Assembly: GCA_902573085.1 (NCBI GenBank)
Contig: CACGHY010000011.1
Location: forward strand, 1-36,448
Source: an uncultured Candidatus Poseidoniales archaeon
GTDB lineage: Archaea; Thermoplasmatota; Poseidoniia; Poseidoniales; Thalassarchaeaceae
DNA: 36,448 nucleotides
Direction: 5' to 3'
Positions 1 to 36,448 of the stretch are shown here, piece after piece. Below the pieces are notes generated by a model. It did no database searches. It worked only from the letters and a program-made list of their open reading frames with translations, and was not told the origin of the DNA. The position numbers and the translations under genes were made by a program. Position 1 is the stretch's first letter. The number at the start of each line of letters is the position of its first letter.

Positions 1-1
1 C

Positions 2-1027
2 GGTCTAACCGTGGAGAGTCTAGATCCCCTGTTCTCGGGTCTTAGAGAAAATTTAGCACCTCTGATCAAGGAAATAGTGGACAGATCCGAAGGTCCAGAC
101 CTCTCATGGGTCACAGAAAACACATGGAGTCAGGCAGCACAAGAAGATTTGAGTCAAAGTGTTTCTGAGGCAATAGGTTTCGACTTCGGAGCAGGAAGGA
201 GGGATCTGTCTACTCACCCTTTCTGTGGAGGTCCCAATCCCGACGACGTGCGGTGGACAACCCGCTATAGTGTTGAAGAGCCGTTCGGATCGCTGTTTGG
301 TTCTATGCATGAAACAGGTCACGGCACGTACGAACAGGGTAGACCTAGAGAGTTGGACTTCCAACCAGCAGGTAAAGCGAACGGTCTTGGAATTCACGAG
401 AGTCAAAGTCGCCTCTGGGAGAATCAGATAGGAAGGTCCAGGGAATTTTGTGAATGGTCCATCCCGTTGTGGAGGAAGTTCTTCCCGGAAAATATGAACG
501 AAGTCAGTGCAGAGCAACTGTGGCAGGCAGTTAATTTGGTGAAGCCTGGGTTAATTCGGGTGGATGCTGATGAGGCTACATACAATCTACACATCATGAT
601 CAGGTATGAGATCGAAAAGCAGCTCATTGCTGGCGAGATAGACGTAGATGATCTGCCGGATGCCTGGGATGAAATGTACCATGAATACTTGGGAATTAGA
701 GCTCCCAACAGTACACTGGGGGTTCTTCAGGATATTCACTGGTCAATGGGTGCAATCGGCTACTTCCCGACGTATACTCTAGGGAATCTGTATGCTGCTC
801 AACTACTCGAGTCAGCCAGAAAGGACCTCCAGGAACATGATACTCATATCAGGGAAGGGAACTTCTCCCCGTTACTAGAATGGATGAGGGATAATGTTCA
901 CTCAAGGGGGAGTGTGCTGGAGCCAGCGGAGCTAATCAAGGAAGCAACCGGACAGTACCCTTCTCCTGATGCTTTCATTAGATACCTCGGTTCTAAGGTT
1001 GAGAGGCTTTACGGCATTAGTGCTTAG
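2..1027 (+). CDS. M32 family metallocarboxypeptidase, C-terminal part (cut by window edge)
   Basis: This is the C-terminal two thirds of a thermostable carboxypeptidase 1 (Taq carboxypeptidase, peptidase family M32), a cytoplasmic zinc enzyme that removes C-terminal residues from peptides. Counting from the GTG at position 11, the zinc motif HETGH lies at residues 100-104 and the third-ligand motif HESQSR at about 129-134. Other family signatures are HPF, DVRWTTRY, IRVDADE and the late GVLQDIHW. M32 proteins are usually near 500 residues with HEXXH near residue 260. Only about 338 residues are present and the frame is open to the left edge, so roughly 160 residues are missing and the GTG at 11 is not a real start. 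The next gene follows after 16 bases, suggesting co-transcription. The family call is firm; the true start lies outside the window. Confidence 0.93.
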   Translation, partial: GLTVESLDPLFSGLRENLAPLIKEIVDRSEGPDLSWVTENTWSQAAQEDLSQSVSEAIGFDFGAGRRDLSTHPFCGGPNPDDVRWTTRYSVEEPFGSLFGSMHETGHGTYEQGRPRELDFQPAGKANGLGIHESQSRLWENQIGRSREFCEWSIPLWRKFFPENMNEVSAEQLWQAVNLVKPGLIRVDADEATYNLHIMIRYEIEKQLIAGEIDVDDLPDAWDEMYHEYLGIRAPNSTLGVLQDIHWSMGAIGYFPTYTLGNLYAAQLLESARKDLQEHDTHIREGNFSPLLEWMRDNVHSRGSVLEPAELIKEATGQYPSPDAFIRYLGSKVERLYGISA

Positions 1028-1043
1028 AAGATCTGGAGTTCAC

Positions 1044-2129
1044 ATGACAAAATCCAATCTAATTGACTACTCCTCCCTAGTCAGGGTGATTGGGGCCGAG
1101 TGTGCCTTTGTCAGAGTCTCAGGTGAGTTACTGGTATCGGGTTCCAAATCAGGAGAAGTTGCTTGTTGGGAGTTGAGAAGTGGTAAAGAGATGTGGAGAT
1201 CTAAATTCGAAGGCCCTTGTTCCAATGCTGACTCCAACAAAGATTTCCTGTTCGTCACAGAGTCGGATAGAGTTCATGCAATTATGCTGGCCTCCGGAGA
1301 AGAGGTCTGGTGCGTTGAGCTGGAGGGTTCGAGCGATCTTGTTAGAATTTCATCGGAAGGCATTTTGGTGACTTCGTCGGTCTATAACTTCGAGATTCAG
1401 GACTATTCAGAGGGATCGATATGGAAAATTGACTATGACGGAAAAGTTAGCTGGAAGGAGGAAACGATAGGGAGAGCGTGGTCTCTTTCTGATTATCAAG
1501 GACAAGCGGTCATGGGCCTTAGTAGGCCTAAGTGCGGATATGCTATCGCATCCGAAACAGGGATTGAATATCTTGAACTGGAAGAAAAAAAGCCGGTAAC
1601 TGCTGGATGTAAATTAGACAATGGGGGGATGGTTTTCGGGCATAGCAACGGATCGGTGACTGAGATAAATGGAGGAGTCTGCTCTACAGTCAGCGTAGGA
1701 GACTCTGCCATCTGCGCAATGGATTGCAGGAGTAGTTGGGTCGTGGGGCTAGATTCTGGAGTGATTTCGACCAGCGAATCAGTAGGATCTTGGAACATAA
1801 AGTCCCTCGAATCAATTGACGTAGTTTCGTATGGTCCTTCGTTGGAAGGTAGCACAGGCATATGGTACTCATCTTGGAACGGCAAAGGAAGAGTTTTCCT
1901 AGTTGACTCTTTAGTTGGTGGTCTTCAGCTCGAGCTTTCTCACGGATCTAGAATAGTAACCTGTTTTGCTACGGAGGATTCGATTTGTTTTGGAGATATT
2001 AGCGGGTGCATACATGTAATCGAAGAGGAAGTTCTCCGGCGTCGTTTCGGAAGGCTCCCCGAAAAAGAAATCGAGTCTGAGAGAGAAGCGGAGCTTAGGA
2101 AGAAAATACGTGCACTGCGAGGTGCCTAA
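1044..2129 (+). CDS. PQQ/WD-like beta-propeller repeat protein
   Basis: A 361-residue protein made almost entirely of short beta-propeller repeats. Recurring units resemble PQQ-like or WD repeats, for example LLVSGSKSGEVACWELRSG and VHAIMLASGEEVWCVELEG, where a strand ending in a G-x-x-x-W/A pattern is followed by a turn and 'G.E.W'. There is no signal peptide or membrane segment, so it is probably a cytoplasmic scaffold. The last 35 residues are highly charged and helical (ending EAELRKKIRALRGA). I chose the ATG at 1044 over the upstream in-frame ATG at 969: 969 would overlap the peptidase by 59 bases, while 1044 is preceded by a GGAG Shine-Dalgarno-like element at a suitable distance. It sits 16 bases after the M32 peptidase and probably shares its transcript. 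The specific function is unknown. Confidence 0.75.
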   Translation: MTKSNLIDYSSLVRVIGAECAFVRVSGELLVSGSKSGEVACWELRSGKEMWRSKFEGPCSNADSNKDFLFVTESDRVHAIMLASGEEVWCVELEGSSDLVRISSEGILVTSSVYNFEIQDYSEGSIWKIDYDGKVSWKEETIGRAWSLSDYQGQAVMGLSRPKCGYAIASETGIEYLELEEKKPVTAGCKLDNGGMVFGHSNGSVTEINGGVCSTVSVGDSAICAMDCRSSWVVGLDSGVISTSESVGSWNIKSLESIDVVSYGPSLEGSTGIWYSSWNGKGRVFLVDSLVGGLQLELSHGSRIVTCFATEDSICFGDISGCIHVIEEEVLRRRFGRLPEKEIESEREAELRKKIRALRGA

Positions 2130-2175
2130 TTTGCAGTGGAAAAACACACCAATATACCCCTATTTCCAGTGAACT

Positions 2176-2186
2176 GCTCTAATATA
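2176..2186 (+). promoter_or_regulatory. possible TATA element for the structured RNA
   Basis: An AT-rich element (CTCTAATATAG) lies about 25-30 bases upstream of where the hairpin-rich region begins, the spacing expected for an archaeal TATA box. The assignment rests on spacing and composition only; no purine-rich BRE is obvious. Confidence 0.3.
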
Positions 2187-2204
2187 GACGAAATGTTTAT
2201 GAGC

Positions 2205-2800
2205 CATCCATCACCCTGTGTTCTTTGCCGCTCCGGGGGAGTGGTGTGAGGGCGCTTCGGCGTGACTCGCGGGCCACAAAAACCGAGCCCCGAATCCGGG
2301 GCGGTAGAACCGATTTCCGAAAGGAAATCGGGGATAGGCCAGAGCGTCTGTGGACGCAAAGGCCACGGCGAATAAATCGGACAAACTGGAGGTAACGAAG
2401 GGGAGAGCGAGTTATAAGCTGAAGAGATACACATGCGTAGGGGGATGAGAATGAACCTGGGTCATGTAGGTGGGGAACGAGGCGGAGATAACCAGACGCA
2501 AGGAAGGGGAGGTAAACCTAAGGAAACACCAGGCAACGAGGGCGGGGAGACCCGTGGAGGAGCCAGTATCGAGACGTGAAAGGAAATGCGGAGACGAAGT
2601 ACCAGAAGCGGATACGGCAAATGAAAGGGAGATCTATCATTTGTCGGAAAATGACAAAGGAAGAGCGTGAAGTTCCGGAGTCGTCTACCCGGGGAATCCC
2701 GGGCCTTCGGGCCCGGGTGACACCCGGACCCTGCGGAGTTAACAGGGGGGGAAGCTCCCCCATGTGCGGAACCCCCTGTTGCTCCCACCTGACATCGGCC
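2205..2800 (+). ncRNA. candidate large structured non-coding RNA, class unknown
   Basis: The 700-base gap between the propeller gene and the fumarase has no credible protein gene but is dense in stable hairpins. Those seen: 2252-2263 (UUCG loop); 2287-2302 (6-bp stem); 2310-2331 (9-bp stem, GAAA loop); 2337-2364 (nested stems, GGCC outside, GCGTC inside); 2543-2554 (GAGA loop); 2640-2658; 2698-2717 (8-bp stem, UUCG loop); and 2741-2780 (9-bp outer stem). GNRA and C(UUCG)G loops appear in functional form only when the plus strand is read, which sets the strand. A 7-of-8 pairing between 2243-2250 and 2782-2789 could close the molecule. The middle (2390-2670) is strongly purine-rich. I looked for RNase P and SRP RNA core motifs and did not find them. 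The ends are approximate. Confidence 0.6.
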
Positions 2801-2833
2801 CAAGAATTTTCTAAACACTAGTGGAACTATTGC

Positions 2834-4435
2834 TTATTCGCTTGGACCGGTCATATCACTTGGTCTGACCCATTCTTCGAACTGCTCTTTACTCACCAAT
2901 TCAAGCTCAATAGCACTTTGTCTGAGAGTTAGGCCTTTCTCATGGGCATTTTTGGCAATCTTGGCCGCATTGTCGTATCCGATGTGTGGATTTAGAGCGG
3001 TTACTAACATTAATGATTTCTCGAGGTGTTCGGTAATCTTTGCTTCGTTTGCACTTAGTCCGAGTATGCAATTTTCTGAGAAAGATACACAACTATCTGA
3101 TAGCAATCTTGTGCTATGCAGTAGATTATGTATCATCATCGGCTTGAAGACATTCAATTCGAAGTTTCCCTGACTTCCACCGATGGAGATGGCAACATGG
3201 TTCCCCATTACTTGGCAACAGACCATAGTCATGGCCTCAGATTGTGTTGGATTTACCTTGCCGGGCATAATACTAGAGCCAGGTTCGTTCGCTGGCAGGG
3301 ATAGTTCTCCAAAACCACATCGAGGTCCGGATCCAAGCCATCTCACATCATTGGCTATCTTCATCAACGAGGCAGATAGTGTATTTAGAGCGCCCGAAGC
3401 AGCTACTATGGCATCGTGAGCCGCTAATTGTGCGAACTTGTTCTCTGCACTGATAAATGGTAGGCCGGTCTTTTCTGATATTTTTTTGGCGACTATTTCT
3501 GCAAAATCTGGATGAGTGTTGAGACCGGTTCCAACTGCTGTCCCTCCTAGTGCTATTTCGTACAAATCGTTCAGAGTCGTTTCAATTCTTACTAAATCTG
3601 CATCCAACATCGACACGTAAGCACCGAACTCCTGTCCGAGGGTTAGCGGAACGGCATCCATGAGGTGGGTTCGACCGATTTTGACTATGTCGGAGAATTC
3701 TGCCTCCTTTTCCGCTAGAGAATGTCGAAGTTTCATTACTGAAGGAATTAATTGATGTTGTATTTCTTCGGCTGCAGCGATGTGCATTGCTGTTGGAAAC
3801 GTATCATTACTAGACTGCGCTTTGTTTACATGATCATTTGGATGTACTGGAGACTTACTGCCCAGCTTTCCTCCAGAAATCTCAATTGCCCTATTCGCAA
3901 CAACCTCGTTCGCGTTCATGTTTGTCTGAGTCCCAGAACCCGTCTGCCAAATTCTGAGAGGGAAATGAGAGTCTAGACTCCCAGAAATTACCTCTTCGCA
4001 TGCTTCTGAAACTAGTTTCCCAATATCATCTTCTAGCACTCCGAGCTCGACATTTGTCTCCGCAGCTGCCTGCTTTAGTATTCCAAATGCACGGATCAAA
4101 GATCTGGGCATTTTATCTTCTCCTATATCGAAGTTGATCAGGGATCTTGCCGTTTGCGCCCCATAGTATCTATCGGCTGGAACTTCTATCTCCCCCATCG
4201 TATCTATCTCAACCCTAACTGTGAGGTTGGTCTTGTTCGGTTTGCGAGGCTCTATCTCACCGGAGTTGGTCTTATTGATAATAGCTCCATAAAGGGAGTT
4301 TTCAATCATTTTAGAAATAGTGGCAGATCTTCCTTCCCCTCTACCCTTACCTACTCTAGCGTCCAATCTTCTTGCAATATCCTCAGGAATACTGACTGAA
4401 ATTATTCTACGATCGCCGACTCGATGCTTTGCCAT
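2834..4435 (-). CDS. fumC: class II fumarate hydratase with N-terminal ribbon-helix-helix domain
   Basis: Catalyses reversible hydration of fumarate to malate in the TCA cycle. The enzyme part (about residues 75-533) is a standard class II fumarase: it opens with [20 protein letters not shown], carries [20 protein letters not shown], TGxNTHPDF, and the catalytic SS loop [13 protein letters not shown] near residue 389. Family members are about 460 residues; this one is 533. The extra N-terminus (about residues 9-50) reads as a ribbon-helix-helix DNA-binding domain: the strand RRIISVSIP, helix [11 protein letters not shown], then [16 protein letters not shown], followed by a polar linker. The only in-frame start-type codons between the first ATG and the fumarase core are a TTG and an ATG inside the RHH region, and an ATG inside the conserved DTMG motif, so a separate fumarase start is unlikely. 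Its own promoter lies immediately upstream. The fumarase call is very firm; the RHH call is strong by pattern. Confidence 0.95.
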
Positions 4436-4443
4436 GTATAATC

Positions 4444-4468
4444 TATTAATAACTTATTAATAAATATA
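4444..4468 (-). promoter_or_regulatory. fumarase promoter with two TATTAATAA sites 11 bp apart
   Basis: Two identical TATTAATAA copies (4444-4452 and 4455-4463) are spaced 11 bp start to start, about one helical turn. The second is the core of the perfect palindrome TTATTAATAA (4454-4463). Read on the minus strand, a TATA-like TATATTTA (4461-4468) lies 26-33 bases upstream of the ATG, as in a leaderless archaeal promoter. The repeats fill the space between TATA box and start codon, where a bound repressor would block initiation. The downstream protein carries an RHH domain, and RHH proteins typically bind short tandem or inverted sites, so autoregulation is a reasonable inference. Confidence 0.5.
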
Positions 4469-4486
4469 GTTACCATAGTTTAGTAA

Positions 4487-4969
4487 TTAGACTCTTTCTA
4501 CAGTGATGATCTTCTGTGGCGATATCGGTCTATCTCCAGGACGAGTCTCTGTGGACTCGATCTTTCTGACTGCTTCCATCCCCTTAGCAACCTCGCCGAA
4601 AACAGCGTGGTTTCCATCAAGCCATGGTGTGGGTACTGTAGTAAGGAAGAACTGGGAACCCCCTGTATCTCGTCCTGCGTTTGCCATTGAGAAAATCCCT
4701 GGCTTGTCGTGTTTCTTTGCTAATGCAGATTGCTCACATGGTATTTTCCAACCTGGACCTCCAGTACCGGCCCTCCCATTGTTTGCATCGCTCGAATGAG
4801 GGCATCCTCCTTGGATCATGAAATCCTTGATTACTCTGTGGAAGTGCAATCCATCATAGAAGCCATCATCTACTAGTTTCAGGAAATTGTTCGTTGTCTC
4901 TGGGCATTCCTCCGTATACAGTTTAATGTCTATCTCTCCAGCACTTGTTGTCATCCTTACGTATGTCAT
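4487..4969 (-). CDS. peptidyl-prolyl cis-trans isomerase, cyclophilin type
   Basis: A 160-residue single-domain cyclophilin that isomerises Xaa-Pro bonds and assists protein folding in the cytoplasm. Family signatures are clear: FHRVIKDFMIQGG holds the catalytic Arg, then GSQFFLTTVPTPWLDGNHAVFG with the Gln, Phe, Trp and His positions of the active site. No signal peptide is present. I start it at the ATG at 4969 (MTYVRMTTSAG); the frame can be extended to a TTG at 4996, but the extra residues are not part of the fold, and an AT-rich element (about 4992-5000) sits about 28 bases upstream of 4969, fitting a leaderless promoter. It lies 45 bases downstream of the tRNA-binding protein gene on the same strand. 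Confidence 0.93.
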   Translation of the reverse strand: MTYVRMTTSAGEIDIKLYTEECPETTNNFLKLVDDGFYDGLHFHRVIKDFMIQGGCPHSSDANNGRAGTGGPGWKIPCEQSALAKKHDKPGIFSMANAGRDTGGSQFFLTTVPTPWLDGNHAVFGEVAKGMEAVRKIESTETRPGDRPISPQKIITVERV

Positions 4970-5014
4970 AATGCAAACATGAAAAAGCAGGTTCAATATG
5001 GTATTGTAATAGAA

Positions 5015-5413
5015 CTATGCAACTGTTGAGCCGGGCAGGGTCCCTTCTGGGGCCTCCAACAGTCTAACTGTACCATCTGAATCTAGAGCACCCAAGACAA
5101 GGAATTGGGAAACGAAGCCCGTGGGTAGTGTCTTCTCTCCTAGGTTGATAGCGGCTACTACGATTCTTCCAATTAATTCCGAACGGGAGTAGTTTGTAAT
5201 CTGAGCTGAGCTCCATAATCTTCCAACTATTGGTCCAAAATTTACTCTAATCTTGTAAGAAGGCTTTTTCATCTCTGGGAATTCCTGAACATCATCAATT
5301 ATTCCGGTTCTCATATCTAAAGAAAGAAATTCTCCAATTCCGATATACTCCTTTCTCTCTAGTTTGGAAGGGTGGTATGGCAGATTTTTTTGATCGATAT
5401 CGTGCTGTCCCAT
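5015..5413 (-). CDS. tRNA-binding OB-fold domain protein (CsaA/EMAP-II type)
   Basis: A 132-residue protein matching the stand-alone tRNA-binding OB-fold family, related to CsaA, the C-terminal domain of some methionyl-tRNA synthetases and Arc1p. Visible family features are LDMRTGIIDDVQEFPEMKKP near the start (the usual 'vd.RVG.I..v..hP.a.kL' strand), YKIRVNFG, a central SELIGRIVVAAINLG and the late FVSQFLVLGA. It probably binds tRNA-like structures or acts as a chaperone; the sequence alone does not decide between these. It begins 4 bases after the pyrE stop codon, so the two are almost certainly co-transcribed and translationally coupled. Confidence 0.85.
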   Translation of the reverse strand: MGQHDIDQKNLPYHPSKLERKEYIGIGEFLSLDMRTGIIDDVQEFPEMKKPSYKIRVNFGPIVGRLWSSAQITNYSRSELIGRIVVAAINLGEKTLPTGFVSQFLVLGALDSDGTVRLLEAPEGTLPGSTVA

Positions 5414-5417
5414 CTCT

Positions 5418-6002
5418 TCAACTCGCGATATCTGACTTGAGAGTGAGAGGAATCAAGTTTATGCCAGCCTCATTGAAGGCTTTCAGCCCTCCCTCTTGCC
5501 TATCTAGTATAGTGATACAGCAGACCACATCACAACCCATCTTATTGAGCATTCCTGCCGCCTTCAAAGCAGAGCCCCCGGTAGTTGTGACGTCCTCAAG
5601 AAGAACTACTCTATTACCTGGCTGTAAACTAGATCCTTCTATCCCGGGGGGGTTTCCAGTCTTTCTCCCGCCCCTTCCCTTAGGTTCCTTCCTAACGATG
5701 AAGCCTCTCAATGAGGACCCCTTTTCTGCCTTGGCGATTGAAATTCCTGTTAACGGTACAGCACCTAATTCGAGGCCTCCAACTGCATCTACCTCTCCTA
5801 ACTTCTTAATTTGATCATGAATTAGGACACCAAGAAGATGAGCGCATTCCGGATCCATCATGACTGGTTTCATATCAAAGAAGTGCTTACTCTTCCTCCC
5901 ACTGGCTAATATGAAGCCCTCTTCCTCGGAGTAAAGATAAGCAAGATCGCGTATTCTTTCAATTAGTATTTCCCGAGCCTGTTCCGCCGATGTTGAGGTC
6001 AT
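5418..6002 (-). CDS. pyrE: orotate phosphoribosyltransferase
   Basis: Transfers the phosphoribosyl group of PRPP to orotate to form OMP in de novo pyrimidine synthesis. The PRPP-binding signature RVVLLEDVTTTGGSALKAA is intact, as is the N-terminal SGRKSKHFFDMKPVMM that binds orotate and PRPP. At 194 residues it has typical length. The mobile catalytic loop (about residues 120-145) is longer and more Gly/Pro-rich than usual, reading KGRGGRKTGNPPGIEGSSLQ. It is the first gene of a minus-strand group with the tRNA-binding protein (4-base gap). It is divergent from the DP2 polymerase gene, and the roughly 130 bases between the two chosen starts must hold both promoters. Confidence 0.95.
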   Translation of the reverse strand: MTSTSAEQAREILIERIRDLAYLYSEEEGFILASGRKSKHFFDMKPVMMDPECAHLLGVLIHDQIKKLGEVDAVGGLELGAVPLTGISIAKAEKGSSLRGFIVRKEPKGRGGRKTGNPPGIEGSSLQPGNRVVLLEDVTTTGGSALKAAGMLNKMGCDVVCCITILDRQEGGLKAFNEAGINLIPLTLKSDIAS

Positions 6003-6130
6003 TCTACCTCTTCTGGCCTAGACGTAATGTGATGAAGATTGCCTTCGTTGAGGTGGATTTAGAGCGGGATGACGGTGAATGTTCTTGGACGGTCTCTTCG
6101 GAGTGGGTAGTGTTGTTGCGAGGGGAAGGC

Positions 6131-9100
6131 ATGTTCAAAAACATCAGAGCCGAGGAATTAGATACAGAGAGGCTCGAGAATGAGCGTTCTAATTATTATG
6201 AATCTTTGGATAAGGAAATAGAGGAAGCGTACACAATAGCAGCAGAGGCAAAAAAGAAGGGTCTTGACTTTTCTGAGTCGATTGAGATTCCTAGAGCTTC
6301 GGATTTGGCCAGTAGAACCGAGAAGCTTCTGGAAGACCCGTACCTCTATGTTGACCCGGACAAGAAGAGTAAACGCAGGCTAAAAATTGAGGGGCAACTG
6401 AGGGAGCTGTTGCATGAGCACGACAGGGAAACCGCTGCAATCATGATTGCTATTCATGTTACAAAGGAGATGCATTCTGCAACTGGTGACAGGAGGAGAG
6501 CGATTGATTCCGGACTGAGAGTGGGATTGGCGGTCCTTACTGAGGCTGTCTTAGTGGCTCCATTGGACGGTATAGGGGAAGTCAGGATAATGAGCAACTC
6601 GGATGGCTCTGAGTTTCTTTCAATCGATTTTTGCGGCCCCATTAGGGCTGCAGGAGGAACTGCTCAGGCTCTAGGAGTATTGATTGGTGACATCCTGAGA
6701 AGGGAGATAGGCGTGGGTAGGTACATCCCAACGGTTCCTGAAGTAGAGAGGGTGAAGGAGGAGTTCGGGCTTTATCGTGCGAATCTCCAGTTTAAACCAG
6801 AACCAGAAGAGACTGACCTAATTGTCAGAGAGTGCCCTGTAATGATCAACGGCGAAGAGACCGAGAGAATGGAATGTGCGGGTTACAAGGAAGTCCGGAA
6901 CATAATCAATGAAAATGGTTCTTTCAGAACTAGAGTAAGGGGAGGGGTGATGCTAGTAATCGCAGAGGGTCTGTGCCTCAAGGCGCCGAAAATCCGTAGT
7001 CACACTGAGAGATTGAGAGTTCCAGGGTGGGATTTCATCTCAAAATTCGCTGACAAGAAGAAGGGTGGAGAGTCGGAAACTGCCGAATTGAAAAGTAGGG
7101 TTCTGGAAAAAGAAGGGAGATACATGGAAGACGTGATTGCTGGTAGGCCTGTTTTTGGAGAACCACGAGAACCCGGGGGATTTAGACTAAGATATGGCAG
7201 GAGTAGGGCAACAGGACTTGCAGCGGCTGGTTTAAACCCGATTACAATGGAAGCATTAGGAGGGTTCCTATCGGTAGGAACGCAAATGAAGATCGAAGGA
7301 CCAGGAAAGGCCTGTGCAGTTACGCCATGTGTAGATATTGATGGTCCGACCGTTCTGCTGAGAAACGGGGAATTCGTCAGAGTCAGGGACCAAGAGGAGT
7401 GGAAGAGGTGTGAAGGGGACTTGGTCTCGATTTGGGATGCCGGAGAAATTCTACTCGGATATGGGGAATTCCTGGAGAACAACAAACCGCTATCTCCGTC
7501 TTCGTATTCTATAGATTGGTGGTCAGTCGATCTCGCAGATTCTATTGACTCGCATGAGAAGATTGAGTCTTTCTCTAAGATAATTGGGGTCAAAGCTGGG
7601 AAATTACCACCTGGAATGCCATTCAATGGCGCAATTAATCGTGGAGGTGAATCCAGATTTGAAAGATCTTTGAGGAGGAGAGGTTGGATTTCCTATCTGA
7701 AAAGTTTAGACCTATCTTGGGATAAGGTCAAACAAATATGTGAGAGATTTGGAACTGCTGTCCCTCCTCCATGGAATCTATGGTGGTCAGATTTGCCAAT
7801 TCAATTCTTACCTCGTTTGGCTGATGAAATTGTATCTAATGGGAAGATCGAGGAATCTTCCCTGAGAATAGAGAAATCGGTGGAGGGTTGGCCCTACTCC
7901 TTCGATAATGATTCGATAGGGGTTGAAGATCCGATTCTCGGGGAGTGGCCTCGTTGGACAGAAGTCTACCGTCACGGATTGGTGAAATCATCATTGATGA
8001 CACTGGGGCTGGTTCACCGGCATGAGGGGTCTGATATCGTGATTCCTCTTCATTGGGAGGGTCTCTTGGATGGTTTGGGTCTCAGAGAAGCTGACGGGAG
8101 AGTCATAATCAGAAGAGAGGTTGATTCTCTGGTCTCCCAGGCAGTAGTAAAGGTGTCAGATTTATTGAATTCCGAAATTTCGGAAGGAGGGCAAAAGAGG
8201 GACTTTGACGACTATCTGGTTGATAGGTCGCTTAGTTTGGTCCGAAAGGTCTCGGAGCTTCCTAGATGGGAAGACTCTGTCCCTTGTAGAATTGGGGCAA
8301 GGATGGGTAGGCCCGAGAAGTCCGGGGTTAGAGAAATGAGTCCGATGGTTCACTCTCTCTTTCCGATTGGAGAAAACGGCGGGCCCCAGCGGTTGGTTTC
8401 TGAAGCATCCTCAAGAGGGGTTATCAGAGTGACCGTCGGTCCGAGGATTTGTCAAAAGTGTGGTAGGGAGACGCCACACGTAACTTGTCATCACCGACCG
8501 GACCCCAATGAACCAATAGAATGCGGAGGCAGGACCTTGGCAGGACCTTCAAGAAATAGGAGAGGTAGAAGGAAGGGAGAAATCACCGCGGTAAACCTAG
8601 GATCTATTCTGGAAGTAAAAAGGAGGAAACTTGGCCTGGACAGGATTCCCAGCAAAATCAAGGCAGTAAAGGGATTGGTCTCAAAGGACCAGGCTCCTGA
8701 GCAAATCGAGAAAGGGGTACTAAGAGGACTGCATGGTTTGTCTGTTTTCAGGGATGGAACCGCTAGATTCGATATGAGTGACGTCCCCGTGACTCATTTC
8801 AGGCCATCAGAGATCGGCACTCCGTGGAAGAGACTTGTTGAATTGGGATATAGTCACGATCACAACGGGGACCCACTGAAGAACGACAGGCAACTATTGG
8901 AGTTGCTCCCTCAAGACTTCATTCCTTCTAGATTAGCCTCCAATCATCTACTTTCAACATGCTCTTTTGTAGATGATCTTTTGATTAGATTCTACAAGAT
9001 GCCGGCATTCTACATGGCAAAGAACCTCGAAGACATTGTTGGCCATATCGCAATAGGTCTTGCACCCCATACTTCGGGAGGTGTAGCTTGCCGGATAATT

Positions 9101-9964
9101 GGCTGGACCGATGCCTCCGCAGGCTACGCCCATCCTCTGTTTCATGCTGCTAAGAGGCGTAACTGCGATGGGGACGAGGATAGCATAATGATGTTAATGG
9201 ATGGATTACTGAATTTCACTCAAACTATCTTACCTGCAAACAGGGGAGGCAGGATGGATGCACCACTAGTCCTGACGACCCGTCTTAACCCCAGTGAAAT
9301 AGACAAGGAGGCTTTGAACGTGGATTGCGCTTGGTTCTACACCAGAGATTTCTTCGAGTCAACTCTAAGCCAGCCCCATCCAAAGGAAATCAGGGGCCTA
9401 ATGGACATTGTGGAGGATCGGCTTGGCATGATTGGTGAGATTAGGGGCTACGGATGGACTCACGATTCTGGACCACTGGATGCGGGTCCGGAAAATTCCT
9501 CCTACAAGACATTAGTAACGATGAAGGACAAGTTAGACAGTCAGCTGAGTCTAGGAAAGGTTCTACGTCCGGTTTCTGCAGAAAGGGTTGCTAAGCAGGT
9601 AATCGAATCACACTTCCTACCCGACATGAGGGGAAATCTGATGGCATACACAAGACAAAAAATAAGGTGTGTGAAGTGTGGAGAATCCTATCGGAGAATG
9701 CCTCTGGCAGGGAAGTGCATCAAGAATAAGCCGGCATCTGGGGGATTCTCGGGAGGAGAGTTGGATTCATGCTGCGGAGGGAACGTCGTACTGACTGTCT
9801 CTGAGGGCGCTGTCAGGAAGTACATCCAGATAACAGAGGACATTATGAGTGAATTCGGGATAGATGACTACACAAAGCATAGAGTTGGGTGGATGTCTTC
9901 GAGCGTGGACTCGTTGTTCAACAATGACAAGGTTACCGTGATGACCCTGGAGGACTTCATTTAA
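6131..9964 (+). CDS. polC: DNA polymerase D large subunit DP2
   Basis: Catalytic large subunit of the archaeal D-family replicative DNA polymerase, which works with the small exonuclease subunit DP1 (not in this window). The N-terminus has the family-typical stretch YESLDKEIEEAYTIAAEAKK and VEIPRA-like IEIPRASDLASRTEKLL. The catalytic double-psi-barrel signature NCDGDEDSIMMLMDGLLNF is near residue 1013, supplying the DxD metal ligands. Two cysteine clusters are visible: CQKCG near residue 774, and CVKCGE near 1180 followed by CCGG. With the ATG at 6131 the protein is 1277 residues, close to the usual 1250-1270, so there is no intein, unlike some Thermococcales versions. In-frame ATGs also exist at 6032 and 5990; these would add 33 or 47 residues before the conserved start. 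The 3' end overlaps the convergent flaK gene by 8 bases. Confidence 0.97.
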   Translation: MFKNIRAEELDTERLENERSNYYESLDKEIEEAYTIAAEAKKKGLDFSESIEIPRASDLASRTEKLLEDPYLYVDPDKKSKRRLKIEGQLRELLHEHDRETAAIMIAIHVTKEMHSATGDRRRAIDSGLRVGLAVLTEAVLVAPLDGIGEVRIMSNSDGSEFLSIDFCGPIRAAGGTAQALGVLIGDILRREIGVGRYIPTVPEVERVKEEFGLYRANLQFKPEPEETDLIVRECPVMINGEETERMECAGYKEVRNIINENGSFRTRVRGGVMLVIAEGLCLKAPKIRSHTERLRVPGWDFISKFADKKKGGESETAELKSRVLEKEGRYMEDVIAGRPVFGEPREPGGFRLRYGRSRATGLAAAGLNPITMEALGGFLSVGTQMKIEGPGKACAVTPCVDIDGPTVLLRNGEFVRVRDQEEWKRCEGDLVSIWDAGEILLGYGEFLENNKPLSPSSYSIDWWSVDLADSIDSHEKIESFSKIIGVKAGKLPPGMPFNGAINRGGESRFERSLRRRGWISYLKSLDLSWDKVKQICERFGTAVPPPWNLWWSDLPIQFLPRLADEIVSNGKIEESSLRIEKSVEGWPYSFDNDSIGVEDPILGEWPRWTEVYRHGLVKSSLMTLGLVHRHEGSDIVIPLHWEGLLDGLGLREADGRVIIRREVDSLVSQAVVKVSDLLNSEISEGGQKRDFDDYLVDRSLSLVRKVSELPRWEDSVPCRIGARMGRPEKSGVREMSPMVHSLFPIGENGGPQRLVSEASSRGVIRVTVGPRICQKCGRETPHVTCHHRPDPNEPIECGGRTLAGPSRNRRGRRKGEITAVNLGSILEVKRRKLGLDRIPSKIKAVKGLVSKDQAPEQIEKGVLRGLHGLSVFRDGTARFDMSDVPVTHFRPSEIGTPWKRLVELGYSHDHNGDPLKNDRQLLELLPQDFIPSRLASNHLLSTCSFVDDLLIRFYKMPAFYMAKNLEDIVGHIAIGLAPHTSGGVACRIIGWTDASAGYAHPLFHAAKRRNCDGDEDSIMMLMDGLLNFTQTILPANRGGRMDAPLVLTTRLNPSEIDKEALNVDCAWFYTRDFFESTLSQPHPKEIRGLMDIVEDRLGMIGEIRGYGWTHDSGPLDAGPENSSYKTLVTMKDKLDSQLSLGKVLRPVSAERVAKQVIESHFLPDMRGNLMAYTRQKIRCVKCGESYRRMPLAGKCIKNKPASGGFSGGELDSCCGGNVVLTVSEGAVRKYIQITEDIMSEFGIDDYTKHRVGWMSSSVDSLFNNDKVTVMTLEDFI

Positions 9965-10949
9965 TCAGATATGAAAGAGGATCTCCAAGCAGGAGCATTG
10001 GGAGAATTGCCAGGAATAGGTAGACTAGAAATGGATGTTTAGTGGTTATCCAGACATTGTCCAATCCTAATTCCTCCAGAAGATCGAACTGCTCGCTCTC
10101 GTCTTGGTCATTTGAAATTCTCCTAGAGGGAAGGATCCGATCTACTGCAGTAATCTCTCCATTTTTCTCAATGGCTTCGGTTAGAATCCAAGATTGGTAT
10201 GATGCAGAATCTGGAGCTTCCTTAAGCTCTGAGATTCTTCTCTTCGTGGCGTGCCACGCCATCTTGACATCTGATGGTGAGGAAATGTTCCCCCTCGCAG
10301 CGTTTTGGATGAATATTATTGGTGGTGCGACCAGGAATGCAGATGCGGCCCATATGAAGAGGACCATGGATGGAGGCATTCGGAATAGAGGATCTTCTAC
10401 TAAAGGGTACATTTGATCGGGTACGAATGACCACGAGGGGAATACTAGAGTTACAATAATCAGCGCCTTTACATCGGCCCCTCCTTGAATTAGCCCTATC
10501 CTCCACGAACCATAGAAAATTACTGAGGTCAGGAGCGCACCGTTCATGCTCCACCAGAGGCTTGTTCGCTTCGATTCATCGCCCAGCACCAAATCAATGA
10601 AATTTGTATCCGAGTAGACCTTCGCTCCGTACAAGATTCCAACTAGACCTAGCGCATATGCTATCGATAGTAGTACCTGTTTCTTATCCCAGTCTCTGAA
10701 ATCTCTTGGATTTGGAGGGTCAGAGAAGCATAAAGAGAAGACTGCCACCAACGAAAAAACCATGCAGAAGTTGGCTATACCCATGTTCTCGGATGCCATC
10801 TCTAGCAAGAGGATGAGTACAACGGGAGCAGACCATTTGATCCAGTGTCTGTCCCTTACTGACAATGTCTCGAAGTCTGAACGTGCTGCAACGGCCATGA
10901 AGATAGTAAGGATCGAGATTCTCAGGGTGGACAGGAGAGGGTCGGCCAC
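9957..10949 (-). CDS. flaK: prearchaellin peptidase (FlaK/PibD-like, family A24)
   Basis: A 330-residue membrane aspartic protease predicted to remove the class III signal peptide from archaellins before assembly. Both catalytic Asp motifs are present: ARSDFETLSVRDRHW after the first membrane segment (Asp near residue 25) and the GxGD-type motif QGGADVKALI (Asp near residue 159). Around six hydrophobic segments are visible (about 8-22, 41-75, 93-110, 136-155, 190-220, 310-328). Between the last two lies a charged cytoplasmic stretch of about 80 residues, making the protein longer than the minimal 230-residue FlaK. It starts with GTG, 45 bases after flaJ, and closes the archaellum cluster. The location with fla genes favours archaellin over type IV pilin processing. 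Confidence 0.88.
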   Translation of the reverse strand: MADPLLSTLRISILTIFMAVAARSDFETLSVRDRHWIKWSAPVVLILLLEMASENMGIANFCMVFSLVAVFSLCFSDPPNPRDFRDWDKKQVLLSIAYALGLVGILYGAKVYSDTNFIDLVLGDESKRTSLWWSMNGALLTSVIFYGSWRIGLIQGGADVKALIIVTLVFPSWSFVPDQMYPLVEDPLFRMPPSMVLFIWAASAFLVAPPIIFIQNAARGNISSPSDVKMAWHATKRRISELKEAPDSASYQSWILTEAIEKNGEITAVDRILPSRRISNDQDESEQFDLLEELGLDNVWITTKHPFLVYLFLAILPMLLLGDPLSYLIK

Positions 10950-10994
10950 AACTGCTGGTACACGCCGAACGGCATCAAATCTTCTGCGCTGCCG

Positions 10995-12797
10995 CTATGC
11001 CCCTGACTGGAACAGACCCACGGACTGGTCCAGGATCCAAGCGCTGAAGAAGTTCGCAATGCCTGCCACCCACATCATCTGGATCATCTGTCCAAGTACC
11101 AGTGTAGTCCCGCCCCCCCTGATCCTAGCGGTGATGAGACCGAGAATGACAATCGAGATGACGATGAGGAACGAACCCATGTATTGGAAGACTCGGATAT
11201 TCTGATCAATCCCTCCAGTCTCGGACAAAGCCGGTAGGGCTACGCCTACGCCTCCGGATGCGGTGCCGACATCTCCCGCTCCATCGACTAGTCCCTGAGC
11301 CACCTGAGCTATCGTCTCACCAAGACCGGCGATAATCGACGTAGTGATGTTGAGCGCGATGATCATTGCGATCAGTAGACCATAGGAGACGCTCCTCATC
11401 ACGTTGGCAGATATCTGTCTCCTCTGCCTAAGCCCAAGCAAACTGGTTGTACTCTGGGAGACCATGTCTCCAACCAGGCCAGCCTCGCCTGTGGAAGATG
11501 ATCCCTCGATGAATACCCTCGTGAACCTGGAAACGAGCATTGAATTGTTGTCGGCTGCGAACCAATCCCAAGAGTAGTCGCTGTCTATCCTCATGGACAG
11601 CCTCTTCTCGAGATTGGAGATTGAGTCGTCTAGGGCTCCGAAATCGATACCCGATAGTGCTTTTACCATGGCGCTAGGCTCTTGCGCTCTGGCCTGCGCG
11701 GTTCCCCCGAAGGCTCGGATGAACTCTGGAAAGGCGTCGTCCCTCCTTCTCACTCTCGCCTCCTCCTGGAGAGTTAGTAGGGCCGGTGCAAGCAGTGGCG
11801 ACATCATGGCCGCAATCACCAGAAGTCCGAAGTAATTCCACTGTTCGAACAGGATATCCGTCCCGTAGAGAATGAAGACTACAGAGACGATCACGACCAT
11901 TATCGTACCGAGTATGCCGGCAAAGATCCACGCTCGGCGCATGTCGATCGCCTGTTCTGTGTTGAATCCGTGTTTGGCAAAGAGGTCCTCGTCCGGAATA
12001 ACCAGAGTAAATAGGTACCATGCTCCTATTTGTAGTAGAGCGAAGAGAGTCCCTGTGAGGAGGACCCACCTCGCCCTGATTATAACCTCGAACGGATTCG
12101 AGGTCTCTGCTCCAGTCTGGAAGAGAATTAGGTGGAGGCCAGAAACCACTAGCAGGAGAAGCCCGGTTGTAGTTAGGGACACGAAGGTCTCCCTCAGAGT
12201 GTCCAACTGCTCGAGCCTAGCATCGTAGATTGTGGTGTAGGCCTGCTCGAAGGTCTCGTTCTCGCTGGAGAAGAACTCCCCGATTGGTTGCCCCACCTCC
12301 ACGGAGAAGGCCATCCTGTCCAGGAAGTCGCTCCATATAGCCGATGGGCTCTGTCTTCCGACTATTCTTGCTGCCTCTGGGAGGTTAGTGTGCCATTTAG
12401 TGACTAGCGTCTCTATCGCCTGGATCTCTTTGGCCAGTGCTCCGTAGTCACCCATTTCCTTCAGTACGTCGAACATCCCCTTCTCAGCCGACTCTCCCAT
12501 GGAAAGAATCCCCATCCTCGTCATGAACATGTGCATATCTTGCTCTATCTGGATTGCCTCTGCTGAAACCTGGGCCACCGGATAAGCAAGGGTGCCGGCA
12601 AATGCCAGAATCGGGAATAAGAGGATCATGAGCACCGCGGAAAGTCCCGTGATGACGTCACTCACAGTATACCAAACGGCAATACCGGCGACTAGGCCCA
12701 CGAGTGAAACTGGCAGTGCGAAGAAGAGTAGGTAATTCCTGAACGGCATTCCCAGTCGCAGGAGTGCGATCTCCCACGTGCTCGCCTTGTCCTCCAT
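10995..12797 (-). CDS. flaJ: archaellum assembly membrane protein FlaJ (ArlJ)
   Basis: Polytopic membrane platform of the archaellum motor, related to the T2SSF/GspF family, on which the FlaI ATPase acts to assemble and rotate the filament. At 600 residues it has the expected length. Hydrophobic segments occur at both ends (about 20-70 and the last 120 residues) and in the middle (about 205-345), around two cytoplasmic helical domains such as EEARVRRRDDAFPEFIRAFGGTAQAR, typical of FlaJ. The ATG start is 12 bases after the flaI stop codon, so flaI and flaJ are translated together. The order FlaH-FlaI-FlaJ, conserved across archaea, supports the assignment. Confidence 0.93.
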   Translation of the reverse strand: MEDKASTWEIALLRLGMPFRNYLLFFALPVSLVGLVAGIAVWYTVSDVITGLSAVLMILLFPILAFAGTLAYPVAQVSAEAIQIEQDMHMFMTRMGILSMGESAEKGMFDVLKEMGDYGALAKEIQAIETLVTKWHTNLPEAARIVGRQSPSAIWSDFLDRMAFSVEVGQPIGEFFSSENETFEQAYTTIYDARLEQLDTLRETFVSLTTTGLLLLVVSGLHLILFQTGAETSNPFEVIIRARWVLLTGTLFALLQIGAWYLFTLVIPDEDLFAKHGFNTEQAIDMRRAWIFAGILGTIMVVIVSVVFILYGTDILFEQWNYFGLLVIAAMMSPLLAPALLTLQEEARVRRRDDAFPEFIRAFGGTAQARAQEPSAMVKALSGIDFGALDDSISNLEKRLSMRIDSDYSWDWFAADNNSMLVSRFTRVFIEGSSSTGEAGLVGDMVSQSTTSLLGLRQRRQISANVMRSVSYGLLIAMIIALNITTSIIAGLGETIAQVAQGLVDGAGDVGTASGGVGVALPALSETGGIDQNIRVFQYMGSFLIVISIVILGLITARIRGGGTTLVLGQMIQMMWVAGIANFFSAWILDQSVGLFQSGA

Positions 12798-12809
12798 TTG
12801 GGATCCATC

Positions 12810-14222
12810 CTAGTGATTGACTCCAGTCCAAGTCTCCAGTGCGGATGCGAACCTGTCCCAGCCCTCTTTGTAGTACACGTCAAGGAGGTCGAAAACGTCA
12901 TCATAGTGCGTGAGGTCCCTGTCGCACATCCTCTGGATCGCCTCGGTCCTTCTCTGTAGCTCGTCGTAGATGTCTCGCTTGCTCCGGAATCCCATCCTCG
13001 GTGCAATCTTGTTCTCCAGCATGTCCGACTGGAACATCCCTCTGAAGTAGACCTCGTCGGCCACAGGGTCCCACTCGAACATGTTCCTGGTTAGGATGCC
13101 GTCAGCAGTCTTGTCGAATCCAATCACCTCGCTGACACCGGTGATCCTCCTGGCTATACCCCCTCCTGGGGCTTCGACTACTTCCTGGAAGATTGCGAAG
13201 TTCAGGTTGTCGAAGAATCGGGCTGGGACGTTGATTGGGTCTCCTGTGAATCTCTGGATTAGCTTGACTATGTTGGAGGCGTGGAAGGTACCGACCACGG
13301 GGTGCCCTGTCTGCATGGCTTGGAAGGCGATTGCGCCCTCTACTCCCCTGATCTCCCCTATGATGATGTATCGAGGCCTGGATCTTAGTGCTGCTTTCAG
13401 CAGGTCGAACATCTCTACTCGGGAGTCCTCGTTTTTCGAGTCCCTTGTGATTAGCCTCTGCCAGATCGTATGGGCCACCTTGACCTCAGGGGTGTCCTCA
13501 GCGGTGTATATCTTGACGTTGTGGTCGATGAATGGAAGGACTGCGTTGAGGGTTGTGGTCTTTCCAGATGCCGTCTCCCCTGATACTAGCATCGACATCC
13601 CCGATTCCAGACCTAGCCAGATGTATGCTGCCATCTGTGCGGATAACGTCTTCCACTTGATCAATTGGATTATCGAAATCGTCTCCTCGGCGAACTTCCT
13701 GATTGTGAAAGAAGAGCCTTGAATGGATACGTCGTCACTGTAGATTATGTTGATTCTGGACCCATCCAGCAGAGCACCGTCGACGATCGGCTTGCTGTCT
13801 GATACCGGTCTGCCTATCCTCTCTGACATCGATCTAAGGTACTTGGTGAGCAGTTCCTGATCCCTGAAGGCTATGTTCGACGTGAGCATGGGGAAGACTT
13901 TGTGGTCCATGTTGATTCTGGACAGTCCTATCGAGTGTATATCCTCAAGCATCTCGTCTGCTAGAAGGGTCTCCAGTGGACCGTTGTTCACGAGGTCCCT
14001 AACCACCACGTACTTGAGCCGGTCGAGTTGCTCGGGCGTGACTTTGATCGGAGCCTCTCCCATCCCGATTAGTTCTCTGGCCTGATTCACAACTGGGTTC
14101 GAAAGAAGGGACGAAGAGGTGGTGGTGGTCATCTCATCCATCATTTCGTGAATCATCGCGATGAATTCCTCGTCATTGTCGAATCTCTCCTTCTGTGGGG
14201 CGTCTCTAAGGAGCCTTTCCAC
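12810..14222 (-). CDS. flaI: archaellum motor ATPase FlaI (ArlI), main reading frame
   Basis: Secretion-superfamily hexameric ATPase that powers archaellin assembly and rotation together with FlaJ. Counting from the GTG at 14222, the Walker A motif GETASGKT is at residues 215-222, the Walker B region RPRYIIIGEIRG ends with Glu near 290, and the His-box-like TGHPVVGTFHA is near 305-315. The Asp box IYTAEDTPEV is intact. The open frame of 470 residues lacks the usual N-terminal domain. That domain is present just upstream in another frame (14311-14559), ending at a run of eight G (plus strand). With one base fewer there, a continuous 582-residue FlaI would read through. The real gene is therefore 12810-14559, interrupted by a frameshift; an internal GTG start giving a functional short form is possible but less likely. 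Confidence 0.93.
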   Translation of the reverse strand: MERLLRDAPQKERFDNDEEFIAMIHEMMDEMTTTTSSSLLSNPVVNQARELIGMGEAPIKVTPEQLDRLKYVVVRDLVNNGPLETLLADEMLEDIHSIGLSRINMDHKVFPMLTSNIAFRDQELLTKYLRSMSERIGRPVSDSKPIVDGALLDGSRINIIYSDDVSIQGSSFTIRKFAEETISIIQLIKWKTLSAQMAAYIWLGLESGMSMLVSGETASGKTTTLNAVLPFIDHNVKIYTAEDTPEVKVAHTIWQRLITRDSKNEDSRVEMFDLLKAALRSRPRYIIIGEIRGVEGAIAFQAMQTGHPVVGTFHASNIVKLIQRFTGDPINVPARFFDNLNFAIFQEVVEAPGGGIARRITGVSEVIGFDKTADGILTRNMFEWDPVADEVYFRGMFQSDMLENKIAPRMGFRSKRDIYDELQRRTEAIQRMCDRDLTHYDDVFDLLDVYYKEGWDRFASALETWTGVNH

Positions 14223-14559
14223 GATACTGTCCCTGATATCGTCCTCCTCTTCTGTTATGGTCGGCTCTAGCCCGAACCAGAATGTGTTCCCCGCTCCCTC
14301 GGCACCCTCCGGGGGGGGAGTAAACGTGCGCGAAGCATGGGGGCTTTGTGGCGTAAATCAGGTTACGAGGGCTGACGCTCTTCGCATCCCTGTCTAGAGG
14401 GCCGTAGTAAATCGGCCTGGAGCCATGTTCTGCCTCAAATTGCTCGACCCATTCTCGGATATGAGGGTACTCAGCCATGAGACCGCCGAGGTCGCCAGGC
14501 TCGATATTGAACTCTGGCTCTTTTGGTTCTTGTTCACCGGACTCTTGCTCTGTAACCAT
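14206..14559 (-). pseudogene. flaI: FlaI N-terminal domain, separated from the rest by a frameshift
   Basis: Residues 1-83 of this frame (to about 14311) are the missing N-terminus of FlaI: an acidic leader, then IREWVEQFEAEHG and NLIYATKPPCFAHVY, which fits the 'lIYP..d..f.HvY' segment at this place in archaeal FlaI proteins. Beyond the homopolymer the translation turns into a low-quality Arg/Gly-rich tail that runs to a stop at 14206, whereas the correct continuation (EGAEGAGNTFWFGLEPTI) is found one base out of phase and joins the main FlaI frame. The ATG at 14559 begins 10 bases after the flaH stop codon, in normal cluster spacing. The most likely cause is a homopolymer sequencing or assembly error; phase variation or programmed slippage is the alternative. 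Confidence 0.75.
14311..14318. other. flaI: G8 homopolymer causing the flaI frameshift
   Basis: Eight consecutive G on the plus strand (eight C in the flaI coding strand). Seven or ten would restore one open frame through the whole gene; eight puts the upstream and downstream halves out of phase. Confidence 0.85.
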
Positions 14560-14569
14560 TCAACCAACC

Positions 14570-15268
14570 TCATGCTACAGCTGTGATATCCACGATGAAT
14601 CCCATCTCGGGCATTACCTTCCAGCCGATTCGCTCTGTAACTGGTCCCGCCGCACGAAGGAACCGGGTTACGCTGACGGTCCTGACAAGTTGCCCACCGA
14701 CGACTGCGGTCATCATATCCAGCACGACTTCAGCGGAGTTCTTCATGTCCCTAAGAGTGCGTTCGTCCATCTCATCGGGATCGATCGTCAATATCAGCGT
14801 GCGCCCCTCTGATGTGAACTTCCGGAGAACACGCAAAAGGTCCTTGCTGGACATTTCATCTGGCATCAGCTCTGAGGCTCTGTCAACTATCACAACGTCT
14901 GCCTCTTTCGAGGCCGGTGACTCAAGTAGATTCAGCAGGCTTACTGTCTCTTCGGATTGTTCTGCAATAACGCCGAAGCTGGAAATAAGATGAAAGGAGC
15001 CCTCGTCTATCCTCTTGTCCATGAAGTACCCGATGCTGGAGACCTGCTCAAGCCAGCCCCTAGTGGTCAGCTCAGTGGTGTATAGAGACACTTTGACGTC
15101 GTTTGCCGTCATTCCGAATGACATTCTCTGGCCGATTATGCTCTTGCCCGATCCTATTCCCCCGCAAACAAGCATCAGTGCCCTGTTCGGGATAGCGGTT
15201 CCCATGCTCTGCCCCAGGCTGTCCTGGATGACTCCGAACTCGAAATTGTCCACGTTAGCTTGTGACAA
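14570..15268 (-). CDS. flaH: archaellum ATP-binding protein FlaH (ArlH)
   Basis: RecA/KaiC-like ATP-binding protein that forms the ring at the base of the archaellum motor with FlaI. Walker A is GGIGSGKS at residues 36-43 and the Walker B-type segment is EADVVIVDRASEL; the lack of a clear catalytic Glu after the Asp fits the weak or absent hydrolysis known for FlaH. The frame can extend to an ATG at 15325, but that overlaps flaG by about 70 bases. I prefer the TTG at 15268, which has GGAGGA at good spacing and gives 232 residues, close to the family norm; the GTG at 15253 is an alternative. It overlaps the flaG 3' end by 14 bases, indicating coupled translation. Confidence 0.9.
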   Translation of the reverse strand: MSQANVDNFEFGVIQDSLGQSMGTAIPNRALMLVCGGIGSGKSIIGQRMSFGMTANDVKVSLYTTELTTRGWLEQVSSIGYFMDKRIDEGSFHLISSFGVIAEQSEETVSLLNLLESPASKEADVVIVDRASELMPDEMSSKDLLRVLRKFTSEGRTLILTIDPDEMDERTLRDMKNSAEVVLDMMTAVVGGQLVRTVSVTRFLRAAGPVTERIGWKVMPEMGFIVDITAVA

Positions 15269-15734
15269 GTCTGACTTCCTCCGACACCGTGTGCGCTCCG
15301 GCGTACCCCGAAGCAGAGGATACAACCGTTATTGTAATTATGACATCATTGGTTCCCGTGTAGTCGAGGGTATTGGTGGTGTCGTCCACCGTGAACTGTA
15401 CCACATCGCCAGGAATCCATGTAGTAGAGCCATCTGCGACTGAGGCTGTAACGGATGTGGAATTGATAAACACCGCCACTGTATCGAGGTCTAGTCGGTT
15501 CTCACCGGAATTCTGCAAGTATAGTGTCGCGGTCTTCTCTGCATTGTCCCAAGCGACGTTGAGAGGGTCATTTAGCAGGGAAGCTCGGGTCCTGACGTCG
15601 GCAGCACTCTCCTTGCCCCTTTCTTCCAGTGCTGCGTCCATGTCGTCCCACGTTTCCAGTAAGACACCTGAGACCAGTCCCGCCACTATCAGTCCTGCGC
15701 AGAGCAGAATTATCTCTCCCGGTCCGTTTGCCAT
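15255..15734 (-). CDS. flaG: archaellum stator protein FlaG-like (ArlG)
   Basis: A 159-residue protein with one N-terminal membrane helix (IILLCAGLIVAGLVSGVLL, residues 8-26), then an acidic helix and a beta-rich outer domain. The topology and the opening sequence fit FlaG, which with FlaF anchors the archaellum motor to the cell envelope. The outer domain has NVAWDNAEKTATLYLQNSGE and DLDTVAVFINS, typical of the FlaF/FlaG beta-sandwich. A GAGG element lies at good distance before the ATG. It sits directly between flaF (9-base gap) and flaH. FlaF and FlaG are hard to tell apart by eye, so the G/F labels rest partly on gene order. Confidence 0.8.
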   Translation of the reverse strand: MANGPGEIILLCAGLIVAGLVSGVLLETWDDMDAALEERGKESAADVRTRASLLNDPLNVAWDNAEKTATLYLQNSGENRLDLDTVAVFINSTSVTASVADGSTTWIPGDVVQFTVDDTTNTLDYTGTNDVIITITVVSSASGYAGAHTVSEEVRLVTS

Positions 15735-15743
15735 TCGATTGCC

Positions 15744-16487
15744 TCAAGTTATTGTTACGGACTCCGCGTCGTTGTAGTCATATATAGCAAGGAAGGCTCG
15801 ATTTGGATCGGCTTCAATCGCAAAGCCGTGGACACTAGGGTCAAGAGCGAAGTCGTCTGTAGTTAGCGATTCTCCAGGGAATAGGTAGAGGTTGGGTCCG
15901 CTGTAATGGTTTACAAATGGTGCGAAAGGAAGGCCGGTCTCATTTTCTCCTGTATTCGAGAATGTCACGTAGATGTGAGATAGGTCGATAGACTCGGACC
16001 CGGAGTTGATGATGGAAATGTTGTTTTGATCATGTAGATCATCAATACTGACTTGGGCAGACGAGCCACCAGAAGGGCAGTCTACATCTCTGACCGCTAG
16101 CTCTGTGTAGCCATTTCCGGCTGATACTATTGTTACGCCGGTAATCTCCCCGGATCCACCTACTGAGATTGTGAATGTTAATCCGTTTCCTGTCGCTCCT
16201 GAAATGGTACAGATTTCAGCCACGTATGAGCTACCAGGATTGGATATTGACAGGGACTCCACGGGACCCGTGGACATCTCCTGATCGAATGCGGAGACTA
16301 TTTCCACCCGTGGCTCCGGAAGATCGTAATCTGAGTTTTTTATCGACTCGTTCACGCTGTCGACCAGTGAGACTGTGGCCAATCCGAAGATCATTATGAA
16401 AACGGTGCCGACGACCATCGCAGCTACGCTAGAACCTGACAATACCCCATCCCCCCTAGGGAGTCCCCTGGGCCCTCCAAGCCTCAA
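15744..16487 (-). CDS. flaF: archaellum stator protein FlaF-like (ArlF), with extra domain
   Basis: A 247-residue protein with a single N-terminal membrane helix (VAAMVVGTVFIMIFGLATVSL, residues 21-41), a short helical neck, and an extracytoplasmic beta domain ending in NNISIINSGSESIDLSHIYVTFSN and later strands. Position and topology fit FlaF, which binds the S-layer and FlaG. FlaF proteins are usually 130-170 residues. The excess here is an insert of roughly 70 residues (about 75-145) containing the Gly-rich GSGEITGVTIVSAGNGYTE and two Cys that could pair. The ATG at 16487 overlaps the preceding gene by 32 bases; a TTG at 16442, with a strong G-rich ribosome site and a 13-base gap, is an equally good start and would give 232 residues. 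Confidence 0.75.
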   Translation of the reverse strand: MRLGGPRGLPRGDGVLSGSSVAAMVVGTVFIMIFGLATVSLVDSVNESIKNSDYDLPEPRVEIVSAFDQEMSTGPVESLSISNPGSSYVAEICTISGATGNGLTFTISVGGSGEITGVTIVSAGNGYTELAVRDVDCPSGGSSAQVSIDDLHDQNNISIINSGSESIDLSHIYVTFSNTGENETGLPFAPFVNHYSGPNLYLFPGESLTTDDFALDPSVHGFAIEADPNRAFLAIYDYNDAESVTIT

Positions 16488-17277
16488 TCATGGCTGCGAA
16501 CGTCAGTAGTGTTCTGTTGTCCACAGCCGGTGCTCCCTCTGACTCGGCCCCTGGCTCCGCTAGTGCAGCGATGGAGCTCAGAGCCTTCTCCTCTGCTGAG
16601 GTGATGACTCCGGACTTGGAAGCGGCCTTCAGGAACCCGAGAGTGTCTATCCCGCTCATGTTGTCGAGGAGCAGGGCCACGATCTTGGTCGGGTCCACGG
16701 ATGGGCCGTGCATCAACGCATCTGCCTCCCCGCTCTTAAGAAACGGGTTGACTGCCAGGGACTGCGCCTCGTAGAGGTCTAAGAGTCCCGGTCCTCCTGC
16801 CTTCCCTCCCTGGGACAGAGGTCCTACGCCTTCTGATGCGGGAGAGTCTACAGGTCGGCTAGTGACTTCACCGTCATCGCCCACAGTATGGATTACGTCC
16901 TGGGAGGCGCCTGCGGGCGCGCTTGCCGATGATGCAGACTCTGCTGCAATCTTAGCAGTCTGCTGGGCGGTCATTTTGATATTGGCCTCCATCAGGTCCA
17001 TTGCCGTCTCGAGTCTCTCGAACCTGTCCTTGACCATGTCCACCAACTCGGGGATCTTGTCCTGGCCTTGACTCGCCTGTGGGTCGCCGAGAACACCGAC
17101 TCTGGTTCCAGAGGGGGCGAACAGCCATGCCTCTAGATCAGTGGGCCTGAACTCGGTCGGGATGTCTACGTGCTCTACAGAGAGCCTCGATACTTTGTCG
17201 AGTCGCGAAGACATGCCTGAGTCAGTACCGGTTCCTGAGTCCTTGAACCTGCCCATAAACTCGTCGAGAAACCCCAT
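16456..17277 (-). CDS. FlaC/D/E-like archaellum accessory protein
   Basis: A 273-residue cytoplasmic protein without membrane segments. It has an N-terminal region (residues 1-65), a helical part (KIPELVDMVKDRFERLETAM, about 77-110), a low-complexity Ala/Ser/Gly linker (about 118-165) and a C-terminal helical domain (about 175-273) with LLDNMSGIDTLGFLKAASKS, GVITSAEEKALSSIAAL and RTLLTFAAMIEAWR. That C-terminal layout resembles FlaD/FlaE, which connect the motor to the chemotaxis system as part of the archaellum switch complex. It lies between archaellin 1 and flaF, where FlaC/D/E genes normally occur. The assignment rests on position and domain style, as similarity by eye is modest. Confidence 0.65.
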   Translation of the reverse strand: MGFLDEFMGRFKDSGTGTDSGMSSRLDKVSRLSVEHVDIPTEFRPTDLEAWLFAPSGTRVGVLGDPQASQGQDKIPELVDMVKDRFERLETAMDLMEANIKMTAQQTAKIAAESASSASAPAGASQDVIHTVGDDGEVTSRPVDSPASEGVGPLSQGGKAGGPGLLDLYEAQSLAVNPFLKSGEADALMHGPSVDPTKIVALLLDNMSGIDTLGFLKAASKSGVITSAEEKALSSIAALAEPGAESEGAPAVDNRTLLTFAAMIEAWRAQGTP

Positions 17278-17329
17278 AGTAGCACCCCATGCCGGTCCCT
17301 CCTGGCTGCTCCTCCTGTGTCGTACTTGC

Positions 17330-17995
17330 CTACATCATTGAGGAACCGAGAGTCAGTGAATCGACCTTCAGTTCCGCGACCGTCTCACCGCCGCCATCTA
17401 CAACGATCCTCATGTTTATGTCTGCTCCTTGGGTAAAGAGAGCGTCACAGCCGGTACCAGCATCATTTGTATCGAGAATGTTATTGTCTGCACTATCTGC
17501 TGTTCCAAGGGTGATCGACGTGTAGTACGTGTTCCCTGCTGAGAGTTCAAAGCTGTTGGCTGGCTGGGAATTGTCAGTCAGGTTCAACGCAGTAAGCTGG
17601 CCTGTATCGAAGAAAGCACCGACGGCACCTGAGACCTCGCAGCTGATATAGTAAGATATCTCGTTCGGGTATATACCCGCCGAGCCAGAGGAGACCCTCC
17701 AGACGACGTCCAAGGTTGACACGTGGTCCTCCCCATTACCGACTAGTGTGTCGGCTGTGCCGGTTACGATGACGTCTACTACGGATACCTTCCCCGAAAT
17801 CTGTTGCCTCGTGTCGCTGCTGGTCTGCTCTGCGTTCTGCTGCAGCTCCTCGGCGGTCTTGATGATGATCGTCGATGCGACTGCGGCCACTAGGATCAGG
17901 GCGATGAAGACGATCATCGCACCGATACCGATGGATCCAGATTCGTTGTCGTTCATGTTATTTCTCTCATTTGCAATTCTGTCTTTTCCGCTCAT
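17330..17995 (-). CDS. archaellin 1 (archaellum filament subunit)
   Basis: A 221-residue structural subunit of the archaellum filament. The N-terminus has a class III signal peptide followed by the long hydrophobic helix GSIGIGAMIVFIALILVAAV, very like haloarchaeal archaellins (GxxGIGTLIVFIAMVLVAAI), and then KTAEELQQNAEQTSSDTRQQISG. Cleavage by FlaK is expected before the helix, around ESG|SIG. The remainder is a beta-rich outer domain with two Cys (ISCEV and GTGCDAL). The start codon directly abuts the stop codon of archaellin 2, so the two are one transcript. The ATG at 17956 is an alternative, but the length match with archaellin 2 supports 17995. Confidence 0.93.
   Translation of the reverse strand: MSGKDRIANERNNMNDNESGSIGIGAMIVFIALILVAAVASTIIIKTAEELQQNAEQTSSDTRQQISGKVSVVDVIVTGTADTLVGNGEDHVSTLDVVWRVSSGSAGIYPNEISYYISCEVSGAVGAFFDTGQLTALNLTDNSQPANSFELSAGNTYYTSITLGTADSADNNILDTNDAGTGCDALFTQGADINMRIVVDGGGETVAELKVDSLTLGSSMM
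17811..17935 (-). repeat. 125-bp direct repeat, copy in archaellin 1
   Basis: Identical base for base to 18459-18583, offset 648 bp. It encodes the hydrophobic assembly helix and the following AEELQQNAEQTSSDTR segment. The identity includes silent positions, whereas flanking coding sequence has diverged. Confidence 0.95.
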
Positions 17996-18628
17996 TCAAA
18001 CCACACTCGCTCCTGCTGAAAGGGAGTCGATCTTCAGTTCGGTGACTGTCGTTCCCCCGTCGATTACAATTATTTTGAGTAGTAGTGTGTCGCCCACCTC
18101 AGCTAGGGTATCGCAGTTACCGTTGTCGATGAGGATGTCGAATTTGAAGACAGTTCCTGCATCGAGTTCTGCTGTGGCAGCGTAATCAGCGCCACTGAGT
18201 TGGTCCGCATTCACGCTCTCTGGGGCGGCTATAGTGCCACCTCCTGCATCTGTAGTTCCGAGGTTACCACCCACTCTACCGAAGGCAGCGTCGTCACCGC
18301 ACGTCAGGAACCAGTCGATGTTTTGCACCTGCAGGTTCACTGCTCCTGCAGCAACCTTGGCTGTAAAGACGAGGCTGTCGACGTTACTGTCGCCGTCTAG
18401 CCCTGATTGGTTTACCATCACCGCGACGATGTTGATCTTTCCGGAAATCTCCTTCCTTGTGTCGCTGCTGGTCTGCTCTGCGTTCTGCTGCAGCTCCTCG
18501 GCGGTCTTGATGATGATCGTCGATGCGACTGCGGCCACTAGGATCAGGGCGATGAAGACGATCATCGCACCGATACCGATGGAGCCTTCCTCTCGGTTTC
18601 TTTCTACTGTCTGGTATTCTTCGCTCAT
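17996..18628 (-). CDS. archaellin 2 (archaellum filament subunit)
   Basis: A 210-residue filament subunit, first gene of the archaellum transcript. It has the same class III signal and hydrophobic helix as archaellin 1, with expected cleavage near REEG|SIG, and a beta-rich outer domain with two Cys (LTCGDDA and GNCDTLA). The coding DNA for the signal/helix region is identical to archaellin 1 over 125 bases, while the outer domains differ strongly, apart from a similar last strand (TVTELKIDSLSAG versus TVAELKVDSLTLG). The ATG is preceded by GGGTGA at a normal distance and by a TATA-like element, and 88 bases separate it from the coiled-coil gene. Confidence 0.93.
   Translation of the reverse strand: MSEEYQTVERNREEGSIGIGAMIVFIALILVAAVASTIIIKTAEELQQNAEQTSSDTRKEISGKINIVAVMVNQSGLDGDSNVDSLVFTAKVAAGAVNLQVQNIDWFLTCGDDAAFGRVGGNLGTTDAGGGTIAAPESVNADQLSGADYAATAELDAGTVFKFDILIDNGNCDTLAEVGDTLLLKIIVIDGGTTVTELKIDSLSAGASVV
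18459..18583 (-). repeat. 125-bp direct repeat, copy in archaellin 2
   Basis: Second copy of the repeat at 17811-17935. Immediately outside the block the two genes differ (for example the first base on the left side, C versus T in the plus strand, and ATGGATCC versus ATGGAGCC on the right). Confidence 0.95.
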
Positions 18629-18658
18629 TGCGTGTTCACCCGTGCCCCCCTGTGAATG

Positions 18659-18680
18659 CTAATCATTTATGATATTACTG
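18659..18680 (-). promoter_or_regulatory. probable archaellum operon promoter
   Basis: The 88 bases between the coiled-coil gene and archaellin 2 are AT-rich. On the minus strand they contain AATATCATAAATGATT, a plausible TATA region about 35-45 bases before the archaellin 2 start, followed by a G-rich stretch and GGGTGA ribosome site. This suggests the filament and motor genes can be transcribed separately from the two genes upstream. Confidence 0.45.
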
Positions 18681-18716
18681 GAAAATGTGCCCGATAATAC
18701 AGTTCTGATGAGGCAA

Positions 18717-19760
18717 TTAACTGCCTATCCCTACTGCTTCTCGCAGGTTCAGCACCTCTATGGGGACGTGTACGACATCCCCAGGCCCCAGGTTCTCCAC
18801 GAGAGGGAGCCTCATCGCCTCGAAACCCTCTGGCATCCATGGGTCAAGAAGGAGCCCTTGCATGCGATTCGGGGTCCTGTTCTCGACCCTTGTCTGTACA
18901 TTCATGCTTCCATACTCGACGTCGTAGCCGGTGGTGATGTTCAAACTGCTACCAAGGAGTGATGTGGATGGGAAGGATCCGGACGGCCTGATCTCGATTC
19001 CGATCTCGATGAATCCTTCCGGGGGTATCTCTGGGATCTCGCACATCTTTGGAGAGGCGGACCACCCGTATGGTATGGGTGGAGCAAGCCTCATTGTTGA
19101 GATGTTATTCTCTCCCGTGTTCTCCAGGGTGATGACCATCAGGGCGTGGTCCTTGCCCTCTGGCCATTTCGTCCCTATCGAGAGGAAGAAGCTGTTCACG
19201 AGGAAGGGGCTGGCAGCCTCGTTGACAGCGACGGGGCCGAGTGCGCTGATCGCGTCCTCAAACGCCTTTGCCGCAGACGAGAGGTCCGACTCTAGGGCCT
19301 CCTTCCCCTGGTTTACCAGCGTGAGTGCTATGTCCTCTGTGTCGCTGAGCTCCCCCATCTCATTGAGGTGCCTCCCAAGGGTGTTCAGCGACCTCTCAAG
19401 TCCGTCTTTGCCCATCGATGCAACTGCGCCCTCTACGCAATCTGCTGCTGCCCCCCAGTTCCCCTCCCTGAGGTGCTGCAGACCTAGCATCGTAAGGTCC
19501 CAGGCGTTGCGATCGCCCTCTGACATCTGCTCGAGCTCCTCGAGGGATCTCTCTAGTGATGAGAGGGCCCTGTAGAGATCCATGATCTGGCCTTCTGCCT
19601 CTTCGACCTCCTTCGAGAGCTCCCTCAGCATCTTCCTGGCGCCGATTGGCCTGTTAGCCCATATTGCGAACTGGATGTTTTCGGCCTCTTCCTCGATGTA
19701 GTCGATCCGCTTGAGGGTAGCCTCGGCCCCTCCCGTCGCTGGAGCCTTCGTTCGTGTCAT
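18717..19760 (-). CDS. coiled-coil protein with C-terminal beta domain, archaellum-linked, unknown function
   Basis: A 347-residue protein that I do not recognise as a named family. The N-terminal 130 residues are helical and heptad-like (IDYIEEEAENIQFAIWANRP, KMLRELSKEVEEAEGQIMDL), followed by more helices with TPR-like spacing (LGLQHLREGNWGAAADCVEGA). The C-terminal 160 residues form a beta domain resembling CARDB/NEW3 modules (DHALMVITLENTGENNISTM, then GDVVHVPIEVLNLREAVGI). No signal peptide or membrane segment is seen, so the beta domain appears to be cytoplasmic. I start it at the ATG at 19760, one base after the stop codon of the giant gene and 8 bases behind GGAGG; an upstream ATG at 19799 would overlap that gene. 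The tight coupling implies a joint role with the giant protein. Confidence 0.75.
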   Translation of the reverse strand: MTRTKAPATGGAEATLKRIDYIEEEAENIQFAIWANRPIGARKMLRELSKEVEEAEGQIMDLYRALSSLERSLEELEQMSEGDRNAWDLTMLGLQHLREGNWGAAADCVEGAVASMGKDGLERSLNTLGRHLNEMGELSDTEDIALTLVNQGKEALESDLSSAAKAFEDAISALGPVAVNEAASPFLVNSFFLSIGTKWPEGKDHALMVITLENTGENNISTMRLAPPIPYGWSASPKMCEIPEIPPEGFIEIGIEIRPSGSFPSTSLLGSSLNITTGYDVEYGSMNVQTRVENRTPNRMQGLLLDPWMPEGFEAMRLPLVENLGPGDVVHVPIEVLNLREAVGIGS

Positions 19761-19761
19761 C

Positions 19762-22700
19762 TCAGTTGCCTCCACCTGGCTTCTGACCCGTCCTTCCAAG
19801 GATCTTCTTGATTCTGATAGCTCGGAGCTCTATGTCAGCGAGTTCACTGTAAAGCCTGTCGTATGAGCTGTCTAGGAACCTCAGGATCAGGTTCACGAGT
19901 AAGGGCGAGGCGATCATAAACGCGATTATTGATACCAGCGACGATGCCCCCAGGTCTATGGCGAGGGATGGTGAGACCAGTACGAATGGAAGGAAGGCAT
20001 AGGGAGAGCAGGAGATGATGGCTCGGAGCTCTTTCCTGGTGTTCTGTTGCTCTTTGTCGTGATCCTCCAGTATTGCCATCGTTCCGATCCTGGCTTTCTT
20101 CCTGTCATCGTGGATCGCTTGGAGTTCGCTGGAGGATAGCCATGCTACGAGCCCTGCGAACGCGATGGAGGCCGCGGCGCAAAGAACTGTCAGGGTTGTT
20201 GAGAAGCCGGTAAGCGAGAGCGCTCCGAACGCCATGGACGCCACATAGGATGACGCGTGAAGACGTCCCTCCTCCTCTTCCAAACCCTGTCTGACCAGGG
20301 AGAGGGCCAATAGAAACAGAACTGCAGACACAAGGAATGCAGACGGGAACTCTATACCAGATATTTCGACGGCTGGGGTTGACCACGAGTCAATGTCCAG
20401 GTCCTCTGTCAGGACGTCGTTCGTCACGACATTGCCGAAGATTCCTCCCTTCTGCATAATGGCATCTGGATAGGTGATATACGCCGTGCACGTGAGTTTC
20501 TCAGAGGACTTGTACCACGGGATTGGGTTTAGCTCGACAGCCCATGAGGCGGTGAAGTTGCCATTCGCCTTAAGAGCCGGTATCGTGAACGGAGCGAACA
20601 TGTTCGTCACGTCTGCGTAGGGCGTGGACGAGCAGTCGAGGTTCAGTTCGGACAAAGTGGGCATTACGGCGTATCCTGCATTTTTGACCGAAACGTCGAT
20701 CCAAGTGCTCTCCCCCTCTACGCCCCCTCCCCTGAATGTGATGCTGTTGACGAGTGGGTCTGACGATTCTGTCATCCGGAGTTTGACGACCAGGTCGGTT
20801 GAGTACTCCGTTGTCTTGGGCTCCTCTGGGTGTCTAAGTTGCAGGTAGATGTTCCAACCGTCTCCCGGTGCCGTATCTGTTCCTGGTATGATTACCTGGA
20901 TTATGATGGTCCCTCCATGAGCGGGGTCAGGGCTCCCTCCCTCGAATGGAGTGGTGGCGTCGAGTTGCCAATCCGAGTTGCATGTCTCTTCCGTCGCCTT
21001 CGTGGAGGCGATTCCTCTTCCGCCTGTGTCCGCTAGTTCGCAGCTAGCTGTCCCTGAATCAACGTCTTTATCGATATACATCCACCACTCAACTTCGGGG
21101 TAGAAATCCGAGTCCACGAGGCGTTCTGGGGGGTCTGCTGACGCGTCATAGGGGTCCATATCCCCGTTCAATGCCAGTGTGTAGGACCTTGGGTCGAATG
21201 AGCTGTCTCGATAGTTTATGTCCGCCCAGGGGATCTCGATCTGCCTGCAATTCGGGTCGTCGTTGTTCTCGCATTGGTATTGGCCTGCGGCATCGGCGCT
21301 CAGGGTGTAGGTGTCGTCGGTCTGGGCCCTGACGACAGTGATCGGGAAGGAGTTCTGCTGGGTCTCCATGGCAGCGTCCACGGGTACTCTCTTCAGGACG
21401 AACGTTCCTTGTTCGCCCATAATCGTGTCAGCATGTCTCATTCCAAATTCAAAGGTGATTGAGCTTGTCTGCCCTACTTGCAGGTACAGGTTTGTGGAGC
21501 CTAGCGAGTTACTGACTTCGAACCTATCTGGCTTAGAATCATCCTGTTCCATGTCTATGGTTTCCCACTGTATGGTGAGGTTGATCGGTGCGTTCCCCTT
21601 GTTCTCCATCTCGAATTCGATCGGCCTATCCACTCCGGGGACTATTGCAATCCTCTGTGGGGACTTGGTCAATTCCACATCGAAGACAGGGAGGACCTTG
21701 ATTCGAAGCGTCGAAGTCCCAGCCGGGACGCCCCCTCCCATTGCGACCCGTTCCGACAGTGGAACGGGCTGATCAATTCCATCGACTGTTTTTGTTGCAG
21801 GCCAAGTGGGGAACGGGTCTGTGATGTTTACCGCCCTCATAGTGAGGTTGTGGATGACGTCGGCTACTAGTATCTGATCCCCGTCTCTGAGAGGAGGCAG
21901 TGTGATGCTGAGGAGAACGGTGTGAGTCTCATACTGGTCTATCGTGAATCCGGATTCGTTGACCTGGTAGGACCAGTTGGTCATTCCCTCAGGGAAGGTC
22001 ACCGACAGATTCAGCGTCTCCATGAGGTTGCCATCGTTCCGCAACCCTATCTCCAGATCTAGGGTGTTCCCCGGGGCTACTTCCATTTGGGTGGGAGCAA
22101 TGAATAGTATTGCATGATCAGGGGCAACCTGCACCTTCCACTCGCTTGTGGACATGAGCTGTCCGTCATGAGAAGCATTCAGGAAGAATCTCTGGTCTTC
22201 ATCGGCTCTCGAGTCCTGGCCGGCTGTGGAGTAAATCCTGACAATCCCCTGTGACCCTGCTGGTACAAATAGGGTGGATTCGGTCACACAGGGCTGCATT
22301 TCCTCAGAGAAACAGACCTTGATCTTGTCCTGATCTAGATTGTCCAGCGACAGGTTGTAGGTGACGTTCTTGTTTCCAGTGTTATTGAGAAGGGCGACCA
22401 GAGTCTTTTGGCCCACTCTGCTATCAAGTGAGGGGGAAGGAGTGATTATCGCAGTAGAAGTCGGAGGGTATAGTTCTGCCGAGATGACTTCGGTGAGGGT
22501 GAAGAGCGCAGGGGCATATGCAAGCAGTTCTCCAGTCTCCGTGGAGTTAGCGTAAACCCAGACCTGGTGCGTCTCATCCGCTCTCGCAGACGCGGGGGGA
22601 GTGGCGGTGACCGTTATTTGCCGCTGGTTCTGGGTGGATGAACCGTCATTGTACAGATTGGTCTTCGAGGGTACGAGGTTCGCCGCGGTTGACCCGAGTG

Positions 22701-24876
22701 TGATGGTCCATCCGGGCTTAGGGACGTATCCGATGGTGAAGTTTGCTGGATCATTTCCTGTGTTCTCCAACACCACCTCAGAGGATATGGCGGTGCCGGG
22801 ATCCCCATTTGCTGCACCTGAGGAAGTAAGCTCTGCTGACCAGATTTCAGCTATTGACATGGAAACCGTGGCCGTGGCGTTACGGGAAATTGCCCCTGAG
22901 AACGCAGCCCAAGATGATGTCGCCATGAAAGAGAAGTTGAGATGACCTGCTGATGGGTATTGGAAATCTGGGGTTGGGCCGAAGCTCAGTCCCACCATGC
23001 CGTATCCAGTCTCTCCTGGTAGGAGTTCCAAGGTTGAGGCGGAGGACGAGGAGGAGGTCTGGACCGTAGCAGTCCAGCGCGAATTCTCGATGAGGCTGGA
23101 ACCAGCTGGAGTATCCTGAAGGAAGACCTTGCCATTGGAGCAGGTGGACTCTTTCCAAGGGCTCCCAGATGCAGCAGTGGTCGGCGCTAGGGAGGTACAT
23201 GGCATGGCACTTAGGGATACTTGGGCCAAGGTGCTGTTTGAACCAAGATTGTGAACTATCGTCACTTCGAAGCCCACGAACCTGTTGGTATTTCCTCCCA
23301 TTATATCATTCACCGAAATATCGCTGATTTCGCCGGTCATGGAGATGTCCAACTCTACAACACTATCTATCACTAGAGTCGTCTGGTTGACTGCTGGAAC
23401 ACCTCCCTGTAGGGGTATTGCTTGAATCATCAAGTCCACTCTCTCAATAGAAGAGACCTTCCAGGACGGATTTAGTGGCATCTCTAGCTCCGGGGTAGTG
23501 ATTGTTACTGGAAGTGTCCTAGTCTCGTTTGGCAACAAGACGTCGGTGATTGTAACGGGTGAGTCAATGATCCAATATGGCACAGATTCCGTAGCTCCTA
23601 CATCGATCTGATACTGGGCTGGAGCTGTGCCGGTGTTCACCAAGGTGTACTGCAGGGTCCTAGGGGAGCCAGGGGTGATGTTCGCGAAGTTTTCCCCCAT
23701 CGAATGGCTGTGGTTCTGGAAAATCTCCGCACTGAATGTACCTCCAGCCATGACCATGGTGCTGGCAAAGAGGACGTATCCCGCTCTTTCACTTTGAATT
23801 GCATGAGTTTGCTGGGCACCTACATTGAGTAGATTATTTGGCCCATGTATCTGGTCAGTGGTATTTACCCAGTAGTTAGCAGGGTCGGAATTGTTGCTCT
23901 GTGTCACAGTGAAGTTGTCCTCAACGGTTCCAGAGTTCTGTAGTATGAAGTTCAGTGTTGACTGCGAGCCTGGATCGACATTCCGGTTGTTAGCTGGTAT
24001 TAGAGACGCCCTCAGGGCGACAAAGCTAACTATTCTGGATTCGATGGTAACCGAAACCTGAGTAGAGCCTGAGACAAGGAGACTACCACTTAGGGTGTAA
24101 TCGCCCTCCAGACTAGAGCCATCGAAAGATATTGTGATGTTATCAGGAGTTGGGGGGTCTGCAAGGCTTCCAGGTTGCAATTCCTCTGTACTCGAGGACA
24201 GGGGGATGCTCGAACCGCCCAGCGATGGGGTTAGTGTTAGTTGGGCTGTGACATCGACTGGCTGGTTACCTGTGTTGAGAACAGTGATAGCTCCTTCCCA
24301 TAGGGCTCTTGCGAGGGAAGATCCATCAGATGGCAGGGAGTCTGCAATGCGTGAGGCAGACTCTACCTCTGCTACGCTGACACCGGATAGAGACATCTGG
24401 TTATTGCTCGAGTCGGTGTCGGTTGAGGATGGGTCCCATGATGCAGTTATTTCGTATCCTGATCCTGATAACGAAGATGCGTCCCAGTACATAACACTGT
24501 TAACCTGGCCTCCTGGACTTATGGTGGCAGGCCTGGTGTCAACTACTACTCCGTTAACCTCGAGGGTGATATTCCCTTCGGCACTAGACCCGCCTTGATT
24601 GGTAGATCCCACGATAATAACGTGATTTACGGGGGCCAGTGTAGGGGTTCCTCCGACCAAAGCGGAGGGTGTGGTGACGTCTAGGTCTGTTACTACAACA
24701 TCCGGGCCTATTTGGCGAGTAGAGCTTGGCATTGGGTTATCTTCGTCCGTAGCAACTGGAATTCCAGAAAGCAGGGGAGAGAGGAAAAATAGAGCAACTA
24801 GAATCGTGGCCTTGCTAGCCGTATTCGTTGTCCTGTGCGGGTTTCTCGAAGAATCTTGACTGGGATATGTTCGCAT
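19762..24876 (-). CDS. giant exported CARDB/NEW3-domain membrane-anchored surface protein
   Basis: A 1704-residue cell-surface protein. Residues 22-39 form a signal peptide core (KATILVALFFLSPLLSGIPV). About 1450 residues follow, made of repeated immunoglobulin-like beta modules of CARDB/NEW3 type, with recurring strands such as GNITLEVNGVVVDTRPATIS, VLENTGNDPANFTIGYVPKP, LRNDGNLMETLNLSVTFPEG and MENKGNAPINLTIQWETIDM. Asn-x-Ser/Thr sites are very frequent, suggesting N-glycosylation. Cys occur in nearby pairs (CENNDDPNC, KVCFSEEMQPC). The last 190 residues hold about five membrane segments (about 1513-1530, 1544-1583, 1626-1668) and a charged tail, so the modules face outward. It precedes the coiled-coil gene by one base and lies just upstream of the archaellins. 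It may be an envelope, adhesin or archaellum-anchoring protein; the function is not established. Confidence 0.85.
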   Translation of the reverse strand: MRTYPSQDSSRNPHRTTNTASKATILVALFFLSPLLSGIPVATDEDNPMPSSTRQIGPDVVVTDLDVTTPSALVGGTPTLAPVNHVIIVGSTNQGGSSAEGNITLEVNGVVVDTRPATISPGGQVNSVMYWDASSLSGSGYEITASWDPSSTDTDSSNNQMSLSGVSVAEVESASRIADSLPSDGSSLARALWEGAITVLNTGNQPVDVTAQLTLTPSLGGSSIPLSSSTEELQPGSLADPPTPDNITISFDGSSLEGDYTLSGSLLVSGSTQVSVTIESRIVSFVALRASLIPANNRNVDPGSQSTLNFILQNSGTVEDNFTVTQSNNSDPANYWVNTTDQIHGPNNLLNVGAQQTHAIQSERAGYVLFASTMVMAGGTFSAEIFQNHSHSMGENFANITPGSPRTLQYTLVNTGTAPAQYQIDVGATESVPYWIIDSPVTITDVLLPNETRTLPVTITTPELEMPLNPSWKVSSIERVDLMIQAIPLQGGVPAVNQTTLVIDSVVELDISMTGEISDISVNDIMGGNTNRFVGFEVTIVHNLGSNSTLAQVSLSAMPCTSLAPTTAASGSPWKESTCSNGKVFLQDTPAGSSLIENSRWTATVQTSSSSSASTLELLPGETGYGMVGLSFGPTPDFQYPSAGHLNFSFMATSSWAAFSGAISRNATATVSMSIAEIWSAELTSSGAANGDPGTAISSEVVLENTGNDPANFTIGYVPKPGWTITLGSTAANLVPSKTNLYNDGSSTQNQRQITVTATPPASARADETHQVWVYANSTETGELLAYAPALFTLTEVISAELYPPTSTAIITPSPSLDSRVGQKTLVALLNNTGNKNVTYNLSLDNLDQDKIKVCFSEEMQPCVTESTLFVPAGSQGIVRIYSTAGQDSRADEDQRFFLNASHDGQLMSTSEWKVQVAPDHAILFIAPTQMEVAPGNTLDLEIGLRNDGNLMETLNLSVTFPEGMTNWSYQVNESGFTIDQYETHTVLLSITLPPLRDGDQILVADVIHNLTMRAVNITDPFPTWPATKTVDGIDQPVPLSERVAMGGGVPAGTSTLRIKVLPVFDVELTKSPQRIAIVPGVDRPIEFEMENKGNAPINLTIQWETIDMEQDDSKPDRFEVSNSLGSTNLYLQVGQTSSITFEFGMRHADTIMGEQGTFVLKRVPVDAAMETQQNSFPITVVRAQTDDTYTLSADAAGQYQCENNDDPNCRQIEIPWADINYRDSSFDPRSYTLALNGDMDPYDASADPPERLVDSDFYPEVEWWMYIDKDVDSGTASCELADTGGRGIASTKATEETCNSDWQLDATTPFEGGSPDPAHGGTIIIQVIIPGTDTAPGDGWNIYLQLRHPEEPKTTEYSTDLVVKLRMTESSDPLVNSITFRGGGVEGESTWIDVSVKNAGYAVMPTLSELNLDCSSTPYADVTNMFAPFTIPALKANGNFTASWAVELNPIPWYKSSEKLTCTAYITYPDAIMQKGGIFGNVVTNDVLTEDLDIDSWSTPAVEISGIEFPSAFLVSAVLFLLALSLVRQGLEEEEGRLHASSYVASMAFGALSLTGFSTTLTVLCAAASIAFAGLVAWLSSSELQAIHDDRKKARIGTMAILEDHDKEQQNTRKELRAIISCSPYAFLPFVLVSPSLAIDLGASSLVSIIAFMIASPLLVNLILRFLDSSYDRLYSELADIELRAIRIKKILGRTGQKPGGGN

Positions 24877-24889
24877 CGCTTCCGCTCCC

Positions 24890-24904
24890 CTCCTCGTAGA
24901 GGAG
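24890..24904 (-). promoter_or_regulatory. leader hairpin next to the ribosome site of the giant gene
   Basis: A perfect 6-bp inverted repeat (CTCCTC, loop of three, GAGGAG) lies in the leader of the giant gene, 13-28 bases before its ATG. Its downstream arm, GAGGAG, runs directly into the G-rich ribosome-binding sequence (GGGGAG), so folding would partly hide it. A translational control role is inference. Confidence 0.35.
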
Positions 24905-24968
24905 ACTAACCATCATTATGAAACAACCGGAGGAAATATTGCACGTCATTTTTCTTTCGGGTTTGCAA

Positions 24969-24982
24969 CCGATGTTATGAAA
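24969..24982 (+). promoter_or_regulatory. possible TATA box of the YfaP-like gene
   Basis: ATGTTATGAAAAGT is centred about 29 bases upstream of the GTG at 25006, the spacing expected for a leaderless archaeal transcript. No ribosome-binding sequence precedes the GTG, which agrees with leaderless initiation. Confidence 0.4.
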
Positions 24983-25005
24983 AGTCACTGCTCACGTTCG
25001 GTCAC

Positions 25006-26187
25006 GTGGCGGACGCTGTATCCCTCGTAGTCATCGGTCTTATTCTGCTAGCGACCTTCAACGGCTTATTCCGAATTTTGCGCTCTCAGAACAGGAGGAC
25101 AATCCTCCCATCTACAAGGAGGAACGTCCCAGAGGAGGTTCTCGCTGGATCTACTTCTAGAAGGAGAAGGGGAAGGGGGAGAGATCGTTCGGGAACTCCA
25201 ACCGTATCAGGTTCACTGGGCGAGGGCTCGGAGGCGATTGGTGCTGGAGTGCAGGAAGCAGAGATATCAGAAAAGGACGCTAGCGCACTCGAGAAGAGGC
25301 TCGATAGGGAGGGAGCCAAGAGGGGTTCTGTCCAGATAAGTCTGATGTGGGATAATTGGAATGATCTCGATCTCCATGTAATCACTCCATCTGGAGAGCA
25401 CATCTACCACGATAACAGGACCTCCAACTGTGGCGGGGAGCTCGACGTGGACATGAACTTCAAGCCTACATCGAAATCTCCTGTTGAGAATATTGTCTGG
25501 ACGAAAACCCCTCCGCCCGGAGTCTATAGAGTCGGAGTCAGACACTACAAGATCCACACGAAGGGGTTTTTCTCATGGGTTCCTCTTTTACGAAGGATAC
25601 ACAAAAAGAACGAGACAAGTTTCACGGTCAGCCTGACCATTGGAGAGAGCAAGCGGTTCTATGAAGGGTCCCTCACTAAGAGTAATGATCTGCAATTCGT
25701 CGCTAAGTTCGCAATTGCTGGTCCAGATGGAGAAGTGCCTCAACCTACGGTGAGTAATGAGGAATTGAGCGAGGAGGCAAAGGAGGATTTCTCCGAGGCA
25801 AGGGACGTAGATGAGCTTAGAAGAAGGGTAGGGACCGCTCACAACGGTGCAAAAGTCACTCTCAATTGGGAAGGGAGATCAGACTTGGGACTCTCGATAA
25901 TTAATTCTGACGGCGAGGAGTTGTCTTTCTTCAATCCGGAGGGATTGGGAGGAGGTAATTTCGACATAGAGGGTTACGACCCTGAGTCTAGTTCTAGGGA
26001 GATAAGGTGGGATTCCTCCCCTCCATCTGGGATTTATTCTGTGGTTGTAAGGCGCTTTGAGACGGAAGATGAGGGAGGAGAGGTTCAGTTCGAGGTTATT
26101 GTGAATAACGGCGGAGAAAAGCAACATTTCTCCGGCTCTATTCAACCAGATGACTCGACTGTAGATGTCGGGAGCTTTGAGGTCTAG
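25006..26187 (+). CDS. membrane-anchored protein with two YfaP-like (DUF2135) domains
   Basis: A 393-residue protein with an N-terminal membrane anchor ([20 protein letters not shown], residues 5-24), a basic and low-complexity linker (25-100) and two related beta domains. Domain 1 (about 107-235) shows [20 protein letters not shown] and [15 protein letters not shown]; domain 2 (about 278-393) shows [20 protein letters not shown] and [15 protein letters not shown]. The 'W.n..DLDLHV..P.G' and 'PPpG.Y.V.V' signatures match YfaP/DUF2135 proteins, whose biochemical role is not known. Domain 2 is shorter and has lost the DLDLHV acids in part (DLGLSI), suggesting a diverged copy. The start is GTG. 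It is divergent from the giant surface-protein gene and ends with a 4-base convergent overlap with mptE. Confidence 0.78.
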
Positions 26188-26951
26188 ATGTTCCAGAGTC
26201 CTTGGATTTCCAAAATTAATTTCATCCATTGAAGTTTTTGCAGTTTGGAGGACTTCTCAGTATCTCCTGACCACCTGCCAACAATATCAGATCTGGTTCC
26301 AAGCAGCTTGACGTTCTCTTTCCTCGCCCCTAGTGCAGTTAAGAAGCATGCTGCACGGTCCCCATCAGTAAACCCGCCAGGGTTGTACATACCATTGATT
26401 GGGTTTTGCGTTTGGTGAGTTAGAACAAGCTCGGGAGGGTATGTCTGTTCCTCGGCCAATCCCAGCAGGCAGTCCCAATCTTCTCTGTTGTCTCCATGGG
26501 CATGTAAAACGAAGGGAACTGAACGTCTAACTGCTTGATAGGTTCCTTCCCCACCGTCGGCATCGCTTACCACAAAAACAACTCGGGACCATGCCTTCTC
26601 GGACAGTGAGGCAGGCATTTCTGAAATTGCTCCAACCGCTCCATCTGCAGCTACAATAAGCCTTGGACCATCGAGAACAGAAGCTATCTCATCTGGTTCT
26701 ACTGCTGCTCCGAGGATTGCTACCCGTGCCTCCCTGATCACGATTCTTCGGAAAATCTTCGATAGAGTTGCAGCCCTATTGTGTCTGGCCCAGATTCCCA
26801 CGGTTGAGTCTTCGACCCTTCTAAGCATCGAAACTGCGCTCTCAATGTCATCCTCCTCAGTCCAACCAAAATATTCTCTCACTTCATTCTGAATACTGAC
26901 CAGAGCTGGAGAAGACGGTGGCAGGTCTGATGGGGTTACTTGTTTCGTCAT
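26184..26951 (-). CDS. mptE: 6-hydroxymethylpterin diphosphokinase MptE-like (DUF115)
   Basis: A 255-residue archaeal-type 6-hydroxymethyl-7,8-dihydropterin pyrophosphokinase, which activates the pterin for folate or tetrahydromethanopterin-type cofactor synthesis. The family pattern is visible: [15 protein letters not shown], then [12 protein letters not shown], the acidic VVSDADGG (the 'VTDLDG' motif), [16 protein letters not shown] and the Gly-rich [11 protein letters not shown]. The frame stays open up to 27233, but everything upstream of the ATG at 26951 is the antisense of priL, so 26951 is the start. It is divergent from priL, with only 64 bases between starts, and its 3' end overlaps the YfaP-like gene by 4 bases. 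Confidence 0.87.
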
Positions 26952-27015
26952 GCTCTCCACTGGAAGGCCTCGGTAAGTATTGAAGAACCCTCGCGGAAAC
27001 ATAACTCCTGTGCCG

Positions 27016-28179
27016 ATGCCAATCAGTGCTCCTGAAATCGATGATAAGGGGTTATTAGCTCGGTACCCATTTCTACCACAAGGAAGATCATTCATTCGTG
27101 AGATGTTAGAGGAGAACGGAATAACTGTCGAGGATTTGGTCGAAGCCCCGTGGCTTGAGGATGTAAGAATCAGGGGCAGATTGAGGCTAGTTGATTCGGT
27201 GCTACAGCAGGAGGATACGGTAGCCTCTTCCACAATTGACCTTTCGACAGACGTTGGGCGAATGACAGAAGCACTGTCCTTCCTTCATGCTATGCTAGTC
27301 GTCTGTGCTTCGTTCGACGAGAGGCTGCTTTCCAGGTGGATTGAGGGTGAGGCTAGCAGAGCAGATAAGTTACTTGGCATGGACTCAAAGAACTTCAAAT
27401 TGCTTTCCTCTTCTTTTCTCTCCGATATTGTAGTGGAAACTAATAATGAGGGGTCTGAAATATACTGGATTCCGATTGTAGACTTCATTGAGCTGAGCCC
27501 AAAAATTTCTGGCAAATACTGGAGATTGGTCAATAGGCCTCTGAGAGACGGTTGGGTTTGTCTCGATTCGGGGGCTGGAGAGACAGGCAGAGAGAGGGCT
27601 TCCCGGTTGATTAAGGAGAGAATTAGAGAGAGTCTCAAGAATAGTTGTGAAGATAGGATTTCCAGGATGGATGATGAGTTTGCAGCTAAGTTTGCAGACC
27701 CGGTAGAGAGGATTACTGGACTATTTTCTGAGAGAGTCAAGGAGGAGATGCCCATGACGGTAGCAATAAGGGACGACTGGCCTCCATGCTTTGAATCGGC
27801 TGTTTCTGAGTTAAATCAAGGCGTGAATGTAAATCATGTTGGAAGGGTGTTCCTCGCCGCTTTCTCCAGATCGATAGGTCTCAAACAGGAGCAGGCCTGC
27901 AACTTTTTTTCTAATGCTCCAGACTATGATGCCGAAACTACATCATACCAAGTAGGTCAGATTTACGAAAGAGAGTACACCCCTCATGGATGCTCTTCTC
28001 TAAAAACGAATGCCAGATGCCCGGTGCAAATTGGAGAGGATCCTCTCTGTGACCAAGAATGGTTGACTCATCCATTGAAGTATATGAGAGCAAAACAAAG
28101 GAGGAGGTACGCCTCAACAAATACTGAATCTGAGGAAGATGGCAATGACTCAAGTAGCGATTCGGCCAATTCCTCATAA
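27016..28179 (+). CDS. priL: DNA primase large subunit PriL
   Basis: Large subunit of the archaeal/eukaryotic-type primase; it regulates primer synthesis by the catalytic subunit PriS (not in this window). The N-terminal LLARYPFLPQGRSFIREML is typical of the family. The C-terminal domain carries the iron-sulfur cysteines: PPCFESAV (Cys near 248), EQACNFF (285), PHGCSSLKTNARCPV (316 and 325) and DPLCDQEWLTHPLKYM (335), four of which are expected to hold a 4Fe-4S cluster. The tail is Ser/Asp/Glu-rich and probably disordered. I use the ATG at 27016 (MPISAPEIDDKGLLARYPF); a TTG at 26980 would add 12 residues. It is divergent from mptE and begins a plus-strand series. Confidence 0.92.
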   Translation: MPISAPEIDDKGLLARYPFLPQGRSFIREMLEENGITVEDLVEAPWLEDVRIRGRLRLVDSVLQQEDTVASSTIDLSTDVGRMTEALSFLHAMLVVCASFDERLLSRWIEGEASRADKLLGMDSKNFKLLSSSFLSDIVVETNNEGSEIYWIPIVDFIELSPKISGKYWRLVNRPLRDGWVCLDSGAGETGRERASRLIKERIRESLKNSCEDRISRMDDEFAAKFADPVERITGLFSERVKEEMPMTVAIRDDWPPCFESAVSELNQGVNVNHVGRVFLAAFSRSIGLKQEQACNFFSNAPDYDAETTSYQVGQIYEREYTPHGCSSLKTNARCPVQIGEDPLCDQEWLTHPLKYMRAKQRRRYASTNTESEEDGNDSSSDSANSS

Positions 28180-28211
28180 GTAGATGCTTACCAACTCTTG
28201 CCAAGGGGGAC

Positions 28212-29339
28212 GTGAGCATAGTACGAACACTGGTTCTCACAATTGACAGAGACAATGATCTGGGTGTTAAATCCGGGATAAGGGGGCCAGTTGTTGGCAG
28301 GAAATCCTGCCTGACAGCAGCTCTGAGATTGGGTATCGCGGACCCAGAGGAGTCTGATACTAATGCGATTCTTGGTGCATTGCACCATCATGATAGGCTG
28401 GCAGAAGGAGCTAATGCGAGCGATGAGGTCCAGATAGCTATACTTACCGGTGACGTGAGGGTCGGGCCTAGGAGCGATAGGGCCATAGCTAGCCAGTTGG
28501 ACGAGGTGATTCAGGATTTCCAACCAGATGCTGCACTCCTGGTTACGGATGGCGCTGATGATGAAGCTTCTCTGCCGATAGTTACCTCGAGGGTGAGAGT
28601 AGACACAGTTGAGAAAGTGATAGTCAGACAGTCAAAAGGAATTGAGGGCACCTATTATTATATCATTAAGGCCGTAGAAGACCCCAGGTTTAGATCCAGA
28701 CTTCTGGTTCCACTCGCAATCTTTCTAATAATAATCGGTCTAGGCCTTATCCTACCCAATGGAATAGCTCTCATTGGCTCTCTACCGCTCCTGATTGGAT
28801 TGTGGGTTTTGGGCAAGGGACTGGGTCTTGAGGCACAAATGGAGAGGGTAGCAATGGAGATGAGAGACAGCGCTACTGGAGGTCTTTTCTCATCATTACT
28901 TTGGGGTATGTCGATTGTGAGCTTGTTCCTGGCCGTTGCTACTGTTTGGGCGGGATGGGACGATCCTGTTCCAGATGGTAATTCACAGTTCGAGCACTTT
29001 CTGGGGCTTGTTGATGAGGTTCTGCAATGGATTGTGGGTTCCGTATTCTCGTTCTTACTCGCTCTGGGTGTTCTGAGATGGAAGGAGGGTTCATTCACTG
29101 GAAGGAGCGTTCTGTTAATAGGTCTTGGAGTGGTTTTCTACACCTTCGTGGCAGCAACAATCGACGTGGCACTCGTGATTTCATCCGGGCAGGAATATAG
29201 TCCCACATTCAACCAACTAGGAGACGATTGGGGGCTCCCGATCATGTCCATGGTAATGTATTACCTTCTGAGAACCATAGTCCAATCATTCTCCGAGGAT
29301 GATGACTTAGTCCAAGGAAGTCGTTTCTGGGGAGTATGA
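28212..29339 (+). CDS. DUF373 family membrane protein
   Basis: A 375-residue member of DUF373, a family found almost only in archaea and without known function. The N-terminal soluble domain (1-155) has the hallmark TIDRDNDLGVKSGIRGPVVGR, then LGIADPEESDTNAI, ILTGDV and LVTDGADDE. The C-terminal half carries about six hydrophobic segments, starting with LLVPLAIFLIIIGLGLILPN near residue 160. The start is a GTG behind a G-rich stretch, 32 bases after priL. The stop codon overlaps the next start (ATGA), so DUF373 and Pcc1 are translationally coupled. Confidence 0.92.
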   Translation: MSIVRTLVLTIDRDNDLGVKSGIRGPVVGRKSCLTAALRLGIADPEESDTNAILGALHHHDRLAEGANASDEVQIAILTGDVRVGPRSDRAIASQLDEVIQDFQPDAALLVTDGADDEASLPIVTSRVRVDTVEKVIVRQSKGIEGTYYYIIKAVEDPRFRSRLLVPLAIFLIIIGLGLILPNGIALIGSLPLLIGLWVLGKGLGLEAQMERVAMEMRDSATGGLFSSLLWGMSIVSLFLAVATVWAGWDDPVPDGNSQFEHFLGLVDEVLQWIVGSVFSFLLALGVLRWKEGSFTGRSVLLIGLGVVFYTFVAATIDVALVISSGQEYSPTFNQLGDDWGLPIMSMVMYYLLRTIVQSFSEDDDLVQGSRFWGV

Positions 29340-29578
29340 TGGGGAAAGTAACTGCATCCATAATTTGGACTGGCTCGAAGGAAAGAGGGGAGTCCCTACT
29401 GGCAGCAATCAGCCCCGACGATCCAGACGATTTCACGGTAGAATTAATGGATTTCAATGACTATGTGGAGTTGAAAATAGAAGTCACCACGGACGGCCTT
29501 GGTAGATCGAGATCATCGGTGGATGACATTCTTGCGTGCTTGTCAGCAGCCGAGTCCGGGCTTGACTATCTAGATTGA
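29336..29578 (+). CDS. pcc1: KEOPS complex subunit Pcc1
   Basis: An 80-residue protein matching the small dimerising subunit Pcc1 of KEOPS, the complex that makes the tRNA modification t6A together with Kae1, Bud32 and Cgi121 (none of which are in this window). The length is normal, and the conserved pattern is present: SLLAAISPDDPD at the first helix, a central strand VELKIEVTTDG, and SSVDDILACLSAAESGL, where the 'S.vDDiL..l..ae' motif is the best family mark. The start overlaps the DUF373 stop codon as ATGA, and the stop overlaps the TTG of nadC. Confidence 0.85.
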   Translation: MMGKVTASIIWTGSKERGESLLAAISPDDPDDFTVELMDFNDYVELKIEVTTDGLGRSRSSVDDILACLSAAESGLDYLD

Positions 29579-30570
29579 ACATATCGAGAACTAATACTAT
29601 TCAAGGTGGGCTTACAGTGCATAGATGCGTGGACAGACTGCCTCATGACCGATCCCACTTGCTTTACGACGCAAAGGAAGTTGCTGGTCCGACAAAGTTG
29701 TTTCAAGATTCGATAAGGAGGTGGCTGATTGCTCACTTGTCGGATGACTCTGCTACCGATAGAAATACAGGGAATATTGCTGAGGCAGTGGTGGTATCGA
29801 AAAGCACAGGCGTCTTCTGTGGCAGAGTTCCGGTGGACCTTCTTTTTGCAGAGTGGTTTCCCTCCTGTGATTTGACTTGGAACGTTGAAGAAGGGGATGA
29901 CATCACATTAGGTAGCCAGATTCTTTCTATCTCTGGACCATCGGATAGTGTTCTAAGTTGCGAGAGAGTTGTGCTGAACATTCTTGGTAGGCTGTCAGGC
30001 ATTACCACCAGAACCTCCGAATGGGTAAGCGAATCAGGGAGTGTTTCTATCGCGTGCACAAGAAAAACCGCATGGGGACTAATGGACAAATGGGCAGTAC
30101 ATGTAGGAGGTGGGCTGACCCATCGATTAAGTAGGACTGATGCGTTGATGATTAAGGAGAATGATTTGAGAATTATTGACTCTAAACGGGATACTGGGTC
30201 GGTGATTTCATCTGCAATTTCCTCCATTGATTTCGAGAAAAGTGCGGCATTTGTCGTAATCGAGGTTCAGGACTCTGCGCAGGCGATTTCGGCAGCGGAG
30301 TCCTGGTCAGAAAATCAGAAAATCAGAGGAGGAGAGGAGAGAATAGTGATACTTTTAGACAATATGGGCCCACAAAAGTGCAGGTCAGCAGAGGCTCTTC
30401 TGAGAGAGTCTGGGTTAAGGGATTGGTGCATTCTCGAGGGATCGGGAGGAGTTACATTGGATGGTTTGCACACTTGGATCGAGAGTTCCATGGTAGATGT
30501 GATTTCTTCTAGCTCAGTAAATATGGGAGTTCCCTCAATTGACCTTTCAATGCTAATTGGAGGGAGTTGA
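29575..30570 (+). CDS. nadC: nicotinate-nucleotide pyrophosphorylase (quinolinate phosphoribosyltransferase)
   Basis: Converts quinolinate and PRPP to nicotinate mononucleotide in de novo NAD synthesis. Motifs are clear: ACTRKTAWGLMDKWAVHVGG, THRLSRTDALMIKENDL (the 'HR..L.D..liKdNH' motif), IVILLDNMGP and LEGSGGVTLDGL. The 331 residues exceed the usual 280; the first 40 or so (for example VDRLPHDRSHLLYDAKEV) precede the normal N-terminus. The TTG at 29575 forms a TTGA overlap with the pcc1 stop; a GTG at 29617 is an alternative start. No nadA or nadB is in the window. The stop codon overlaps the next start by one base. Confidence 0.92.
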   Translation: MNISRTNTIQGGLTVHRCVDRLPHDRSHLLYDAKEVAGPTKLFQDSIRRWLIAHLSDDSATDRNTGNIAEAVVVSKSTGVFCGRVPVDLLFAEWFPSCDLTWNVEEGDDITLGSQILSISGPSDSVLSCERVVLNILGRLSGITTRTSEWVSESGSVSIACTRKTAWGLMDKWAVHVGGGLTHRLSRTDALMIKENDLRIIDSKRDTGSVISSAISSIDFEKSAAFVVIEVQDSAQAISAAESWSENQKIRGGEERIVILLDNMGPQKCRSAEALLRESGLRDWCILEGSGGVTLDGLHTWIESSMVDVISSSSVNMGVPSIDLSMLIGGS

Positions 30571-31355
30571 TGGCAAGGATTCCCGATAGCCACCCAAGGA
30601 AGAATTCACTGGAGTCAAGGCAAAAGATAGTGGATGGCAGCTCCAGGGGCCTGCTTGCGGACTCGGCAATGATTGCTCATGGCAGGGGAGAGGCTTTCGA
30701 CTATCTGCTCGGAGAAAAGACCACTAAGACGGCCAGAGAGGCCAGTCGTGAGAGTGCGGCTCGCCTCAGGAACGCCAGAAGACCGGTTATCTCTGTTAAT
30801 GGGAACACAGTAGTCTTAGCAGGCGAAGGAGCGATTAGGTTGGCTGCAGTCCTAGGTTGTCCTATCGAGGTGAACCTCTACTACAGAACCCCTAGCAGAG
30901 TCAAGGGGCTTATCTCGCTATTGGAAGACTGGAAGCTTAAATTGTCCGAAGAGGATGCACCTGATGGTTTCATTGGAGATTGGAAGGATTCAGTCGATGG
31001 GGTTTCTATCCTGGGGGATTCTCCTAATTTCAAGATAGATGGGTTGGAGGGCCCACGTTCAAAATGCACCATAGAAGGAATAGGCGGGTCTGACACTGTC
31101 CTTGTTCCTCTAGAGGACGGGGACAGGTGCGAGGCACTGATTAGTCTTGGCAAGGAGGTCCTTGTGGTCGATCTGAACCCTCTTTCTAGAAGTTCAAGAA
31201 TGGCGACGGTAACCATAGTAGACGAGGTGTCCAGAGCTTTCGATGTCATTCTGCGCTATCTACTAGATGACTGTGATTACAGGCCGACAGAATGGGACAA
31301 CGGAAAATCATTGAAAGAGTCCCTTAAGCAAATTGGTGACTATCTCTCGGAATAG
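30570..31355 (+). CDS. 4-phosphopantoate--beta-alanine ligase (archaeal phosphopantothenate synthetase)
   Basis: A 261-residue enzyme of the archaeal coenzyme A pathway, joining 4-phosphopantoate and beta-alanine with ATP. It carries the family's long conserved blocks: LLADSAMIAHGRGEAFDYLL, RRPVISVNGNTVVL, IEVNLYYRTPSRV, DTVLVPLEDGDRCEAL and VVDLNPLSRSSRMATVTIVD. Length is typical. I use the ATG at 30570, whose A is the last base of the nadC TGA; a TTG just before it (30567) is also in frame. A one-base overlap places it in the same operon as DUF373, pcc1 and nadC. It converges with the dehydrogenase gene after a 15-base gap, with no obvious terminator. Confidence 0.9.
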   Translation: MARIPDSHPRKNSLESRQKIVDGSSRGLLADSAMIAHGRGEAFDYLLGEKTTKTAREASRESAARLRNARRPVISVNGNTVVLAGEGAIRLAAVLGCPIEVNLYYRTPSRVKGLISLLEDWKLKLSEEDAPDGFIGDWKDSVDGVSILGDSPNFKIDGLEGPRSKCTIEGIGGSDTVLVPLEDGDRCEALISLGKEVLVVDLNPLSRSSRMATVTIVDEVSRAFDVILRYLLDDCDYRPTEWDNGKSLKESLKQIGDYLSE

Positions 31356-31370
31356 GGTCTCGTGTCCTGT

Positions 31371-32558
31371 TCAGCTACCAAGCTCTGTGAGAATCGCCGT
31401 ACATCTGGACGCGATGGCCTCACCGACATCAGTGGTTGAGGCCTTGCCACCCAAGTCGTAAGTCACGGGACCTCCTGAAGACATGTGTTCTGAAATCGCT
31501 GTTTCAATGACTTCTGCACACAATGCCGCTTCCTTATCGTCATTTTTCGAGCCAAGAGAGTCGAACATCAATTGTACAGAAGATATTGCCGCGATGGGAT
31601 TCACTTTGTTCTTGCCGGCGTATTTCGGACTGGACCCATGAACTGGCTCGAATAACATGTGTTCGTCTCCAATGTTGGCGCTGGCTGCCATACCCATCCC
31701 TCCCTGCAATACCGAGGCTAGATCTGTGGCTATATCCCCAAACATGTTGGGAAGAACCACTACATCAAGGTCCTCGGGGCTCCTGACCAACCACATAGTG
31801 AATGCATCAATGAAAGCCTCGTTGGTTAGGATGCCCTGGTATTCGGATGAGACCTCCTGGAAAACATCCCTGAAAAGTCTGCACCCCCTAGTGACGTTGC
31901 TCTTGTCGACGCAAGTCACTTTCTGAACGCTGCCAAGTCTGGATTCGCGTCGCTTGGCTAGTTCGAATGAGAAACGGATAACTCTCTCGCTGCCCTTCCG
32001 CGATATCGGTCTAACATCCCAGCCTACTTCTCCTTCTAAACCAGGGAATTCGTCGATAACAAGAGCTTCGTCTCTTTCTTCCCCTCTAGCTGCCATTCCT
32101 GACCTCCTTAGCAGAGCATGGTACAGGCCCTCGGTATTTTCCCTCACCATTACGATGTCCACGAGTTCGTTATCCCAAACATCCATGAAGCTCCCATGCA
32201 CCTTGTGCTTGACGCCCTTGTAGAGTTTGACTGGTCTAACGTTGGCATACAGATCCAATGCAGACCTAAGTCCCAGAAGTGCCTGTCCACCGGCAATATC
32301 GCCGTTTGGGAGAATCGCTCCAGGCCAGCCAACTGCACCGACCACTATAGCGTCGGACTCATCCCTGCAATACTCGAAGGAGCCGGACGGCCACTCCTCA
32401 CCAGTATCCAAATAATGTTGGCCTCCACAAGGAATCTCGGTGGTTTCCAATGAAATAGCCCCTGAGTCCTTGAAGGTCGAAAGTATCCGCTTGACCTCTT
32501 CCATTACTTCTCGTCCGGTCCCATCCCCCGGCAGAAGTGCCAATCTGTATGGCGCCAT
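31371..32558 (-). CDS. isopropylmalate/isocitrate-type decarboxylating dehydrogenase
   Basis: A 395-residue member of the metal- and NAD(P)-dependent beta-decarboxylating dehydrogenases (3-isopropylmalate, isocitrate, homoisocitrate and tartrate dehydrogenases). Visible motifs are [14 protein letters not shown] at the N-terminus, [52 protein letters not shown] with the metal-binding Asp residues, and [20 protein letters not shown] at the cofactor site. The cofactor motif [15 protein letters not shown] departs from the common HGSAPDIAGKGxANP, and no leuA/C/D genes lie nearby, so the substrate cannot be fixed from sequence. I use the ATG at 32558 ([13 protein letters not shown]); an upstream ATG at 32582 adds eight residues. 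Confidence 0.88.
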
Positions 32559-32655
32559 CGAGTGGGGGCAAAACCTTTTCATTCATCAATCCAACCCTAA
32601 AGAGGAATTTTCTGCTAAGCAGATAATTGATAGACGGTCAAGTCGACAACCTAGC

Positions 32656-33264
32656 ATGGGAACCAACTCGGAAGAGGATAAAGGTAAACCGAAAATTGAC
32701 ATTAGAACACTCCCAGAGTCTGTATCTCTTCTTTGGGAGTCGATGCTACGCAAAAATCCAAACTGGGACTTATCTAAGTGGCTGGACGAAAGAGCCAATG
32801 AAGAGTTAGACCTTCTGGAGTCACACCTCGGCAGGGAGAAGCTCAGGTACGAACAGCGACTCCATAGAATAGAGAATCTTGCCAAACAGATGGTCAGGAG
32901 AAGGGAGAGCGCGGGGACTTCTCCCTTGCCTGATCCAAACCAGCGAAATCTGTTCGACGTATATGGTCCTTCGGAGGAATCCCCCCCTACCGACGGAAGA
33001 GAAAACGCTGGAGTGCCGCTAGTCGATCTCGGATCTCTTTCAACCGATGATGACCTCTTGCTGGCTTACATCAGCCAGAAGATTCTGATTGTTATCGAGG
33101 AGGCAAACATGAAGGGAGATGGTTTGCATTTTGACAGCATAATGCGGTTGATGGAGTCTCCGGGTATAACTCCGGAGGATATTGACGAGTCGATATCTTG
33201 GCTTCTACAAATGAACGAGATTGTTGAAATAGAAAGGGACGTTTTTATGATCAACGGACGATAA
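32656..33264 (+). CDS. hypothetical protein, coiled coil with winged-helix-like C-terminus
   Basis: A 202-residue protein I do not recognise. Residues 15-110 are helical and charged, with a probable coiled coil (NEELDLLESHLGREKLRYEQ, then HRIENLAKQMVRRRE). A Pro/Asp-rich linker follows, then a C-terminal domain (about 130-202; LLLAYISQKILIVIEEANMK, DSIMRLMESPGITPEDIDES, SWLLQMNEIVEIERDVFMIN) with the helix-helix-helix-strand pattern of a winged helix. The frame is open upstream to 32440, but that part is antisense to the dehydrogenase, so the ATG at 32656 is the start. It lies 57 bases upstream of the methylase-like gene on the same strand, suggesting a functional pair. Confidence 0.6.
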   Translation: MGTNSEEDKGKPKIDIRTLPESVSLLWESMLRKNPNWDLSKWLDERANEELDLLESHLGREKLRYEQRLHRIENLAKQMVRRRESAGTSPLPDPNQRNLFDVYGPSEESPPTDGRENAGVPLVDLGSLSTDDDLLLAYISQKILIVIEEANMKGDGLHFDSIMRLMESPGITPEDIDESISWLLQMNEIVEIERDVFMINGR

Positions 33265-33321
33265 TCGTGGGCGTTATCAATACAACCATTCAAAGACGAA
33301 GAGTCAATCCGATGTTCAATC

Positions 33322-35277
33322 ATGACAAGCGAAACTTCTGGATGGTACGCGAGACTGGATCATGAGTGTCCCGAAAGGACCCAGCAGATCAAAATCTGGC
33401 TCGATTCATGGATGGAAGCCACCAAGAAAGGAATCCCAATAGCCGCTACTCTTCCAAACAATTGGCCAACTCTTCCTGCAGGTCTGCTCAGTAATCCTGG
33501 AACGGTGCTAGACCATCTAATCGCTAGGTTTGACGCCCAGAGCGATGGTCGTTCTCCGAGGGGAGTTTACGCCCCTCCAGCACGATTTGTCGATGCGATA
33601 CTAAACGACGAGTTGCAACATGGAAGAAACAAGAAAAAGGAGCCTCCAGCTACACTCTCTTTGGCTGCGCTACCTCCTAGTTTCAGAGGATTTGCAAAGC
33701 AGATTAACGAGAATATCGACGATGATGGTAGCTCCGAAAGCGATAGGCCGGAAACGGAAAATAGGACGTTGTCAGGAGTCCCGATTCCGTTTGCTGACCC
33801 CTGTGTGGGGGGCGGTCTCTTCGTTGAGAGAATATTGAGGATACACTCAGAAAGAATCTCAGGAAGAACCCCGAACGAGAGGAGAGAGGACACTCTTCGA
33901 CTCCTTGAGGGACTGCAGTTAGTGGATAGTTCCGAAGTGGCGGTGACCTCTGCTAGGAAGAGAATCGTGATTGTTCTCGCAAGGCTAGGGCTTGTAGACC
34001 TAGATGGGGAAGGGGACGAAGGAAAGATTGGTATGAGTGAGGCAGAAATGATCATCGAGAGTAACGTTCGTTGCGTTGATCCCCTACTCGGCGAGTGGCC
34101 CTGGAAAGAAGGACCTATGCTCCTAGTTTCACGCCCTCCATGGCTCAGGATCAAAGATAGATTTCGAGGACATCCAGATGGGAGTGCACTTAGAAAGAGG
34201 CTTTCTGGTCGGCTAAAGGATTTTCAGGAATCGGACGGAAGAACCAGATTCTCTGCAATTAAAGGGAATGTGAACCTATACAGACTCTACATCGAGAGAT
34301 CAATGCAGTTGTGCCAGATTGGAGGGAGAGTCAGACTAGTAGTACCCAGCTCAGTTCTGAGAGAGAAAAGCAGCTTACCGCTCAGAAAGCTGTTGGTTGA
34401 GTCAAACCAATGGGATTCAGTTTGGTCATTTCCGGAGGACCAGAAGCTGCTCTTTGGAGGTTCACAAGGAGTATCAGTAATCGGTGTGACCGTCGGGGAA
34501 GTTACCGATGTCCTAACCAGCTTCGGGCCTTTGCAAATCGATGACCTATCATCGGGCAAGGGTCTGGTGTCTGATGCTCCATTCTTTGAGTTAGAAAGAG
34601 GGCCTTGGTCATCATGGACGGATGCGTCGTGGGCTGTTCCGAAGATGCCCAGATCGACAATTGAAAGGTCCAGAACCCTGTCAGCAATAGGAAAACTAGC
34701 CGATAAGCCCCGTCTGGTCGAAGATGGGACGGGTTTGAATCCGAGTACTAGAGCTATCAAGGTCAGAGTAGGAGAAGTTGAGAGGTCTTCTTGGGAGAAC
34801 GAAATATGCGAATGGAGGGATGGGCTTGTTCCATTCATAAGGGCGTCTCACATTCACTTTGAGAATGGTATAGGGGTTATTAGACACCCCGCTTTCGATG
34901 ATAAGAACATAGGCGAACTAGAGCTCAATAGTTCAGGATGGTCGGGACCGAAAAATATGGCTGTCCAGTCTAGAATCGTGTGTCAAGCGGTGGTGAGTCC
35001 CAACTCTGAGAGGAGGTTGGTTTGGGCGGTTGTTCCGAAGGGCTGCGTTATCGGGAACTCGGTAAGCTTCCTAGATCTCCCTTCTGAGGTTACAGAGCGT
35101 CTAAAAGATAGGTTTGGAGCCATTGAAGAGGGTTTGAAAGTCCTGGCTAGCCAACTGAATTCAGAAGACCTTGATCTGTGGTCCAAAGCTTGGGCAGCAA
35201 ATAACAATGTGAACAACTATGAAATTGAGACTCTGCCCTTCGAGATAGAAGGTGGAGAGTTTGGATTACCGGCATAG
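33322..35277 (+). CDS. N6-adenine DNA methylase-like protein with altered NPPY motif
   Basis: A 651-residue protein resembling Eco57I/type IIG-style adenine-N6 methylases. After an N-terminal region with GVYAPPARFVDAILNDEL (the 'G.yyTP..vv..m' segment), motif I reads FADPCVGGGLFVERILRIHS (about residues 153-172), followed by GLQLVDSSEVAVTSARKRIV. Motif IV, normally NPPY/F/W, reads LLVSRPPWLRIKDRF, with Arg in place of the catalytic Asn. Later blocks match the family (NLYRLYIERSMQLCQIGGRV, LVVPSSVLREKSSLPLRKLL). A C-terminal region (about 490-651) resembles a target-recognition domain (SGWSGPKNMAVQSRIVCQAV). No nuclease motif is obvious. The Asn replacement suggests a DNA-binding pseudo-enzyme or changed chemistry. 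Confidence 0.75.
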   Translation: MTSETSGWYARLDHECPERTQQIKIWLDSWMEATKKGIPIAATLPNNWPTLPAGLLSNPGTVLDHLIARFDAQSDGRSPRGVYAPPARFVDAILNDELQHGRNKKKEPPATLSLAALPPSFRGFAKQINENIDDDGSSESDRPETENRTLSGVPIPFADPCVGGGLFVERILRIHSERISGRTPNERREDTLRLLEGLQLVDSSEVAVTSARKRIVIVLARLGLVDLDGEGDEGKIGMSEAEMIIESNVRCVDPLLGEWPWKEGPMLLVSRPPWLRIKDRFRGHPDGSALRKRLSGRLKDFQESDGRTRFSAIKGNVNLYRLYIERSMQLCQIGGRVRLVVPSSVLREKSSLPLRKLLVESNQWDSVWSFPEDQKLLFGGSQGVSVIGVTVGEVTDVLTSFGPLQIDDLSSGKGLVSDAPFFELERGPWSSWTDASWAVPKMPRSTIERSRTLSAIGKLADKPRLVEDGTGLNPSTRAIKVRVGEVERSSWENEICEWRDGLVPFIRASHIHFENGIGVIRHPAFDDKNIGELELNSSGWSGPKNMAVQSRIVCQAVVSPNSERRLVWAVVPKGCVIGNSVSFLDLPSEVTERLKDRFGAIEEGLKVLASQLNSEDLDLWSKAWAANNNVNNYEIETLPFEIEGGEFGLPA

Positions 35278-35419
35278 CAAAAGAACTTGTTGAGATAATT
35301 AGCAGGTTTAGGATTTCGGTTTCCTAGTTACGGAAAAACACCCATATCTAGAATGGATTAATATCCATGGTTTGCATACGAGGGACGTTCCGAACTTGGA
35401 ATGCGTTTAGGAGAGCAGT
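35278..35419. other. intergenic region with a small palindrome
   Basis: AT-rich gap between the methylase-like gene and the THEP1 gene. It contains a perfect inverted repeat ATGGAT-TAAT-ATCCAT (35353-35368) whose centre could double as a TATA element for the downstream gene, 52 bases or more before its ATG. A GGAG ribosome site lies just before 35420. No gene is seen here. Confidence 0.35.
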
Positions 35420-35998
35420 ATGGGAATCAATCCAAAGATCGGGATTACTGGTCTCCCACGCTCGGGAAAGTCTGCTGTACTTCAGAAAGTAGTTGACATG
35501 ATCACCGAAGAGGGTAGTGGCTTCAGGAGGACTAAGGGGCCTAGTCCCCCTGAACACATTATTGGAGGCATGAGGTCGGAGCCAGTAATAGAGAACGGAG
35601 AGAGGGTCGGATATGCTTGCGTGAACATTCTCACAGGTGAGAAAGGAGTAATGGCCCATAGAGAAATAGACTCAAGGAACCGCATACTTGGTTTTGGGAT
35701 AGACCCGAGTGAGATCGATAGGGTCGCGGTTCCCGCGATCATAGACAGTATAGGAAACTGTGAGATCCTGGTGATAGACGAGGTTGGTAAATTCACCGTT
35801 GAAAGTGAGGGTTTTGTCAATTCGGTTAGGTTGGCACTGGAGCATGACCTGCCTACTCTGCTTACTCTGCATAAGAAAAGTCGTCACCCCCTATTGCAGG
35901 ACATCAGGAGGAGGGACGATGCGCGAATACTGGAGGTGACTCCAGTAAACAGATCCCTGCTTCCATACAAGATTCACAAATTAATCCAAGAGTTGTGA
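35420..35998 (+). CDS. THEP1-type nucleoside-triphosphatase
   Basis: A 192-residue P-loop NTPase of the THEP1 (COG1618) family; characterised members hydrolyse ATP, GTP and other NTPs slowly, and the cellular role is unknown. Walker A is GITGLPRSGKSAVL (about residues 8-21), followed by GFRRTK, and Walker B is EILVIDEVGKFTVES, with IDEVGK the family hallmark. LLTLHKKSRHPLLQDIR follows as expected. Length is normal. A GGAG element seven bases before the ATG supports the start. It is separated from its neighbours by 142 and 46 bases and may be transcribed alone or with the small membrane protein. Confidence 0.92.
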   Translation: MGINPKIGITGLPRSGKSAVLQKVVDMITEEGSGFRRTKGPSPPEHIIGGMRSEPVIENGERVGYACVNILTGEKGVMAHREIDSRNRILGFGIDPSEIDRVAVPAIIDSIGNCEILVIDEVGKFTVESEGFVNSVRLALEHDLPTLLTLHKKSRHPLLQDIRRRDDARILEVTPVNRSLLPYKIHKLIQEL

Positions 35999-36044
35999 TA
36001 CTAACTTAGGTCAAGTTGATTCGGAGTTTCGAACTCGTTAGGCC

Positions 36045-36401
36045 ATGGACTCCCCGGCCTCGAGGATGAGCAGGCTACTTTCGGGATTCATTCTCTGTCT
36101 CTTGGGAGTAACATCCATTGCAGTGATAGATGGTAGGTTTACTGATTTTTCAGAGTTCGGAGTCTTCTCTGTTGTCTGTGCAATCTCGGTCTTGGCATCG
36201 ATTCTTCTTGTTTCATTAGCAGCTGGTAGAAGGAGGGAACACGGGAGATGGCCTACAGATTCAATGATCAGTAGAGAGGGGGAGGAGGCGATGATATCTA
36301 GGATAGAGAAAGAAAGGGATGAGGCCAGCATGCAGGGTCTTAGTTCCAAATGGGCTAGGATGGAGATGCAGCATCTGGAGTCAAAACACAGTGAGGAGTA
36401 G
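36045..36401 (+). CDS. small membrane protein, unknown function
   Basis: A 118-residue protein with two hydrophobic segments (SGFILCLLGVTSIAVI, about residues 13-28, and FSVVCAISVLASILLVSLAA, about 41-60). An Arg-rich turn and a charged helical tail of about 55 residues follow (SRIEKERDEASMQGLSSKWA). The tail is probably cytoplasmic by the positive-inside rule. I do not recognise the family. Both termini are complete, and the final 47 bases of the window after it hold no further gene. Confidence 0.6.
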   Translation: MDSPASRMSRLLSGFILCLLGVTSIAVIDGRFTDFSEFGVFSVVCAISVLASILLVSLAAGRRREHGRWPTDSMISREGEEAMISRIEKERDEASMQGLSSKWARMEMQHLESKHSEE

Positions 36402-36448
36402 GGAGCGAAAACTTGACCCCATGTCCACTACACGCAGGGATTGGTAAT

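Follow-up and report, generated by a model that had tools for sequence, protein, structure and literature searches.

A large structured noncoding RNA gene conserved in marine group II archaea, with a 5' core that recurs in marine tailed viruses

In the genome of an uncultured marine group II archaeon (Candidatus Poseidoniales, Thalassarchaeaceae), 704 bases separate the stop codons of a beta-propeller gene and a fumarase gene, which raises the question of what this gap contains. A first-pass annotation, made from the letters alone, had placed a large structured RNA at 2205-2800. Very few large structured RNAs are known from archaea beyond rRNA, RNase P RNA and SRP RNA. Here, the whole of contig 11 (GCA_902573085.1, CACGHY010000011.1; 36,448 nucleotides, referred to as the window) from this 1.16 Mb, 63% complete genome was analyzed together with homologous loci. 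The gap was shown to hold a single-copy gene for a structured noncoding RNA of about 580 nt, which has conserved promoter motifs of its own, has been conserved by descent among the marine group II archaea, and matches no Rfam family (Table 1). The location given first stands, and only the ends shift slightly, to about 2222-2805. The start, probably at ~2222-2226, was estimated from the spacing to the TATA box at 2194-2201, and the end from the limit of conservation, the 3' domain stopping at ~2791, and from the T-rich tract that comes next.

Table 1. Features of the RNA locus and its neighbors (positions in the window).
Feature	Position	Strand	Remarks
PQQ-type beta-propeller gene	969-2129	+	
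Upstream palindrome, probable transcription-factor site	2133-2171	+	Arms GCAGTGGAAAA (2133-2143) and ATTTCCAGTG (2162-2171); conserved in both families
Archaeal BRE/TATA promoter CGAAATGTTTATG	2189-2201	+	GAAANNTTTAT-like box in nearly all homologues
Large structured noncoding RNA	2222-2805	+	Both ends estimated
5' core module	2225-2276	+	Hairpin A (2231-2234:2238-2241) and hairpin B (2242-2276, UUCG loop)
Hairpin C	2282-2305	+	Compensatory C-G/U-A at 2290:2299 in 7 genus sequences; further compensatory pairs 2287:2302, 2292:2297
Hairpin D, GAAA loop	2310-2331	+	2310:2331 and 2313:2328 significant in tree-aware two-set test
Hairpin E, UGUG loop	2338-2363	+	
Stem F around GA-rich module 1 (2386-2401, CU-GGA-G-GUAA-C-GAA-GG)	2366-2421	+	2378:2409 and 2387:2400 covary
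Hairpin I	2432-2466	+	Adjacent covarying pairs 2432:2466, 2433:2465, 2434:2464
GA-rich module 2 (CC-AGA-C-GCAA-G-GAA-GG)	2492-2507	+	2493:2506 covaries
Hairpin J, GAGA loop	2542-2555	+	Double changes at two pairs
Stem K, terminal GAGA hairpin 2589-2596	2562-2618	+	C-G/G-C flips in terminal pairs
Hairpins L, M, N	2623-2676	+	Double changes in L and N (2661:2674 A-U/G-C); M one-sided only
Stem H1 with UUCG-capped H2 (2698-2705:2710-2717)	2689-2727	+	2699:2716 and 2700:2715 compensatory
3'-terminal long hairpin H3, C-rich apical loop CCCCCAU	2735-2785	+	2746:2775 and 2749:2772 significant in two-set test
Fumarase gene	2834-4435	-	Convergent to the RNA

That these roughly 600 bases lack a credible protein was borne out. 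On both strands, the longest runs without a stop codon are no different from those in shuffled DNA, and indels among the homologues break the frames, so that no open frame is retained across them and a protein-coding gene was rejected. Within the window, none of 4227 Rfam models matched at gathering score, and neither a tRNA nor a tmRNA was found. A permissive Rfam scan of the region gave no match below E 0.1, and 12 homologous loci compared with Rfam gave nothing at E 0.05. The covariance models of archaeal RNase P RNA (RF00373) and SRP RNA (RF01857) did not match the window either, and the true genes lie elsewhere in the same genome, at G000:C9:14087-14378 (243.6 bits) and G000:C1:81531-81843 (117.5 bits), respectively. 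The region therefore replaces neither, in agreement with the annotation, and shares with both the character of a long, housekeeping-type archaeal RNA, with no detectable similarity. It is also not a 5' leader, because the downstream fumarase gene is convergent. A divergent member of a known RNA family, be it RNase P RNA, SRP RNA, a riboswitch or a leader, would fit the housekeeping-like size and promoter, but with both genes strongly scored elsewhere and no Rfam match for the region or its homologues this reading is hardly conceivable. OLE, ROOL and GOLLD were likewise rejected as identities, with no Rfam match in the window and the 12 homologous loci.

The RNA appears to be transcribed from its own promoter, composed of a conserved BRE/TATA element and an upstream palindrome. 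In nearly all homologues, and likewise in the viral copies described below, the TATA-type box keeps a constant distance of about 25-30 nt to the conserved 5' motif that follows it. The palindrome (GTGGAAA / TTTCC) is located 20-60 bp upstream of this box. The genome contains the pattern AGTGGAAA-N12..26-TTTCC at two places, this one and, by chance, one within an aroA-like coding gene; the pattern is absent 5' of the RNase P RNA and SRP RNA genes. A role as regulon element was rejected, since the sole other genomic match lies within a coding gene. Such a palindrome is unusual for an archaeal promoter, and it is conserved order-wide and unique in the genome outside coding sequence. This suggests that a dedicated activator may act at the palindrome.

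The position of the gene is equally constant. The usual order, M32 peptidase, propeller, RNA and reversed fumarase, was observed in nearly all fetched loci from two families. The same slot is occupied by the weak matches in the genera g10, g12, f2-g7 and f2-g5, for which the synteny serves as an independent check. Since the RNA lies directly between propeller and fumarase in most genomes, it could be taken as a structured 3' UTR belonging to the propeller mRNA or as an antisense regulator of fumarase. However, this is very improbable: besides the conserved promoter motifs of the RNA, in g22 further sequence with a gene is present between RNA and fumarase, in the loci L015 and L017 the DNA just 3' of the intact RNA no longer resembles the fumarase end, and the 5' core is found at unrelated loci and in viruses. 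The propeller protein was also considered as an obligate partner of the RNA and rejected, since in g6 (L179) the propeller gene is kept with its stop abutting the fumarase stop and the RNA absent in between.

The fold is specific for the plus strand. In comparison to dinucleotide shuffles, the folding z is -3.4 on the plus and -2.4 on the minus strand, and the plus strand is the more negative one in 14 of 16 homologues tested, the remaining two (L024, L139) being equal within error. GNRA-capped hairpins of 4 bp are present 1-12 times per copy on the plus strand (none in one copy) and 0-1 times on the minus strand, as expected from the strand-specific caps that had been noticed at first sight. 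Where at least eight stable hairpins had been proposed, about 16 stem-loops could be placed, and compensatory changes in the alignment back most of them. Within the 5' core, the sequence UUGCYGCUYC-N3-GRAGUGGYGUG is near-invariant throughout the order, and at the other end of the RNA the ends of H3, GCGGAG...CUCCCA, are retained into the sister family. The middle part contains two GA-rich modules, which might be stacks of sheared G.A pairs. Their closing pairs flip between the genus sequences, with pair 2391:2396 of module 1 being G-C in 15 and C-G in six sequences, and pair 2497:2502 of module 2 being C-G in 14 and G-C in seven. In some species the GA-rich module GAGAACYGGACGCAAGGAAGGGGAAGG is duplicated inside the RNA (L022 and L023 of g1, L125 of g11), and therefore the middle domain seems to grow through duplicated modules.

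The nested model comprises 25 helices with 123 pairs and was evaluated on 21 genus sequences, in which 98.1% of the cells are paired. Both-sided changes were found at 29 of the 123 pairs, in 85 cells, compared to means of 13 pairs and 24 cells after shuffling. None of 500 shuffles matched the observed double-change counts, and slid models gave 2-5 pairs. For the order-wide 5' stems, 29 of 34 pairs show double changes, in 340 cells versus 81 after shuffling, in an alignment fitted to the structure. Because this fit leans toward the structure, a tree-aware G-test with APC was added on sequence-only alignments of 63 copies. Here, the top three of about 22,000 column pairs are all pairs of the model, and pair 2249:2267 of hairpin B displays the strongest covariation of all pairs in this unbiased test. 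Among the proposed pairs alone, E<0.05 is reached by six, which lie in helices B, C, D and H3. An all-pairs test restricted to the genus has no power. Taken over these alignments, the compensatory base-pair changes exceed chance.

Not every pairing suggested for this RNA withstood these data. A long-range closure of 2243-2250 with 2782-2789, proposed in the first-pass annotation, is unsupported, because it conflicts with the covarying hairpin B and with helix H3 (GGAGU 2735-2739 : GCUCC 2781-2785), to which these bases belong. The long-range pairings of 2214-2236 with 2492-2523 predicted by RNAalifold were left out of the model, because changes in L024/L025 break them and leave the local hairpin A intact. 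Upon inspection, the 5' GGGGGAG was also rejected as a partner of the apical CUCCCCC loop, since other genera do not keep this pairing.

How widespread is the RNA? By BLAST, 25 of the 28 genus genomes, nearly all of which are incomplete, carry the element. Between members of the genus, identity is 83-99% in the 5' and 3' domains and goes down to about 70% in the fumarase DNA; the RNA is better conserved than the adjoining coding DNA. Two covariance models were built separately, R1 for the 3' domain (2687-2791) and R2 for the 5' domain (2225-2334), and matched in 99 and 126 of 293 genomes of the order, respectively. Their matches co-locate on one contig and the same strand, with 436-1257 nt from end to end. 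The order-wide model R3 matched in 154 of 340 genomes of the class, the carriers belonging to family f1 (11 genera: g1, g8-g17) and to the genera g5, g7 and g22 of the sister family f2, apart from two doubtful matches in g2 and g4. In the rest of the phylum (about 330 genomes) nothing credible was found outside the order; the 12 weak matches there (E 4e-4 to 0.1) are below chance expectation and were discarded.

A search for the 5' motif with 2 mismatches in g2, g3, g4 and g6 gave few, scattered matches and no copy where one would be expected. In the fumarase tree, g2, g3 and g6 stand together and g4 separately. The simplest reading is that the RNA was present in the ancestor of the order and was then lost once or twice, and alternatively the RNA of these four genera may have diverged beyond detection. 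The marine group II genera without the RNA show that it is not essential throughout the order. Its length differs strongly as well: in g10 (L160, L163, L164) the RNA measures about 1250 nt and carries 8-12 GNRA-capped hairpins, which is about three times the length in g14 (436-445 nt). Apparent copies of >900 nt in L127, L131 and L137 were set aside, as their low base fractions are read as N runs.

The 5' core also recurs away from this slot. A second, short RNA with this core (G018:C32 = L194:1990-2099; R3 E 1.1e-8) is present with its own TATA box at an unrelated locus, which no other genome of the family carries. Furthermore, an exact pattern search of IMG/VR led to IMGVR_UViG_3300007514_000005 (L227:1561-1665), which is matched by R3 with 30.8 bits. 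Two relatives of this virus, L231 and L232, were identified via their DUF932 protein without reference to the RNA and contain the core at the corresponding place (L232:8966-9029, L231:260-323; 25.0 bits, E 5.7e-6). In these copies, hairpin A has A-U instead of C-G as its third pair, and a TATA box precedes the core here too. In these two lineages of marine tailed viruses the core follows a TATA box and, with a DUF932 gene nearby, opens a noncoding stretch of 400-650 nt. What viral and chromosomal RNA demonstrably have in common is the ~55-60 nt core alone; the remainder of the viral noncoding region might be the same RNA. The large terminase of L232 was assigned to phrog_38 (E 1.7e-37), and among the named virus records that it matches are Natrialba and Halobacterium viruses. 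The host would presumably be marine group II. A third relative (L230/L234) gave no match, 53 further virus contigs chosen by terminase yielded zero additional carriers, and the pattern matches L228 and L236-L256 were dismissed as coding-like, the model scoring nothing there. No tRNAs are present in the viral loci scanned. The intergenic stretches of L227 and L234 are rich in the short repeat AAATTTGTAGC.

What might such an RNA do? The chances are about even that it is a stable trans-acting RNA, whose GNRA- and UUCG-capped hairpins and purine-rich GA modules would fold compactly, probably together with protein. The upstream palindrome and the TATA box would drive its transcription. The near-invariant 5' core with hairpins A and B, a few bases past the presumed start, would recruit a partner; it is assigned this role because only the core recurs, in the short second RNA as well as where the viral noncoding stretches begin. 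The fast-changing middle could serve as a length-variable scaffold, and protection of the end would fall to the long GC-rich 3' hairpin. As a whole, this explanation, the RNA gene together with its proposed particle role, is regarded as probable. An extension of it is put forward tentatively, and we lean somewhat against it: the RNA would be a new large machine ancestral to marine group II, of which tailed viruses infecting these archaea captured the 5' module, with host and virus versions competing or cooperating.

A catalytic RNA, that is, a ribozyme or the RNA of an unfamiliar enzyme, would account for the elaborate fold, the near-invariant short segments and the GNRA tetraloops suited to tertiary packing. 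However, the Rfam scans revealed no known catalytic core, the middle lets the length range between 436 and 1257 nt among genera, and some genera are missing the RNA altogether, which leaves catalysis an improbable alternative to the scaffold.

Among known systems, the RNA most resembles the ornate large RNAs OLE, ROOL and GOLLD, and by sequence and structure it belongs to none of them. OLE RNA of bacteria is described in two reports as an RNA of about 600 nt with an elaborate fold, whose biochemical function is not exactly known (PMC9723947, PMC12054373). Size, elaborate fold, cellular location and conservation by descent are shared with the RNA described here, which in contrast is archaeal, has no Rfam OLE match and shows no OLE-type protein neighborhood adjacent to it. 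ROOL and GOLLD are large, tetraloop-rich RNAs of which the function is not known and which are also found in viruses (PMC12286853). The same features hold here, with the core present in viruses. However, ROOL and GOLLD are phage-borne and often near tRNA islands, whereas the marine group II RNA is a fixed chromosomal gene without an Rfam match to them, and its viral loci, where scanned, are devoid of tRNAs.

A closer candidate by lineage is Tan1 (Thalassoarchaea ncRNA 1), a marine group II ncRNA that is reported as 229 nt long, with a complex predicted structure, an abundant transcript and no class assigned (PMC5069720). It is possible, if unlikely, that Tan1 is the RNA described here, seen earlier as a fragment. 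Tan1 comes from the same archaea, its homologues (75-79% identity) being confined to Thalassoarchaea metagenomes; it ranks fifth in RNA-seq, matched no named family and is reported beside RNase P and SRP RNA (PMC5069720). On the other hand, its 229 nt compare to about 580 nt here, and Tan1 could just as well be of the shorter paralogue type found in L194, or another RNA altogether. Should Tan1 be a fragment of the present RNA, expression has already been shown and part of the novelty is gone, leaving the size, the structure, the order-wide spread and the viral copies as new.

The first-pass annotation had raised a possible new class of large ornate archaeal RNA, to be checked by an Rfam scan, a search for homologues and a covariation test. 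All three were carried out and favor this possibility, with no family at gathering score, homologues across the marine group II order and compensatory changes above those of shuffles. With the caveat that Tan1 may be a fragment of the same RNA, an order-wide RNA that is absent from Rfam, has its core in viruses and belongs to archaea among the most abundant of the surface ocean would be a new class. The fixed gene slot, the defined promoter and the clean losses are landmarks, and the function is directly testable in metatranscriptomes and in vitro.

Elsewhere in the window, downstream of a cyclophilin gene, 5018-5413 on the minus strand encodes a small protein with a weak match to tRNA_bind (PF01588), just below the curated cut-off.
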